Below are positions 1 through 64,000 of a stretch of DNA of 64,000 bases, piece after piece. The notes under the pieces are model-generated. The model was not told the origin of the DNA. It did not search any database and was given only the letters and a program-made list of their open reading frames with translations. Both the position numbers and the translations under genes were made by a program. The stretch covers positions 4,688,501 through 4,752,500 of the forward strand of contig NZ_CP150919.1 of assembly GCF_039909015.1 (NCBI RefSeq). The letters run 5' to 3'. The DNA comes from Pseudomonas grandcourensis (GTDB lineage: Bacteria; Pseudomonadota; Gammaproteobacteria; Pseudomonadales; Pseudomonadaceae). The first letter of the stretch is position 1. Every line of letters begins with the position of its first letter.

Positions 1-76
1 AACCCTCGTCCTCGGCCCTGCGCAGCTCGATACGGCCGTCTGGTAACTCGACAATTTCTAGAAAGGACGTTGGCAT
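1..76 (-). CDS. Conserved hypothetical protein, N-terminal part only
   Basis: An ATG at 76 on the minus strand opens a frame beginning MPTSFLEIVELPDGRIEL that runs without a stop to the window edge, so only 25 residues are visible. A GGAG lies about 12 bases upstream. The short acidic start and the position just downstream of the DUF6586 gene match a small conserved protein found between topA and sulA/lexA in Pseudomonas. That placement is knowledge of gene order, not something visible here. The function is unknown. Confidence 0.6.
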   Translation of the reverse strand, partial: MPTSFLEIVELPDGRIELRRAEDEG

Positions 77-170
77 AAAGGACTGTTCTCCACGAAAGGC
101 GGGGATTATATAGGCATCGGCCAGGCTTCGCTCGGGATCTTGACCAGATGCCATTCCGAAACTATTTCTG

Positions 171-695
171 TCAGCACTCGTTCAGGCCTTCGCGAAAGCG
201 GATCGCCAATCCTTTCAGATTCTGACGCCAGCTCTCCAGCTCCTCACGACTCAACTCTTCAGGCACGTCCTCTTCATCCAGATTGACGGCCAGGATCAGT
301 GGCTGGGTCACGTCCCCTTTTGGCTTGTGGGGCGCGCGCGGCGGCTGAAACAACGCAGCATGGGCAGCCAACAGCTTCGCCAGCCAGGTTTCCGGATTAT
401 TGGCCAGTTCGACCAGCTCGGCCATTTCCGGAATGGCGATGGTTTCCAGCACTTCGCGAGTCAGCAACAACTCTGCACGGGGCGCATTGGCCTGGGGCAA
501 GCGATAGAAACCGGCGATTTCATGACACAGGCCCAAAAGCGCGCCGTACAGGTGAAACAGCGCGGATTCGCGCCCGGCCTGGATCAGCGCCAGCGAATTC
601 ATCGCCCGCCCTTCTTCAGTGCGAGCCAGCGCTTCGAGCGACAAGCCGGCGAAATAAATCTTCTGATTGGTGCGGGTATACAGTTCGTGGGCCAT
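171..695 (-). CDS. DUF6586 family conserved protein
   Basis: The product is a 174-residue soluble protein starting MAHELYTRTNQKIYFAG, mostly helical in appearance, with a charged C-terminal part rich in Glu near residues 140-160. An in-frame ATG five codons upstream (710) is possible, but the MAHEL start is the usual one for this Pseudomonas family. It has no signal peptide or membrane segment and no catalytic motif that I can recognise. It lies downstream of topA, separated by a strong terminator, and on the same strand as the partial gene at the window start. The family assignment rests on sequence feel and gene order next to topA. The function is unknown. Confidence 0.75.
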   Translation of the reverse strand: MAHELYTRTNQKIYFAGLSLEALARTEEGRAMNSLALIQAGRESALFHLYGALLGLCHEIAGFYRLPQANAPRAELLLTREVLETIAIPEMAELVELANNPETWLAKLLAAHAALFQPPRAPHKPKGDVTQPLILAVNLDEEDVPEELSREELESWRQNLKGLAIRFREGLNEC

Positions 696-780
696 GACGG
701 CAGCCTCCACAACGAAATAATTGCTTCATGCAGGTTGGACAGTGTCGTGGATCAGCCGATCCGACCGCAAGCTCAAAACA

Positions 781-822
781 AAAAGGCCGCATGAAAACCT
801 GAAGGTTCTCATGCGGCCTTTT
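781..822 (-). terminator. Bidirectional rho-independent terminator after topA
   Basis: The hairpin has arms AAAAGGCCGCATGA and TCATGCGGCCTTTT around a short loop. The A-run and T-run flank both sides, so it can work on either strand. It lies 16 bases after the topA stop codon and would end the topA transcript. Confidence 0.9.
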
Positions 823-837
823 CATTGCTGCGACGCT

Positions 838-3465
838 TTACGCCTTCGCCGCCGGACGCTTGTCTTCGACCGTCCACTTGCCGCCGTCGTAGAACGCCTT
901 CCAGCCAGTCGGCTTACCGTCAACCTCGGTCTGCACATACTGCTCCTTGGTCTTGCGGCTGTAACGAATCACAGTCGGGAGGCCATCCGGATCTTTCTTC
1001 GGCGCTTCACAAAGGAAGTGATACTTCGGATCGATCTCGTCCTTGTGCGGGATGATTTCCATCACCAGCGGAGCACGGGTCTCGCGGTTTTTCGGGAATT
1101 GGCTGGCCGCCAGGAACAGGCCGGAGGCACCATCGCGCAGGATGTAGGTGTCGTTGACCTTTTCGCATTTCAGCTCAGGCATCTTCACCGGGTCCATCTT
1201 CGGCGGCGCCGCGTCACCGCTCTTGAGCAGTTTGCGGGTGTTTTTACAGGTGGCATTGGTGCAACCGAAGAACTTGCCGAAACGGCCAGTCTTGAGTTGC
1301 ATCTCGCTGCCACACTTGTCGCACTCCAGGCTCGGACCTTCATAGCCCTTGATGCGATAAGTACCCTCTTCGATTTCATAGCCATCGCAATCGGGGTTGT
1401 TACCGCAGATGTGCAGCTTGCGCTTCTCATCGAGCAGGTAGGCATCCATCGCCGTGGCGCAGATCGGGCAGCGATGCTTGCCACGCAACACCAGCGACTC
1501 CGATTCACCCTCGTCGTCCGCAGCGATTTCATCGCCCGGCACCAGGTTGACGGTAGCCTTGCAGCGCTCTTTCGGCGGCAGACTGTAGCCCGAGCAACCG
1601 AGGAACACGCCGGTCGAGGCAGTACGGATCTGCATCGGACGACCGCAGGTGGTGCACGGGATGTCGGTCATCACCGGCTGGTTGGCACGCATGCCGTTTT
1701 CCGGGCTTTCGGCTACTTCGAGTTTCTTCTTGAAGTCGCCGTAGAACTCGTCGAGCACGTTTTTCCAGTCGCGCTCGCCCTGGGCCACGTCATCGAGATG
1801 CTCTTCCATACCGGCGGTGAAGCCGTAGTCCATCAGGTTGGAGAAGCTCTCGGCCAGACGCTCGGTGACGATGTCACCCATCTTTTCCGAGTAGAAACGA
1901 CGGTTGTGCAGCGCCACGTAGCCGCGGTCCTGGATGGTCGAAATGATCGCCGCGTAGGTCGAAGGACGACCGATGCCGCGTTTTTCCATTTCTTTTACCA
2001 GGCTGGCTTCCGAGTAACGCGCCGGCGGCTTGGTGAAGTGCTGGGTCGGATCAAGCTTGATCAGCTTCATCGCGTCGCCCTGGGCCATATCCGGCAGTAC
2101 GTCGTCATCGCCCGGCTTGGCGATTTGCGGCATGACACGGGTGTAACCGTCGAACTTCAGGATGCGGCCCTTGGCGCGCAGCTCGAAGTCGCCGGCACCC
2201 ACAGTGACGGTAGTCGACAGGTATTGCGCCGGCAGCATCTGGCAAGCGAGGAACTGGCGCCAGATGAGCTCGTAGAGGCGCTCAGCGTCACGCTCCATGC
2301 CCGACAGCTTGCTTGGCTCGGTATTGGCGTCAGACGGACGAATCGCTTCGTGAGCCTCTTGTGCGCCTTCCTTGCTGCTGTAGACGTTCGGGGTTTCCGG
2401 CAGGTACTTCTTGCCGAACTCGCTTTCAATATAGGTACGCGCCATCGCCACGGCATCAACCGAGAGGTTGGTGGAGTCGGTACGCATGTAAGTGATGTAG
2501 CCAGCTTCGTACAAACGCTGGGCCATCATCATGGTTTTCTTCACGCCAAAACCCAGGCGGTTGCTCGCAGCCTGTTGCAGGGTCGAGGTGATAAACGGTG
2601 CGGACGGTTTGCTGCTGGTCGGCTTGTCTTCGCGCTTGACGATGCTGTAGCTGGAAGCCTTGAGCTTCTCCAGCGCGGCCATGGTCTGGGCTTCGTTGAG
2701 CGGCTTGAAGGCTTCGCCTTTCTCACGGGCCACGTCGAAGCGCACGTTCGCGCCCTTGGCGGTGCCGAGGTCGGCGTGGATTTCCCAGTATTCTTCCGGG
2801 TTGAACGCACGAATTTCGCGCTCACGCTCGACCACCAGCTTCACGGCTACAGATTGCACGCGACCGGCAGACAGGCCACGGGCGATCTTGGCCCACAGCA
2901 GGGGCGAAACCATGTAACCCACCACGCGGTCGAGGAAACGACGCGCTTGCTGGGCGTTGACGCGGTCGATATCCAGTTCGCCTGGCTTCGAGAAGGCTTC
3001 CTGAATCGCCTTCTTGGTAATTTCGTTGAACACCACGCGCTTGTAGCGGGTGTCGTCACCACCGATGGCTTCGCGCAGGTGCCAGGCAATGGCTTCCCCC
3101 TCGCGGTCCAAGTCGGTTGCGAGATAGATGGTGTCAGCATCCTTGGCGAGCCGGCGCAGCTCTTCGATGACTTTTTCCTTGCCCGGGAGGATCTCGTACT
3201 TGGCTTTCCAGCCATGATCCGGATCGACACCCATGCGCGCGACCAGCTGCTTACGCGCTTTTTCTTTCGGCGACAGTGCCGGCACTTCACCCGCAGCAGC
3301 CTTGCCGCGCTTGGCGGCTGGCTCTTTGCTGGCGCTAGCCGAACCGCTGGTGGGCAGGTCTCGGATATGGCCGATACTCGACTTCACCACGTATTCGTTG
3401 CCCAAATACTTGTTGATGGTCTTGGCCTTAGCCGGGGATTCCACAATGACCAGCGATTTGCCCAT
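838..3465 (-). CDS. topA: DNA topoisomerase I (type IA)
   Basis: TopA relaxes negative supercoils by passing one strand through a transient 5'-phosphotyrosine break. The 875-residue product has an N-terminal Toprim domain with the acidic triad D118, D120 and E122 ([15 protein letters not shown]). The type IA core carries the nucleophile Tyr326 in [10 protein letters not shown]. The C-terminal third carries at least three tetracysteine zinc ribbons (CTTCGRPM..., CPICATAM..., CDKCGSEM...). The length fits Pseudomonas TopA. The start at [17 protein letters not shown] is the canonical family N terminus. A strong terminator follows the gene. The 920-residue frame antisense to it is a codon-bias shadow. 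Confidence 0.98.
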
Positions 3466-3579
3466 GGATCAGAAAATTCCTGAATTCGAGAAGTGAAAGG
3501 CGGTTGGCGCCTGACGCGGCACCGCTATATATAGTGGCAACAAGGTGAGGTCAAGCGCAGGGTTTTGCGCGCACTCAGC

Positions 3580-3816
3580 TTATGGCTTGTTGAAAAGGCT
3601 TTCTTCGACCTGCACCAAAGCAAAGCGTGGCACCTGTTCGCCGTCAACTTCGACGGACTCCAGGAACATGCTCAAGGGACGCACCCAAAAGCCGTAATCG
3701 CCATACAGGGCTTGATAGAAGACCACTTCTTCTTCGGTTTCCGAATGCCGCGCAACACTGAATACGCGGTACTGCGGACCTTTGTAATGTTGGTAGAGCC
3801 CAGGTTGTATCGGCAT
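3580..3816 (-). CDS. DUF1653 domain protein
   Basis: The 78-residue product starts MPIQPGLYQHYKGPQYRVF and contains the DUF1653 pattern G-x-Y-x-H-Y-K-G followed by Tyr-rich strands and a C-terminal F-x-P-L/V type segment (VRPLSMFLESV). I chose the ATG at 3816 because GTGAGGG lies about 10 bases upstream; the longer frame needs a TTG start. The family is small, beta-rich and cytosolic, and no biochemical role is established. It sits alone between fadA and topA on the same strand, 114 bases upstream of topA. Confidence 0.85.
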   Translation of the reverse strand: MPIQPGLYQHYKGPQYRVFSVARHSETEEEVVFYQALYGDYGFWVRPLSMFLESVEVDGEQVPRFALVQVEESLFNKP

Positions 3817-3867
3817 GCTTTGGCCCTCACTCAAATTTTTTCAAAATAAAAACAAAAATAAATCCGG

Positions 3868-3899
3868 AAAAACAAAAACCGGGGCACTTGGCCCCGGCT
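3868..3899 (-). terminator. Terminator of the fadBA operon
   Basis: Read on the minus strand, a hairpin with arms CCGGGGC/GCCCCGG is followed by TTTTTGTTTTT, 17 bases after the fadA stop codon. It is a classic intrinsic terminator. Confidence 0.9.
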
Positions 3900-3915
3900 T
3901 CCGTCAACAAGACGC

Positions 3916-5106
<1,191 letters not shown>

Positions 5107-5120
5107 CTAGTTGGGGGCGC

Positions 5121-7268
5121 TTAACCGAAGAAGCTCTGGCCGTTCTTGGCCATCTCGCGCAGCTTCGCGGTCGGGTGGTACAGCGCGCCCAAATCAGCGT
5201 ACTGGTCAGCCAGGGCAACGAACTCTGCCACACCGAGCGAATCGATGTAACGCAGCGCACCGCCACGGAATGGAGGGAAACCAATACCGTAGACCAGACC
5301 CATGTCGGCTTCGGCAGCGGTTTCGACGATGCCGTCTTCCAGGCAACGCACGGTTTCCAGGCACAGCGGGATCATCATCCAGTTGATGATGTCTTCGTCG
5401 GTGACTTCGCGCTGTTCGTAAACGATCGGCTTGAGCACTTCCAGCACCGAAGGATCGGCCACTTTCTTCTGCTTGCCTTTCTTGTCGGTCTCGTAGGCGT
5501 AGAAGCCCTTGCCGTTCTTCTGGCCCAGACGCTTGGCTTCGTAGAGCACGTCGACGGCCGAGCGACGGTCGTCCTTCATGCGGTCCGGGAAGCCTTCAGC
5601 CATCACATCACGACCGTGGTGACCGGTGTCGATGCCGACCACGTCCATCAGGTAGGCCGGGCCCATCGGCCAGCCGAACTTCTCCATGATCTTGTCGATA
5701 CGGACGAAGTCCACACCGGCGCTGACCAGCTTGGCGAAACCGCCGAAGTACGGGAACAGGACGCGGTTGACCAGGAAGCCCGGGCAATCGTTGACGACGA
5801 TCGGGTTCTTGCCCATTTTCTTGGCGTAGGCAACGGTGGTGGCAACCGCCAGCTCGCTGGACTTCTCGCCACGGATCACTTCCACCAGCGGCATCATGTG
5901 CACCGGGTTGAAGAAGTGCATGCCGACGAAGTTTTCCGGACGCTTGAGGGCCTTGGCCAGCAAGGTGATGGAAATGGTCGAGGTGTTGGACGCCAGGATG
6001 GTGTCCTCCTTGACCTTGTCTTCAACTTCAGCCAGTACCGCTTGCTTGACCTTCGGGTTCTCGACGACCGCTTCGACCACCAGGTCCACGTGACCGAAAT
6101 CACCGTAGGACAGGGTAGGACGAATGCCGTTGAGCACTTCAGCCATTTTCGCGGCGGTCATGCGACCTTTATCAACGCGGCCAACCAGCAGCTTGGCGGC
6201 TTCGGCCAGACCTTGCTCGATACCGGCTTCGTTGATGTCCTTCATCAGGATCGGCGTGCCTTTGGAAGCCGACTGATAGGCGATACCGCCACCCATGATG
6301 CCGGCGCCCAGTACGGCGGCCTGCTTCACGTCCTTGGCGATTTCGTCGTAGGCCTTGGCCTTTTTCTTCAGTTCCTGATCGTTCAGGAACAAGCCGATCA
6401 AGCTCTGCGCGGCAGAGGTCTTGGCCAGTTTGACGAAACCGGCAGCTTCGATTTCCAGCGCCTTGTCACGACCGAAGTTCGCGGCTTTCTGTATGGTCTT
6501 GATCGCTTCAACCGGCGCCGGGTAGTTCGGGCCAGCCTGACCGGCCACGAAACCCTTGGCGGTTTCGAAAGCCATCATTTGTTCGATGGCGTTCAGCTTG
6601 AGCTTTTCCAGCTTCGGCTGGCGCTTGGCCTTGTAGTCGAACTCGCCGGAAATGGCGCGTTTGACCAGTTCCAGCGCGGCATTCTGCAGCAGCTCTGGAG
6701 CAACCACTGCGTCGACGGCGCCGACTTTCAGCGCGTCTTCAGGACGGTTTTCCTTGCCGGCGGCAATCCACTCGATGGCGTTGTCGGCACCGATCAGGCG
6801 CGGCAGGCGCACGGTACCGCCGAAGCCCGGGTAGATGCCCAGCTTGACTTCCGGCAGACCGATCTTGGCCTTGGTGGACATGACGCGGTAGTCCGCCGCC
6901 AGGCACATTTCCAGACCGCCACCCAACGCGATGCCGTTGATCGCGGCGACGGTCGGGACGTTGAGGTCTTCGAAATCGCTGAAAATCTTGTTGGCTTCGA
7001 GGTTGCCAGCAACAAGTTCTGCATCCGGCAGCTTGAAGTTGTCGACAAATTCGGTGATGTCGGCACCGACGATGAACACGTCCTTGCCACTGCTGACGAT
7101 CACGCCCTTGATCGAAGCATCTGCCTTGATGGTGTCTACGGCCTGACGCAGTTCGTTCAGGGTTAGACGGTTGAACTTGTTGACGGACTCACCCTTGAGG
7201 TCGAACTTCAGTTCGACGATGCCACTTTCAAGAGCCTTAACCGTGATGGCTTTACCTTCGTAAATCAT
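5121..7268 (-). CDS. fadB: Multifunctional fatty-acid oxidation complex, alpha subunit
   Basis: FadB combines enoyl-CoA hydratase/isomerase activity (N-terminal crotonase domain, with [17 protein letters not shown]) and L-3-hydroxyacyl-CoA dehydrogenase activity. The dehydrogenase has a Rossmann motif GAGIMGGG from about residue 321. The region [12 protein letters not shown] and the C-terminal helical domain follow. The chosen start [16 protein letters not shown] at 7268 gives 715 residues, the usual length. It has GGAGATCAG just upstream, whereas the longer frame lacks family similarity. It is first in the fadBA operon. In pseudomonads this operon is induced by long-chain fatty acids through the TetR-type regulator PsrA. 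Weak PsrA-like sequences lie upstream but are not proven. Confidence 0.97.
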
Positions 7269-7641
7269 CAACTGATCTCCACGATATGGAAGCTGAACAG
7301 TACACGTCGGACGCAGGCGAAGGCTTTGCAGGGACGTCAATCGTCAATGCTACGCCTATCCACCCGGCACACCCGCCAACGCGATAGTCGGGATTCTGTA
7401 GGAGCGGTCTGAAATACAAACGCTCAATTCATACGCCCGTTTGATTTGGGTACGTCACCTTCACGGAATTTCCGACAATTGTCAATCGCCCGAAACACGG
7501 GTTGAAACGCGACTTTCCGGTCATATCCGTACTGCGAAGACCTTAAACACGCCGAAACATGCAAGGTCATTCATAGAATCAATTGTTAGAAAATGCGCCC
7601 TAATTCGCTGCAGCCCGTGTTTAACAAGCTACGCTGGCGGA
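7269..7641. other. fadB upstream intergenic region
   Basis: This is the first part of a 513-base gene-free gap. It should hold the fadBA promoter on the minus strand. I see CAAACG (7417-7422) and CGTTTG (7438-7443) as inverted hexamers 15 bases apart, and GAAAC-ACGG-GTTGA at 7492-7505, which partly resembles the PsrA consensus. No open frame here has a ribosome-binding site and family similarity. Confidence 0.5.
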
Positions 7642-7752
7642 ACCAAGGGGAAAATTGTGAACGCTTTTGGCGAATGCCCAGCGTAAGATCAGCCAACACC
7701 GACTTACCGGCCTGCCTGGCCAACCCGCCCGATGATTTTGTCGGGCTTTTTA
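7642..7752 (+). ncRNA. Candidate small RNA with its own promoter and terminator
   Basis: A strong intrinsic terminator (GCCCGA/TCGGGC then TTTTT, 7727-7751) lies on the plus strand with no plus-strand protein gene before it; the flanking genes are minus strand. About 92 bases before the hairpin is GCTACGCT (7628-7635). This matches the extended -10 element preferred by sigma-S (KCTAYRCT) and predicts a start near 7642 and a transcript of about 110 nt. A second small stem, GGCC...GGCC, lies at about 7709-7721. The size and promoter type resemble sigma-S-dependent sRNAs of Pseudomonas such as RgsA, but I cannot establish identity from sequence alone. Confidence 0.55.
7727..7752 (+). terminator. 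Terminator of the candidate sRNA
   Basis: A six-base-pair GC stem GCCCGA/TCGGGC with loop TGATTTTG is followed by five T. It points toward the convergent minus-strand gene that ends at 7782. Confidence 0.8.
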
Positions 7753-7781
7753 TTGCCTGATGATTTTTGCTGCTTGCGGTG

Positions 7782-8219
7782 TCAGGCCAGTGCCTTGAGG
7801 GTGGCATCGATCTGTTGCAACACCTCGGCCTCGCCCTTCTCGCCCCAATACAGGGCGATTATTTGCTTGTCGGCCTCGACCTTGAAGACATTGCCTGGCA
7901 ACTTTTCGAAATGATCGAGCAGCGATCGATCTTCACAGATTTCCTGCCACTGATTGACCCAGACACCCGGTGATTTTTGCCAGTAACTCCAGCACGCCGG
8001 CTGACTGCCTCGCCGCGGACGATGGTACTGGGCGCAAGGGCTCGGCGGCTCCTGACTGAGCCAGTGCGGCCACTCCTGAGGTGCCAATTGCATGGCCAGC
8101 CCGATGCGCCGGGCCTCCATCCGCAAGGCTATGCGCCCGCTCTGAACTCGCGACGGCCGCAACCATGCCAGCGGACTCAGCACCACCAACAGGATTGACA
8201 CCACTATCCAGACCGTCAT
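7782..8219 (-). CDS. Hypothetical membrane-anchored protein
   Basis: The 145-residue product starts MTVWIVVSILLVVLSPLAWL, a single N-terminal membrane segment of about 20 residues. A Trp-rich, probably cytoplasmic domain follows, with segments such as PQEWPHWLSQ and CWSYWQKSPGVWVNQW. The chosen ATG at 8219 has GGGAG eight bases upstream; a longer frame from 8249 lacks a site. A gene of this type sits beside the usp gene in other pseudomonads, and I know of no function. It diverges from the stress-protein gene and may share its intergenic promoter region. Confidence 0.75.
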   Translation of the reverse strand: MTVWIVVSILLVVLSPLAWLRPSRVQSGRIALRMEARRIGLAMQLAPQEWPHWLSQEPPSPCAQYHRPRRGSQPACWSYWQKSPGVWVNQWQEICEDRSLLDHFEKLPGNVFKVEADKQIIALYWGEKGEAEVLQQIDATLKALA

Positions 8220-8323
8220 ATCTGTACTCCCGAATTTAAATGAGCCCATTGTGTCACTTTGAAACCAATGCGCTTGAAACCAGCCATACTTACCAATATT
8301 GCAACCCTCAGGAGGAGCACCTC

Positions 8324-8764
8324 ATGCCCTACAACCATATTCTGGTCGCTGTAGATCTGACCGAAGAGTGCGACCCTGTGATTCACCGCGCTCGCGAACT
8401 GTCGGTGAGCAACGGTGCGAAATTGTCGCTGGTGCACATTGTCGAGCCGATGGCGATGGCCTTCGGCGGCGACGTGCCGATGGACCTGTCACAACTGCAA
8501 CAGCAGCAGTTCGATCAGGCCAAAGAGCGCCTTGAACGCCTGAAGCACAAATACTCAGAGCTTGAGAGCGCCAATTGCCACCTCACCTACGGCCAGCCAC
8601 GCCAGGAAATCCATCACTTCGCCAAAGAACAGCAATGCGACCTGATCGTGGTCGGCAGCCATGGCCGGCACGGCCTGGCACTGCTGCTGGGCTCCACTGC
8701 CAATGACGTGCTGCATGGCGCGCCTTGCGATGTGCTGGCGGTGCGCCTGCAGAACAAATCCTGA
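8324..8764 (+). CDS. Universal stress protein, UspA family
   Basis: The 146-residue single-domain UspA protein begins MPYNHILVAVDLTEECDPV, with the conserved hydrophobic strand and Asp of the nucleotide-binding fold. It ends with the family motif VVGSHGRHGLALLLGSTANDVL, equivalent to the G-2x-G-9x-G(S/T) ATP-binding signature. AGGAGGAGC lies eight bases upstream of the ATG, a near-perfect ribosome-binding site. Members support survival under starvation and oxygen limitation. I see no ANR box upstream, although some Pseudomonas usp genes have one. A strong terminator follows. Confidence 0.92.
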   Translation: MPYNHILVAVDLTEECDPVIHRARELSVSNGAKLSLVHIVEPMAMAFGGDVPMDLSQLQQQQFDQAKERLERLKHKYSELESANCHLTYGQPRQEIHHFAKEQQCDLIVVGSHGRHGLALLLGSTANDVLHGAPCDVLAVRLQNKS

Positions 8765-8813
8765 AGTTGTAGCTCCCACATTGAAACCGTAACAACCTTC
8801 AAATCTTCATACG

Positions 8814-8852
8814 AAAAGCCCGGCGCTCATCACTGAACGCCGGGCTTTTTTT
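8814..8852. terminator. Bidirectional terminator between usp and the ABC-F gene
   Basis: The hairpin AAAAGCCCGGCG...CGCCGGGCTTTTTT has A and T runs on both sides. It serves the convergent stress-protein gene (plus) and ABC-F gene (minus). Confidence 0.92.
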
Positions 8853-8865
8853 GTTACCGGATCAA

Positions 8866-10785
8866 TCAGGCATCCAGCTCGGCCCAACGCTCGACCATCA
8901 CCTCGAGCTCAGCCTGCAACTGTTCCAGCTGAGCAATCACCGCAGCCGTTTCGGCAGCAGGAAGCTGGTAGAAGCCGGCATCCGCCATTTGCGCTTCAAC
9001 GGCGGCAATCTGCTGTTCCATGGCTTCGATCTGCCCCGGCAACGCTTCCAGCTCGCGCTGCAACTTGTAGCTGAGCTTTTTCTTCGCCACTGGCGCTTCG
9101 ACCGCTGCCGCAACCGGCACAGGCTCGGCCTTCACCACCGCGGAGTTCAGGTCGGCCTTGCCGGACTTGCTCTCGGTCACGCCCAGCAGGCGCGGCGAGC
9201 CGCCCTGGCGCAGCCAGTCCTGGTAGCCACCGACGTACTCGCGAACCTTGCCTTCACCTTCGAAAACCAGGGTGCTGGTGACCACGTTATCGAGGAATGC
9301 CCGGTCGTGGCTGACCATCAGTACGGTGCCGTTGAAGGTCAGCAGGACCTCTTCGAGCAGTTCGAGGGTTTCGACGTCGAGGTCGTTGGTCGGTTCGTCG
9401 AGTACCAGCAGGTTCGCCGGCTTGCTGAACAACTTGGCCAGCAACAGACGGGCACGCTCACCACCGGACAGCGCCTTGACCGGCGTGCGGGCACGCTGCG
9501 GGCTGAACAGGAAGTCGCCGAGGTAGCTCAGCACGTGGCGGCTCTGGCCGTCGATATCGATGAAGTCGCGACCTTCGGCCACGTTGTCGATTACGGTTTT
9601 TTCCAGATCCAGTTGATGGCGCAACTGGTCGAAGTAGGCGACATCGATCCGGGTGCCCTCTTCCACTTTACCGCTGGTCGGCTGCAAGCCACTGAGCATC
9701 AACTTCAGCAACGTAGTCTTGCCGGTACCGTTGGCGCCGAGCAGGCCGATACGGTCGCCGCGCTGCAACACCATGGAGAAGTCCTTGATCAGGAACGGCC
9801 CGCCCGGGTGAGCGAAACTCACATTCTCGAGCACCATGACCTGCTTGCCGGACTTGTCGGCGGTATCCAGCTGAATGTTGGCCTTGCCGGTACGCTCACG
9901 ACGCTCGCTACGCTCGACGCGCAAGGCTTTCAGTGCACGGACACGACCTTCGTTACGGGTACGACGGGCCTTGATGCCCTGGCGAATCCACACTTCTTCC
10001 TGGGCCAGGCGCTTGTCGAACAGCGCGTTGGCCGTGGCTTCAGCGGCGAGTTCGGCTTCTTTATGCACGAGGAAACTGGCGTAGTCGCCGTTCCAGTCGA
10101 TCAGGCCGCCGCGATCCAGTTCGAGGATGCGGGTTGCCAGGTTCTGCAGGAAAGAACGGTCGTGCGTGATGAACAGCACGGCGCCCTGGAAATCCTTCAG
10201 CGCTTCTTCAAGCCAGGCGATGGCACCGATGTCCAGGTGGTTGGTCGGTTCGTCGAGCAGCAGCAGGTCCGGCTCGGACACCAGGGCCTGGGCCAGCAGG
10301 ACGCGACGACGCCAGCCGCCGGACAACTCGGCGAGGGTCTTGTCGGCCGGCAGTTGCAGGCGGCTCAAGGTACTGTCGACGAGGGTCTGCAAACGCCAGC
10401 CATCGCGCGCTTCGAGGTCGTGCTGGACGTGCATCAGTTTGTCCAGATCGGCGTCAGTGACGATGTTCTGGCTCAGGTGGTGATATTCGGCGAGCAAGGC
10501 GCCAACGCCGTCCAGGCCTTCGGCCACCACGTCGAACACTGTCCGCTCGTCGGCCACCGGCAATTCTTGCGGCAATTCGCCGATCTTGAGCCCGGGCGCG
10601 CGCCAAACGGAGCCGTCATCGGGCTTCTGGTCGCCCTTGACGAGCTTCATCATGCTGGACTTGCCAGTGCCGTTGCGGCCGATGATGCACACCCGCTCAC
10701 CACGGGCGATCTGCCAGGACACCTTGTCCAACAACGGCATAGCGCCGAAAGCAAGGGACACATCGCTGAATTTGAGCAGGGTCAT
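8866..10785 (-). CDS. uup: ABC-F family ATP-binding protein (Uup/YheS type)
   Basis: The 639-residue protein has two ABC ATPase domains and no membrane segments. The first domain has Walker A GRNGTGKSS and signature LSGGWRRR. The second has Walker A GANGTGKTT and signature LSGGERAR, with DEPTN(H/D)LD Walker B motifs in both. A charged linker separates them. The C-terminal segment after about residue 540 looks like a coiled coil (LEALPGQIEAMEQQIAAVEAQ), as in Uup. ABC-F proteins act on ribosomes or, for Uup, affect DNA transactions and transposon excision; they do not transport. The ATG at 10785 (MTLLKFSDVSLAFG) follows TTGGAGAAGC. Assignment to Uup or another ABC-F subgroup is not certain. 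Confidence 0.88.
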   Translation of the reverse strand: MTLLKFSDVSLAFGAMPLLDKVSWQIARGERVCIIGRNGTGKSSMMKLVKGDQKPDDGSVWRAPGLKIGELPQELPVADERTVFDVVAEGLDGVGALLAEYHHLSQNIVTDADLDKLMHVQHDLEARDGWRLQTLVDSTLSRLQLPADKTLAELSGGWRRRVLLAQALVSEPDLLLLDEPTNHLDIGAIAWLEEALKDFQGAVLFITHDRSFLQNLATRILELDRGGLIDWNGDYASFLVHKEAELAAEATANALFDKRLAQEEVWIRQGIKARRTRNEGRVRALKALRVERSERRERTGKANIQLDTADKSGKQVMVLENVSFAHPGGPFLIKDFSMVLQRGDRIGLLGANGTGKTTLLKLMLSGLQPTSGKVEEGTRIDVAYFDQLRHQLDLEKTVIDNVAEGRDFIDIDGQSRHVLSYLGDFLFSPQRARTPVKALSGGERARLLLAKLFSKPANLLVLDEPTNDLDVETLELLEEVLLTFNGTVLMVSHDRAFLDNVVTSTLVFEGEGKVREYVGGYQDWLRQGGSPRLLGVTESKSGKADLNSAVVKAEPVPVAAAVEAPVAKKKLSYKLQRELEALPGQIEAMEQQIAAVEAQMADAGFYQLPAAETAAVIAQLEQLQAELEVMVERWAELDA

Positions 10786-11000
10786 GAGCTTCTCCAAAAA
10801 CCGGGCGCGCATTCTACCTGACTTGAGGCTTCAGAAGGCCGGCAATTTCACTCTCGTAGCACTCTGCATGACAAATGTTGCGAACTGATGCGGGAAGACC
10901 CGCAAAGCTTTCGCCGGCTGCTGGCAAAAGGCTAAGCTACAGACAATTCAGCGCGGGCCTGGCCCGCGCTTGTCATGATTTTTCTCTGCCCGGATGTCTC

Positions 11001-12929
11001 ATGCGCAGTCGCCTTTTCAATCTTTTATCTGCTTTTTTACTGTCTGCCGCTGCCGTTCAATCCGCCCAGGCGGTGGACCTGTCCACCCAACGCCAGTATT
11101 ACGATGAAGCCAAGCGCGCCTTGGCCAAGGGCGATAGCGGCCCGTATTTCCGTTACAGCCAGGCCCTCGCCGATTATCCACTGGAACCCTACCTGGCGTA
11201 CGACGAGCTGACCGCGCGCCTGAAAACCGCGAGCAACGCCGAAATCGAGAAATTCCTTGCCGAACACGGCGACCTGCCCCAGGCCAACTGGATGAAGCTG
11301 CGTTGGTTGCGCTGGCTGGCGGACCGGGGTGACTGGGCGACCTTCGTCAAGTATTACGACCCGAAAATGAATTTCACCGAACTGGACTGCCTGAACGCGC
11401 AGTACCAGCTCAGCCACGGTCTCAAGGCCGAAGGTAACGCCAACACGGAAAAGCTCTGGCTGACAGGCAAGTCCCAACCCGATGCCTGTGACACGCTGTT
11501 CGGCATGTGGGCCGCCGATGGCCAGTTGACCGAGCATAGGCGTTGGGAGCGCGCCAAACTCGCCGCTCAGGCGCGCAACTATCCGTTGGCCAACAGCCTG
11601 GTCAACGGTATGACCACCCTCGCCCCTCGCGGTCGCTTGCTGGTGGACGTGGCGCAGAAACCGGAACTGCTCAACCAGCCGTCACGCTTCACCCCGGCCG
11701 ATGAAGCCATGTCCGATGTGGTCAGCCTCGGCCTGCGCCGCCTGGCCCGCCAGGATCCGGACAAGGCCATGGACCTGCTCGACGGTTACGCCAGCAGCAT
11801 GCACTTCTCCCGGGATGAAAAAGTGGCGATCGCCCGGGAAATCGGCCTGACCCTCGCACGCCGTTTCGACAGCCGTGCACTGGATGTCATGACCAAATAC
11901 GACCCCGAGCTGCGTGACAACACGGTTTCCGAATGGCGCTTGCGCCTGCTCCTGCGTCTGGCGCGCTGGGACGATGCCTACCAGTTGACCCGCCGCCTGC
12001 CCCAGGACCTGGCCACCACCAACCGCTGGCGTTACTGGCAGGCCCGCAGCCTGGAACTGGCGCAACCGCAGAATCCGGAAGCGCAGACGCTCTATAAAAG
12101 CCTGGCCCGCGAACGCGACTTCTATGGTTTCCTCGCCGCCGATCGCTCACAGTCGCCCTACTCGCTGCTCAACAAACCGCTGGTGCTCAGCCAGGCCACC
12201 ATCAACAAGGTGCGCAACACACCTGGCGTGCGCCGCGCCCTGGAGCTGCACGCCCGGGGGCAGATCGTCGATGGCCGTCGCGAGTGGTACTACGTCAGCC
12301 GTCACTTCAGCCGCGACGAGATGGTCGCCCAGGCCAAACTGGCCTACGACCTGAAATGGTATTTCCCGGCGATCCGCACCATCAGTCAGGCGCAGTATTG
12401 GGATGACCTGGATATCCGCTTCCCGATGGCTCATCGCGAGACCCTGGTGCGTGAAGCGAAGAGTCGCGGCCTGCATCCAAGCTGGGCGTTCGCCATCACC
12501 CGCCAGGAAAGTGCGTTCATGGACGACGCCCGCTCCGGGGTCGGCGCCTCGGGCCTGATGCAACTGATGCCCGCCACCGCCAAGGAAACCGCACGCAAGT
12601 TCAGCATTCCCTATAGCTCGCCACAGCAACTGTTCGACCCGGACAAGAACATCCAGCTCGGCGCTGCGTACCTGAGCCAGGTGCACAGCCAGTTCAACGG
12701 CAACCGCGTCCTCGCCTCTGCTGCCTACAACGCAGGCCCCGGCCGGGTGCGCCAATGGCTGCGCGGTGCAGACCACTTGAGTTTCGACGTATGGGTGGAA
12801 AGCATTCCGTTCGACGAAACCCGCCAGTACGTGCAAAACGTGCTGTCGTATTCGGTGATCTATGGCGACAAGCTCAACTCACCGCAGCCGATCGTGGATT
12901 GGCATGAGCGGTATTTTGATGATCAATGA
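11001..12929 (+). CDS. slt: Soluble lytic murein transglycosylase
   Basis: Slt cleaves the MurNAc-GlcNAc bond of peptidoglycan to give 1,6-anhydro ends in the periplasm. The 642-residue precursor begins MRSRLFNLLSAFLLSAAAVQSAQA, a Sec signal peptide with probable cleavage after AQA. A long helical superhelix (U and L domains) follows. The C-terminal goose-lysozyme-like domain has catalytic Glu503 in ITRQESAF, then SGLMQLMPATA, LGAAYL and ASAAYNAGPGRV. I chose the internal ATG at 11001 because it gives a proper signal peptide and the family length. A terminator follows directly. Confidence 0.96.
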   Translation: MRSRLFNLLSAFLLSAAAVQSAQAVDLSTQRQYYDEAKRALAKGDSGPYFRYSQALADYPLEPYLAYDELTARLKTASNAEIEKFLAEHGDLPQANWMKLRWLRWLADRGDWATFVKYYDPKMNFTELDCLNAQYQLSHGLKAEGNANTEKLWLTGKSQPDACDTLFGMWAADGQLTEHRRWERAKLAAQARNYPLANSLVNGMTTLAPRGRLLVDVAQKPELLNQPSRFTPADEAMSDVVSLGLRRLARQDPDKAMDLLDGYASSMHFSRDEKVAIAREIGLTLARRFDSRALDVMTKYDPELRDNTVSEWRLRLLLRLARWDDAYQLTRRLPQDLATTNRWRYWQARSLELAQPQNPEAQTLYKSLARERDFYGFLAADRSQSPYSLLNKPLVLSQATINKVRNTPGVRRALELHARGQIVDGRREWYYVSRHFSRDEMVAQAKLAYDLKWYFPAIRTISQAQYWDDLDIRFPMAHRETLVREAKSRGLHPSWAFAITRQESAFMDDARSGVGASGLMQLMPATAKETARKFSIPYSSPQQLFDPDKNIQLGAAYLSQVHSQFNGNRVLASAAYNAGPGRVRQWLRGADHLSFDVWVESIPFDETRQYVQNVLSYSVIYGDKLNSPQPIVDWHERYFDDQ

Positions 12930-12950
12930 CCGGTAATGCCGGTGCTCTAA

Positions 12951-12986
12951 AAAATGCCCGCATCAAACGATGCGGGCATTTTTTTC
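12951..12986 (+). terminator. Terminator after slt
   Basis: The hairpin AAAATGCCCGCATC...GATGCGGGCATTTTTTT lies 22 bases after the slt stop codon. The A-run on the other side makes it potentially bidirectional. Confidence 0.92.
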
Positions 12987-13034
12987 AGGGGCTTCAAGTC
13001 GCAAAGATCAAGAGATCGCAGCCTGCGGCAGCTC

Positions 13035-14834
13035 CTACAGTTCGGCGGCAACCTTGCCGTCACTGAACTGCAATGCCGCCAACCGCGCATACAACGCATT
13101 GCTGGCAATCAGCTCCTGATGCGTGCCCACCGCCACCAGCTTCCCCTGGTCCATCACTGCGATTCGGTCAGCGTTTTTCACCGTGGCCAGGCGATGGGCG
13201 ATCACCAGGGTGGTACGGTTTTTCATCAAGCTCGGTAGCGCCTGCTGGATCAGGTGTTCGCTCTGGGCGTCGAGGGCGCTGGTGGCTTCGTCCAGGAGCA
13301 GGATCGGGGCGTCCACCAGCAGCGCGCGGGCGATGGCCAGGCGTTGGCGCTGACCGCCGGACAAGCCGAGACCGCCGTCACCCAGATGAGTCTGGTAACC
13401 ATTGGGCATGGCTTCGATAAAGTCATGGGCGTAAGCGATTTTTGCCGCTTCCTGCACCTCGGCCAAGGTCGCCTGCGGATTGCCGTAGCGAAGGTTTTCT
13501 TCAATGCTGCCGAAAAACAGTGCCGGAGTCTGCGACACCAGGGCGAAACAGCGGCGCAAGTCCAGTGGATCAAGCTGAGTCAACGGCACGCCATCGAGCA
13601 GGATGCGCCCCTCGGCGGGGTCGTAAAAACGCAACAACAAGTCATACACCGTGGATTTTCCGGCCCCTGATGGCCCGACCAGCGCCAGCGTCTCACCGGC
13701 ATTGACGGTCAGGCTCAAGCCGTCGACAGCGTAACTTTCCGGTCGCGACGGGTAGGAAAAACGCACATTGTGCAGTTGCAGTTGGCCATCGACTCGCTCC
13801 GGCAGTTTCACCGCGCCTGCCACTGGCGGCAGGATGATGTTTTCCGAACGCAGCAATTCGGCAATCCGCTCGGCTGCGCCGGCTGCCCGTTGCAACTCGC
13901 CAATCACTTCGCTCAACGTACCGAACGCGCTGCCAACGATCAGGCTGTAGAACACGAACGCCGCCAGCTCGCCGGCGGAAATCCTTCCGGCGATGACATC
14001 CATGCCGCCGACCCAGAGCATCACCCCGACCGCCCCCAGGACCAGCACGATCACCAGGGTAATCAGCCAGGCCCGCTGGAAGATGCGCTTGCGTGCAGTG
14101 TTGAACGCCTCTTCCACCGTCACGGCAAACCGGCGCTCGTCCTGGGCCTGATGGTTGTAGGCCTGCACGGTCTTGATCTGGCCCAGGGTTTCGGACACAT
14201 AGCTGCCGATATCGGCAATCCGGTCCTGGCTCAGGCGTGAGAGGTTACGCACCCGGCGCCCGAAGATCAGGATCGGCGCGATCACCAGGGGCAAGGCGAC
14301 CACCACGATGCTGGTGAGCTTGGGGTTGGTGATGAACAACAGGACGATCCCACCGATCACCATCAACAGATTGCGCAGGAACAATGACAGCGAAGAGCCG
14401 ATGACCGATTGCAGCAGCGTGGTGTCGGCGGTCAGGCGGGACTGGATTTCCGAGCTGCGATTGTCTTCGTAAAAGCCCGGGTGCAGGTAAATCAGATGAT
14501 TGAATACGTTGCGACGGATGTCGGCGACACAGCGCTCGCCGATCCACGACACCAGGTAAAACCGTGCAAAGGTTCCGATGGCCAACCCCGCCACCAGCAA
14601 CATGAACAGACCGATGGACTGATTGAGCAGGTGCGGTGACTGGGTCATGAACCCCTTGTCCACCAGCAGGCGGATGCCCTGCCCCATGGACAAGGTGATG
14701 CCGGCGGTGGCGATCAACGCCAGCAAGGCGCCAAAGGCCTGCCAGCGATACGGCGCGATGAAACGACTGGCCAGACGAATGGCGCGGCGGTGACGGGCAG
14801 AGAGCATCGTAATCATCCTGGGCAAAGCAGTCAT
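13035..14834 (-). CDS. ABC exporter, fused membrane and ATPase domains (MsbA/LmrA-like)
   Basis: This is a half-transporter of about 590-599 residues expected to work as a homodimer. The N-terminal part holds six membrane segments from about residue 30 to 300, including FGALLALIATAGITL and LVIVLVLGAVGVMLWVGG. The ATPase domain has Walker A GPSGAGKST, signature LSGGQRQRLAIARALL and Walker B LLLDEATSALD. The substrate cannot be read from sequence; relatives export lipids or drugs. The reported start is the longest. The ATG at 14807 (MLSARHRRAI) is an alternative with AGGAT about 10 bases upstream and may be the real start. The gene stands alone. Confidence 0.88.
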   Translation of the reverse strand: MTALPRMITMLSARHRRAIRLASRFIAPYRWQAFGALLALIATAGITLSMGQGIRLLVDKGFMTQSPHLLNQSIGLFMLLVAGLAIGTFARFYLVSWIGERCVADIRRNVFNHLIYLHPGFYEDNRSSEIQSRLTADTTLLQSVIGSSLSLFLRNLLMVIGGIVLLFITNPKLTSIVVVALPLVIAPILIFGRRVRNLSRLSQDRIADIGSYVSETLGQIKTVQAYNHQAQDERRFAVTVEEAFNTARKRIFQRAWLITLVIVLVLGAVGVMLWVGGMDVIAGRISAGELAAFVFYSLIVGSAFGTLSEVIGELQRAAGAAERIAELLRSENIILPPVAGAVKLPERVDGQLQLHNVRFSYPSRPESYAVDGLSLTVNAGETLALVGPSGAGKSTVYDLLLRFYDPAEGRILLDGVPLTQLDPLDLRRCFALVSQTPALFFGSIEENLRYGNPQATLAEVQEAAKIAYAHDFIEAMPNGYQTHLGDGGLGLSGGQRQRLAIARALLVDAPILLLDEATSALDAQSEHLIQQALPSLMKNRTTLVIAHRLATVKNADRIAVMDQGKLVAVGTHQELIASNALYARLAALQFSDGKVAAEL

Positions 14835-15067
14835 TAGGGTCAGCCTATACCGCTCAATGGGGTGGCTCGCTGTAAATCACAATGAGTCGGGTTGATTATG
14901 TCCACCAACACTAGAGGCTAGACACTATTGGTCTAAAGTTCGGGTAGCCAGGCGAAGGCATTTCTGCTGGACTGGTTCTGTCCCCCCGGAAAGATCGCAG
15001 GGAGTTGTCATAGCCCGGTCACCTGGAGGTTCTACAGTGAGCTAACAACCTGATGAGGAGACAGGCC

Positions 15068-15247
15068 ATGTCCTTGCAACACAGCAGCGATGACAAGATT
15101 CAAGTGATCCGCACGCAACCAGACCAGTCTCTGGGTTGCTCGATTATTGACGAGCAGGGTCGCGAAGTACCGATCACTGAAGAAATGATCCAGAAAGCTT
15201 GCAGCGAACTGGAAAAGCGATTGGTCAAACCTGCCGAACAAAAGTGA
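15068..15247 (+). CDS. PA1571-family small conserved protein
   Basis: The 59-residue acidic soluble protein reads MSLQHSSDDKIQVIRTQPDQ, then a core IIDEQGREVPITEEMIQKACSEL and a basic end. GATGAGGAGACAG precedes the ATG, a strong ribosome-binding site, and a good terminator follows, so this is a complete monocistronic gene. It resembles the widespread Pseudomonas PA1571 family, for which I know of no function. Confidence 0.82.
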   Translation: MSLQHSSDDKIQVIRTQPDQSLGCSIIDEQGREVPITEEMIQKACSELEKRLVKPAEQK

Positions 15248-15266
15248 TATAGCCACCGTCTTCTTG

Positions 15267-15294
15267 ACCCGGCCCTTTGTTGGCCGGGTTTTTT
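15267..15294 (+). terminator. Terminator after the PA1571-like gene
   Basis: The stem ACCCGGCC/GGCCGGGT with loop CTTTGTT is followed by TTTTT, 20 bases after the stop codon. Confidence 0.92.
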
Positions 15295-15314
15295 ATGCCT
15301 GTTGCTCTGAAATC

Positions 15315-15357
15315 GTGGTGCGGCCATTCGCGAGCCTGCTCGCGAAGGGGCCGCCAC
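15315..15357. repeat. REP element, single copy
   Basis: An imperfect palindrome with outer arms GTGG.GCGGCC/GGCCGCCAC surrounds the core TTCGCGAGCCTGCTCGCGAA. It is of the P. fluorescens REP type and lies between the PA1571-like gene and pdxB. Confidence 0.8.
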
Positions 15358-15363
15358 GGACTT

Positions 15364-16506
15364 TCAGATTGCCGTTGCGCCCAACGCCGCCACAATCCTC
15401 TGCAACTCAGGCGCATCACCCTCGATCCGCACCTGCAACCCGTCGATCTCGCGGCGTGACGGGTATTGCTTGCGCAGCGCATCGAATGCCGCACGCTGTT
15501 CGCTGACACTGCCGACCAGGCTGCGACGGAAATCCGCATCGTCACGACGCGGGTCATACACGCCACGGCACAGCATGGCCAACGCCCAGGCCGGGTCGCT
15601 TTGCCCATTGAGGGTCACATGCGACAGCCACGGTGCCGGCAGCAAATCGCCCAGGCTGACGCGGGCCGGCTGCCCGAGGAAATCGCAATACGCCTGATAA
15701 ATCTGCGCGGTGCCCCGCTGCTTGCCGTCGAGGCTGTAACCGGCAATGTGTGGCGTTGCCAGCACGCAGAGTTCGGCCAGCGCCACGTCGACTTCAGGCT
15801 CGCCTTCCCAGACATCGAGCACCGCTTGCAGGTCTTCGCGCTCCAGCAGCACATCGCGCAGCGCCGCGTTGTTGACCACCGGCCCGCGACTGGCGTTGAT
15901 CAGCCAGGTGCCAGACCGGAGCTGGTTCAGACGTTTTTCATCGAACAAGTGCCAGGTCGATTGCTGACCCTGTTTAGTCAATGGCGTGTGCAGACTGATG
16001 ACGTCGCACTCGTCGATGATCTGCTCGAGGCTGACGTAGTCGCCACCTTCCGCCGCTTGCCGAGGTGGATCGCACACCAACACCTTCCAGCCCAGGCCTT
16101 GCAGGACCTTGACCAGCCGTCCACCCACTTCGCCGGCACCGACCACGCCGTAGGTGCGCCGCGTCAGGTCGACACCTTCGATTTCGGCCAGGGTCAGCAG
16201 GCTGCCGAGCACATAGTCGACCACACCACGGGCATTGCAGCCCGGTGCGCTGGACCAGGTGATGCCGGCCTGCTGAAAGTAGTTCAGGTCCAGATGATCG
16301 GTGCCGATGGTGCACGTACCGACAAAGCGCACCTTGCTGCCCTCGAGCAGCGCGCGATTGACGTTGGTCACGGAACGCACCAACAGCACATCGGCCTGCT
16401 CGACCGTGGCGCGGTCGATGGCGCGACCCGGTACCCGGCGGATTTCACCGAAGCCTCCGAAGAAGGCATCGAGCAGGGGGATATTTTCGTCGGCAACAAT
16501 CAGCAT
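15364..16506 (-). CDS. pdxB: Erythronate-4-phosphate dehydrogenase
   Basis: PdxB oxidises 4-phosphoerythronate in the DXP-dependent route to pyridoxal 5'-phosphate. The 380-residue 2-hydroxyacid dehydrogenase has the NAD-binding motif [14 protein letters not shown] in mid-protein. Catalytic signatures follow: NASRGPVVN (Arg region), [10 protein letters not shown] (Glu) and ATPHIAGYS (His). The C-terminal extension with [12 protein letters not shown] is the PdxB-specific dimerisation domain that separates it from other family members. Start [20 protein letters not shown] is canonical. It is monocistronic, and its stop lies a few bases from a REP element. Confidence 0.96.
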
Positions 16507-16640
16507 GGCAGGCTCCTTTGGCGGATCGGCAGTTTAGGCGTAGATGCCTCACCGCGCCTAGCACACCGCCCGCAGATGATTACAAATCCACAACACGGGT
16601 CTTTTCCTGACTGGCGCGTCAACGCGTAGAATGCGCGCCT

Positions 16641-18080
16641 GTGCATCAATACCTTTTGGACGTTTCGCCATTGAATCCTGTAATTGAGAATACCGCCGCC
16701 ATCGCTCCGGCGCGGACGACACCCGTTCGCCTGGAGCTCAAAGGCCTGCTCAGCCTGGCCCTGCCGATCATGATCGCGCAGCTGGCCACCACGGCCATGG
16801 GCTTCGTCGATGCGGTGATGGCCGGTCGCGTCAGCCCGCGGGACCTGGCCTCGGTGGCCCTGGGCAATTCGATCTGGATTCCGGTCTACCTGTTGATGTC
16901 CGGCGTCCTGCTGGCCACCACACCCAAGGTCGCGCAACGCTTTGGTGCCGGGCAACTTGACGAAATCGGCCCGCTGGTACGCCAGGCGTTGTGGCTGGCA
17001 CTGTGTGTCGGGCTGATCGGCAGTGGCCTGCTGCTCGGTGCCGAGCCGATCCTGCACTGGATGAAAGTCGATCCGCAATTGATCGAACCGAGCATGGGTT
17101 ACCTGCACGGGATCGCCTTCGGCTTGCCGGGCATGGCGTTTTATTACGTGCTGCGCTGCTACAGCGATGGCATGGGGCGTACCCGTCCGAGCATGGTCAT
17201 CGGCTTGTGCGGGCTACTGCTGAACATCCCGCTGAACTACACGTTGATCTATGGCCATTTCGGCGCACCGGCCCTGGGCGGCGTCGGTTGCGGCTGGGCC
17301 AGCGGCATCGTGATGTGGTTCATGGCGTTGAGCATGGCCGGCTGGACCTTCTGGGCACCGTTCTATGCCCGCACCCGTGTGCTGGTGCGCTTCGACCGGC
17401 CGAAATGGGCCGTGATCAAGCGTCTGGTCAGCATCGGCCTGCCGATCGGTATCGCCGTGTTCGCCGAATCCAGCATCTTCGCGGTCATCGCCCTGTTGAT
17501 CGGCAGTCTTGGCTCCACCGTGGTGGCCGGGCATCAAATCGCCCTGAATATCAGCTCGTTGCTGTTCATGATTCCTTACTCGCTGGGCATGGCGGTGACC
17601 GTGCGCGTGGGCCAGGCACTGGGAGCCGGCAATCCCTGGCAGGCGCGCTTCGCGGCAAAGGTCGGCCTCGGCGCGGCACTGGTGTTCGCGGCGTTCTCGG
17701 CAGCCCTGATCCTGCTCCTGCGCGAACCCATCGCCTCGATCTACACGCCTGACAAGGCCGTGATCCAGATTGCGTCGATGTTGATCGTCTATGCCGCGCT
17801 GTATCAGTTTTCCGATGCCATCCAGGTGATCTGCGCGGGCGCGCTGCGTGGATACCAGGACACCCGGGTGACGATGATCCTGACCCTGTTCGCCTATTGG
17901 GGCATCGGCCTGCCGGTCGGCTACGTGCTGGGACTGACCGATTTGTTCGGTCCGGCCAGCGGCCCGAGCGGGCTGTGGGAAGGATTGATTGCCGGTTTGA
18001 GCTGTGCGGCGCTGATGCTGTCGATCCGCCTGACGCTCAGTGCGCGCCAACGAATTCGTAACAGCCGCTCGGCGGGTTGA
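16641..18080 (+). CDS. MATE family multidrug efflux transporter
   Basis: The membrane protein of about 470-479 residues has twelve predicted helices. It begins with the MatE signature PIMIAQLATTAMGFVDAVMAGRVS near residues 38-60, and internal pseudo-symmetry is visible at GLPIGIAVFAESSIFAV. MATE proteins expel cationic drugs in exchange for Na+ or H+; the substrate here is unknown. The start is uncertain. The longest frame uses GTG at 16641 without a clear ribosome-binding site. TTG at 16671 with GGACG upstream is an alternative, and no ATG precedes the first helix. A terminator follows closely. Confidence 0.9.
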   Translation: MHQYLLDVSPLNPVIENTAAIAPARTTPVRLELKGLLSLALPIMIAQLATTAMGFVDAVMAGRVSPRDLASVALGNSIWIPVYLLMSGVLLATTPKVAQRFGAGQLDEIGPLVRQALWLALCVGLIGSGLLLGAEPILHWMKVDPQLIEPSMGYLHGIAFGLPGMAFYYVLRCYSDGMGRTRPSMVIGLCGLLLNIPLNYTLIYGHFGAPALGGVGCGWASGIVMWFMALSMAGWTFWAPFYARTRVLVRFDRPKWAVIKRLVSIGLPIGIAVFAESSIFAVIALLIGSLGSTVVAGHQIALNISSLLFMIPYSLGMAVTVRVGQALGAGNPWQARFAAKVGLGAALVFAAFSAALILLLREPIASIYTPDKAVIQIASMLIVYAALYQFSDAIQVICAGALRGYQDTRVTMILTLFAYWGIGLPVGYVLGLTDLFGPASGPSGLWEGLIAGLSCAALMLSIRLTLSARQRIRNSRSAG

Positions 18081-18090
18081 TTGCACAAAC

Positions 18091-18119
18091 AAAAAGACCT
18101 GCTATTGCAGGTCTTTTTT
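18091..18119 (+). terminator. Terminator after the MATE gene
   Basis: The hairpin AAAAAGACCTGC...GCAGGTCTTTTTT lies 10 bases past the stop codon. It also has an A-run for the convergent tusA-like gene. Confidence 0.92.
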
Positions 18120-18127
18120 GGCTACCG

Positions 18128-18379
18128 TCAAACGGACTTCTTGCGAATCCAGTAGAGGTAGGTGCCCTCATCTTCGTGCTGCGCCACCAGTTCATGGTCG
18201 AGAAACACGCAGAACTTGGGAATGTCGCGACGGGTCGACGGGTCAGTGGCGATCACCTTGAGCAGGCCGCCGGGTACCAGGTCACGGATGTGCTGATGCA
18301 GCATCATCACCGGCTCTGGGCAGTTGAGGCCGGTGGCGTCGAGGGTGCCGTCTACCGGCGTATCAAGTATTTCACTCAT
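18128..18379 (-). CDS. tusA: TusA/SirA-family sulfur-carrier protein
   Basis: The 83-residue protein has the family signature [20 protein letters not shown], with Cys20 as the persulfide-bearing residue. [11 protein letters not shown] forms the first strand. TusA relays sulfur from IscS toward TusBCD for 2-thiolation of tRNA wobble uridine, and in pseudomonads it also affects metabolism more widely. The length and CPxP motif are typical. It lies in the Pseudomonas order tusA-rlmM-acnA and converges on the MATE gene across a terminator. Family members YeeD and YedF are similar; TusA is favoured by size and context. Confidence 0.9.
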
Positions 18380-18452
18380 GATTCACTCCTGAAACTGACC
18401 GGCATTGTCGCGCATTGCCGGGTGTAACGTCATCTGTGGCATAACGCCGTAC

Positions 18453-18546
18453 CCTGTGGGAGCGAGCTTGCTCGCGATGGCGTCAGGTCAGTCAACATTG
18501 ATTTCAACTGACCCACCGCTATCGCGAGCAAGCTCGCTCCCACAGG
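18453..18546. repeat. REP pair in inverted orientation
   Basis: The arm beginning CCTGTGGGAGCGAGCTTGCT is mirrored exactly at the other end, about 40 bases away. Together they form a long imperfect hairpin (a REPIN-like unit) between tusA and rlmM. Confidence 0.9.
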
Positions 18547-18557
18547 GAATTGCGTGA

Positions 18558-19631
18558 TCAGCGGGATTTCGGCTTCTTCACATCCAGCCGGCGCAAATGG
18601 CAGGTCACTTCCTCGCGGTCGTGATACAGCTGCTTGCAGCCAATTTCGACCTTGATGCCCCGGGCCTTGAAGCCATCGGCAATGCGCTCGAGCAAGCGCT
18701 TCACTTCGGCATAGCGCTGTTTCATCGGCAGCTTGAGGTTGACCACCGCCTCGCGGCAATGCCCCTCGCCGATCCACTCTTCCAGCATCGCGGCGTTGCG
18801 CGCCGGCTTCTCGACAATGTCGCAGACCATCCAGTCCACCGGTTGCTTTGGCTTGAAGGTGAAACCATCGGCCATCAAGTGCTGCACCAGGCCAGTGTCC
18901 ATCAGGCTTTCGGCCATCGGGCCGTTGTCGATGGCGGTCACCAGCATGCCGCGGTTGACCAGTTGCCAGGTCCAGCCACCGGGGGCGGCCCCGAGGTCGA
19001 CGCCGGTCATGTCGCCGTGCAGGCGCTCGTCCCACTGGTCGCGCGGGATGAAGTGGTGCCAGGCCTCTTCGAGCTTGAGGGTCGAGCGGCTAGGCGCCTC
19101 GCGGGGGAACTTCAAACGGGGAATGCCCATCGGCCACATCGCCGAGTTGTTCGACTCCGCCAGGCCCATGAACACTTCGCGGCCGCTCTTGAACGTCAGC
19201 AGCAGACGCGGCTTGTGGGCGTCTTCCACCAGCTTGCCGGCGGCCATCAGCGCCTTGCGCAGGTGCACTTCGAATTTCTTGCAGAAATTCGACAGTTCCT
19301 TGCCGTCATTGGTGTCGACCATTTCCAGCCACAGGCTGCCGCACAGCGGAAAGTCCGCCATATGCGCGAGGATCACGCTAATGCGGTCGGTTTCCGGCAG
19401 ATCGATGAAGATCCCCCGGGCCCACTGGCGCGGAAAGATCAGCTCGGCGAAACGCTGCCCGCGCATCAGGCGCTCGGCGCCGTCTTCTTCGGTGCAGACA
19501 AACTCGGCGCAGGCGGTTGCCGCCTTGGCCTTGGCATATCCGGCCACGTTCAAGCGCGCGGCGAGGTCGGAAATCTCGGAACAGACTTCGCCTTCGAAGC
19601 CAGGCCGGCAATGCATAAAGAGGGTGTTCAT
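18558..19631 (-). CDS. rlmM: 23S rRNA 2'-O-ribose cytidine-2498 methyltransferase
   Basis: RlmM methylates the ribose of C2498 in 23S rRNA using S-adenosylmethionine. The 357-residue protein has an N-terminal THUMP-like half and a C-terminal Rossmann methyltransferase. The SAM motif is VDLGAAPGGWTWQLV, and a K-D-K-E tetrad is suggested by DWMVCDIVEKPA and VNLKLPMKQRY. I chose the ATG at 19631 (MNTLFMHCRPGFEGEVC) because it follows CCAGGAGTAAG and matches the family N terminus; the longer frame is spurious. It is divergent from acnA. Confidence 0.95.
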   Translation of the reverse strand: MNTLFMHCRPGFEGEVCSEISDLAARLNVAGYAKAKAATACAEFVCTEEDGAERLMRGQRFAELIFPRQWARGIFIDLPETDRISVILAHMADFPLCGSLWLEMVDTNDGKELSNFCKKFEVHLRKALMAAGKLVEDAHKPRLLLTFKSGREVFMGLAESNNSAMWPMGIPRLKFPREAPSRSTLKLEEAWHHFIPRDQWDERLHGDMTGVDLGAAPGGWTWQLVNRGMLVTAIDNGPMAESLMDTGLVQHLMADGFTFKPKQPVDWMVCDIVEKPARNAAMLEEWIGEGHCREAVVNLKLPMKQRYAEVKRLLERIADGFKARGIKVEIGCKQLYHDREEVTCHLRRLDVKKPKSR

Positions 19632-19853
19632 TCTTACTCCTGGGCAATGGCGAGGAATTTCGGCCACTGCGCGATGCCCAGGCTTGCGTTGAAGCAAAGC
19701 CTGTCACGAAAACCGGCGCATGATAGCCGAGATCGGAACCTGGAGCTTGTCCATAGAGTCCAGTTATTAGCCAGCTACTGAAAACAGGGCTAGGTTTAAT
19801 GCTCTGCCCGTCCCCTCTGTCCGTAGCCGTGCGGACTCAAAGGAGTGATCGCA

Positions 19854-22595
<2,742 letters not shown>

Positions 22596-22605
22596 TCGAC
22601 CGCTG

Positions 22606-22639
22606 ATAAAGACACCGCCTTCGGGCGGTGTTTGTGTTT
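22606..22639 (+). terminator. Terminator after acnA
   Basis: The stem ACACCGCC/GGCGGTGT with a TTCG tetraloop is followed by TTGTGTTTG, which is only moderately T-rich. Confidence 0.8.
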
Positions 22640-22710
22640 GTGGTACCCCCCTATAATCTCGCGCCGCCGAATGCGGCCTTGCTCACAATCTTGTATCCGA
22701 CATAAAACCA

Positions 22711-22801
22711 CTGTGGGAGCGAGCTTGCTCGCGATGGCGGCTTAACATTAACGATAATGTTGAATGACACTCCGCTTTCGCGAGCAAGCTCGCTCCCACA
22801 G
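22711..22801. repeat. REP pair in inverted orientation
   Basis: The arms CTGTGGGAGCGAGCTTGCTC and their reverse complement enclose about 40 bases between acnA and the CPBP gene. Confidence 0.9.
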
Positions 22802-22841
22802 GGTTTGGGATGCATCGCAAATTCCGACTCAAGGACTTCAA

Positions 22842-23633
22842 ATGATTGCCCTGCCATGGACGTTTCTGGTCCTGCTTTCCTTCGGCTATGGCCTGGCGCT
22901 GACCTACGGCCATCTTGGCTGGCTCTCGGCAATCCCGGTGTTCCTGTTGCTGGTCGCGGGTGTCGCCGTCCGCCAACGCGAGATCCCTTTTGCCCGCTAC
23001 CTCGGCCACGGCCTGTTCATCGTCCTGGCCCTGTCCCTGGCGACGCATTGGCTACCCGGTTTCTACAACGGTCGCGGTATCGATCCCCAGCGTTTTACCG
23101 ACGATGCCGTGTCATTCGCCATGCACCTGAATCTGGACAAACCACTGATCGGCTTCTGGCTGTTACTGGTTTGTCCGTGGATTGTAGGCCGCCGTTCGCT
23201 TCGATTGTCCCTGTATGCCACCGTACTGGCCCTGACCTTGAGCGCCATGCTGGCATTGGGCGGCGCGCTGTTGCTGGGGGTCATCGCCTGGGCGCCGAAA
23301 TGGCCGGATCAAGCCTGGCTGTGGTTGCTGAACAATCTGCTGCTGGTGACCCTGGTCGAGGAAGCACTGTTCCGCGGCTACATCCAGGGCGGCCTGAGCC
23401 GGTACCTCAAAGACCGCCCCTACGGTGAACACCTCGCCCTGGTGCTGGCGTCATTGATCTTCGGCCTGGCCCATATCGGCGCAGGTTGGCAGTGGGTGTT
23501 GCTGGCAACACTGGCCGGGGTCGGCTATGGCCTGGCCTACCGGTTCGGCGGGCTGGGTGCCGCCATTGCCAGCCACTTTGGCCTGAACCTCCTGCATTTC
23601 GGCCTGTTCACGTATCCGATGCTCGCTGGCTGA
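22842..23633 (+). CDS. CPBP family intramembrane metalloprotease
   Basis: The 263-residue polytopic membrane protein has about seven to eight helices. It carries the Abi/CPBP (Rce1-like) motifs. Motif 1 is EEALFRG (E173, E174, R178), motif 2 is FGLAHI, and the C-terminal motif is HFGLNLLHF. The Glu and His residues are expected to bind the catalytic metal. The start ATG at 22842 follows AAGGACTTC, and the longer frame runs into the REP element. The substrate is unknown; bacterial members cleave prenylated or membrane peptides, or mediate bacteriocin self-immunity. It lies between acnA and aer, possibly with its own promoter. Confidence 0.88.
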   Translation: MIALPWTFLVLLSFGYGLALTYGHLGWLSAIPVFLLLVAGVAVRQREIPFARYLGHGLFIVLALSLATHWLPGFYNGRGIDPQRFTDDAVSFAMHLNLDKPLIGFWLLLVCPWIVGRRSLRLSLYATVLALTLSAMLALGGALLLGVIAWAPKWPDQAWLWLLNNLLLVTLVEEALFRGYIQGGLSRYLKDRPYGEHLALVLASLIFGLAHIGAGWQWVLLATLAGVGYGLAYRFGGLGAAIASHFGLNLLHFGLFTYPMLAG

Positions 23634-23738
23634 CGCAAGGGTCATTTTGCGACGCACTGCCAATTATCGAAAAATAATTTCAACAATCCGCCGGCCTTGC
23701 CGATACAGCACTTGAAAGCCTTGCGGATTAAAAAAGCC

Positions 23739-25304
23739 ATGCGTAACAACCAGCCAATTACACAACGCGAGCGGACCTTCCCGGCCCAGCAACGGTTGAT
23801 CTCCACCACCGATGCCAAGGGCATGATCACCTACTGTAACGACGCTTTCGTCGAGATCAGCGGGTATTCCCGAGAGGAACTGATCCGTGCGCCGCACAAC
23901 CTGGTCCGTCACCCCGACGTCCCGGCTGCGGTGTTCGCACACATGTGGGACACGCTGAAACAAGGCTTGCCATGGATGGGCATTGTCAAGAATCGCTGCA
24001 AGACCGGTGATCATTACTGGGTGAACGCCTATGTGACACCGGTTTTCGAAGGCAAACAGGTGATCGGTTATGAGTCGGTGCGGGTCAAGCCCACCGCCGA
24101 ACAGATCCGCCGCGCCGAAGCGCTCTACCAGCGCATCAACCAAGGCAAGTCGGCCATTCCCTCCTCGGATAAATGGTTACCGATCCTGCAGGACTGGCTG
24201 CCGTTCATTCTGGTCAGCCAATTGAGCTTCATGATCGGGGCATCGCTGAACTCCCATTGGGGCTTTGCCCTGGCCGCCGGTCTTTCGGTGCCGCTGGGCC
24301 TGATGGGCCTCCAGTGGCAACAGCGTGGCCTCAAGCGCTTGCTGCGCCTGGCCGAGCAGACCACTTCCGATCCGTTGATCGCACAGATGTACACCGACAG
24401 CCGCGGCGCCCAGGCGCGTCTGGAAATGTCCATCCTCAGCCAGGAAGCACGCCTGAAAACCTGCCTGACGCGTCTGCAGGACACGGCCGAACACCTGACC
24501 GATCAGGCCAGACAGTCCGACGCCCTGGCGCACAACAGCTCCAGCGGCCTGGAACGTCAACGCGTCGAGACCGAACAGGTGGCCACCGCGGTCAACCAGA
24601 TGGCCGCGACCACCCAGGAAGTCGCCAGCCACGTGCAACGTACCGCCGACGCCACCCAGGAAGCCAATCGCCTGACCGGTCGGGGTCGTGACATCGCCGG
24701 GGAAACCCGCGAGGCCATCCAGCGCCTGTCGGTGGTGGTCGGTGAAACCGGCGTGACCGTGACGCAACTGGCCAAGGACAGCAACGAAATCGGTGGTGTG
24801 GTCGACGTGATCAAAGGCATCGCCGACCAGACCAACCTGCTGGCCCTGAACGCCGCCATCGAAGCGGCCCGTGCCGGCGAGATGGGTCGTGGTTTTGCGG
24901 TGGTGGCCGACGAAGTCCGTCAGCTGGCGCAACGCACCAGCGAGTCCACCGGGCAGATTCATGCGCTGATCGCCAAACTGCAGCAAACCGCCAGCACCGC
25001 CGTGCAGACCATGGAAGCCGGGCATCGCCAGGCCGAAGAAGGTGTGGCGCGGGTACTGGAAGCGGACCAGGCACTGGTAGGGATCAGCGAAGCGGTGGCC
25101 AACATCACCGACATGACCACCCAGATCGCCGCCGCGACCGAAGAACAAAGTGCCGTGGCCGAAGAAATCAGCCGCAACATCAGCAACATTTCGGAACTGG
25201 CGGACCAGACCTCGGTACAGGCACAGAACTCGGCATTGTTGAGTGAAGAGCTGACCAGGACTGCCAATACGCAGTATTCGTTGGTGGAGCGGTTTAACCG
25301 CTGA
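23739..25304 (+). CDS. aer: Aerotaxis receptor (PAS-domain methyl-accepting chemotaxis protein)
   Basis: Aer senses redox state through FAD in its PAS domain and steers the cell to preferred oxygen levels through CheA/CheW. The 521-residue protein has an N-terminal PAS domain at about 20-125 ([27 protein letters not shown]). A hydrophobic hairpin lies at about 155-195 ([14 protein letters not shown] and [15 protein letters not shown]), with no periplasmic domain. The signalling tip is [19 protein letters not shown]. The length equals that of P. aeruginosa Aer. Its position beside the cbb3 operons and acnA is conserved. I see no clear ANR box upstream. A terminator follows. Confidence 0.93.
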
Positions 25305-25320
25305 CAAAAACTGGAATGAC

Positions 25321-25354
25321 AAAAACCCGGACTGTGAGAGCTTCCGGGTTTTTT
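25321..25354 (+). terminator. Terminator after aer
   Basis: The hairpin AAAAACCCGGA...TCCGGGTTTTTT lies 16 bases past the aer stop codon. Confidence 0.88.
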
Positions 25355-25425
25355 ATTGAGTTTGTGAAAGTGATGTTGCCCAGGAGTGCCTCATCGCGAG
25401 CAGGCCATGAAAGGCAATGAAGAAT

Positions 25426-26103
25426 TCACTGAAGGAATGAAGCCACCTTCTGCGCCGCAGCCGCCAAATGCTGCTCATGGCTAAACCCCGAAGCCTTCAA
25501 CGGCTTCAAGTCATGATCCCCCGCCACCAGCCAGAACACCTCGATACCCGGCGATAGCGCATACCCTTCGACCGCCTCCCGGTTGCCCAACGCATCGCGC
25601 TCACCTTGCACGATCAAGGTCCGCGTCTTCAGCCCGGCCAAATGCTCAACCCGTGGCTTCTCCGGTTTACCCACCGCATAGAACGGATAACCCAGGCACA
25701 CCAGCCCATCCGCACCCAACTCATCCGCCAGCAGACTGGCCATGCGACCGCCCATGGACTTGCCGCCGATGGCCAGCGGCCCAGTGACATGGCGTCGCAC
25801 CTGGGCATACACCTCACGCCAGCATTCCAGCAGTTTCGGTGCCGGGTTCGGCGGGCGCTTGCCGCCATCGAGGCGCCGCTGCGCCATGTAGGGAAACTCA
25901 AAGCGCAACACGTTGACGCCTTGCGCCGCGAGGCGTGCAGCCATGTCGCTCATCCAGTCGCTGTCCATCGGTGCGCCAGCGCCATGGGCGAGGATCAGCG
26001 TCGCCGCAGCCTTGCCAGCGGCGGCATTCCACAACCATCCATGATCCTGCACGCACTGCGCCCATTGATCCCCGTCAATACCGGCCTTGTGCCCTTTGTC
26101 CAT
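25426..26103 (-). CDS. Alpha/beta hydrolase, KANL3/Tex30-like
   Basis: The 225-residue cytosolic hydrolase has an N-terminal strand ATLILAHGAGAPMDSDWM with the oxyanion-hole HGAG. The nucleophile elbow is GGKSMGGRMASLLAD (Ser in G-x-S-x-G). The acid lies in LIVQGERDALGNRE, and the His is likely in VAGDHDLKP. The start at 26103 (MDKGHKAGIDGD) follows GCGAGGC; the longer frame would overlap the ccoN2 promoter and start. The substrate is unknown. It diverges from ccoN2 with only 94 bases between the two starts, so the promoters must be packed together. Confidence 0.85.
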   Translation of the reverse strand: MDKGHKAGIDGDQWAQCVQDHGWLWNAAAGKAAATLILAHGAGAPMDSDWMSDMAARLAAQGVNVLRFEFPYMAQRRLDGGKRPPNPAPKLLECWREVYAQVRRHVTGPLAIGGKSMGGRMASLLADELGADGLVCLGYPFYAVGKPEKPRVEHLAGLKTRTLIVQGERDALGNREAVEGYALSPGIEVFWLVAGDHDLKPLKASGFSHEQHLAAAAQKVASFLQ

Positions 26104-26197
26104 GCTTGCCTCGCTTTTAGTCTGCCTATAACTCCGGCCGAAGGGTGCACTGCCTTGCGCTACGCGCTCACTTCGGCTGAACCGTGGATGGGGAACC
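26104..26197. promoter_or_regulatory. Divergent promoter region of ccoN2 and the hydrolase gene
   Basis: Only 94 bases separate the two start codons. A TATAAC element on the plus strand near 26125 could be a -10 for the oxidase operon. No TTGAT-N4-ATCAA ANR box is present here, although ANR control of the second cbb3 operon is known in P. aeruginosa. Confidence 0.4.
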
Positions 26198-27622
26198 ATG
26201 AACACTTCTATCAGTACCGCCTACAACTACAAGGTGGTCCGCCAATTCGCCATTATGACGGTGGTGTGGGGCATCGTCGGCATGGGGCTCGGGGTTTTTC
26301 TCGCTGCCCAGTTGGTCTGGCCCGAACTCAACTTCAATTTGCCGTGGACCAGCTTCGGCCGCTTGCGCCCGCTGCACACCAACGCGGTGATCTTCGCCTT
26401 TGGCGGCTGCGCACTGTTCGCCAGTTCGTTGTACTCCGTACAACGGACGTGCCAAACACGCTTATTTGCTCCCGCAGTTGCCGCGTTCTGTTTCTGGGGC
26501 TGGCAACTGGTGATTCTGTTGGCAGCCATCAGCCTGCCGCTGGGCTACACCAGTTCCAAGGAATACGCCGAGCTGGAATGGCCGATCGACATCCTGATCA
26601 CCATCGTCTGGGTCGCCTACGCCATCGTGTTCTTCGGCACGATCATGCAGCGCAAGACCAAGCACATCTATGTCGGTAACTGGTTCTTCGGTGCGTTCAT
26701 CATCACCGTGGCGATCCTGCACATCGTCAACAACATGGAATTGCCGGTCAGCTTCACCAAGTCCTACTCGCTGTACTCCGGCGCCACCGACGCGATGGTG
26801 CAATGGTGGTACGGGCACAACGCCGTAGGCTTTTTCCTCACCGCCGGTTTCCTCGGGATGATGTATTACTTCGTGCCGAAACAGGCAGAGCGCCCGGTTT
26901 ACTCCTATCGCCTGTCGATCGTGCACTTCTGGGCGTTGATCACACTCTATATCTGGGCCGGTCCGCACCACTTGCACTACACCGCGCTGCCGGACTGGGC
27001 GCAGTCGCTGGGCATGGTGATGTCGCTGATCCTGCTGGCGCCGAGCTGGGGCGGGATGATCAACGGCATGATGACCCTGTCGGGCGCCTGGCATAAGTTG
27101 CGCAGCGACCCGATCCTGCGTTTCCTCGTGGTGTCGCTGGCGTTTTACGGCATGTCGACCTTCGAAGGGCCGATGATGGCGATCAAGACGGTCAACGCCC
27201 TCTCCCACTACACCGACTGGACCATCGGCCACGTACACGCAGGTGCCTTGGGTTGGGTAGCGATGATTTCCATCGGCGCGCTGTACCACATGATCCCGAA
27301 AATCTTCGGCCGCGAGCAGATGCACAGCATCGGCCTGATCAACGCGCACTTCTGGCTCGCCACCATCGGCACCGTGCTGTACATCGCCTCGATGTGGGTC
27401 AACGGCATCGCCCAGGGCCTGATGTGGCGTGCGGTGAACGAGGACGGCACGCTGACCTACTCCTTCGTCGAAACCCTGGTGGCCAGCCACCCTGGCTTCG
27501 TCGTGCGGCTGGTGGGTGGCGCGATCTTCCTCAGCGGCATGTTCCTGATGGCCTACAACACCTGGCGCACCGTGCGGGCCTCGCAGCCTGCCGAAGTCGC
27601 CGCTGCCGCGCAGATGGCCTGA
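26198..27622 (+). CDS. ccoN2: Cytochrome cbb3 oxidase subunit I, second operon
   Basis: CcoN is the catalytic subunit of the high-affinity cbb3 oxidase and holds haem b and the haem b3-CuB centre. The 474-residue protein has twelve membrane helices. Metal-ligand histidines are visible in [39 protein letters not shown] and [14 protein letters not shown]. The gene opens the operon ccoN2-O2-Q2-P2, and ccoO2 follows after 10 bases. It is nearly identical to ccoN1 downstream except at the N and C termini and in the segment around residues 80-140. Numbering follows P. aeruginosa gene order, where the operon next to the hydrolase is cco-2. Confidence 0.95.
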
Positions 27623-27632
27623 GGAGTCCGCC

Positions 27633-28241
27633 ATGAAACACGAAACTATCGAGAAAAACGTCGGCCTGTTGCTGCTGCTGATGATCCTGGCCGTGAGCAT
27701 CGGTGGCTTGACCCAGATCGTCCCGCTGTTCTTCCAGGACGTGACCAACAAACCGGTGGAAGGCATGAAGCCCTACACCGCACTGCAACTGGAAGGTCGC
27801 GATATCTATATCCGTGAAGGCTGCGTCGGCTGCCACTCGCAGATGATCCGCCCGTTCCGCGCCGAGACCGAGCGCTACGGGCACTACTCGGTGGCCGGCG
27901 AAAGCGTCTGGGATCACCCGTTCCTGTGGGGCTCGAAACGCACCGGGCCGGACCTGGCGCGGGTCGGCGCGCGCTACTCGGATGACTGGCACCGTGCGCA
28001 CTTGTACAACCCGCGCAACGTCGTGCCGGAGTCGAAGATGCCGGCCTACCCGTGGCTGGTGGCCAACCAACTCGACAGCAGTCATACCGAAACCAAGATC
28101 AAGGCCATGCGCACCCTGGGCGTGCCGTACACCGACGAAGACATCACCGGCGCCGTCGCCTCCCTCAAGGGCAAGAGCGAGATGGATGCACTGGTCGCCT
28201 ACCTGCAAGTGCTCGGCACTGCCATCAAGAGCAAGAGGTGA
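27633..28241 (+). CDS. ccoO2: Cytochrome cbb3 oxidase subunit II, mono-haem cytochrome c, second operon
   Basis: CcoO passes electrons from CcoP to the CcoN core. The 202-residue protein has an N-terminal membrane anchor ([17 protein letters not shown]) and one haem c site, CVGCH in [15 protein letters not shown]. The likely distal Met ligand is in [20 protein letters not shown] precedes the ATG. It lies between ccoN2 and ccoQ2 with gaps of 10 and 3 bases, so it is translated from the same transcript. Confidence 0.95.
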
Positions 28242-28244
28242 GCC

Positions 28245-28442
28245 ATGGTTGTTGAGATGAGCACTGGAATGATCCGTGGCTTAGGCACCGTCGTTGTCTT
28301 CATCGCCTTCGTCGGCCTGACCCTGTGGGTATTCAACAGCAAGCGCAGCCCGGAGTTCGCCGAAGCGCGCCTGCTGCCGTTCGCCGACGAGCCGCAACCC
28401 GACATCACTGAAGAACCAGCAACAAGGAGTACCCGGCCATGA
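28245..28442 (+). CDS. ccoQ2: Cytochrome cbb3 oxidase small subunit CcoQ, second operon
   Basis: The 65-residue protein has one membrane helix ([21 protein letters not shown]) and a short acidic cytoplasmic tail with the conserved LLPFADEP. It stabilises the oxidase and the CcoP association. The start at 28245 follows GAGGTGAGCC; an internal ATG four codons on (MSTGM) is an alternative. Its stop overlaps the ccoP2 start by four bases (ATGA), indicating translational coupling. Confidence 0.92.
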
Positions 28443-29392
28443 CCACCTTCTGGAGTACGTGGATCTGCGTACTGACCATCGGCAGCCTGATCGGCCTGAC
28501 CTGGCTGCTGATCGGCACCCGCAAGGGTGAAACCAAGGGCAGCGTCGACCAGACCATGGGCCACAGCTTCGACGGCATCGAGGAGTACGACAACCCGTTG
28601 CCGCAATGGTGGTTCATGCTGTTCGCCAGCACCCTGGTATTCGCCGTCGGCTACCTGATCCTCTATCCGGGCCTGGGCAACTGGAAAGGCATCCTCCCCG
28701 GCTACGAAAACGGCTGGACCGGCGTGCACGAATGGGAAAAGGAAATGGCCAAGGCTGACACGAAGTTCGGGCCGATCTTCGCCAGATTCGCGGCGATGCC
28801 CGTGGAAGAAGTGGCCAAGGACCCGCAAGCGCTGAAAATGGGCGGCCGCCTGTTCGCCTCCAATTGCTCGGTGTGCCACGGCTCGGACGCCAAGGGTGCC
28901 TACGGCTTCCCCAACCTGACCGACAGCGACTGGCGCTGGGGCGGCAACCCGGAAACCATCAAGACCACCCTCATGGGTGGCCGGATGGCGATGATGCCGG
29001 CCTGGGGTGAAGTCCTGGGGGAGGAAGGTGTGAAAAACGTCGCCGCTTATGTGCGCCATGATCTGGCCGGCCTGCCGTTGCCCGCCGACAGCAAAGCCGA
29101 CGTTCAAGCCGGACAGCAAGCCTTCAGCACCACCTGTGTCGCCTGCCATGGGGCTAACGGCCAGGGCACCGAAGCCATGGGCGCGCCGAACCTGACGCAC
29201 CCGGCCGGCTTCATTTACGGGACGAGCCTGACGCAGCTTGAACAGACGATTCGGCATGGCCGCCAGGGCCATATGCCGGCGCAGAACGAACTGCTCGGCA
29301 ATGACAAGGTGCAATTGCTGGCCGCGTATGTGTACAGCCTGTCCCACGGTTTGAATACCGAGCGCCTGCAGGCTGAAGACAACCGCAAATAA
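28439..29392 (+). CDS. ccoP2: Cytochrome cbb3 oxidase subunit III, di-haem cytochrome c, second operon
   Basis: CcoP is the entry point for electrons from soluble cytochromes. The 317-residue protein has two N-terminal membrane helices (about residues 8-25 and 58-80). Two cytochrome c domains follow with haem sites CSVCH and CVACH, and Met ligands in [10 protein letters not shown] and GRQGHMPAQ. Compared with CcoP1 it lacks a segment of about 14 residues between the second helix and the first haem domain ([13 protein letters not shown] here). It is the last gene of the operon. Confidence 0.95.
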
Positions 29393-29408
29393 ATCCCGAC
29401 CGCTCTGC

Positions 29409-29432
29409 TGCCGCATTCTCCCGGATGCGGCA
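29409..29432 (+). terminator. Possible terminator of the cco-2 operon
   Basis: Perfect arms TGCCGCAT/ATGCGGCA enclose an 8-base loop 17 bases after the ccoP2 stop codon. No T-run follows, so it may be a weak terminator or a 3'-end stabiliser. Confidence 0.5.
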
Positions 29433-29446
29433 GTTCCCTGCCCCTT

Positions 29447-29463
29447 TGCGACCCATTGTCGCA
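29447..29463. promoter_or_regulatory. Perfect dyad TGCGAC-N5-GTCGCA
   Basis: Six-base perfect inverted arms are separated by CCATT. The pattern GCGNC-N5-GNCGC resembles sites for RegA/RoxR-type redox response regulators, which are known to control cbb3 genes in pseudomonads. Binding here is an inference. Confidence 0.45.
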
Positions 29464-29637
29464 CCCTCGCACAGACTTTCTTTCGGATCACCGGATTCGG
29501 GTCTAAGCTTCCCCCGATGCGGACTGGCCGGTGCCGGTTCCAGGTCGACCCTGAACGATGTGTTCGACGAATCTGCCCGATGACAGGCCGCAAAGGCTGG
29601 TAGATACCGGCTGTCGCGCCAGTTGCCTTCGGTCAGC

Positions 29638-29652
29638 CAAACGTTGCGTTTG
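29638..29652. promoter_or_regulatory. Palindrome CAAACGTTGCGTTTG
   Basis: Perfect six-base arms flank TTG, a shape typical of TetR-family operators and close to the PsrA consensus (C/G)AAAC-N2-4-GTTT(G/C), but with a five-base gap. The regulator is not known. Confidence 0.4.
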
Positions 29653-29874
29653 AACACACCCCGTTACATCCGACCTGACCCCCTCGCCTGATCAGTCCGC
29701 CGGGACGTTTTGCCCGTGGGCAATTTTGTCCTTACGCGGTGCATGGAAAGGCCGCAGAATCAGCTTTTGAAAGCATTGACCCAGGTCATGGCGCGTTGCA
29801 ATGACCCCCTGCTTTCTCCATACTTGCGGCCGATTTTTAATCCTAATAAAACACCCAAACCGTGGAACCTTAGA

Positions 29875-31317
29875 ATGAGCACAGCAATCAGTCCGACTGC
29901 TTATAACTATAAGGTAGTCCGCCAGTTCGCCATCATGACGGTGGTCTGGGGGATCCTTGGCATGGGGCTCGGTGTCTTCATCGCCTCGCAACTGGTCTGG
30001 CCGGAGTTGAACTTCGGTCTGCCATGGACGAGCTTTGGACGCCTGCGCCCGCTGCACACCAACCTGGTGATTTTCGCCTTCGGTGGATGTGCACTGTTTG
30101 CCACTTCTTATTACGTCGTGCAGCGAACCTGCCAAACGCGACTGATTTCCGACAGCCTCGCCGCCTTCACCTTCTGGGGATGGCAAGCGGTGATCGTCGG
30201 CGCGATCATTACCTTGCCGATGGGTTTCACCACCACCAAGGAATACGCGGAACTGGAATGGCCCCTGGCTATTCTGCTGGCCATTGTCTGGGTCACCTAC
30301 GGTCTGGTGTTCTTCGGCACCATCGTCAAGCGCAAGACCAAGCACATCTATGTGGGTAACTGGTTCTACGGCGCGTTCATCGTCGTGACCGCGATGCTGC
30401 ACATCGTCAACCACATGTCGCTGCCGGTCAGCCTGTTCAAGTCCTACTCGGCCTACTCGGGTGCGACGGACGCGATGATCCAGTGGTGGTACGGCCACAA
30501 CGCCGTGGGCTTCTTCCTGACCACCGGTTTCCTGGGGATGATGTACTACTTCGTGCCGAAACAGGCCGAGCGTCCGATCTACTCCTATCGCCTGTCGATC
30601 GTGCATTTCTGGGCGCTGATCACCCTGTACATCTGGGCCGGTCCGCACCACCTGCACTACACCGCCTTGCCGGACTGGGCACAATCGCTGGGCATGGCAA
30701 TGTCGATCATCCTGCTGGCGCCAAGCTGGGGCGGCATGATCAACGGCATGATGACCCTGTCGGGCGCCTGGCATAAGCTGCGCACCGACCCGATCCTGCG
30801 CTTCCTGGTGGTCTCCCTGGCGTTCTACGGCATGTCGACCTTCGAAGGCCCGATGATGGCCATCAAGACCGTGAACTCCCTGTCGCACTACACCGACTGG
30901 ACCATCGGCCACGTACACGCCGGCGCTCTGGGCTGGGTGGCGATGATCTCGATCGGCGCGATCTACCACATGATCCCGAAACTGTTCGGCCGTGCGCAGA
31001 TGCACAGCACCGGCCTGATCAACACCCACTTCTGGCTCGCGACCATCGGTACCGTGCTCTACATCGCTTCGATGTGGGTCAACGGCATCACCCAGGGCCT
31101 GATGTGGCGTGCAATCAATGATGACGGCACCCTCACCTACTCCTTCGTCGAAGCGCTGCAAGCCAGCCACCCGGGCTTCATCGTCCGCGCCCTGGGCGGT
31201 GCATTCTTCGCCACCGGCATGCTGTTCATGGCCTACAACGTATTCCGTACCGTACGCGCCTCGAACCCGGCTGAAGCCAAAGCCGCCGAACAGATTGCCG
31301 TAGTTGGAGCTCACTGA
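29875..31317 (+). CDS. ccoN1: Cytochrome cbb3 oxidase subunit I, first operon
   Basis: The 480-residue catalytic subunit has twelve membrane helices and the same haem and CuB histidine motifs as ccoN2 ([42 protein letters not shown]). The upstream in-frame extension to 29710 has no family similarity, so I use the ATG at 29875 ([18 protein letters not shown]). The C terminus ([13 protein letters not shown]) differs from CcoN2. The stop codon overlaps the ccoO1 start by one base (TGATG). In P. aeruginosa this operon is the main oxidase expressed at all oxygen levels. Confidence 0.95.
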
Positions 31318-31925
31318 TGAAGCATGAAGCAGTCGAGAAGAATATTGGCCTGCTGGCCTTCTTCATGGTCATCGCCGTCAGCATCGGCGGCCTGACCCAG
31401 ATCGTTCCGCTGTTTTTCCAGGATGTCACCAACAAGCCGGTCGAGGGCATGAAGCCCCGCACCGCCCTTGAACTGGAAGGCCGGGACGTTTATATCGCCA
31501 ACGGTTGTGTCGGCTGCCACTCGCAGATGATCCGTCCGTTCCGTGCTGAAACCGAACGCTACGGCCACTACTCGGTCGCCGGTGAAAGCGTCTGGGACCA
31601 CCCGTTCCTGTGGGGTTCCAAGCGTACCGGTCCGGACCTGGCCCGCGTCGGCGGTCGTTACTCCGATGACTGGCAGCGTGCGCACTTGTACAACCCGCGC
31701 AACGTAGTGCCTGAGTCGAAAATGCCGGCCTACCCGTTCCTCGTGGAAAACAAGCTCGACGGCAAAGACACCGCCAAGAAAATGGAAGTCTTGCGCACGC
31801 TCGGCGTCCCTTACACCGACGAAGACATCGCCGGCGCCAAGGATGCTGTGAAGGGCAAAACCGAAATGGACGCGCTGGTGGCCTATCTGCAAGGCCTGGG
31901 CACCATCATCAAAAGCAAACGGTGA
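31317..31925 (+). CDS. ccoO1: Cytochrome cbb3 oxidase subunit II, mono-haem cytochrome c, first operon
   Basis: The 202-residue protein has an N-terminal membrane anchor ([16 protein letters not shown]) and one CVGCH haem site. It is the same length as CcoO2 and differs mainly around residues 145-180 ([17 protein letters not shown]). It starts inside the ccoN1 stop codon, which suggests coupled translation. Confidence 0.95.
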
Positions 31926-31930
31926 ATTAG

Positions 31931-32116
31931 ATGGATATCGGGATGATTCGTGGCCTGGGCACCGTTGTCGTGATGGTGGCCTTCATCGGACTGGCACTGT
32001 GGGTGTTCAGTCCCAAGCGCAAGTCGGAGTTTGAAGACGCGACCTTGCTGCCTTTCGCGGATGATCCCGAAGCCATCAAGCACGTCGAGCAAGCTTCTAG
32101 GAGTAACAAAGAATGA
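31931..32116 (+). CDS. ccoQ1: Cytochrome cbb3 oxidase small subunit CcoQ, first operon
   Basis: The 61-residue single-helix protein ([23 protein letters not shown]) has the conserved LLPFADDPE tail. It overlaps the ccoP1 start by four bases (ATGA), as in the second operon. No strong ribosome-binding site is seen, so it may be translated by coupling from ccoO1, which ends five bases upstream. Confidence 0.92.
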
Positions 32117-33090
32117 CTACATTCTGGAGTCTGTACGTCACAGTCCTCAGTCTCGGTACGATCTTTTCCCTGACCTGGCTGCTGCTGTCGACCCGCAAGG
32201 GCCAGCGCAGCGAACAGACAGACGAGACCGTCGGGCACTCCTTCGATGGCATCGAGGAGTACGACAACCCGCTGCCGAAATGGTGGTTCATGCTGTTCGT
32301 GGGCACCATCATCTTCGCACTGGGCTACCTGGCGCTGTACCCGGGCCTGGGTAACTGGAAAGGCCTGCTGCCGGGTTACGGCTACCTCGACAACGAGAAG
32401 CAGACCCCGTTCGCCAACGGCCAGACCGGCTGGACCGGCGTTCACGAGTGGGAAAAGGAAATGGCCAGGTCGGACGCCAAGTTCGGTCCGATCTTCGCCA
32501 AGTTCGCGGCCATGCCAATCGAAGAAGTGGCCAAGGACCCGCAAGCCCTGAAGATGGGTGGCCGCCTGTTCGCCTCCAACTGCTCGGTTTGCCACGGTTC
32601 CGACGCCAAGGGCGCCTACGGCTTCCCTAACCTGACCGACGCCGACTGGCGTTGGGGCGGCGAGCCGGCAACCATCAAGACCACCATCATGGGCGGCCGT
32701 CATGCGGTGATGCCTGCGTGGGCTGAAGTGATTGGCGAGCAAGGCGTGGCCGACGTGGCCGCGTTTGTCCTGACCAACCTCGATGGCCGCAAGCTGCCGG
32801 AAGGCGCCAAGGCCGACCCGGTTGCCGGGCAGAAACTGTTCGCAACCAACTGCGTGGCGTGCCACGGTCCGGAAGGCAAAGGCACCCCAGCGATGGGCGC
32901 ACCTAACCTGACCCACCCGGCAGCGTTCATCTACGGTTCGAGCTTCGCTCAACTGCAGCAGACCATCCGTTACGGCCGTCAGGGCCAGATGCCTGCGCAA
33001 GAGCAGCTGCAAGGTAACGACAAGGTTCACCTGCTGGCCGCTTACGTCTACAGCCTGTCTCACGGTGAGAAGGCAGCGGACGCCGAGTAA
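32113..33090 (+). CDS. ccoP1: Cytochrome cbb3 oxidase subunit III, di-haem cytochrome c, first operon
   Basis: The 325-residue di-haem subunit has two N-terminal helices and haem sites CSVCH and CVACH. CTAGGAGTAAC precedes the ATG. Its extra segment [17 protein letters not shown], before [13 protein letters not shown], is absent from CcoP2. It is the last gene of the cco-1 operon, and a strong terminator follows. Confidence 0.95.
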
Positions 33091-33110
33091 GGCAAACGCT
33101 TGAAGCAACA

Positions 33111-33148
33111 AAAACGGCCCCGCCAATGTGAATTTGCGGGGCCGTTTT
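33111..33148 (+). terminator. Terminator of the cco-1 operon
   Basis: The hairpin AAAACGGCCCCGC...GCGGGGCCGTTTT lies 20 bases after the ccoP1 stop codon. Confidence 0.93.
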
Positions 33149-33317
33149 CATTTAAAGCCTTGTCGGCCGCTTATTTGCTTACAGCAGTCTCGTTCATTCA
33201 ATATCACCTCATCAGCACCCACTGCCCTTTTGGCAACTTGCGCTATTACAACAAAAAAACACTCACAGACCAGAAAAATGAAAACCCACCAAACAAATAA
33301 ACACAACCAATGCAAAT

Positions 33318-33356
33318 AAAAAAACGGCCCCACCAGTTCTCATGGCGAAGCCGTTT
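33318..33356 (-). terminator. Terminator of the orphan small gene
   Basis: Read on the minus strand, AAACGGCTTC...GGGGCCGTTT forms an imperfect hairpin followed by TTTTATTT. It lies about 50 bases after the stop codon at 33405. Confidence 0.75.
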
Positions 33357-33404
33357 ATTCAGGTATTCATGATTGCACTTTGCGTTCATGAACATGAACT
33401 GCAA

Positions 33405-33620
33405 TCAAGGAAGATTACCGCCACCCAGACTATCCATACCACCGCTTCGTATTTTGTCTGTAGAGCGTTTCGTGCGAGCGCCTTGCACCGTAGGCACAGC
33501 AGTTTCCACGGTCATGGTCGGCCCAGGAATCGTGCAGTCTGTATCAGGCGTCTGACCGGCTGCAGTTGCTGGCATATCAGGCTGAATTTCTTGAGCGTCA
33601 GTTTCATTTTTATTAGACAT
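33405..33620 (-). CDS. Orphan small protein of unknown function
   Basis: The ATG at 33620 is preceded by AAGGAG nine bases upstream, and the frame of 71 codons ends before its own terminator, so I consider it a real gene. The product is hydrophilic. It has an acidic N-terminal half (MSNKNETDAQEIQPDMP), a Pro/Thr/Val-rich middle (CTIPGPTMTVETAVPTV), a basic stretch (ARTKRSTDKIRS) and a Gly-rich end GGMDSLGGGNLP. It has one Cys, no signal peptide and no membrane segment. A possible -10 GATAAT lies about 30 bases upstream. The leader-plus-Gly-rich-tail shape recalls modified-peptide precursors, but no modification or export gene is nearby. I do not recognise the family. Confidence 0.65.
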   Translation of the reverse strand: MSNKNETDAQEIQPDMPATAAGQTPDTDCTIPGPTMTVETAVPTVQGARTKRSTDKIRSGGMDSLGGGNLP

Positions 33621-33792
33621 CTTCAACTTCTCCTTAAGTAGATTTTTTATTATCCGACTTGCAATACTGCGACTTAACTTAATTACTGCCGCACAGCCAA
33701 CATAGGCAATTCAATACTAAAGATCCATCCACCATTAATCTCAAAGTATTACGCAAGTTAAAAGCACTTGTTCTTTACCCAGCAGACTTTGG

Positions 33793-33900
33793 CTAACCCG
33801 TCAACCAAAGTACCCGTCGAGGATCGACGAAGAAAAAGGGTAAATCGTCTATAGTCAATTGACCTGCATCATGTTTTGTTACATCTGCTACACCATTCAT
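33793..33900 (-). CDS. Possible 35-residue peptide or gene remnant
   Basis: The ATG at 33900 has GGGGA eight bases upstream and opens MNGVADVTKHDAGQLTIDDL, ending RRVLWLTG. Codon use is AT-rich, unlike the neighbouring cco genes. The frame is open further upstream to 34095, so this may instead be the tail of a decayed longer gene. It is on the same strand as the orphan gene 172 bases downstream and could be co-transcribed. No family is recognised. Confidence 0.3.
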   Translation of the reverse strand: MNGVADVTKHDAGQLTIDDLPFFFVDPRRVLWLTG

Positions 33901-34039
33901 GATTTTTCCCCAACGCGACCAAAGGTCGCACCCGCAGGCTAGAGCGACAGGCGTATCATTGCGCCACTGCAACACCTCTTTTTGACCGCGGTCGGCACGT
34001 ACTGACCGAGGCATTTTTCCACTGCCGTGGGATGCAATG

Positions 34040-35455
34040 ATGAGCAACCAGATTCCGGTACACGACGTCACTCCGCCCACCAAGAACGCGAACAACAGCG
34101 TCGACCTCTACGCCTCCAGGGAAAAAATCTACACCCGCGCCTTCACCGGCCTGTTTCGCAACCTGCGGATGACCGGCGGTGCCCTGTTGTTCCTGCTGTA
34201 TTTCGGCACGGTGTGGCTGAACTGGGGCGGTCATCAGGCCGTGTGGTGGAACGTGCCGGAGCGCAAGTTCTTCATTTTCGGCGCCACCTTCTGGCCTCAG
34301 GATTTCATTCTGCTGTCCGGCATGTTGATCATCGCCGCCTTCGGCCTGTTCTTCATCACCGTGTACGCCGGACGGGTCTGGTGCGGCTATACCTGCCCGC
34401 AAAGCGTCTGGACCTGGATCTTCATGTGGTGCGAAAAAGTCACTGAGGGTGACCGCAACCAACGCATCAAGCTCGACAAGGCGCCGATGAGCACCAACAA
34501 GCTCCTGCGCAAGTTCAGCAAACACAGCCTGTGGCTGCTGATCGGCTTCGTCACCGGCATGACCTTCGTCGGCTACTTCTCGCCGATCCGCGAACTGGTG
34601 TTCGACTTCTTCACCGGCCAGGCAGATGGCTGGTCGTACTTTTGGGTCGGTTTCTTCACCCTCGCCACTTACGGCAACGCCGGCTGGTTGCGCGAACAGG
34701 TGTGCATCTACATGTGCCCGTACGCACGCTTCCAGAGCGTGATGTTCGACAAGGACACCCTGATCGTTTCCTACGACCCGCGCCGTGGCGAAGGCCGTGG
34801 CCCGCGTAAAAAAGGCATCGACTACAAGGCCCAGGGCCTGGGCGACTGCATCGACTGCACCATGTGCGTCCAGGTTTGCCCGACCGGCATCGACATCCGC
34901 GACGGCCTGCAAATCGAATGCATCGGTTGCGCCGCCTGCATCGATGCCTGCGACGCCATCATGGACAAGATGGAATACCCGCGCGGGCTGATCAGCTACA
35001 CCACCGAGCACAACCTGTCCGGGCAGAAAACCCATAAACTGCGTCCGCGCCTGATTGGCTATGCCATCGTGCTGCTGGCGATGATCAGCCTGCTGGTGAC
35101 GGCGTTCTTCATGCGTGCGCTGGTGGGGTTCGATGTCAGCAAGGACCGCGTGCTGTACCGCGAGAACGCCGAAGGCCGGATCGAAAACGTCTACAGCCTG
35201 AAAATCATGAACAAGGACCAGCGCGACCATACCTACCTGCTCGACGCCTCCGGCCTGCCGGATCTCAAATTGCAGGGTCGACGCGAGATCAAGGTCGCGG
35301 CCGGCGACATCGTCAGCCAGCCTGTCGAACTGTCCGTCGCACCGGAAAAACTGCCGTCGAGCACCAACGAGGTGAAATTCATCCTCAAGGACGCCGATGA
35401 CGAAAGCGTCCACATTGAAGCCAAGAGCCGGTTCATCGGCCCACAGAATCGTTGA
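34040..35455 (+). CDS. ccoG: CcoG/FixG, ferredoxin-like cbb3 assembly protein
   Basis: CcoG is a membrane iron-sulfur protein that reduces Cu(II) during cbb3 maturation. The 471-residue protein has about five membrane helices (GALLFLLYFGTVW, FILLSGMLIIAAFGLFF, LWLLIGFVTGMTFVGYF and others). Two ferredoxin-type cysteine clusters lie at CIDCTMCVQVCP and CIGCAACIDACD. Extra Cys motifs GYTCPQSVW and YMCPYARF precede them. A C-terminal periplasmic Ig-like domain follows. Tandem ATGs lie at 34037 and 34040; the second is better spaced from GGGA. It is followed at 11 bases by ccoH and heads the assembly operon. Confidence 0.94.
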   Translation: MSNQIPVHDVTPPTKNANNSVDLYASREKIYTRAFTGLFRNLRMTGGALLFLLYFGTVWLNWGGHQAVWWNVPERKFFIFGATFWPQDFILLSGMLIIAAFGLFFITVYAGRVWCGYTCPQSVWTWIFMWCEKVTEGDRNQRIKLDKAPMSTNKLLRKFSKHSLWLLIGFVTGMTFVGYFSPIRELVFDFFTGQADGWSYFWVGFFTLATYGNAGWLREQVCIYMCPYARFQSVMFDKDTLIVSYDPRRGEGRGPRKKGIDYKAQGLGDCIDCTMCVQVCPTGIDIRDGLQIECIGCAACIDACDAIMDKMEYPRGLISYTTEHNLSGQKTHKLRPRLIGYAIVLLAMISLLVTAFFMRALVGFDVSKDRVLYRENAEGRIENVYSLKIMNKDQRDHTYLLDASGLPDLKLQGRREIKVAAGDIVSQPVELSVAPEKLPSSTNEVKFILKDADDESVHIEAKSRFIGPQNR

Positions 35456-35466
35456 GAGAACTGAAC

Positions 35467-36006
35467 ATGCCCGCAGCAACTGCCGCAAGTCCCTGGTACA
35501 AGCACCTCTGGCCGTGGATCATCATCGGGATCCTGGCCTGCTCGGTGACCCTGACCTTGTCCATGGTGACCATCGCGGTGAACAACCCGGACAACCTGGT
35601 CAACGACAACTACTACGAGGCCGGCAAAGGCATCAACCGCTCCCTCGACCGCGAGTTGCTGGCCCAGACCCTGAAAATGCGCGCCAGTGTTCATCTCGAT
35701 GGCATGACCGGCGAGGTTGACCTGCGCCTGAGCGGCGACAGCCAGCCCAAGACCCTGGAACTGAACCTGATCTCGCCGACCCAGCCGGAAAAGGATCGCA
35801 AGATCACCCTGACCCGCAGCGAAACCGAACAGGGCCGCTACATCGGACAGTTGAGCGACAAGATCGAAGGCCGGCGTTTTGTCGAGTTGCTTGGCACTCA
35901 GGACGAGCACATCTGGCGCATGTTCGAAGAGGAATCGGTCAGCCATGACAAGGATCTGCTGCTGGGCGATGAACCGCTGCAAGGTGCCGAAGACCTGAAG
36001 AAGTAA
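35467..36006 (+). CDS. ccoH: CcoH/FixH family cbb3 assembly protein
   Basis: The 179-residue protein has one N-terminal membrane helix (WPWIIIGILACSVTLTLSMVTIAV) and a periplasmic beta-rich domain starting VNNPDNLVNDNYYEAGKGIN, the FixH signature. CcoH associates with the nascent oxidase and is required for assembly. The ATG at 35467 is preceded by GAGAGAAC. It lies between ccoG and ccoI; a REP pair interrupts the spacing to ccoI. Confidence 0.92.
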   Translation: MPAATAASPWYKHLWPWIIIGILACSVTLTLSMVTIAVNNPDNLVNDNYYEAGKGINRSLDRELLAQTLKMRASVHLDGMTGEVDLRLSGDSQPKTLELNLISPTQPEKDRKITLTRSETEQGRYIGQLSDKIEGRRFVELLGTQDEHIWRMFEEESVSHDKDLLLGDEPLQGAEDLKK

Positions 36007-36022
36007 AAGCTGCGCTTCGCGC

Positions 36023-36114
36023 ATCGCGAGCAAGCTCGCTCCCACAGTTGATCAGCGCCATGCTCAGAACCTGAGTACACCAACGATGCCTGTGGGAGCG
36101 AGCTTGCTCGCGAT
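36023..36114. repeat. REP pair in inverted orientation, ccoH-ccoI spacer
   Basis: Perfect 25-base arms (starting ATCGCGAGCAAGCTCG) face each other across about 42 bases. The unit sits inside an otherwise compact assembly operon and may stabilise the upstream mRNA or attenuate read-through. Confidence 0.9.
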
Positions 36115-36161
36115 GAGGCCCTATCCGACGATAGAGATTCAGCAGTACCAGTGAATACTCC

Positions 36162-38615
36162 ATGACCACCACCCCACTCCCCTGCTACCACTGCGCCCTG
36201 CCCGTCCCGGCCGGCAGCCGCTTCACCGCTGCGGTCCTGGGGCGAACCCGCGAATTCTGTTGCCCGGGTTGCCAGGCCGTGGCCGAAGCCATTGTCGCCG
36301 GTGGCCTGGAAAGCTATTACCAGCACCGCAGCGAAGCCTCGGCCAATCCCGAAGCGCTGCCGGTGCAACTGGTGGACGAGTTGGCGCTGTACGACCGTGC
36401 CGATGTGCAGCAACCCTTCGTTCGCCACGAAGGCGAACTCGCTGAAACCACGCTATTGATGGAAGGCATCAGTTGCGCCGCTTGCGGCTGGCTGATCGAA
36501 AAACACCTGCGCACCTTGCCTGCCGTAGCCGAAGCGCGTCTGAACCTGTCCAACCATCGCCTGCACGTACGCTGGGCAGATGGGCAATTACCGCTGAGCA
36601 AGGTCCTCAGCGAACTGCGCCAGATCGGTTACGCCGCACACCCGTATCAGGCCGACCGCGCCAGCGAACAACTGGCCAGCGAAAACCGCCTGGCCCTGCG
36701 CCAGCTCGGCGTGGCCGGGCTGCTGTGGTTCCAGGCGATGATGGCAACCATGGCCACCTGGCCAGAATTCAACATCGACCTCAGCCCCGAACTGCACACC
36801 ATCCTGCGCTGGGTCGCGCTGTTCCTCACCACCCCGATCGTGTTCTACAGCTGCGCGCCGTTTTTCAAAGGCGCCATGCGCGATCTGCGCACCCGCCACC
36901 TGACCATGGACGTTTCCGTGTCGCTGGCCATCGGCAGCGCCTACATCGCCGGGATCTGGACGTCGATCACCGGGGTTGGCGAACTGTATTTCGATGCCGT
37001 CGGCATGTTTGCCCTGTTCTTGCTGGCCGGGCGTTATCTGGAACGCCGCGCCCGCGAACGCACCGCCGCCGCCACCGCGCAGCTTGTAAATCTATTGCCC
37101 GCCTCGTGCCTGCGATTGACAGCCGATGGTCAGAGCGAACGCATTCTGCTCAGTGAGCTGCGTGTCGGCGATCAGGTGCTGGTTCATCCGGGCGCCATTC
37201 TCCCCGCTGATGGCAAGATCCTCGACGGCCAGTCGAGTGTCGACGAGTCGCTGCTGACCGGCGAATACCTGCCGCAACCACGTACCCTCGGCGACGCGGT
37301 CACCGCCGGCACAATGAACGTCGAAGGCGCACTGACCGTCGAGGTCCTGGCCCTGGGCCAGGACACTCGCCTCTCGGCCATCGTTCGCCTGCTTGATCGT
37401 GCCCAGGCCGAAAAGCCGCGACTGGCGGAAATCGCCGACCGCGCCGCGCAATGGTTCCTGTTGTTGTCGCTGATCGCTGCCGCCGCGATTGGCCTGTTGT
37501 GGTGGGAACTGGACTCATCGCGGGCATTCTGGATTGTGCTGGCGATGCTGGTAGCGACTTGCCCTTGCGCGTTGTCACTGGCCACACCGACCGCCCTCAC
37601 CGCTGCCACCGGCACGCTGCACAAACTAGGACTGCTGTTGACTCGCGGCCACGTGCTCGAAGGTCTCAATCAGATCGACACAGTGATTTTCGACAAGACC
37701 GGGACCCTCACCGAAGGTCGCCTGGCGCTGCGTTCAATCCGCCCCCTCAGCACGCTCGACAGCGATCAATGCCTGGGCCTCGCCGCCGCCCTGGAAAACC
37801 GCTCCGAACACCCGATCGCCCGCGCTTTCGGTCGTGCGCCGATGGCTGCCGAAGAAGTCCACAGCACACCGGGCCTTGGCCTGGAGGGGCTGGTTGAAGG
37901 GCGCCGCCTGCGCATCGGCCAACCGCGTTTCGTCTGCGAACTGAGCGGCGCCATGGTGCCGTCGATGCCCGAAGAAGCCGGCCAATGGCTGCTGCTTGGC
38001 GACAGCCAGGAGCCGCTGGCCTGGTTCGTCCTCGATGATCGCTTGCGTGCCGATGCGCCCGCGTTGCTGGCCGCGTGCAGGGCACGTGGCTGGCGCACGC
38101 TGCTGTTGTCCGGCGACAGCTCGCCGATGGTCGCCAGCGTGGCGGCGGAACTCGGTATCGACGAAGCCCGTGGCGGCTTGCGTCCGGACGATAAACTGCA
38201 AGTCCTGCAACAACTGCACAAAGAAGGTCGCAAGGTGTTGATGCTGGGGGACGGGGTCAATGACGTGCCGGTGCTGGCGGCTGCGGATATCAGCGTCGCC
38301 ATGGGCTCGGCCACCGATCTGGCGAAAACCAGTGCCGATGCCGTGCTGCTGTCCAACCGCCTCGACGCGCTGGTGCAAGCCTTCAGCCTGGCGCGGCGCA
38401 CCCGTCGGGTCATTATCGAGAACCTGTTGTGGGCCGGGCTGTACAATGGCCTCATGTTGCCCTTCGCCGCCCTCGGCTGGATCACCCCGGTATGGGCGGC
38501 GGTGGGCATGTCGATCAGTTCGTTGACCGTGGTGTTGAACGCGCTGCGCCTGACTCGCATGCCGAGCGCGCCCGCCCCCGGCACCACGCCAGAAACCCGC
38601 CCGCTGCCGGCCTGA
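36162..38615 (+). CDS. ccoI: Copper-translocating P1B-type ATPase for oxidase assembly
   Basis: CcoI exports Cu across the inner membrane for the CuB site of cbb3 oxidase; it is not a general resistance pump. The 817-residue protein begins with a cysteine-rich metal-binding domain (CYHC...CCPGCQ, residues 8-35). A heavy-metal-associated domain with MEGISCAACGW near 105 follows. The transmembrane ion site is Cys467-Pro-Cys469, the phosphorylation site is Asp511 in DKTGTLTEG, and SEHPIARA and GDGVNDVPVLAAA are present. Eight membrane helices are expected. Length and order match FixI. ccoS follows 22 bases downstream. Confidence 0.95.
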   Translation: MTTTPLPCYHCALPVPAGSRFTAAVLGRTREFCCPGCQAVAEAIVAGGLESYYQHRSEASANPEALPVQLVDELALYDRADVQQPFVRHEGELAETTLLMEGISCAACGWLIEKHLRTLPAVAEARLNLSNHRLHVRWADGQLPLSKVLSELRQIGYAAHPYQADRASEQLASENRLALRQLGVAGLLWFQAMMATMATWPEFNIDLSPELHTILRWVALFLTTPIVFYSCAPFFKGAMRDLRTRHLTMDVSVSLAIGSAYIAGIWTSITGVGELYFDAVGMFALFLLAGRYLERRARERTAAATAQLVNLLPASCLRLTADGQSERILLSELRVGDQVLVHPGAILPADGKILDGQSSVDESLLTGEYLPQPRTLGDAVTAGTMNVEGALTVEVLALGQDTRLSAIVRLLDRAQAEKPRLAEIADRAAQWFLLLSLIAAAAIGLLWWELDSSRAFWIVLAMLVATCPCALSLATPTALTAATGTLHKLGLLLTRGHVLEGLNQIDTVIFDKTGTLTEGRLALRSIRPLSTLDSDQCLGLAAALENRSEHPIARAFGRAPMAAEEVHSTPGLGLEGLVEGRRLRIGQPRFVCELSGAMVPSMPEEAGQWLLLGDSQEPLAWFVLDDRLRADAPALLAACRARGWRTLLLSGDSSPMVASVAAELGIDEARGGLRPDDKLQVLQQLHKEGRKVLMLGDGVNDVPVLAAADISVAMGSATDLAKTSADAVLLSNRLDALVQAFSLARRTRRVIIENLLWAGLYNGLMLPFAALGWITPVWAAVGMSISSLTVVLNALRLTRMPSAPAPGTTPETRPLPA

Positions 38616-38637
38616 GCCGCGCGGGCATGGAGTCCAG

Positions 38638-38856
38638 ATGCCAGCTCTTTACGTGATGATTCCCGCTGCGCTGCTGATCGTGGCCATCGCCGTCTATATC
38701 TTCTTCTGGGCGGTGGACAGCGGTCAGTACGACGACCTCGACGGCCCGGCCCACAGCATCCTGTTCGACGACCAGGACCCGAACCACACCGCCGCCGTCG
38801 ATGAGGCCAGCGGCCAACCGGCCAAAACGGACGACAAGGCCCCGCCCCATGCTTGA
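38638..38856 (+). CDS. ccoS: CcoS, cbb3 oxidase maturation protein
   Basis: The 72-residue protein has a single N-terminal membrane helix (YVMIPAALLIVAIAVYIFFWAV) followed by the family signature DSGQYDDLDGPAHSILFDD. CcoS is needed for cofactor insertion into CcoN. Its 3' end overlaps the next gene by eight bases. Confidence 0.94.
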   Translation: MPALYVMIPAALLIVAIAVYIFFWAVDSGQYDDLDGPAHSILFDDQDPNHTAAVDEASGQPAKTDDKAPPHA

Positions 38857-39532
38857 ATTGGCGCCACTGCTGGTGTCTGCGGTAATCCTCGGCTTGCTCG
38901 GCGGCGGGCATTGCCTGGGCATGTGCGGCGGCTTGATGGGCGCGCTGACCCTGGCGATTCCCAAGGAACAACGCAGCCGCCGCTTTCGCCTGCTGCTGGC
39001 CTACAACCTGGGCCGGATTCTGAGCTATGCCTGCGCCGGACTGCTGATCGGCCTGGCCGGCTGGGCCGTGGCCAGCAGCCCGGCGGCGATGTTCCTGCGT
39101 ATCCTCGCCGGCTTGCTGCTGATTGCCATGGGCCTGTACCTGGCGGGCTGGTGGAGCGGCCTGACCCGAATCGAAAGCCTCGGTCGCGGCCTGTGGCGGC
39201 ATATACAACCAGTCGCCAACCGATTGCTGCCGGTGTCGAGCGTTCCGCGCGCACTGCTGCTGGGCGCGCTCTGGGGCTGGTTGCCGTGTGGCCTGGTCTA
39301 CAGCACCTTGCTATGGTCGGCCAGCCAGGGCAACGCGCTGGACAGTGCCTTGTTGATGCTCGCGTTCGGGCTCGGCACCTGGCCGGTGCTGCTGGCGACA
39401 GGCCTTGCCGCTGAGCGCATCACTGCATTGTTGCGCAAGCGCAGCGTGCGGATGGCGGGCGGATTGCTGGTGATGCTGTTCGGCATCTGGACCTTGCCGG
39501 GGCCGCATCAGCATTGGCTCATGGGGCACTGA
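38849..39532 (+). CDS. SafE/TauE-like membrane protein linked to cbb3 assembly
   Basis: The 227-residue polytopic protein has about six helices. It starts MLELAPLLVSAVILGLLGGGHCLGMCGGLMG, with a Cys/His/Met-rich first helix (GHCLGMCGG) suited to copper binding, and a second such site, LWGWLPCGLVYS. The ATG at 38849 overlaps ccoS out of frame by eight bases, so translation is coupled. This family commonly lies in the ccoGHIS-hemN block and is thought to take part in copper delivery or tolerance. That role is inferred from context and the Cys motifs. Confidence 0.88.
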   Translation: MLELAPLLVSAVILGLLGGGHCLGMCGGLMGALTLAIPKEQRSRRFRLLLAYNLGRILSYACAGLLIGLAGWAVASSPAAMFLRILAGLLLIAMGLYLAGWWSGLTRIESLGRGLWRHIQPVANRLLPVSSVPRALLLGALWGWLPCGLVYSTLLWSASQGNALDSALLMLAFGLGTWPVLLATGLAAERITALLRKRSVRMAGGLLVMLFGIWTLPGPHQHWLMGH

Positions 39533-39534
39533 CA

Positions 39535-39566
39535 TTGTGGCGAGGGAGCAAGCTCCCTCGCCACAA
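39535..39566. repeat. Perfect 15-bp hairpin of a second REP class
   Basis: The arms TTGTGGCGAGGGAGC and GCTCCCTCGCCACAA are separated by only two bases. The hairpin lies two bases after the preceding stop codon and may act as a transcription end or barrier before hemN. It is related to the larger element at 50890. Confidence 0.85.
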
Positions 39567-39592
39567 AAACCCATCAATGCCAACAACCACTC

Positions 39593-39606
39593 TTGATGCA
39601 AATCAA
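39593..39606. promoter_or_regulatory. ANR/FNR box of hemN
   Basis: TTGATGCAAATCAA matches the consensus TTGAT-N4-ATCAA at all ten fixed positions. A CATAAA hexamer (39627-39632) lies 30 bases further on, a spacing that fits class II activation with a start near 39640. ANR itself is encoded about 1.5 kb downstream. Confidence 0.9.
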
Positions 39607-39669
39607 GATGCCCCACCCCGCCCTCGCATAAAGTGGCTGACACTGCCAGCCTATCCGGGGAATGCCCGC

Positions 39670-41055
39670 ATGATGCTCGACGCCATTCGTTGGGACACCG
39701 ATCTGATCCGCCGTTATGACCTGGCGGGACCCCGCTACACCTCGTATCCGACCGCCGTGCAATTCAACAGCCAGGTCGGCACCTTCGACCTGTTCCATGC
39801 CCTGCGCGACAGCCGCAAGGCCCAGCGGCCGTTGTCGCTGTACGTGCACGTGCCGTTCTGCGCGAACATTTGCTATTACTGCGCCTGCAACAAGGTCATC
39901 ACCAAGGATCGCGGCCGGGCGCAGCCGTATTTGCAGCGTCTGGAGCAGGAAATCCAGTTGATCGCCTGCCACCTGGACCCCACGCAGAAAGTCGAGCAAC
40001 TGCACTTCGGTGGCGGCACACCGACCTTTCTCAGCCACGACGAACTACGCCAGTTGATGGCGCATCTGCGCAAACACTTCAATTTGCTGGACGACGACTC
40101 CGGCGACTACGGCATCGAGATCGACCCGCGCGAAGCAGACTGGTCGACCATGGGCCTGCTGCGGGAACTGGGTTTCAATCGGGTCAGCATCGGCCTGCAA
40201 GACCTCGACCCGGCGGTGCAACGTGCAGTCAATCGCCTGCAAAGCCTGGAAGAAACCCGCGCGGTGATCGATGCGGCCCGCACTTTGCAGTTTCGCTCGA
40301 TCAATATCGACCTGATCTACGGCCTGCCGAGACAGACACCGGAGAATTTCGCCCGCACCGTCGAAGAGGTCATCAACCTGCAACCGGACAGGTTATCGGT
40401 GTTCAACTACGCCCACCTGCCGGAACGCTTCCTGCCCCAACGGCGCATCAACAGCAATGAACTGCCGACACCCGCGCAGAAACTGGAAATACTGCAGCGC
40501 ACCATCGAGCAGCTGATCAGCGCCGGCTACCGCTACATCGGCATGGACCACTTCGCCCTGCCCGACGATGAACTGGCGATTGCCCAGGAAGAATCGACCC
40601 TGCAACGCAACTTCCAGGGCTACACCACCCACGGTCATTGCGATCTGATCGGCCTCGGCGTGTCGGCGATCAGCCAGATCGGCGACCTGTACTGCCAGAA
40701 CAGCAGCGACCTGACCGAATACCAGAACCTCCTTGCATCCATGCAACCGGCCACCAGCCGCGGCCTGCTGTGCAACGCCGATGACCGCCTGCGGCGCGCG
40801 GTCATCCAGCAATTGATCTGCAATTTCAGTCTCGAATACGCCGACATCGAGCAGGCCTTCAACATCGATTTCCGGGGCTACTTCGGCGATCTCTGGCCCC
40901 AGTTGCAAGACATGGCCAAAGACGGGCTGATCGAACTCGATCGCGACAGGATCACCGTCCTGCCCGCCGGGCGGCTGCTGGTGCGCTCGGTGTGCATGGT
41001 GTTCGACGCGTACCTGGAGCAACACAACCGGCAACGGTTTTCACGGGTGATCTAG
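39670..41055 (+). CDS. hemN: Oxygen-independent coproporphyrinogen III dehydrogenase
   Basis: HemN is a radical SAM enzyme that makes protoporphyrinogen IX without oxygen, supplying haem for the oxidases under low oxygen. The 461-residue protein has the cluster motif C64-x3-C68-x2-C71 in CANICYYCACN. The N-terminal signature GPRYTSYPTAVQF and LHFGGGTPTFL are present, and the C-terminal HemN domain includes GLGVSAISQIG. Two ATGs (39670 and 39673) are possible; the first is better spaced from GGGGAA. The perfect ANR box and -10 upstream indicate induction by ANR. Confidence 0.94.
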   Translation: MMLDAIRWDTDLIRRYDLAGPRYTSYPTAVQFNSQVGTFDLFHALRDSRKAQRPLSLYVHVPFCANICYYCACNKVITKDRGRAQPYLQRLEQEIQLIACHLDPTQKVEQLHFGGGTPTFLSHDELRQLMAHLRKHFNLLDDDSGDYGIEIDPREADWSTMGLLRELGFNRVSIGLQDLDPAVQRAVNRLQSLEETRAVIDAARTLQFRSINIDLIYGLPRQTPENFARTVEEVINLQPDRLSVFNYAHLPERFLPQRRINSNELPTPAQKLEILQRTIEQLISAGYRYIGMDHFALPDDELAIAQEESTLQRNFQGYTTHGHCDLIGLGVSAISQIGDLYCQNSSDLTEYQNLLASMQPATSRGLLCNADDRLRRAVIQQLICNFSLEYADIEQAFNIDFRGYFGDLWPQLQDMAKDGLIELDRDRITVLPAGRLLVRSVCMVFDAYLEQHNRQRFSRVI

Positions 41056-41148
41056 TGCGCTGCGACAAAAGCGCCACAGACTGGCCTCAATGTCCTCGGG
41101 TGAGTTACCCTTACGTCTTATGTGTGAATTCCCACAAGGATTGAAGAA

Positions 41149-41883
41149 ATGTCCGAGCCAGTAAAACTGCGCGCTCATAATCAAGCCCATTGCAAGGATT
41201 GCAGCCTGGCCCCTCTTTGCCTGCCACTTTCGTTGAATCTGGAAGACATGGATGCGCTGGACGAAATCGTCAAACGCGGCCGGCCGCTGAAAAAAGGCGA
41301 ATTTCTGTTTCGCCAGGGCGATACCTTCGATTCTGTCTACGCAGTCCGTTCTGGCGCCCTCAAGACCTTCAGCCTGAGCGACACCGGTGAAGAACAGCTC
41401 ACCGGTTTCCACCTGCCCAGCGAACTGGTCGGTCTGTCGGGCATGGACACCGAAAAGCACCCGGTGTCGGCACAAGCCCTGGAAACCACCTCGGTGTGTG
41501 AAATTCCTTTCGAACGCCTCGACGAACTGGCCCTGCAATTGCCGCAGTTGCGCCGTCAACTGATGCGGGTGATGAGCCGCGAAATCCGTGACGACCAGCA
41601 GATGATGCTGCTGTTGTCGAAAAAAACCGCCGACGAACGCATCGCCACCTTCCTGGTCAACCTTTCGGCACGTTTCCGCGCCCGGGGTTTTTCCGCCAAT
41701 CAGTTCCGCCTGAGCATGTCGCGCAACGAAATCGGCAACTACCTGGGCCTGGCGGTGGAAACCGTGTCCCGGGTCTTTACCCGCTTCCAGCAAAACGAGC
41801 TGATTGCGGCGGAAGGCAAGGAAATCCGGATTATCGACCCGATCCAGCTGTGCGCCCTGGCCGGTGGCTCGCTGGAAGGCTGA
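41149..41883 (+). CDS. anr: Anaerobic regulator ANR (FNR family)
   Basis: ANR is the oxygen-sensing activator of low-oxygen genes. The 244-residue protein has the N-terminal cysteines C15, C18 and C24 ([11 protein letters not shown]) and internal C117 (SVCEIPF), the [4Fe-4S] ligands. An effector-type beta-barrel and the dimer helix follow. The helix-turn-helix includes the recognition signature ETVSRVF of FNR proteins. AAGGATTG precedes the ATG. Targets in this window should include hemN. Conserved order hemN-anr-apt supports the assignment. Confidence 0.97.
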
Positions 41884-41894
41884 TACAAACCATT

Positions 41895-41920
41895 GCGGCT
41901 GAGCGAAACGGTTCAGCCGC
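41895..41920 (+). terminator. Hairpin between anr and apt
   Basis: Perfect arms GCGGCTGA/TCAGCCGC flank a ten-base loop, 12 bases after the anr stop codon. No T-run follows, and TATACT (41924-41929) directly after could be part of the apt promoter, so termination is uncertain. Confidence 0.5.
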
Positions 41921-41960
41921 CGTTATACTGCATCGTTTGCAGCCCTGCCAGGACACCACG

Positions 41961-42509
41961 ATGGTCTTCGACTCCTTCGACATCAAATCCCTCATCCGCC
42001 CTGTCATCGACTTCCCGAAACCGGGTGTGATCTTTCGCGACATCACCCCGCTGTTCCAGTCGCCCACGGCCCTGCGCCTGGTGATGGACAGCTTCGCCCA
42101 CCGTTACGTCGAGGCTGACTTCACCCACATCGGCGCGATGGACGCCCGTGGTTTCCTGATCGGTTCGGTGCTGGCCTATCAGTTGAACAAGCCGCTGGTG
42201 CTGTTCCGCAAGCAAGGCAAACTGCCGGCTGAAGTGTTGGCCGAGGGCTATGCGACCGAATACGGCGAAGCCTTCCTGGAGGTGCACGCCGACAGCCTGT
42301 GTGAAGGGGATTCGGTGGTGATGTTCGATGACCTGATCGCCACCGGCGGCACCCTGATTGCCGCCGCCAACCTGATCCGCCGCATGGGCGCCCGGGTGCA
42401 TGAAGCGGCGGCGATCATCGATCTGCCGGAACTGGGCGGCTCGCAGCGTCTGGAAGACATGGGCATTCCTACGTTCTGCCTGACGCAGTTTGCGTTGAGC
42501 GATAAGTAA
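41961..42509 (+). CDS. apt: Adenine phosphoribosyltransferase
   Basis: Apt converts adenine and PRPP to AMP in purine salvage. The 182-residue protein has the PRPP-binding signature [31 protein letters not shown] lies near the N terminus and [11 protein letters not shown] in the core, all typical of Apt. The ATG at 41961 follows CCAGGACACC and gives the standard length; the longer frame is spurious. Confidence 0.96.
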
Positions 42510-42521
42510 GCGGCGCCTGTC

Positions 42522-42629
42522 CTGACGCCATTGCGGGCAAGCCACGCTCCCACAGGAATCTGCGGCGTACACAAATCTTGTGCATGACAAAGAACACTGT
42601 GGGAGCGAGCTTGCTCGCGATGGCGTCAG
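42522..42629. repeat. REP pair, one arm degenerate
   Basis: The right arm is a full REP (CTGTGGGAGCGAGCTTGCTC...). The left arm is a diverged copy (CTGACGCCATTGCGGGCAAG...). It separates the convergent genes apt and the acyl-CoA dehydrogenase gene. Confidence 0.8.
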
Positions 42630-42657
42630 CGGCAACACCAGTAAATTCAAGATCGGT

Positions 42658-43806
42658 TCAAAGCCCCATCTGCTTGCTGATGATCTCGTTCATCACTTCC
42701 CGCGTCCCGCCGCCAATCGACAGGATCCGGTTGTCGCGGTACAGCCGCTCCACCAGACTCTCGCGCATGTAACCCAGCCCACCGAGTATCTGCACCGCAT
42801 CGGTGACGATCCGGTCTGCGGTATCCGTCGCAAAATTCTTGGCCATGGAAATCTCCTTGATCACGCTCTGCCCCGCCGCCATTTTCGCCGCCTGGCGGTA
42901 AGTGAATTCCCGGGACACTTCCAGCGCGGTCGCCATCTCGGCGAGGCGATGCTTGATCACCTGAAACTTGCCGATCGGCTTGCCAAAGGCTTCGCGCTGG
43001 CGCGCCCATTTCAGGCTCTCTTCCAGCGCCAGCTGTGCAGTCATGTTGGCCATCAACGCCAGGGCCAGGCGTTCGCTCTGAAAGTTGCCCATGATGCAGG
43101 CAAAGCCCATGTTCTCGGCGCCGATCAGGTTACCTGCAGGCACCCGGCAATCATCGAAGAACAGTTCAGCGGTGTCTGACGCCCACCAGCCCATTTTCTT
43201 CAGCTGCCGTCCTACGGTGAAACCGGGCGTGCCCTTCTCGATCAGCAGCAGGCTGATGCCACCGAAACCCGGCTCGCCTGTTCGCACCGCGACGGTATAG
43301 AAATCCGCGCGCACGCCGCTGGTGATAAAGGTCTTGCTGCCACTGACCCGGTAGAAATCGCCGTCGCGCACGGCACGGGTTTGCAGGTTGGCGACGTCGG
43401 AACCGCCCCCAGGCTCGGTGATGGCCAGGGCGCTGATCTTCTCTCCCGACAGCACCTGGGGCAGCACACGATCTCGTACTTCGGGTCGGGCCCACTTGAG
43501 AATGGGCGGCAAGCCGATATCCAGCGAGCCCAGGCCGGCAACCAGACCGCCTGAACCGCAGCGCATCAACTCTTCACTGGCGGCAACCTTGGCAAACAGA
43601 TCCCCTTCGTGACTGCCTCCGTAAGCCTCCGGGTAGCCGATGCCGAGAATCCCTGCCGCGCCGGCCTTGAGGTAGAGCTCGCGAGGAAAGCTTTCGGCTT
43701 CTTCCCACTGGTCGATATCAGGAAGGATCTCGCGTTCGACGAAACGTCTGACGCTGTCACGGACCAATTGGTGGCTGGGGTCGAAGTATTCCTGAAAGGC
43801 AGACAT
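42658..43806 (-). CDS. Acyl-CoA dehydrogenase family protein
   Basis: The 382-residue flavoprotein is of the acyl-CoA dehydrogenase fold. The N-terminal helical domain ends with IGYPEAYGGSHEGD. The beta domain has ALAITEPGGGSDVAN and FITSGVRADF. The C-terminal helical domain has QILGGLGYMRESLVERLYRD, containing the region of the catalytic base. It abstracts the alpha proton of an acyl-CoA and passes electrons to ETF. The chain-length or branched substrate cannot be read. Its position next to recR matches a Pseudomonas gene linked to acyclic terpene use, but no other genes of that pathway are here. Start MSAFQEYFDPSHQLV. Confidence 0.92.
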   Translation of the reverse strand: MSAFQEYFDPSHQLVRDSVRRFVEREILPDIDQWEEAESFPRELYLKAGAAGILGIGYPEAYGGSHEGDLFAKVAASEELMRCGSGGLVAGLGSLDIGLPPILKWARPEVRDRVLPQVLSGEKISALAITEPGGGSDVANLQTRAVRDGDFYRVSGSKTFITSGVRADFYTVAVRTGEPGFGGISLLLIEKGTPGFTVGRQLKKMGWWASDTAELFFDDCRVPAGNLIGAENMGFACIMGNFQSERLALALMANMTAQLALEESLKWARQREAFGKPIGKFQVIKHRLAEMATALEVSREFTYRQAAKMAAGQSVIKEISMAKNFATDTADRIVTDAVQILGGLGYMRESLVERLYRDNRILSIGGGTREVMNEIISKQMGL

Positions 43807-43897
43807 CGGCGAGCTCCACTGAAGGGGTCAGTGAAGTTAACCGAGCGCTTGCTTGGTTTTCAACAATATTGTGTGAGTCAGGTAGACCGAGGTGCCC

Positions 43898-43980
43898 TTA
43901 TCGCGAGCAGGCTCGCTCCTACATCGGTTTTGTGTGCACCGCAGACCCCCTGTGGGAGCGAGCCTGCTCGCGAAGGCGTC
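43898..43980. repeat. REP pair in inverted orientation
   Basis: TCGCGAGCAGGCTCGCTCCT faces CTGTGGGAGCGAGCCTGCTC across about 30 bases, between recR and the acyl-CoA dehydrogenase gene. Confidence 0.88.
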
Positions 43981-43997
43981 AGCCCGAACAACACAAA

Positions 43998-44600
43998 TTA
44001 CAGAGTGATCGGCTTACGCCCGGCAAACGAATGCGCCAGCGTTCCGCCATCCACCAGTTCCAGCTCGCCACCCAGCGGTACGCCGTGGGCGATACGCGAG
44101 GCAATCAGGCCTTTGCTGCTGAGCAATTGGGCGATGTAGTGCGCCGTGGCTTCACCTTCCACGGTCGGGTTGGTGGCCAGGATGACTTCGGCGAAGGTGC
44201 CAGCCTCTTCGATCCGCACCATCAACTGCGGAATGCCGATGGCTTCCGGCCCCAAGCCGTCGAGCGGCGACAGATGCCCCTTGAGCACGAAATAGCGCCC
44301 GCGAAAACCCGTCTGCTCCACCGCATAGACGTCCATCGGGCCTTCCACCACGCAGAGCAAGGTGTCATCGCGACGGGTATCGGCGCATTGCGGACACAGA
44401 TCATCTTCCGTCAGCGTACGGCACAAGCGGCAGTGACCGACCCCTTCCATGGCCTGGCTCAGGGCCAGCGCCAGGCGCGAGCCGCCGCTGCGGTCACGCT
44501 CGAGCAACTGCAACGCCATGCGCTGGGCGGTTTTCTGACCCACGCCTGGCAAAATTCGCAGGGCGTCGATCAGTTGGCGAATCAAAGGGCTGAAGCTCAT
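43998..44600 (-). CDS. recR: Recombination mediator protein RecR
   Basis: RecR works with RecO and RecF to load RecA at gaps. The 200-residue protein has an N-terminal helix-hairpin-helix ([20 protein letters not shown]) and a zinc finger [17 protein letters not shown] Toprim domain begins [15 protein letters not shown], and the Walker-B-like end is [21 protein letters not shown] use the ATG at 44600 ([14 protein letters not shown]), the family start. In many bacteria it follows dnaX-ybaB directly; here an oxidoreductase gene intervenes. Confidence 0.96.
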
Positions 44601-44679
44601 GGTGGAAAAGTCCGACAAAACAACGAGACGCGGTTTATACCCGCGCCTCGGTTGAGCGTCAAATTGCAGCGTGAATTAC

Positions 44680-45711
44680 TCAGTCCCGGGAAACCCGAAC
44701 CACCAGTTTGCCGAAGTTGCGCCCTTCCAGCATGCCGATGAACGCATCGGGCGCCTGCTCCAGGCCATCGACCACGTCTTCGCGGAACTTCACCTTGCCA
44801 TCGCGCACCCAAGGCGCCATGGCACTGAGGAACTCCGGCTGGCGATCACCATAGTCATCGAACACGATGAAGCCCTGGATGCGCACCCGCTTGGTCAACA
44901 GGGTGCGCTGCAACAGTGGCAGGCGATCCGGGCCGCTCGGCGCCTCATGGGCGTTATAGGAAGCGATCAAGCCGCAGAGTGGAATCCGCGCCTTGGGATT
45001 GAGCAACGGCACCACGGCGTCGAACACCTTGCCACCGACGTTTTCATAATAAATGTCGATGCCCTTGGGACAGGCTTGCGCCAGTTCTTCAGCAAAATCC
45101 GGGCTCCTGTGATCGATGCAGGCGTCGAAGCCCAACTCGTCGACCACATAACGGCACTTTTTCGCACCACCCGCCACACCAACCACGTGCAGGCCCTTGA
45201 TCTTCGCCACCTGGCCGACCACCGAACCCACCGCGCCGGACGCCGCTGCAACCACCAGGGTTTCGCCGGCCTTCGGCTGGCCGATGTCCATCAGGCCCAT
45301 GTACGCGGTCATGCCCGGCATCCCCAGCACCCCGAGGGCCATCGAAGGGCTTGGCAGCGCGGGAATCGGAATGATGCTGCGACCGTCATTGATGCTGTGG
45401 CTTTGCCAACCGGTGGCACCGACCACCAGATCACCTTCCTGAAACTTCGGGTTGAGCGAGCGCTCGACCCGGCTGACAGCGCCCCCGGTCATGACTTCGC
45501 CGATTTCCACCGGTGCGGCGTAGGACGGTGCGTCACTCATGCGTCCGCGCATGTAGGGGTCCAGCGACAGGAAAACGGTCTTGAGCAGCACCTGACCGTC
45601 GGCCAGGTCCGGCAACGCCACCCTCTCCATCCGGAAGTTTTCCGACGTTGGCGCGCCTACCGGGCGAGAGGCCAGGACAATGCGTTGATTGAGGGTCATG
45701 GGGTCGGACAT
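44680..45711 (-). CDS. NADP-dependent oxidoreductase, MDR/leukotriene-dehydrogenase type
   Basis: The 343-residue zinc-free medium-chain reductase resembles CurA and prostaglandin reductases. FLSLDPYMRGRMSD lies near residue 50. The nucleotide-binding motif is AAASGAVGSVVGQVAKIKG, and IYYENVGGKVFDAVVPLL follows, all typical of the subfamily. The substrates are alpha,beta-unsaturated ketones or aldehydes; the native one is unknown. AGGAGACGCTGCC precedes the ATG. It lies between ybaB and recR on the same strand but is cut off from ybaB by a strong terminator and a REP pair. Confidence 0.92.
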   Translation of the reverse strand: MSDPMTLNQRIVLASRPVGAPTSENFRMERVALPDLADGQVLLKTVFLSLDPYMRGRMSDAPSYAAPVEIGEVMTGGAVSRVERSLNPKFQEGDLVVGATGWQSHSINDGRSIIPIPALPSPSMALGVLGMPGMTAYMGLMDIGQPKAGETLVVAAASGAVGSVVGQVAKIKGLHVVGVAGGAKKCRYVVDELGFDACIDHRSPDFAEELAQACPKGIDIYYENVGGKVFDAVVPLLNPKARIPLCGLIASYNAHEAPSGPDRLPLLQRTLLTKRVRIQGFIVFDDYGDRQPEFLSAMAPWVRDGKVKFREDVVDGLEQAPDAFIGMLEGRNFGKLVVRVSRD

Positions 45712-45811
45712 GGCAGCGTCTCCTGTGATCGATGGGGTTCAGTGATATAGGGAGCAGACCTTTGTGGCGGTATGGCGTTCGATGTGTTTTCAGTTGGACC
45801 GGGGTGAATTC

Positions 45812-45877
45812 TTCGCGAGCAGGCTCCCACATTTGGAATGCAACACCCTGTGGGAGCGAGCTTGCTCGCGATGGCGG
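45812..45877. repeat. REP pair, one arm shortened
   Basis: TTCGCGAGCAGGCTCCCACA and a full-length opposite arm (CTGTGGGAGCGAGCTTGCTC...) lie between ybaB and the oxidoreductase gene. Confidence 0.85.
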
Positions 45878-45911
45878 CATACCTGTCACCACCAACCCAA
45901 TAGCCAGAAAC

Positions 45912-45942
45912 AAAAATGCCAGGCGCTATGCCTGGCATTTTT
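45912..45942 (-). terminator. Terminator of dnaX-ybaB
   Basis: The hairpin AAAAATGCCAGGC...GCCTGGCATTTTT is T-rich on both strands, 27 bases after the ybaB stop codon. Confidence 0.92.
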
Positions 45943-45969
45943 GTAACTCATCTGCCGCCTGAAGGCGAA

Positions 45970-46308
45970 TCAGAATGGCAGTTTCATGCCCGGCGGCAGT
46001 TGCATGCCGGCAGTCACGCTGCCCATCTTGTCCTGGCTGTTGGCTTCGATCTTGCGCACGGCATCGTTGACCGCGGAGGCGATGACCGCTTCCAGCATTT
46101 CCTTGTCGTCTTCGCTCATGCCTTCGACCAGGCTCGGGTCGATGGTCACGCTCTTGACGTCATGACGACCGGTCATCACCACGGTGACCATATCGCCACC
46201 GGCCTTACCGGTGACTTCGGCGTTGGCCAGTTCTTCCTGCATCTTGGCCATTTTTTCCTGCATCTGCTGCGCCTGCTTCATCAGGCCGGCCATGCCACCT
46301 TTCATCAT
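45970..46308 (-). CDS. ybaB: YbaB/EbfC nucleoid-associated protein
   Basis: The 112-residue protein begins [20 protein letters not shown], a Met/Gln-rich helix. The core has [20 protein letters not shown] and VNDAVRKIE. It binds DNA as a dimer without strong sequence preference. The start at 46308 follows GAGGTGATTACC; the frame extension by three codons lacks support. It lies 67 bases downstream of dnaX, the usual dnaX-ybaB arrangement. Confidence 0.94.
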
Positions 46309-46375
46309 GGTAATCACCTCAAAAGTACTTGGATTAATACAGCGCCCGGCCCATGCGGCCGGGCACCTTCAGTTA

Positions 46376-48445
46376 TTAGCCCTGAGCGACCAGGGCGTCG
46401 ACAGGTTCAATAGTATCGTTACGGACCACCGCACCGAACTGCTGCATCATTTGCTGGATGAACGGATCACCGTGGATCGATTCCTCCGCCTCGCGCTGAC
46501 GGTTGGCGCGGCGGCGCGAAGCCGCTTGTGCCGGGGTTTCCTGCTCGGGCTTGATCAGCTCGATGCTCAGGGTCAGTGTGCGCTGGTGATACTGGTTCAG
46601 CGCATCGTTGAGGCGACGCTGTTGAGTGGCATTGAACAAGGCACTGTGGGCCGGGTCCAGGTGCATCAGCCAGTTGTCGCCATCCACCGCGATCAGCGTG
46701 CAGTTGGCGGCGATGCTGCCGGTCATGCCGGAGATCGGCAATTTCGGGAACAGCTCCAGCCATTGCAGGGCCAGACCGGTGGCCGGCATGGCCGCAGGCT
46801 CAGGTTCGGGCTCCGGAGCCGGGTCGGCGGCATGCTCACTGGCCAGTTCGTCGAGGTAACTGTAGGCCGAATCCATGTCCGGCTCGATGTAATCTTCGTC
46901 AAGCGGCGGCTCGTCATCCAGGTCCATGCCCGGCGTCGCGGCATCGACTTCGGCCACCGAAGGTTCCGGGATCGGCGCGGCGGCCCACTCCGGGGCGTCC
47001 GGCACCACGCTGTCCGGCGTCGGCAACGGCATCGGCGGTAATTCGGGTTGTTCGCTGGCGGTTTCCAGCACCGGCTCCGCCGCCGATTGCTGGACGGGCG
47101 CTTGCTCGACCGGGTCATTCCACGGCAGGTCGACCACCTCTTCGACCACAGCCGCTTCAACCACAGGCACAGACGCAGGTTCCGGCACAACGACCGGCGC
47201 AACCGGTTCCGGTACAGGCGCTGGCGCAGCCGCAATCGGGGCAACGGCCGCAGCGACTACCGGCGCAACAACCGACGCGGCAGCCACTGAGTTTGCGGAA
47301 TCAACTGTGGCCTGGCTGATCCCCACTGGCTTTAGCGGTTGCCTCGGGGCATCCGCGGTGTCTGCGGGCCGGAACGCCAGCATCCGCAGCAACACCATTT
47401 CAAAGCCGCCCCGGGGATCCGGCGCCAGCGGCAGGTCGCGGCGGCCGATCAGGCCCATCTGGTAGTAGAACTGCACATCTTCGGCCGGCAACGCCTGGGC
47501 CAGTGCCAGCACGCGATCACGGTCGCCGTGACCGTTGTCGACGCCTTCCGGCAAGGCCTGGGCGATGGCAACGCGGTGCAGCACATTGAGAATTTCCGAG
47601 AGCACGCCGTTCCAGTCCGGGCCTTGTTCGGCCAGGTGGCGGACGGCTTCGAGCAATGCCTTGGCATCGCCTTCGATCAGCGCATGCAGCACGTCGTAGA
47701 CCTGCCCGTGATCGAGGGTCCCGAGCATCGCCCGCACGTCGGCGGCCATGACCTTGCCTTCACCGAAGGCAATCGCCTGGTCGGTCAGGCTCATGGCATC
47801 ACGCATCGACCCGTCGGCGGCACGGCCCAACAGCCACAGCGCATCGTCCTCGAACGGCACGTTCTCGACACCCAGAACGTGGGTCAGGTGCTCGACAACG
47901 CGCTCCGGCGTCATGTTCTTCAGGGAGAACTGCAGGCACCGCGACAGAATCGTTGCAGGAAGTTTCTGCGGATCAGTGGTCGCCAGGATGAACTTGACGT
48001 AGGGTGGCGGCTCTTCAAGGGTTTTGAGCAGTGCGTTGAAGGAATGGCTGGAGAGCATGTGCACTTCGTCGATCAGGTAGACCTTGAAGCGCCCACGGCT
48101 CGGGGCGTACTGCACGTTGTCGAGCAATTCGCGGGTATCTTCGACCTTGGTGCGGCTCGCGGCGTCGATCTCGATCAGGTCGACAAAGCGGCCTTCGTCG
48201 ATTTCGCGACACACCGAGCACTCGCCACAGGGGGTCGAAGTGATACCTGTCTCGCAGTTAAGGCATTTGGCAATGATCCGCGCGATGGTGGTCTTGCCGA
48301 CCCCACGGGTACCGGTAAAGAGGTAGGCGTGGTGCAGCCGCTGGCTGTCCAAGGCATTGATCAGAGCCTTGAGCACATGGGTCTGGCCGACCATTTCGCG
48401 GAACGAGCGCGGACGCCATTTACGTGCAAGAACCTGATAACTCAT
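46376..48445 (-). CDS. dnaX: DNA polymerase III subunits gamma and tau
   Basis: DnaX is the clamp-loader ATPase and, as full-length tau, links the polymerase cores and helicase. The 689-residue protein has Walker A GTRGVGKTTIAR, a zinc module CLNCETGITSTPCGECSVC, Walker B DEVHMLS and the sensor region TTDPQKLPATILSRC. Residues about 375-560 are an Ala/Pro/Glu/Val-rich linker. The tau C-terminal domain follows. I see no A-AAA-AAG slippery heptamer like that of E. coli, so any short gamma form would need another mechanism. Start MSYQVLARKWRPRSFREMVG is canonical. Confidence 0.96.
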   Translation of the reverse strand: MSYQVLARKWRPRSFREMVGQTHVLKALINALDSQRLHHAYLFTGTRGVGKTTIARIIAKCLNCETGITSTPCGECSVCREIDEGRFVDLIEIDAASRTKVEDTRELLDNVQYAPSRGRFKVYLIDEVHMLSSHSFNALLKTLEEPPPYVKFILATTDPQKLPATILSRCLQFSLKNMTPERVVEHLTHVLGVENVPFEDDALWLLGRAADGSMRDAMSLTDQAIAFGEGKVMAADVRAMLGTLDHGQVYDVLHALIEGDAKALLEAVRHLAEQGPDWNGVLSEILNVLHRVAIAQALPEGVDNGHGDRDRVLALAQALPAEDVQFYYQMGLIGRRDLPLAPDPRGGFEMVLLRMLAFRPADTADAPRQPLKPVGISQATVDSANSVAAASVVAPVVAAAVAPIAAAPAPVPEPVAPVVVPEPASVPVVEAAVVEEVVDLPWNDPVEQAPVQQSAAEPVLETASEQPELPPMPLPTPDSVVPDAPEWAAAPIPEPSVAEVDAATPGMDLDDEPPLDEDYIEPDMDSAYSYLDELASEHAADPAPEPEPEPAAMPATGLALQWLELFPKLPISGMTGSIAANCTLIAVDGDNWLMHLDPAHSALFNATQQRRLNDALNQYHQRTLTLSIELIKPEQETPAQAASRRRANRQREAEESIHGDPFIQQMMQQFGAVVRNDTIEPVDALVAQG

Positions 48446-48569
48446 CGAAAACCGTCGCAGCGAAGGAAGCAGAAGCGGCTAATGCTAGCGGAGCAAGGGA
48501 CAAATTGCATCCGGTGCGCTCGTGTATTGTGGCTAAGCTGCACATCGGGGGGCTATTAACGGAGTGTTT

Positions 48570-49367
48570 ATGCGGCTGGCCTTGGGGGCATTGCTGTTGA
48601 TCAGCCTGGACGGCGTGGCTGCGCAAGCACCGCTGCGCTTCGTGATAACCGACAGCTGGACCATGCCCATGGTGCAGATTGAACGGGACAAACCGACCCA
48701 GGGCATCCTGTATGACGTGATGCTCAGCCTCGCGACCCAGGTCGGCGTACCGGCCGAATTCCATGTATTGCCCCGCAGGCGCATACAAAGCGCCATGGAT
48801 CAAGGCGAGGTCGATGTCCGCTGTTATGTCGCGCAATCGTGGCTGCCCGAGCAGCCTGGCGATTATCTCTGGAGCATCCCGCTCTTCATTCAACCTGACG
48901 TGTTGATCACCCGGCATGCGCCGCCCGGTACAGTCAACCCCGCCGACCTGCCGCAACAGACCATTGGCACCGTACTGGGCTACAGCTACCCGACCCTGCA
49001 GCCGCTGTTCGACACCGGCCAACTGCAGCGTGACGACGCACGCAATCAGGAACAAGTGCTGGAAAAACTCCTGGCCGGCCGCAATGACTATGCCGTCAGC
49101 AATCAATGGAGCCTGGACTGGTTCAATCACCGCCTGCTGCCGGAGCAGCAACTGCAAGGCGTGGCAGTGCTGCAGGAACACCGTATCGGCTGCTACGTTC
49201 GCAACGACCCACAGCTCCCGGTGCAGAACATCCTGCGCACCCTGACACGGATGAAGATGTCCGGGGAAATCGATGAGATTGTTCGGCTGTATATCGGTGG
49301 CGAGCCTGCGGCTGTGGATAAACCGCAAACGGCAAAAAACCGCCCCGGAGAAGATCCTGGCAGCTAG
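48570..49367 (+). CDS. Periplasmic solute-binding protein-like (SBP family 3)
   Basis: The 265-residue precursor begins with a signal peptide (MRLALGALLLISLDGVAAQA). The mature part starts PLRFVITDSWTMPM and continues GILYDVMLSLATQVGVPAEF, HVLPRRRIQSAMDQGEVDV and IGTVLGYSYPTLQ, the pattern of family 3 amino-acid-binding proteins. GGAG lies five bases before the ATG at 48570; a GTG two codons earlier is less likely. No permease or ATPase is adjacent. Such orphan proteins in Pseudomonas may feed a remote transporter or a signalling protein. It diverges from dnaX and converges on the 4.5S RNA gene. Confidence 0.85.
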   Translation: MRLALGALLLISLDGVAAQAPLRFVITDSWTMPMVQIERDKPTQGILYDVMLSLATQVGVPAEFHVLPRRRIQSAMDQGEVDVRCYVAQSWLPEQPGDYLWSIPLFIQPDVLITRHAPPGTVNPADLPQQTIGTVLGYSYPTLQPLFDTGQLQRDDARNQEQVLEKLLAGRNDYAVSNQWSLDWFNHRLLPEQQLQGVAVLQEHRIGCYVRNDPQLPVQNILRTLTRMKMSGEIDEIVRLYIGGEPAAVDKPQTAKNRPGEDPGS

Positions 49368-49389
49368 CGAAAGTCTGAATTCAGAAAGA

Positions 49390-49409
49390 TAACGCGAGAG
49401 AACACTCGC
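49390..49409 (-). terminator. Terminator of the 4.5S RNA gene
   Basis: On the minus strand, arms ACGCGAG/CTCGCGT with a short loop are followed by TATCTTTCT, about 10 bases past the RNA. Confidence 0.75.
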
Positions 49410-49419
49410 GTGGCGTTAA

Positions 49420-49532
49420 GGTGGTAACCCCACCAGCCACACCCCGGCACACAATGTTCCCGCTGTGGCTGCTTCCTTCCGGATCTGACCAGGTTCACGG
49501 GTAATCGTTGCGGGGGGACCGATGGGGTCACC
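49420..49532 (-). ncRNA. ffs: Signal recognition particle 4.5S RNA
   Basis: The minus strand carries the invariant SRP domain IV: GGTCAGATCCGGAAGGAAGC followed by AGCC, giving the GGAA tetraloop and the asymmetric loop bound by Ffh. The ends GGTGACCCC and GGGGTTACCACC pair over the length of the molecule to form the long hairpin of bacterial 4.5S RNA. Mature ends are approximate. The Ffh-4.5S particle targets ribosomes making membrane proteins to FtsY. A promoter and a terminator flank it. Confidence 0.95.
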
Positions 49533-49564
49533 ATAACGACGCTCACCTGTCGGCGAGCCGCGCC

Positions 49565-49592
49565 ATTGTACCTATCTGATGCGAAGTTACAA
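49565..49592 (-). promoter_or_regulatory. Sigma70 promoter of ffs
   Basis: On the minus strand TTGTAA and TACAAT are separated by 16 bases. The predicted start is about 25 bases before the RNA 5' end, which would leave a leader to be trimmed, as in other bacteria. Confidence 0.7.
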
Positions 49593-49635
49593 CCGTTGGT
49601 TTCGGATTAAAAATATGAGGGGCTTCAAGCACTTG

Positions 49636-50802
49636 CTATTGCGCCTCTAGCACCTCGTCCGCCCTGCCGCCCTCCTGCTGAATCACCAGGTGAATAAAGT
49701 GCAGCTTGGCAATGACCGCTGTCGGCAGGACGAACGGATAGAAATCCGGCTGCCCCATGCTGCGTGACAATTCGTTGAGCATGCCCGCCAGTTCGATCCA
49801 CGCATTGACGAACGACAGGAACGCCGCGCCGCCGGGATGCTGCGGATCGTAGAGGGTTTCAGGCGGAAACGGCTGATAGTCGAAGTCCATTTCCCGGGCA
49901 CTCATGCCAAAGCCCAGCGCGGTGTCCACCGCATCCATCATGTGCAGGTAATGGGCCCAGGTTTCGGCCCAGTCTTCCCACGGGTGCATGGTGGCGTAGG
50001 CGCTGACGTAGCGCTGCTGCCAGTCAAGCGGTGCGCCCTGCTGATAATGCCGTTCGAGGGCTTCGGCATAGCTGGCGCGCTCATCGCCGAACAAACCGCG
50101 AAAAGGCTCAAGCCACTGGCTATTGGCGATCAATCGATCCCAGTAGTAATGCCCTACTTCGTGACGAAAATGCCCGAGCAGCGTGCGATAGGGTTCGTGC
50201 ATTTGTACCCGCACCTGTTCGCGGTGGGCATCGTCGGCTTCCTTGATATCGAGGGTGACCAGGCCGTTGGCGTGTCCGGTGGTCGGCGGTTTACCTTCGA
50301 GGTCAACACCGATGAAATCGAAGGCGAGGCCGGTGTCTTCATCGACGCTCTTGGGAATCACCTGCAACCCCAGGCTGAGCAGTTGCGCGACCAGACGCCG
50401 CTTGGCGGTTTCCACCTTGCGCCAGCGCTCGTGGTTGTCAGTGATCGTCAGGTCGGGAATGGTGCGATTGAGGTTGCAGGCGATGCACAAGACGTCATGG
50501 TCATTGGCAGGCAGCAACCAATTACAGGCCGCCGGGGAGTCGAGATTGGCGCAGCGTCGAAACAGGCCTGCCCCGGGATCGGCATCCAGCAGCCAGGTGC
50601 CCGCCGGCGCACCCGGTTGTAGCGCAGACAAGCGACTCTGCTCCGGCTGATAACCCAACGCTGCCGAACAGGCCAGGCACTGGCTGTTGCGAAAGAACAG
50701 CGATTGCCCGCAACGACAGGACCAGACCTTGCTGTTGCGCGAATTTTCGACCGTGAACGGCGCGGCAATGCGCGAGCTGAGCTGCTCGAAGAACGGGTAC
50801 AT
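49636..50802 (-). CDS. Putative zinc-binding metallopeptidase
   Basis: The 388-residue cytosolic protein begins with a four-cysteine zinc ribbon (WSCRCGQSLFFRNSQCLACSA, residues about 28-49). The catalytic motif HEVGH (His214, Glu215, His218) lies in LLGHFRHEVGHYYWDRL. Downstream DWAETWAHYLHMMDAVDTA has acidic and His residues that may complete zinc binding. This architecture is widespread in proteobacteria and has no established substrate. GGGAGAGATC precedes the ATG. It is monocistronic, with a REP-class palindrome upstream. Confidence 0.85.
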   Translation of the reverse strand: MYPFFEQLSSRIAAPFTVENSRNSKVWSCRCGQSLFFRNSQCLACSAALGYQPEQSRLSALQPGAPAGTWLLDADPGAGLFRRCANLDSPAACNWLLPANDHDVLCIACNLNRTIPDLTITDNHERWRKVETAKRRLVAQLLSLGLQVIPKSVDEDTGLAFDFIGVDLEGKPPTTGHANGLVTLDIKEADDAHREQVRVQMHEPYRTLLGHFRHEVGHYYWDRLIANSQWLEPFRGLFGDERASYAEALERHYQQGAPLDWQQRYVSAYATMHPWEDWAETWAHYLHMMDAVDTALGFGMSAREMDFDYQPFPPETLYDPQHPGGAAFLSFVNAWIELAGMLNELSRSMGQPDFYPFVLPTAVIAKLHFIHLVIQQEGGRADEVLEAQ

Positions 50803-50889
50803 GGCGATCTCTCCCTGGGGCTTGCAGAGACTAGATCATTACCGTGACAAGATCGTTCCCACACGCAATACCATCCCTGAGCAAATTTA

Positions 50890-51025
50890 CTGTGGCGAGG
50901 GGGCTTGCCCCCGTTCGGCTGCGCAGCAGTCGTGAATGCGGCTAGCTCGGAGTGTCAGCAAAGACAGTGTTTGCCGGTTTTAGGGTTGCTTCGCAACCCA
51001 ACGGGGGCAAGCCCCCTCGCCACAG
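50890..51025. repeat. Long inverted repeat of the second REP class
   Basis: Perfect 26-base arms (starting CTGTGGCGAGGGGGCTTGCC) enclose about 84 bases, which contain a smaller hairpin, GGGTTGC/GCAACCC. It has the two-headed form of a REPIN. It is related to the single hairpin at 39535 and differs from the GCGAGC/GCTCGC class. It lies between ligA and the metallopeptidase gene. Confidence 0.92.
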
Positions 51026-51033
51026 GGTTCTTA

Positions 51034-53432
<2,399 letters not shown>

Positions 53433-53446
53433 AATCTGTTTTGCCG

Positions 53447-53473
53447 ATTATCCCGCGCACCGCGCGGGAATAA
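53447..53473. other. GC-rich hairpin after zipA
   Basis: ATTATCCCGCGC/GCGCGGGAATAA forms a long stem with a three-base loop just after the zipA stop codon. No T-run directly follows on the minus strand; it may assist the second hairpin. Confidence 0.5.
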
Positions 53474-53482
53474 CCATTTCAA

Positions 53483-54343
53483 TCAACGCTTCTGGGTCAG
53501 GGCACGACGCTCGAACTCAACGATGCGCTGACGGTAGTGCTCGATCGTCTGGGCGGTCAGTACGCTGCGCTGGTCGTCCTTCAGTTCGCCGTTGAGCTCC
53601 TGGGACAACTTACGTGCCGCTGCGACCATCACGTCGAAGGCTTGCTTCGGATGGCGAGGACCTGGCAGACCCAGGAAGAAGCTCACCGCCGGGGTGCTGA
53701 AGTGGTCGATGTCGTCCAGGTCGAATACGCCAGGCTTGACGGCGTTGGCCATGGAGAACAGCACTTCACCGTTGCCGGCCATGCTTTCGTGGCGATGGAA
53801 AATGTCCATCTCGCCGAAACGCAAACCGCTCTCCAGAATGTTCTGCAACAGCGCCGGGCCCTTGAAGCCGGCAGCGTCGCGGCAGATCACGCTGATCACC
53901 AGCACTTCTTCAGCTTGCGGTTGCTCTTTGTCGTTGACCGCTGGCGAGGACTTGGTGTCATCCGGGAAATCGTCGTCGCGGCTGCTGAAGCTCGGGCCGC
54001 CGTCCAGATCCAGGCTGAGGTTCATGTCGCCCTGGGAAGGCTCGCTGTGGCCACGCTTGCCGCGCTTGGAGCCCGACTCGCGAGGCTCGCGCGCCGGCAT
54101 GCTCACCGACGGCAGATCGTGCTCGTCCAGTTGCGGCTCTTTATGCGTGTCCAGCACGCGCGGCGGGCCCAGCAGCTCGGCGCTGGCGCTGCTGTCCTCG
54201 TCCGGCAGATTGGACAGACTTCGATCAAGACGGAACTTCAGTTTTCCCTTGCCGCCGCGCATACGGCGCCAGCCATCGAAAAGAATACCGGCAATGACAA
54301 TAATGCCGATGACGATCAGCCACTCGCGCAGACCGATTTCCAT
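53483..54343 (-). CDS. zipA: Cell division protein ZipA
   Basis: ZipA anchors FtsZ to the inner membrane. The 286-residue protein has an N-terminal helix ([21 protein letters not shown]) with the N-out topology of ZipA. A charged, low-complexity linker follows at about residues 30-140. The C-terminal FtsZ-binding domain starts near [17 protein letters not shown] and includes [15 protein letters not shown]. The order smc-zipA-ligA on one strand is conserved in Pseudomonas. The gap of about 260 bases upstream suggests its own promoter. Confidence 0.95.
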
Positions 54344-54601
54344 GTAATCCCGTGCCTCTATAAAAAATGCTGAAAAATAAGGGGTTTACAACCTGCAAAC
54401 CGCTTTAAAACGTGGCGCCAACTCTATGTTCTGACAGGCGTTTTGCCCACGTATACGAAAAATTGACATTAAACTAGCACGACCAAAGGCAACTTTACAC
54501 CGTCTACCACGTTGGCTAGCGCGAATATGTCGATTGGCCAGCAAGTGGAAGCAAGGAAAAGAGTCCTACATACCGTAAACACCCTTTTCTACAACCACGA
54601 C
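54344..54601 (-). promoter_or_regulatory. smc-zipA spacer
   Basis: This gap of 258 bases between smc and zipA is AT-richer near both ends. It probably contains the zipA promoter on the minus strand. I see no strong terminator hairpin after smc. Confidence 0.35.
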
Positions 54602-57600
54602 TCAGGCATCCACCATCGCCATCGCCTCCTCGACATCCACGGCCACCAGACGTGAACAACCGGGTTCGTGCATCGTCACACCCATCAGTTGTTCGGCCAT
54701 TTCCATGGCGATCTTGTTGTGGGTGATATAGATGAACTGCACTGTCTGTGACATCTCTTTTACCAATCGCGCGTAGCGTCCAACGTTAGCGTCATCCAGT
54801 GGCGCGTCAACCTCATCGAGCATGCAGAACGGCGCCGGGTTCAATTTGAAGATCGCAAAAACCAGGGCCAAAGCGGTCAGGGCTTTTTCGCCGCCGGAGA
54901 GCAAATGGATGGTGCTGTTCTTCTTTCCGGGCGGCTGCGCCATGATTGTTACCCCTGTATCGAGTAAATCTTCGCCCGTCAGTTCCAAATACGCGCGGCC
55001 TCCACCGAAAACTTTTGGGAAAAGCGCCTGTAAACCGCCATTGATCTGATCAAAGGTATCCTTGAAACGGTTGCGGGTTTCCTTGTCGATCTTGCGAATC
55101 ACGTTCTCAAGGGTATCGAGCGCTTCCACCAGATCGTCGTTCTGCGCATCCAGATAACGTTTACGTTCCGATTGCTGCTGGTACTCATCGATGGCCGCCA
55201 GGTTGATCGCGCCCAGACGCTGGATCCTGGCGGCGATGCGCTCGAGTTCTTCCTCGGCATCCTTCTCGCTGGCCTCGGCGGTCAAGGTCGCGAGTACGCC
55301 GTGGAGATCGTAGCCGTCTTCCAGCAATTGGTCCTGCAAGGTCTTGCGACGCACGGTCAGGGCTTGCCATTCCATGCGCTGGGTTTCGAGCTGGCTGCGA
55401 ATCAACTGGGATTGCTGTTCGGCCTGGCTGCGGCGCTTTTCGGCGTCGCGCAGTTCGCGGTCGGCGTCTTCGAGGGCGATCTGCGCGGTCTTGAGTTCTT
55501 CGTCGACGGTCATGCGCTTGTCGAGCAACTCCTCGAGTTTCAGGCGCAGCTCTTCCAGCGGTGCTTCGTCCTCCTCCAGATTGAGGCTCAGTTGCTCGCG
55601 CTTTTCGGTCAGGCGCTCGGACTGCATCTCCAGACGTTCCAGCGCCTGGCGCGTCGAATCATGCTGCGCCTTGAGCGAGCCCAGACGCACTGCCAACTGG
55701 TGGGCGTGATCCTTGTGCTGCCGCGCTTCCTGACGCACCCGGTCCAGACGCTCACGCAGGCTGTCGCGCTGGGCCAGCAGCAACTCACGCTGCTCGGTGT
55801 CCAGCGCCATGCTGTCGAGGGCTTCCTGCAATTGCAGGCGCGCTTCACCGATGTTTTCGTGTTCCAGCGCGCGCTGCTCATCGAGTTCGATCAGCTCTTC
55901 GTCGAGGCGGGTACGGCGCAGGGTCAATTGTTCGGCCTTGGCTTTGCCGGCGGAAAGCTGAGCCTTCAATTCGCCTTGCTGACGTGCTTCGTCCTGCAAC
56001 AAGCGGCGCAAATGTTCGCGACCGTTTTCCTGCTGACGCTGCTGCGCCCTGAGATTCTGCAGTCGGGTTTCCAGGGTTTCGACGGCGGCTTCGCGCTCTT
56101 CGCGCTCAAGGCCCAGTTGCTGGATTTCCTGACCGCGAGCGAGCACGCCGCTTTCCGCTTCACTGGCCCGACGCACCCGCAGAAAATGCCGACCGACCCA
56201 GTAACCGTCACGACTGATCAGGCTCTGCCCGGTAGCCAACTGCCCCCGCAAGGCCAAGGCCTGTTCGAGACTGTCCACCGGCTTGACCTGCCCCAGCCAT
56301 GGCGACAAATCGAGTTGCGCCTCGACCTTGTCCAGCAAGCTGCCCGGCACTCGTACGCCATCGCTGGACGGGCTGAGCAAACGCAGATCGCCCTGGGCAA
56401 AGCCCGACAAATCGAAATCGTTGAAGTCGTCCACCAGCACCGCTTGCAGGTCGGCACCGAGCACGGTTTCCACCGCCAACTCCCAACCAGCCTCAACCTT
56501 CAGGCCTTCGGCCAGGCGCGGGCGATTCGCAAGATTCTGTTCGCGCAGCCATTCGGCGGTACCGGTGCCCGGATCAAGCGCGGCTTGCTGCAAGGCTTCG
56601 AGGGAAGCCAGCCGACCGTTGAGGCGCTGCAAATCGCCCTGGGCCTGCTGTTGCGCCGTCAGCGCCTGCTGCAATTCCTGTCGCAACTGCTCGAGCTTTT
56701 CGACCTGCGCTTCTTCGCTGGTCTGCAAATCCTCGAGCGTCGCTTCGGATTCAGCGAGCTGCTCGCTGAGCTCCATGATCGCCGCGTCTTCCGGGTCCGC
56801 CGAGAGCAAGGCGCGCTCTTCGCCAAGACGCTTCTGGCGATCGGCCAGGCGCTCCAGGCTGGTTTCCAGCTGCTGGATCCGCGATTGCTGTACTTCGGCC
56901 TGACGGCGCGGCTCGGCGGCGGTGAGGTTGAACGTATCCCACTGCTCTTGCCAGCCGTGCATGGTGGTTTCGGATTCTTCCAGCGCGGCGGCGGCTTCTT
57001 CAGCAGCAGCGCTGGTGACTTCCTGCTCCGGGGTGAGCATGTCCAGCTCTTCGCCGAGGGTCAGCAGCAGCGTGCGGTCGTGGCCAAGGTGCGATTCGGT
57101 CTCCAGGCGTGCGCGCTCGGCCTCTTTCAGGTCATCCTGCAACTGGCGCAAACGCTGTTGACCGTGCTGAATGCTCTGCTCGACCCGGGCAATGTCGCCG
57201 CCGACCGAGTAGAAGCGCCCCTGCACCAGGTTGAAGCGTTCCGAGAGGTCGTGGTGTCCGTCACGCAGGCGTTCGATGCTTGCGTCGGCATTGCGCTGTT
57301 CGGCCACCAGGGCTTCGAAAGAAACCTCCTGGTTGCCGATGATCGCTTCACGCTGGCCGACCTGATCGTTCAGCGCCTGCCAGCGCAGGGCCGACAACTG
57401 GGCCTTGAGCTGACGCTCCTCGCCCTTGAATTCCTGATACTTCTTGGCGGCCTCGGCCTGGCGGTGCAAGCGTTCGAGCTGACGCTCAAGCTCTTCGCGC
57501 AGGTCGGTCAGGCGCTCAAGGTTTTCGTGGGTGCGGCGGATGCGGTTTTCCGTCTCGCGCCGGCGCTCCTTGTACTTGGAGATGCCCGCGGCTTCTTCGA

Positions 57601-58090
57601 TGAAGTTACGCAGGTCTTCGGGCTTGGACTCGATCAGCTTGGAGATCATCCCCTGCTCGATGATCGAGTAGCTGCGCGGGCCAAGGCCGGTGCCGAGGAA
57701 AATGTCAGTGATGTCGCGACGGCGGCATTTGGTGCCGTTGAGGTAATAGGTAGTCTGGCTGTCGCGGGTCACTTTGCGGCGAATGGAGATTTCCGCATAA
57801 GCGGCGTATTCCCCGAGCAAGGTGCCGTCGGAGTTGTCGAACACCAGTTCGATACTCGCCTGGCTCACCGGTTTGCGGCTGGTGGAGCCGTTGAAGATGA
57901 CGTCGGTCATCGACTCGCCGCGCAGGTTCTTCGCCGAACTCTCGCCCATCACCCAGCGCACGGCGTCGATGATGTTCGATTTGCCGCAACCATTGGGCCC
58001 GACCACCGCCGCCATGTTACTGGGGAAGTTCACCGTGGTCGGATCGACGAAGGACTTGAACCCCGCCAGCTTGATGCACTTGAGCCGCAA
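54602..58090 (-). CDS. smc: Chromosome partition protein Smc
   Basis: Smc is the condensin ATPase that organises and separates chromosomes with ScpA and ScpB. The N-terminal Walker A is GPNGCGKSNIIDAVRW. Two long coiled coils follow, from about residue 165 to 500 and from 670 to 1000. A flexible hinge (GWELAVETVLGADLQAVLV) lies between them. The C-terminal signature LLSGGEKALTALALVFAI and Walker B MLDEVDAPLDDANV are present. The family start RLKCIKLAGFKSFVDPTTV has no ATG nearby; TTG at 58090 gives 1162 residues, the usual Pseudomonas length. That TTG lies two bases after the upstream gene's stop, which suggests translational coupling. Confidence 0.95.
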   Translation of the reverse strand: MRLKCIKLAGFKSFVDPTTVNFPSNMAAVVGPNGCGKSNIIDAVRWVMGESSAKNLRGESMTDVIFNGSTSRKPVSQASIELVFDNSDGTLLGEYAAYAEISIRRKVTRDSQTTYYLNGTKCRRRDITDIFLGTGLGPRSYSIIEQGMISKLIESKPEDLRNFIEEAAGISKYKERRRETENRIRRTHENLERLTDLREELERQLERLHRQAEAAKKYQEFKGEERQLKAQLSALRWQALNDQVGQREAIIGNQEVSFEALVAEQRNADASIERLRDGHHDLSERFNLVQGRFYSVGGDIARVEQSIQHGQQRLRQLQDDLKEAERARLETESHLGHDRTLLLTLGEELDMLTPEQEVTSAAAEEAAAALEESETTMHGWQEQWDTFNLTAAEPRRQAEVQQSRIQQLETSLERLADRQKRLGEERALLSADPEDAAIMELSEQLAESEATLEDLQTSEEAQVEKLEQLRQELQQALTAQQQAQGDLQRLNGRLASLEALQQAALDPGTGTAEWLREQNLANRPRLAEGLKVEAGWELAVETVLGADLQAVLVDDFNDFDLSGFAQGDLRLLSPSSDGVRVPGSLLDKVEAQLDLSPWLGQVKPVDSLEQALALRGQLATGQSLISRDGYWVGRHFLRVRRASEAESGVLARGQEIQQLGLEREEREAAVETLETRLQNLRAQQRQQENGREHLRRLLQDEARQQGELKAQLSAGKAKAEQLTLRRTRLDEELIELDEQRALEHENIGEARLQLQEALDSMALDTEQRELLLAQRDSLRERLDRVRQEARQHKDHAHQLAVRLGSLKAQHDSTRQALERLEMQSERLTEKREQLSLNLEEDEAPLEELRLKLEELLDKRMTVDEELKTAQIALEDADRELRDAEKRRSQAEQQSQLIRSQLETQRMEWQALTVRRKTLQDQLLEDGYDLHGVLATLTAEASEKDAEEELERIAARIQRLGAINLAAIDEYQQQSERKRYLDAQNDDLVEALDTLENVIRKIDKETRNRFKDTFDQINGGLQALFPKVFGGGRAYLELTGEDLLDTGVTIMAQPPGKKNSTIHLLSGGEKALTALALVFAIFKLNPAPFCMLDEVDAPLDDANVGRYARLVKEMSQTVQFIYITHNKIAMEMAEQLMGVTMHEPGCSRLVAVDVEEAMAMVDA

Positions 58091-58092
58091 GA

Positions 58093-58752
58093 TCAGGCGT
58101 CCGTCAGGGCGGAGATCACCAGATCGCAACTGCGCTGGGCGTAAGCCGTCAGCACCACGCGAATCTGCGCAAAATCACGGGCCAGCACGGCAGCGAGCAA
58201 GCGTTCGAACAGCTCGAGGAATTCGCTCATCGACGCTTTGCGCAGGTCCAGCGCAAGGAAATACGCACGGCTCATGGCCGGCTGCAGATTCTCGACGGTC
58301 TCCTGCAAGTACGGGTTGTTGGCGAACGGGTACGCGGCGCGCATCACATTGAAGCTGTCGTCGACGAAGGTGCGGATGTCCTGACGCTCGTAGCTGGCCG
58401 TCAGGCGTTGCTGGATCTGCACGAACGGCGCCATGTCGGCCTGGGTTTTCCAGCCGTTGGCCACCGAGTTACCGAGCAGAATATAAAGCTCGCTCATCAG
58501 CGTGCACAGGCTCTGCACCTTGTGCGGCGTGAGTTCGGTGACGTGGGCGCCACGTCGCGGCAGGATCGCGATCAGGTGCCGACGCTCGAGGATCAGCAAG
58601 GCCTCGCGGACCGAACCACGGCTGACATTGAGGGCCAGCGTGACCTTCTGTTCCTGGATGCGCTCCCCGGGCTTCATTTCGCCGCGAATGATGCGTTCGG
58701 CGAGGTGGTGAGCGATTTGCTCGGCGAGGCTGTCCGGCGCCTTGAACGTCAT
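58093..58752 (-). CDS. GntR-family transcriptional regulator, FCD subfamily
   Basis: The 219-residue regulator has an N-terminal winged helix (IAHHLAERIIRGEMKPGERI, then NVSRGSVREALLILERRHLI). An all-helical FCD ligand domain follows, starting near residue 80. FCD regulators usually repress genes for use of organic acids or nucleobases until the ligand binds. It is divergent from xdhA, so purine catabolism is the likely target. Two TGAC-N6-GTCA dyads lie in the spacer. It is directly upstream of smc with two bases between, an unusual pairing that seems conserved in Pseudomonas. Confidence 0.9.
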   Translation of the reverse strand: MTFKAPDSLAEQIAHHLAERIIRGEMKPGERIQEQKVTLALNVSRGSVREALLILERRHLIAILPRRGAHVTELTPHKVQSLCTLMSELYILLGNSVANGWKTQADMAPFVQIQQRLTASYERQDIRTFVDDSFNVMRAAYPFANNPYLQETVENLQPAMSRAYFLALDLRKASMSEFLELFERLLAAVLARDFAQIRVVLTAYAQRSCDLVISALTDA

Positions 58753-58934
58753 GGTTGTCCTTCAAACTCTTTGATCTGTACAAGCGGCGCAGTGTAGCGC
58801 AATTGCTGCATCAGGGCGGAGTGCCCGCCCGGAGGTTTTTGGCACGATTCAAGCAAATTCAAGCGAAAAGGCAGGCTATCGAACCAACGACAATAATTAA
58901 GGAACAGGCGGTTAATCGACAAATTGCAATTTCC

Positions 58935-58948
58935 TGACCTTTAAGTCA
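58935..58948. promoter_or_regulatory. Operator candidate 1 before xdhA
   Basis: TGAC-CTTTAA-GTCA is a perfect four-base dyad, extended to five bases by flanking C and G. It lies just upstream of the xdhA -35 element and repeats at 58958. Confidence 0.5.
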
Positions 58949-58956
58949 GAAAACCA

Positions 58957-58984
58957 TTGACCGAAAAGTCAGACCTGCTAAATT
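58957..58984 (+). promoter_or_regulatory. Promoter of xdhABC-guaD
   Basis: TTGACC and TAAATT are separated by 16 bases, and the predicted start is near 58991, about 40 bases before the xdhA start. The second operator candidate covers the -35 and the spacer. Confidence 0.65.
58958..58971. promoter_or_regulatory. Operator candidate 2 before xdhA
   Basis: TGAC-CGAAAA-GTCA is the second copy of the dyad, 23 bases from the first start to start. It overlaps the -35 hexamer, a position that would let a bound protein block polymerase. Confidence 0.5.
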
Positions 58985-59029
58985 CAGTTCCTATCGGTTA
59001 ACAACAATAATGAGTCTGCGAGGCCTTCC

Positions 59030-60484
59030 GTGATCCAGTTTTTACTAAACCAGGAACTCCGTAGCGAGCACGCCCTGGACCCGAACCTGACCGTGCTCAA
59101 TTATCTGCGCGACCATGTGGGCAAACCCGGCACCAAAGAAGGCTGCGCCAGCGGTGACTGCGGCGCCTGTACCGTGGTGGTCGGCGAATTGCAGACCGAT
59201 GATGGCGGCCGCGAACACATTCGCTATCGCAGCCTCAACTCGTGCCTGACCTTCGTGTCGTCCCTGCACGGCAAACAACTGATTAGCGTCGAAGACCTCA
59301 AGCACAAGGGTGAACTGCACAGCGTGCAGAAAGCCATGGTCGAGTGCCACGGCTCGCAATGCGGCTTCTGCACCCCCGGTTTCGTGATGTCGCTGTTTGC
59401 CCTGCAAAAGAACAGCGATGCACCGGATCATGCCAAAGCCCACGAAGCACTGGCCGGCAACCTCTGCCGTTGCACCGGCTACCGGCCGATCCTGGAAGCC
59501 GCCGAGCAGTCCTGCTGCGGCAAGCAGTCGGACCAGTTCGACGCCCGCGAGGCCGACACCATCGCGCGCCTCAAAGCCATTGCCCCGACCGATATCGGCG
59601 AACTCAACAGCGGCGACAAACGCTGCCTGGTGCCGCTGACCGTGGCCGACCTGGCGGACCTCTACGACGCTTATCCACAGGCCCGTCTGCTGGCTGGCGG
59701 TACTGACCTGGCGCTGGAAGTCACGCAGTTCCACCGCACCCTGCCGGTGATGATCTACGTCGGCAACGTCGCCGAGATGAAGCGCATCGACCGTTTTGAC
59801 GATCGCCTGGAAATCGGCGCCGCCACGTCCCTGTCCGATTGCTACGAGGCCTTGAACGCCGAGTACCCGGACTTCGGTGAATTGCTGCACCGCTTCGCCT
59901 CCTTGCAGATCCGCAACCAGGGCACCCTGGGCGGCAACATCGGCAACGCCTCGCCGATTGGTGACTCGCCGCCCCTGCTGATCGCCCTCGGCGCGCAAAT
60001 CGTGCTGTGCAAAGGCGAAACCCGCCGCACCCTGGCACTGGAAGATTACTTCATCGATTACCGCGTCACAGCGCGTCAGGAAAGCGAGTTCATCGAGAAG
60101 ATCATCGTGCCCCGCGCCAGCGTCGAAAAACTGTTCCGCGCCTACAAGGTTTCCAAGCGCCTGGACGACGACATCTCGGCAGTTTGCGCCGCCTTCAACA
60201 TTCGCCTGGAAAACGGCGTCGTCGCTGAAGCCCGCGTGGCCTTCGGCGGCATGGCGGCCATCCCGAAACGCGCTGCTGCGTGCGAGGCCGCCTTGCTCGG
60301 CTCGCCATTCAATAACGCCACCGTTGAGCGCGCCTGCGCTGCCCTGGCCGAAGACTTCACGCCGCTCTCGGACTTCCGCGCCAGCAAGGAATATCGCCTG
60401 CTCAGCGCACAAAACCTGCTGCGCAAATACTTCATCGAACTGCAAACACCGCACATCGAGACTCGGGTGACCGCTTATGTCTAA
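59030..60484 (+). CDS. xdhA: Xanthine dehydrogenase small subunit
   Basis: XdhA carries the [2Fe-2S] and FAD domains that move electrons from the molybdenum site of XdhB to NAD. The 484-residue protein has a first cluster with CASGDCGAC and a second with QCGFCTPGF and CRCTGYRPI. An FAD-binding domain begins near ARLLAGGTDLALEVTQF and includes LGGNIGNASPIGDSPP. The gene starts at GTG 59030, preceded by GAGGCC six bases upstream; no ATG is suitably placed. It overlaps xdhB by eight bases. Confidence 0.95.
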   Translation: MIQFLLNQELRSEHALDPNLTVLNYLRDHVGKPGTKEGCASGDCGACTVVVGELQTDDGGREHIRYRSLNSCLTFVSSLHGKQLISVEDLKHKGELHSVQKAMVECHGSQCGFCTPGFVMSLFALQKNSDAPDHAKAHEALAGNLCRCTGYRPILEAAEQSCCGKQSDQFDAREADTIARLKAIAPTDIGELNSGDKRCLVPLTVADLADLYDAYPQARLLAGGTDLALEVTQFHRTLPVMIYVGNVAEMKRIDRFDDRLEIGAATSLSDCYEALNAEYPDFGELLHRFASLQIRNQGTLGGNIGNASPIGDSPPLLIALGAQIVLCKGETRRTLALEDYFIDYRVTARQESEFIEKIIVPRASVEKLFRAYKVSKRLDDDISAVCAAFNIRLENGVVAEARVAFGGMAAIPKRAAACEAALLGSPFNNATVERACAALAEDFTPLSDFRASKEYRLLSAQNLLRKYFIELQTPHIETRVTAYV

Positions 60485-62876
60485 TCATCACGCCGTAGAG
60501 AAGACCCAAGCCGAATTGGCTGAACTGTTCGCCAAGGACCTGACCACCGGTGTCGGCCGCAGCGTCAAGCACGACAGCGCCGCCAAGCATGTGGCCGGTG
60601 AAGCGCAGTACATCGACGACCGCCTGGAGTTTCCGAACCAATTGCACGTTTATGCGCGCATGTCGGACCGTGCCCACGCCCGGATCATCAGCATCGACAC
60701 CTCGCCCTGCTACGCCTTCGAAGGCGTGCGCATCGCCATCACCCACGAAGACGTACCGGGCCTGAAAGACATCGGTCCGTTGCTGCCGGGCGACCCGCTG
60801 CTGGCCATCGACACCGTGCAGTTCGTCGGTCAACCGGTGATCGCCGTGGCAGCGAAAGACCTGGAAACCGCGCGCAAGGCGGCCATGGCCGCGATCATCG
60901 AATACGAAGACCTGGAACCTGTGCTGGACGTGGTCGAAGCCCTGCGCAAGCGCCACTTCGTGCTCGACAGCCACACCCATCAGCGCGGCGATTCGGTCAC
61001 GGCGCTGGCCACCGCTGAGCACCGCATCCAGGGCACGCTGCACATCGGCGGCCAGGAACACTTCTACCTGGAAACCCAGATCTCTTCGGTGATGCCGACC
61101 GAAGACGGCGGCATGATCGTCTACTGCTCCACGCAGAACCCCACCGAAGTGCAGAAACTGGTGGCCGAAGTACTCGACGTGTCGATGAACAAGATCGTTG
61201 TCGACATGCGCCGCATGGGCGGCGGTTTCGGCGGCAAGGAAACCCAGGCGGCCAGCCCGGCGTGCCTTTGCGCGGTGATCGCACACCTCACCGGCCAACC
61301 GACCAAGATGCGCCTGCCACGCGTCGAAGACATGCTGATGACCGGCAAGCGTCACCCGTTCTACGTCGAGTACGACGTGGGCTTCGACAGCACCGGCCGC
61401 CTACACGGCATCAACCTGGAACTGGCCGGCAACTGCGGTTGCTCCCCTGACCTGTCGGCGTCGATCGTCGACCGCGCGATGTTCCACTCGGACAACTCGT
61501 ACTACCTGGGCGATGCGACCATCAACGGTCACCGCTGCAAGACCAACACCGCGTCAAACACCGCCTACCGTGGTTTCGGCGGCCCGCAAGGCATGGTCGC
61601 CATCGAAGAAGTGATGGACGCCATCTCTCGCCATCTGGCCCTGGATCCTTTGGCCGTGCGCAAGGCCAACTACTACGGCAAGACCGAGCGCAACGTCACT
61701 CACTACTACCAGACCGTCGAGCACAACATGCTCGAAGAGATGACCGCGGAACTGGAAGAAAGCAGCCAGTACGCCGAGCGTCGCGAAGCGATCCGTCGCT
61801 ACAACGCCAACAGCCCGATCCTGAAAAAAGGCCTGGCGCTGACTCCGGTGAAATTCGGTATTTCCTTCACCGCCAGCTTCCTCAACCAGGCAGGTGCCCT
61901 GGTGCACGTCTACACCGACGGCAGCATCCACCTCAACCACGGCGGCACCGAAATGGGCCAGGGCCTGAACACCAAGGTTGCGCAGGTCGTGGCTGAAGTG
62001 TTCCAGGTGGAAATGGACCGCGTGCAGATCACCGCGACCAACACCGACAAAGTACCGAACACCTCGCCGACCGCCGCTTCCAGCGGTGCCGACCTGAACG
62101 GCAAGGCCGCGCAGAACGCCGCCGAAACCATCAAGCAACGCCTGGTGGAATTCGCGGCTCGCCAATACAAGGTCAGCGAAGAAGACGTGGAATTCCACAA
62201 CGGCCACGTGCGGGTCCGCGATCACATCCTGACCTTCGAAGCACTGATCCAGCAGGCGTACTTCGCCCAGGTGTCGCTGTCGAGTACCGGCTTCTACAAG
62301 ACCCCGAAAATCTACTACGACCGCAGCCAGGCTCGCGGCCGTCCGTTCTACTACTTCGCTTTTGGCGCGGCATGCTGCGAAGTGCTGGTCGACACCCTGA
62401 CCGGCGAATACAAGATGCTGCGCACCGACATCCTCCACGACGTCGGCGCCTCGCTGAACCCGGCCATCGACATCGGTCAGGTCGAGGGCGGTTTCATCCA
62501 GGGCATGGGCTGGCTGACCATGGAAGAACTGGTGTGGAACAACAAGGGCAAGCTGATGACCAACGGCCCGGCCAGCTACAAGATCCCGGCCGTGGCGGAC
62601 ATGCCGCTGGACCTGCGGGTTAAGCTGGTGGAAAACCGCAAGAACCCGGAAGACACGGTGTTCCATTCCAAGGCCGTGGGCGAGCCGCCGTTCATGCTCG
62701 GCATCGCCTCGTGGTGTGCGATCAAGGACGCCGTGGCGAGCCTGGGCGATTACAAACATCAACCGAAAATCGACGCACCGGCGACGCCGGAGCGGGTGTT
62801 GTGGGGCTGTGAGCAGATGCGCCAGCTGAAGGCGGCGAAGGCTGTCGAGGCTGAGACCGAGTTGGCTTCGCTCTAA
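60477..62876 (+). CDS. xdhB: Xanthine dehydrogenase large, molybdenum-binding subunit
   Basis: XdhB oxidises hypoxanthine and xanthine to urate at a molybdopterin site. The 799-residue protein has cofactor motifs GGGFGGKETQA, AYRGFGGPQGM, GGTEMGQGLNTKV and SSGADLNGKA. The catalytic Glu is in KAVGEPPFMLGIA near residue 740. The ATG lies inside the end of xdhA in another frame, giving an eight-base overlap and coupled translation, which suits a stoichiometric complex. Confidence 0.96.
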   Translation: MSNHHAVEKTQAELAELFAKDLTTGVGRSVKHDSAAKHVAGEAQYIDDRLEFPNQLHVYARMSDRAHARIISIDTSPCYAFEGVRIAITHEDVPGLKDIGPLLPGDPLLAIDTVQFVGQPVIAVAAKDLETARKAAMAAIIEYEDLEPVLDVVEALRKRHFVLDSHTHQRGDSVTALATAEHRIQGTLHIGGQEHFYLETQISSVMPTEDGGMIVYCSTQNPTEVQKLVAEVLDVSMNKIVVDMRRMGGGFGGKETQAASPACLCAVIAHLTGQPTKMRLPRVEDMLMTGKRHPFYVEYDVGFDSTGRLHGINLELAGNCGCSPDLSASIVDRAMFHSDNSYYLGDATINGHRCKTNTASNTAYRGFGGPQGMVAIEEVMDAISRHLALDPLAVRKANYYGKTERNVTHYYQTVEHNMLEEMTAELEESSQYAERREAIRRYNANSPILKKGLALTPVKFGISFTASFLNQAGALVHVYTDGSIHLNHGGTEMGQGLNTKVAQVVAEVFQVEMDRVQITATNTDKVPNTSPTAASSGADLNGKAAQNAAETIKQRLVEFAARQYKVSEEDVEFHNGHVRVRDHILTFEALIQQAYFAQVSLSSTGFYKTPKIYYDRSQARGRPFYYFAFGAACCEVLVDTLTGEYKMLRTDILHDVGASLNPAIDIGQVEGGFIQGMGWLTMEELVWNNKGKLMTNGPASYKIPAVADMPLDLRVKLVENRKNPEDTVFHSKAVGEPPFMLGIASWCAIKDAVASLGDYKHQPKIDAPATPERVLWGCEQMRQLKAAKAVEAETELASL

Positions 62877-62885
62877 GACCGAGGT

Positions 62886-62964
62886 GCGGCCTTCGCGAGC
62901 AAGCCCGCTCCCACATTTGGAATGCCTTCCCCCGTGGGAGCGGGCTTGCTCGCGAAGAGGCCCG
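62886..62964. repeat. REP pair between xdhB and xdhC
   Basis: TTCGCGAGCAAGCCCGCTCC and the opposite arm GTGGGAGCGGGCTTGCTCGC face each other within the operon. Both arms share the change to GGGC, showing that they evolve together. Confidence 0.88.
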
Positions 62965-62992
62965 AACAGACAACAGAGATGTTGAGGTGTTT

Positions 62993-63850
62993 ATGTACAA
63001 CTGGATCGACGCCCTCGCCGACCTGCAAAACCGGGGTGAGCCCTGCGTGCTGGTCACCATCATCGAAGAGCTCGGCTCGACGCCGCGCAACGCAGGCTCG
63101 AAGATGGTCATCAGCGCGAACCAGAGCTTTGACACCATCGGTGGCGGGCACCTGGAATACAAGGCCATGAAGATCGCCCGCGAGATGCTCGCCAGCGGCA
63201 AGCAGGACACCCATCTGGAGCGTTTCAGCCTCGGTGCCAGCCTTGGCCAGTGCTGCGGTGGCGCCACCGTATTGCTGTTCGAACCGATGGGCCAGGTTCA
63301 AGCGCAGATCGCCGTGTTCGGTGCCGGCCACGTCGGCCGCGCCCTGGTGCCGTTGCTGGCCAGCCTGCCCTGCCGGGTGCGCTGGATCGACTCGCGGGAA
63401 GATGAATTCCCCGAGCAGATCCCCCATGGCGTGCGCAAGATCGTCAGCGAAGAACCGGTGGATGAAATCGATGATCTGCCGGCCGGCAGCTATTGCATCG
63501 TGATGACCCACAACCATCAACTCGACCTCGAACTGACCGCTGCGATCCTCAAGCGCAACGACTTCGCCTACTTCGGCCTGATCGGTTCGAAGACCAAACG
63601 GGTGAAGTTCGAACATCGCCTGCGCGACCGCGGTTTCGACCACAGCGTCGTGCAACGCATGCGCTGCCCGATGGGCATCGGCGAAGTCAAAGGCAAGTTG
63701 CCTGTGGAAATCGCCATCTCCATCGCCGGCGAAATCATCGCCACCTATAACGCGAACTTCGGCCAGCAGACGTCCAGCGCTGAACCGATTGCCAAACTGC
63801 TGCCCGCGTCACGCCGCAGCCAAACCGCAAACTTGAAAGCCTCGAATTGA
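62993..63850 (+). CDS. xdhC: XdhC, molybdenum cofactor insertion protein for xanthine dehydrogenase
   Basis: XdhC binds and sulfurates the molybdenum cofactor and inserts it into XdhB. The 285-residue protein has an N-terminal segment with EELGSTPRNAGSKMVI and LGQCCGGATVLLFE, and a Rossmann domain with IAVFGAGHVGRALVPLL. HNHQLDLELTAAILKR and YFGLIGSKTKR follow, all typical of XdhC. The ATG at 62993 follows TTGAGGTG. A GTG two codons earlier is less likely. It is separated from xdhB only by the REP pair. Confidence 0.95.
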   Translation: MYNWIDALADLQNRGEPCVLVTIIEELGSTPRNAGSKMVISANQSFDTIGGGHLEYKAMKIAREMLASGKQDTHLERFSLGASLGQCCGGATVLLFEPMGQVQAQIAVFGAGHVGRALVPLLASLPCRVRWIDSREDEFPEQIPHGVRKIVSEEPVDEIDDLPAGSYCIVMTHNHQLDLELTAAILKRNDFAYFGLIGSKTKRVKFEHRLRDRGFDHSVVQRMRCPMGIGEVKGKLPVEIAISIAGEIIATYNANFGQQTSSAEPIAKLLPASRRSQTANLKASN

Positions 63851-63857
63851 GAATCTC

Positions 63858-64000
63858 ATGCCTTTGACTCGCAAAGCTTACCGCGCCGCCATCCTGCACA
63901 GCATCGCCGACCCAGCCGTCGTGGGCATCGAAGCCTCCTACGAGTATTTCGAAGACGGCTTGCTGGTTGTGGAAAACGGCCAGATCAGCGCCCTGGGCCA
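63858..64000 (+). CDS. guaD: Guanine deaminase, N-terminal part only
   Basis: The ATG at 63858, seven bases after xdhC, opens MPLTRKAYRAAILHSIADPA, continuing FEDGLLVVENGQISALG to the window end (47 residues). This is the N-terminal beta-sandwich segment of the amidohydrolase guanine deaminase, which makes xanthine for XdhAB. The GAGAATCTC before it is a weak ribosome-binding site. Identity is supported by the position after xdhC, the usual order in pseudomonads. The catalytic part lies outside the window. Confidence 0.85.
   Translation, partial: MPLTRKAYRAAILHSIADPAVVGIEASYEYFEDGLLVVENGQISALG

Follow-up and report, generated by a model that had tools for sequence, protein, structure and literature searches.

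A small-protein gene in the genome of Pseudomonas grandcourensis belongs to a recurrent Pseudomonas gene family, which is defined by a 12-residue C-terminal tail and a 54-nt promoter element and to which full-length homology search is nearly blind. The gene lies in the spacer between ccoP1 and ccoG, within the 64,000-nucleotide stretch of DNA that was analyzed here (the window). From the genomes compared, we regard it as almost certain that this is a real, translated family. It appears to be undescribed and is so far seen in Pseudomonas only.

The small gene and its relatives

The frame comprises 71 codons and was taken from the list of open reading frames (33405-33620, minus strand; ATG at 33620, stop codon at 33405-33407); relatives carry family members. 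A Shine-Dalgarno sequence, AAGGAG, is located 9 nt before the ATG (33630-33635, minus strand). Downstream follows an intrinsic terminator-like site (33322-33356, minus strand) with 14 pairs, seven of them GC, and then a T run; the terminator scan found four such sites against 1.8 expected. Scanning for a sigma70 consensus promoter revealed none. The product is made up of a variable N-terminal part and a conserved tail. It is hydrophilic (GRAVY -0.73, pI 4.5), with an acidic N-terminal end and a basic stretch before the tail. AlphaFold, run on the window protein with a 20-row alignment, gave no secondary structure, a mean pLDDT of 64.8 and a pTM of 0.15, a weak hint that the protein may be disordered.

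A sequence-only reading of the window had proposed a small-protein gene, so far undescribed, that has a ribosome-binding site and a terminator of its own and matches no known family. The signals are present as described, and the absence of family matches supports the proposal: the window protein had no match in Pfam, NCBIfam or PHROGs, and the family profile had none among PDB sequences. Likewise, 20 family members gave no Pfam or PHROGs match, and five further members no NCBIfam match. One of the 20 members was matched by PADLOC at E 0.011, which we read as chance. The open-licence papers searched yielded no description of a small-gene family at ccoP-ccoG.

A full-length search of 57 genomes detected nothing significant beyond the gene's own genome, and none was found in GTDB contigs, plasmids or phages. 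Among 398 Pseudomonas genomes, 26 matched at E<=0.05, the own genome included, and three of these matches were placed individually (G318, G273 and G303). The weak matches in G318 and G273 share a C-terminal G(L/M)DSLGGG with the window, and the family was recognised because both fell in the same ccoP-ccoG spacer. The weak match in G303 is a member at a second site, directly upstream of a gene for a PhoD-like phosphatase (phoD).

We then defined a DNA pattern from the tail and the stop codon and ran it on one genome per species (84,980 species). It returned 31 loci, all in Pseudomonas, with 29 in the ccoP-ccoG spacer and two at the phoD site. The gene had earlier been called an orphan; undescribed it is, but with 31 pattern loci it is not a single orphan. 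Since the pattern imposed the GGG of the tail, which is replaced in some phoD-site members, 31 loci are an undercount. The encoded proteins are mostly 57-87 aa long and hydrophilic (locus L135 is cut at its edge and its protein length is incomplete), and an SD-like site before an in-frame ATG was flagged in 27 of the 31. Many of the sequences are too closely related to count as independent, especially L109, L112-L116, L122, L124, L126, L133 and L135. Viral contigs gave no match to the tail pattern.

A profile of 36 positions, covering the C-terminal part of the family, was compared with 298 Pseudomonas genomes; 45 matched at E<0.01, a number that includes rows of the profile. The window tail, itself a profile row, scored E 7.0e-8. 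Among the best 30 profile loci, 23 were located at cco and seven at phoD. Across the order, two of 194 genomes matched the tail profile at E<=0.01; both were Pseudomonas, the sole genus of 96.

The conserved tail and the shared promoter

The family tail has the consensus GG(L/I/M)D(S/G/T)LGGG(R/N)L. The window protein ends in GGMDSLGGGNLP, in agreement with the family pattern GG(L/I/M)D(S/G/T)LGGGxL or a close variant of it. In ubiquitin-like and Pup tags a ligase uses a C-terminal GG; in the small protein the GGG stands three residues before the protein end. Loci selected by the pattern share G, D, L and GGG; members found by the profile also have GRG, GKG and GQG. In the nine phoD-site genomes, mostly found by the profile, the tail reads LGGG in four and LG(R/K/Q)G in five, and at loci L163, L164, L168, L170 and L193 it is LGRG, LGKG or LGQG that replaces LGGG.

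The invariance of the tail is partly imposed by the search pattern, and only the full-length matches and the promoter-based finds escape this bias in part. The pattern did not dictate the synonymous variation. In the window the codons of the 12-residue tail occupy 33408-33443 (minus strand). Among the 31 loci their counterparts vary synonymously, and a single position may use as many as five synonymous codons. Ten related 57-aa members differed in the tail by 154 synonymous versus 25 nonsynonymous codon changes, and in the N-terminal part by 272 synonymous versus 947 nonsynonymous changes. Between the window and P. jessenii, dN and dS were 0.04 and 0.11 for the tail, 0.49 and 0.54 for the N-terminal part, and 0.010 and 0.108 for ccoG, which is 97% identical in DNA. 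In close pairs the N-terminal dN exceeded that of ccoG throughout, one identical pair excepted. The loci L118 and L128 have unrelated N-terminal parts and ccoG genes that are 97% identical, and across the family the N-terminal part varies beyond alignment. The tail can change as well (dN 0.20 for L121 versus L130). Judged by these codon differences, the tail is held at the protein level, and the N-terminal part seems to have been diversified or exchanged, the tail being mostly retained. To our knowledge, such a combination of a slowly evolving tail and an N-terminal part that diverges freely is unusual for bacterial small proteins.

At locus L125 (P. fuscovaginae SE-1, about 2504-2557) we observed a member of 17 codons, MREGHGGLDSLGGGRLL, with a strong SD and a nearly bare tail. 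It bears on the idea of a polymorphic payload, in which the variable N-terminal part would be an effector or specificity region and the tail a shared targeting or export signal. The N-terminal part evolves much more rapidly than ccoG and can be exchanged completely between strains, as in L118 versus L128, which agrees with such a payload. However, the 17-codon member has none, no domain was found in the 20 members scanned and no structure is predicted. We consider this reading unlikely.

The same short member, almost only tail, rather favors a peptide precursor. Here the N-terminal part would be a discarded propeptide, and the C-terminal 12-mer would be freed at the basic stretch as an active signal or a modified peptide. 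The constraint on the tail fits this as well, and so does the basic stretch that in many members precedes the conserved C-terminal end. Against it, neither a signal sequence nor a conserved cleavage residue was seen, and no transporter, protease or modifying enzyme was recognised among the ORFs listed at both sites, some of which were family-scanned. In addition, the tail serine is replaced by Gly or Thr in 12 of 31 loci. A precursor of this kind is doubtful, if somewhat less so than a payload. The small protein resembles bacterial peptide-pheromone and RiPP precursors, which are short products with one part conserved and the other free. It differs from them in that its conserved part is C-terminal and that no leader, transporter or maturase was recognised nearby.

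Three further classes were compared with the tail. The RTX nonapeptide repeat has the motif G-x-D-x-L-x-G-G, and type I secreted proteins carry tandem GGxGxDxLx repeats. The window tail has G, D, L, G and G on RTX spacing, but it makes up only one half-turn without repeats, and one spacing glycine is replaced in some phoD-site members. With a single half-turn and no Pfam match it was not classed as an RTX or type I secreted protein. Phosphopantetheine carriers have a DSL motif with an invariant serine; this class was rejected, since the residue after the tail aspartate is Ser in 19, Gly in 11 and Thr in one of the 31 loci. Lasso peptides have Asp or Glu at core position 7-9 and maturation genes nearby. 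They were rejected as well, because in a core counted from the tail GG the only acid is Asp 4, and because no maturation genes were recognised at the cco or the phoD site.

Upstream of the gene lies the second element that defines the family (33699-33752, minus strand). In the window it consists of an operator-like block (33732-33751), a -35-like TGGATC (33722-33727) and a -10-like TATGTT (33699-33704). In the family the element runs TTCATAnnTTGAAACnnATnnTCGATAGAC and continues to a -10-like TAnnnT, which stands 17 nt after the -35-like T(A/G)GAC, and the window, a training member, has this arrangement; the model matched it at 33707-33751 with E 0.00018, the window being in the training set. 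A motif search on 31 upstream regions reached a log-likelihood of 433, compared to 103-118 in six shuffled sets (plain, not dinucleotide, shuffles with 8 starts versus 25 for the real set). From the 31 regions searched, 28 were laid out and 27 aligned: L117, L125 and L128 were excluded by eye as showing no convincing element, and L119 was excluded from the alignment. The 27 aligned regions have eight invariant columns, and one row carries a 1-nt insertion.

A matrix was built from 25 cco-site promoters. It had its top score upstream of the small gene in all five other cco loci (L061, L063, L065, L066 and L072, of which L063 and L072 carry damaged copies and L072 also closely resembles a training sequence). 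The same cco-trained matrix had its top score 112-136 nt before the ATG in six of the nine phoD-site genomes; G160, L134 and G161 gave no upstream top match. A cargo-free site scored below zero, and no promoter match was obtained in 15 spacers that lacked the gene, contained only other cargo or carried a damaged copy. In 199 Pseudomonas genomes, under stricter filters, we detected 19 promoter matches at E<=0.05, several of them in species that are also in the training set. Eighteen are located upstream of a small-gene tail match (in G126 the tail match reaches only E 0.057), and the remaining one, in G080, is upstream of phoD. The window's own genome contains one real promoter site, the next best having E 0.41; with no second site above chance, neither a regulon nor a regulator could be named.

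Most examined members, at both sites and in both orientations, share a sigma70-like promoter with an operator-like block. The weak -35 and the conserved block just upstream of it suggest an activator, and we give activator dependence even standing with its alternative.

The sequence-only reading had offered conservation of the frame as a check, and this came out in its favor: related genes occur across many Pseudomonas species, their tail codons change synonymously and the promoter is conserved. Small-gene copies are frameshifted or truncated in L063, L072 and L075, and the copy in L077 looks damaged. As some relatives carry broken copies, the gene appears to be dispensable. Such copies, together with the almost complete lack of detectable homology in the full-length search, are what one would see with a chance ORF or a decaying, functionless remnant. 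This is nevertheless barely credible, given the codon constraint on the tail, the SD, the promoter with near-fixed spacing and the recurrence in many species and at two sites.

Insertion sites and their cargo

In the window, the left flanking gene is ccoP1 (32113-33090, plus strand) and the right one ccoG (34037-35455, plus strand); both are from the ORF list, and the 3' end of the former and the 5' end of the latter were matched in relatives. Two tandem cco clusters precede the spacer (27633-33090; two ccoO, ccoQ and ccoP frames by our reading of the ORF list). A bacterial small SRP RNA is found elsewhere in the window (49428-49524, minus strand; Rfam RF00169). The drop in GC that had been noted for the spacer was measured, from about 0.60-0.66 in the flanks to 0.41-0.48. 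With 0.449 over the whole gap, it is the lowest of eight window gaps of >=250 bp between long ORFs, the next having 0.450 and the others 0.466-0.566. This is spacer-like AT-richness and not by itself proof of foreign DNA.

The left border of the insert is a terminator-like hairpin 3' of ccoP1 (33110-33148, plus strand), which is present in filled and cargo-free spacers of relatives. At the right border, before ccoG, stands TTGACCTGCATCAT (33859-33872, plus strand), a candidate Anr box. This candidate box is kept in the spacers of P. jessenii and P. putida 17522, and the block around it in the nearest relatives; cargo-free spacers of other species retain the ccoP hairpin and a related block before ccoG. 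The gene had been said to split the cbb3 locus. It is indeed inserted between ccoP1 and ccoG, but it need not split an operon, because ccoP1 has its own terminator-like hairpin and a conserved block precedes ccoG. An insert that follows the ccoP terminator and precedes the conserved leader of ccoG therefore need not disturb either.

A ccoP-ccoG query matched with at least one piece in 390 of 398 genomes. The span between the matched ends ranged from 68 bp to 3.4 kb in the 16 relatives with both ends among the matches listed. Spacers of 20 relatives were taken from the best DNA matches, not at random. Over all spacers compared, the cargo was the small gene, a secreted metallophosphoesterase (PF00149 by Pfam in the one copy tested), a Phd/YefM-PIN toxin-antitoxin pair or several of these together; other spacers were empty. 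The toxin-antitoxin pair recurs in L065, L066, L090, L109, L111-L116 and others, many of which also carry the metallophosphoesterase. Within a reach of 8 kb, 11 of the 29 cco-site family loci have both enzyme and PIN, five the enzyme only, one PIN only and 12 neither. The genome G298, labelled as the same species, has a metallophosphoesterase instead of the small gene, 47% identical to the Pfam-tested one, between flanks of 98% and 96% identity. An otherwise cargo-free spacer in G262 (L224) has a long inverted repeat that resembles a Pseudomonas REP element.

In G156 (L068, 344-3961) we found a tandem partial duplication of ccoP-metallophosphoesterase-ccoG, in which a truncated ccoG copy, 81% identical, abuts a second ccoP end. 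Entry of cargo through recombination between flanking sequences would be expected to leave such a partial copy. The comparison of loci shows two apparent insertion sites and a variable cargo, and ccoP-ccoG is very probably an exchangeable, permissive slot. Hotspots for accessory genes between core genes are a known phenomenon, and the slot resembles them in its conserved flanks and in a variable cargo that includes a toxin-antitoxin pair. Unlike general hotspots, it is bounded by the ccoP terminator on one side and the ccoG promoter on the other, and a single microprotein family, which has a promoter of its own, recurs in it.

The position of the small gene directly upstream of phoD at the second site, and a metallophosphoesterase in 16 of the 29 cco-site family loci, could indicate a partner or regulator of a phosphoesterase, either the PhoD-like or the secreted enzyme. 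We hold this to be quite improbable. The metallophosphoesterase was not seen at 13 of the 29 loci, some of which are cut short, and several spacers contain it without the small gene. Moreover, phoD is general (29 of 30 chosen genomes), and 27 of the 29 phoD loci lack the cassette promoter. In G080 (L191/L194) this promoter is immediately upstream of phoD and the small gene is missing, an apparent remnant. A shared phosphoesterase operon was rejected on the generality of phoD and on this gene-free promoter, and we read the phoD site as a putative second insertion site.

A link of the small gene to low-oxygen respiration and an antisense action had also been suggested earlier; neither was sustained. 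At the cco site, 26 of 29 pattern loci have the gene on the same strand as ccoG and three have it on the opposite strand, as in the window, where the frame overlaps neither ccoP nor ccoG; an antisense role is not supported by these strands. With one mismatch allowed, an Anr-type box occurs upstream in 3 of 31 members, compared to 0.68 in shuffles. Two of these boxes lie at the distal edge of the region, and the third is on the ccoG side of a reversed member. Given these few boxes and their positions, Anr control is not general, and it was not supported as an explanation. Since the strand varies, a second site exists and a genome labelled as the same species lacks the gene and carries other cargo, a cbb3-specific or antisense role is unlikely.

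An accessory factor for the cbb3 oxidase, for CcoG or for their regulation, antisense control included, has in its favor that 29 of 31 pattern loci are located between ccoP and ccoG. It is very improbable on the same grounds, and the hydrophilic product is not a CcoM-like membrane subunit. CcoM belongs to the cbb3 oxidase and spans the membrane. In Pseudomonas stutzeri, it is a 36-aa subunit (PMC10433244). The window protein is likewise a small protein associated with Pseudomonas cbb3 genes, but it has 71 aa, is acidic and, with its GRAVY of -0.73, is not the short hydrophobic membrane-spanning protein that a CcoM-like subunit would be. Its genomic site and strand vary as well.

A cassette with a putative docking tail

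Our best explanation, held with middling confidence, is that the window carries one allele of an accessory Pseudomonas cassette in a neutral cco slot, encoding a disordered protein that would act via its tail. The cassette would consist of its own promoter, SD, short-protein gene and terminator, and would occupy the neutral slot that the ccoP terminator and the ccoG promoter enclose. Strains may swap it, and homologous recombination in the cco genes on either side would be the simplest route. An activator would bind the block upstream of the weak -35, and the protein would be produced. The protein would be unfolded and act through its C-terminal tail as a short linear motif, which might dock on a conserved host protein and leave the N-terminal part free to diversify. 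Docking by the tail is possible, though we would put it below an even chance. The most economical reading, and our best guess, is a disordered accessory microprotein that acts via its tail on a conserved partner. A slow tail together with a freely diverging N-terminal part points to such a binding partner.

For the biology of Pseudomonas, the exchange slot means that variation between ccoP and ccoG should not be taken for a difference in respiration. More tentatively, and with less confidence than for docking, the cassette might belong to a peptide system. The conserved 12-residue tail would then be what is active, or what is recognised, in a polymorphic microprotein. Its promoter would be under activator control, its cassette would be exchanged between strains at the core-genome slot, and a conserved but unlinked receptor or processing partner would be encoded in the chromosome. 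If true, this would be a previously unknown peptide-based system in Pseudomonas.
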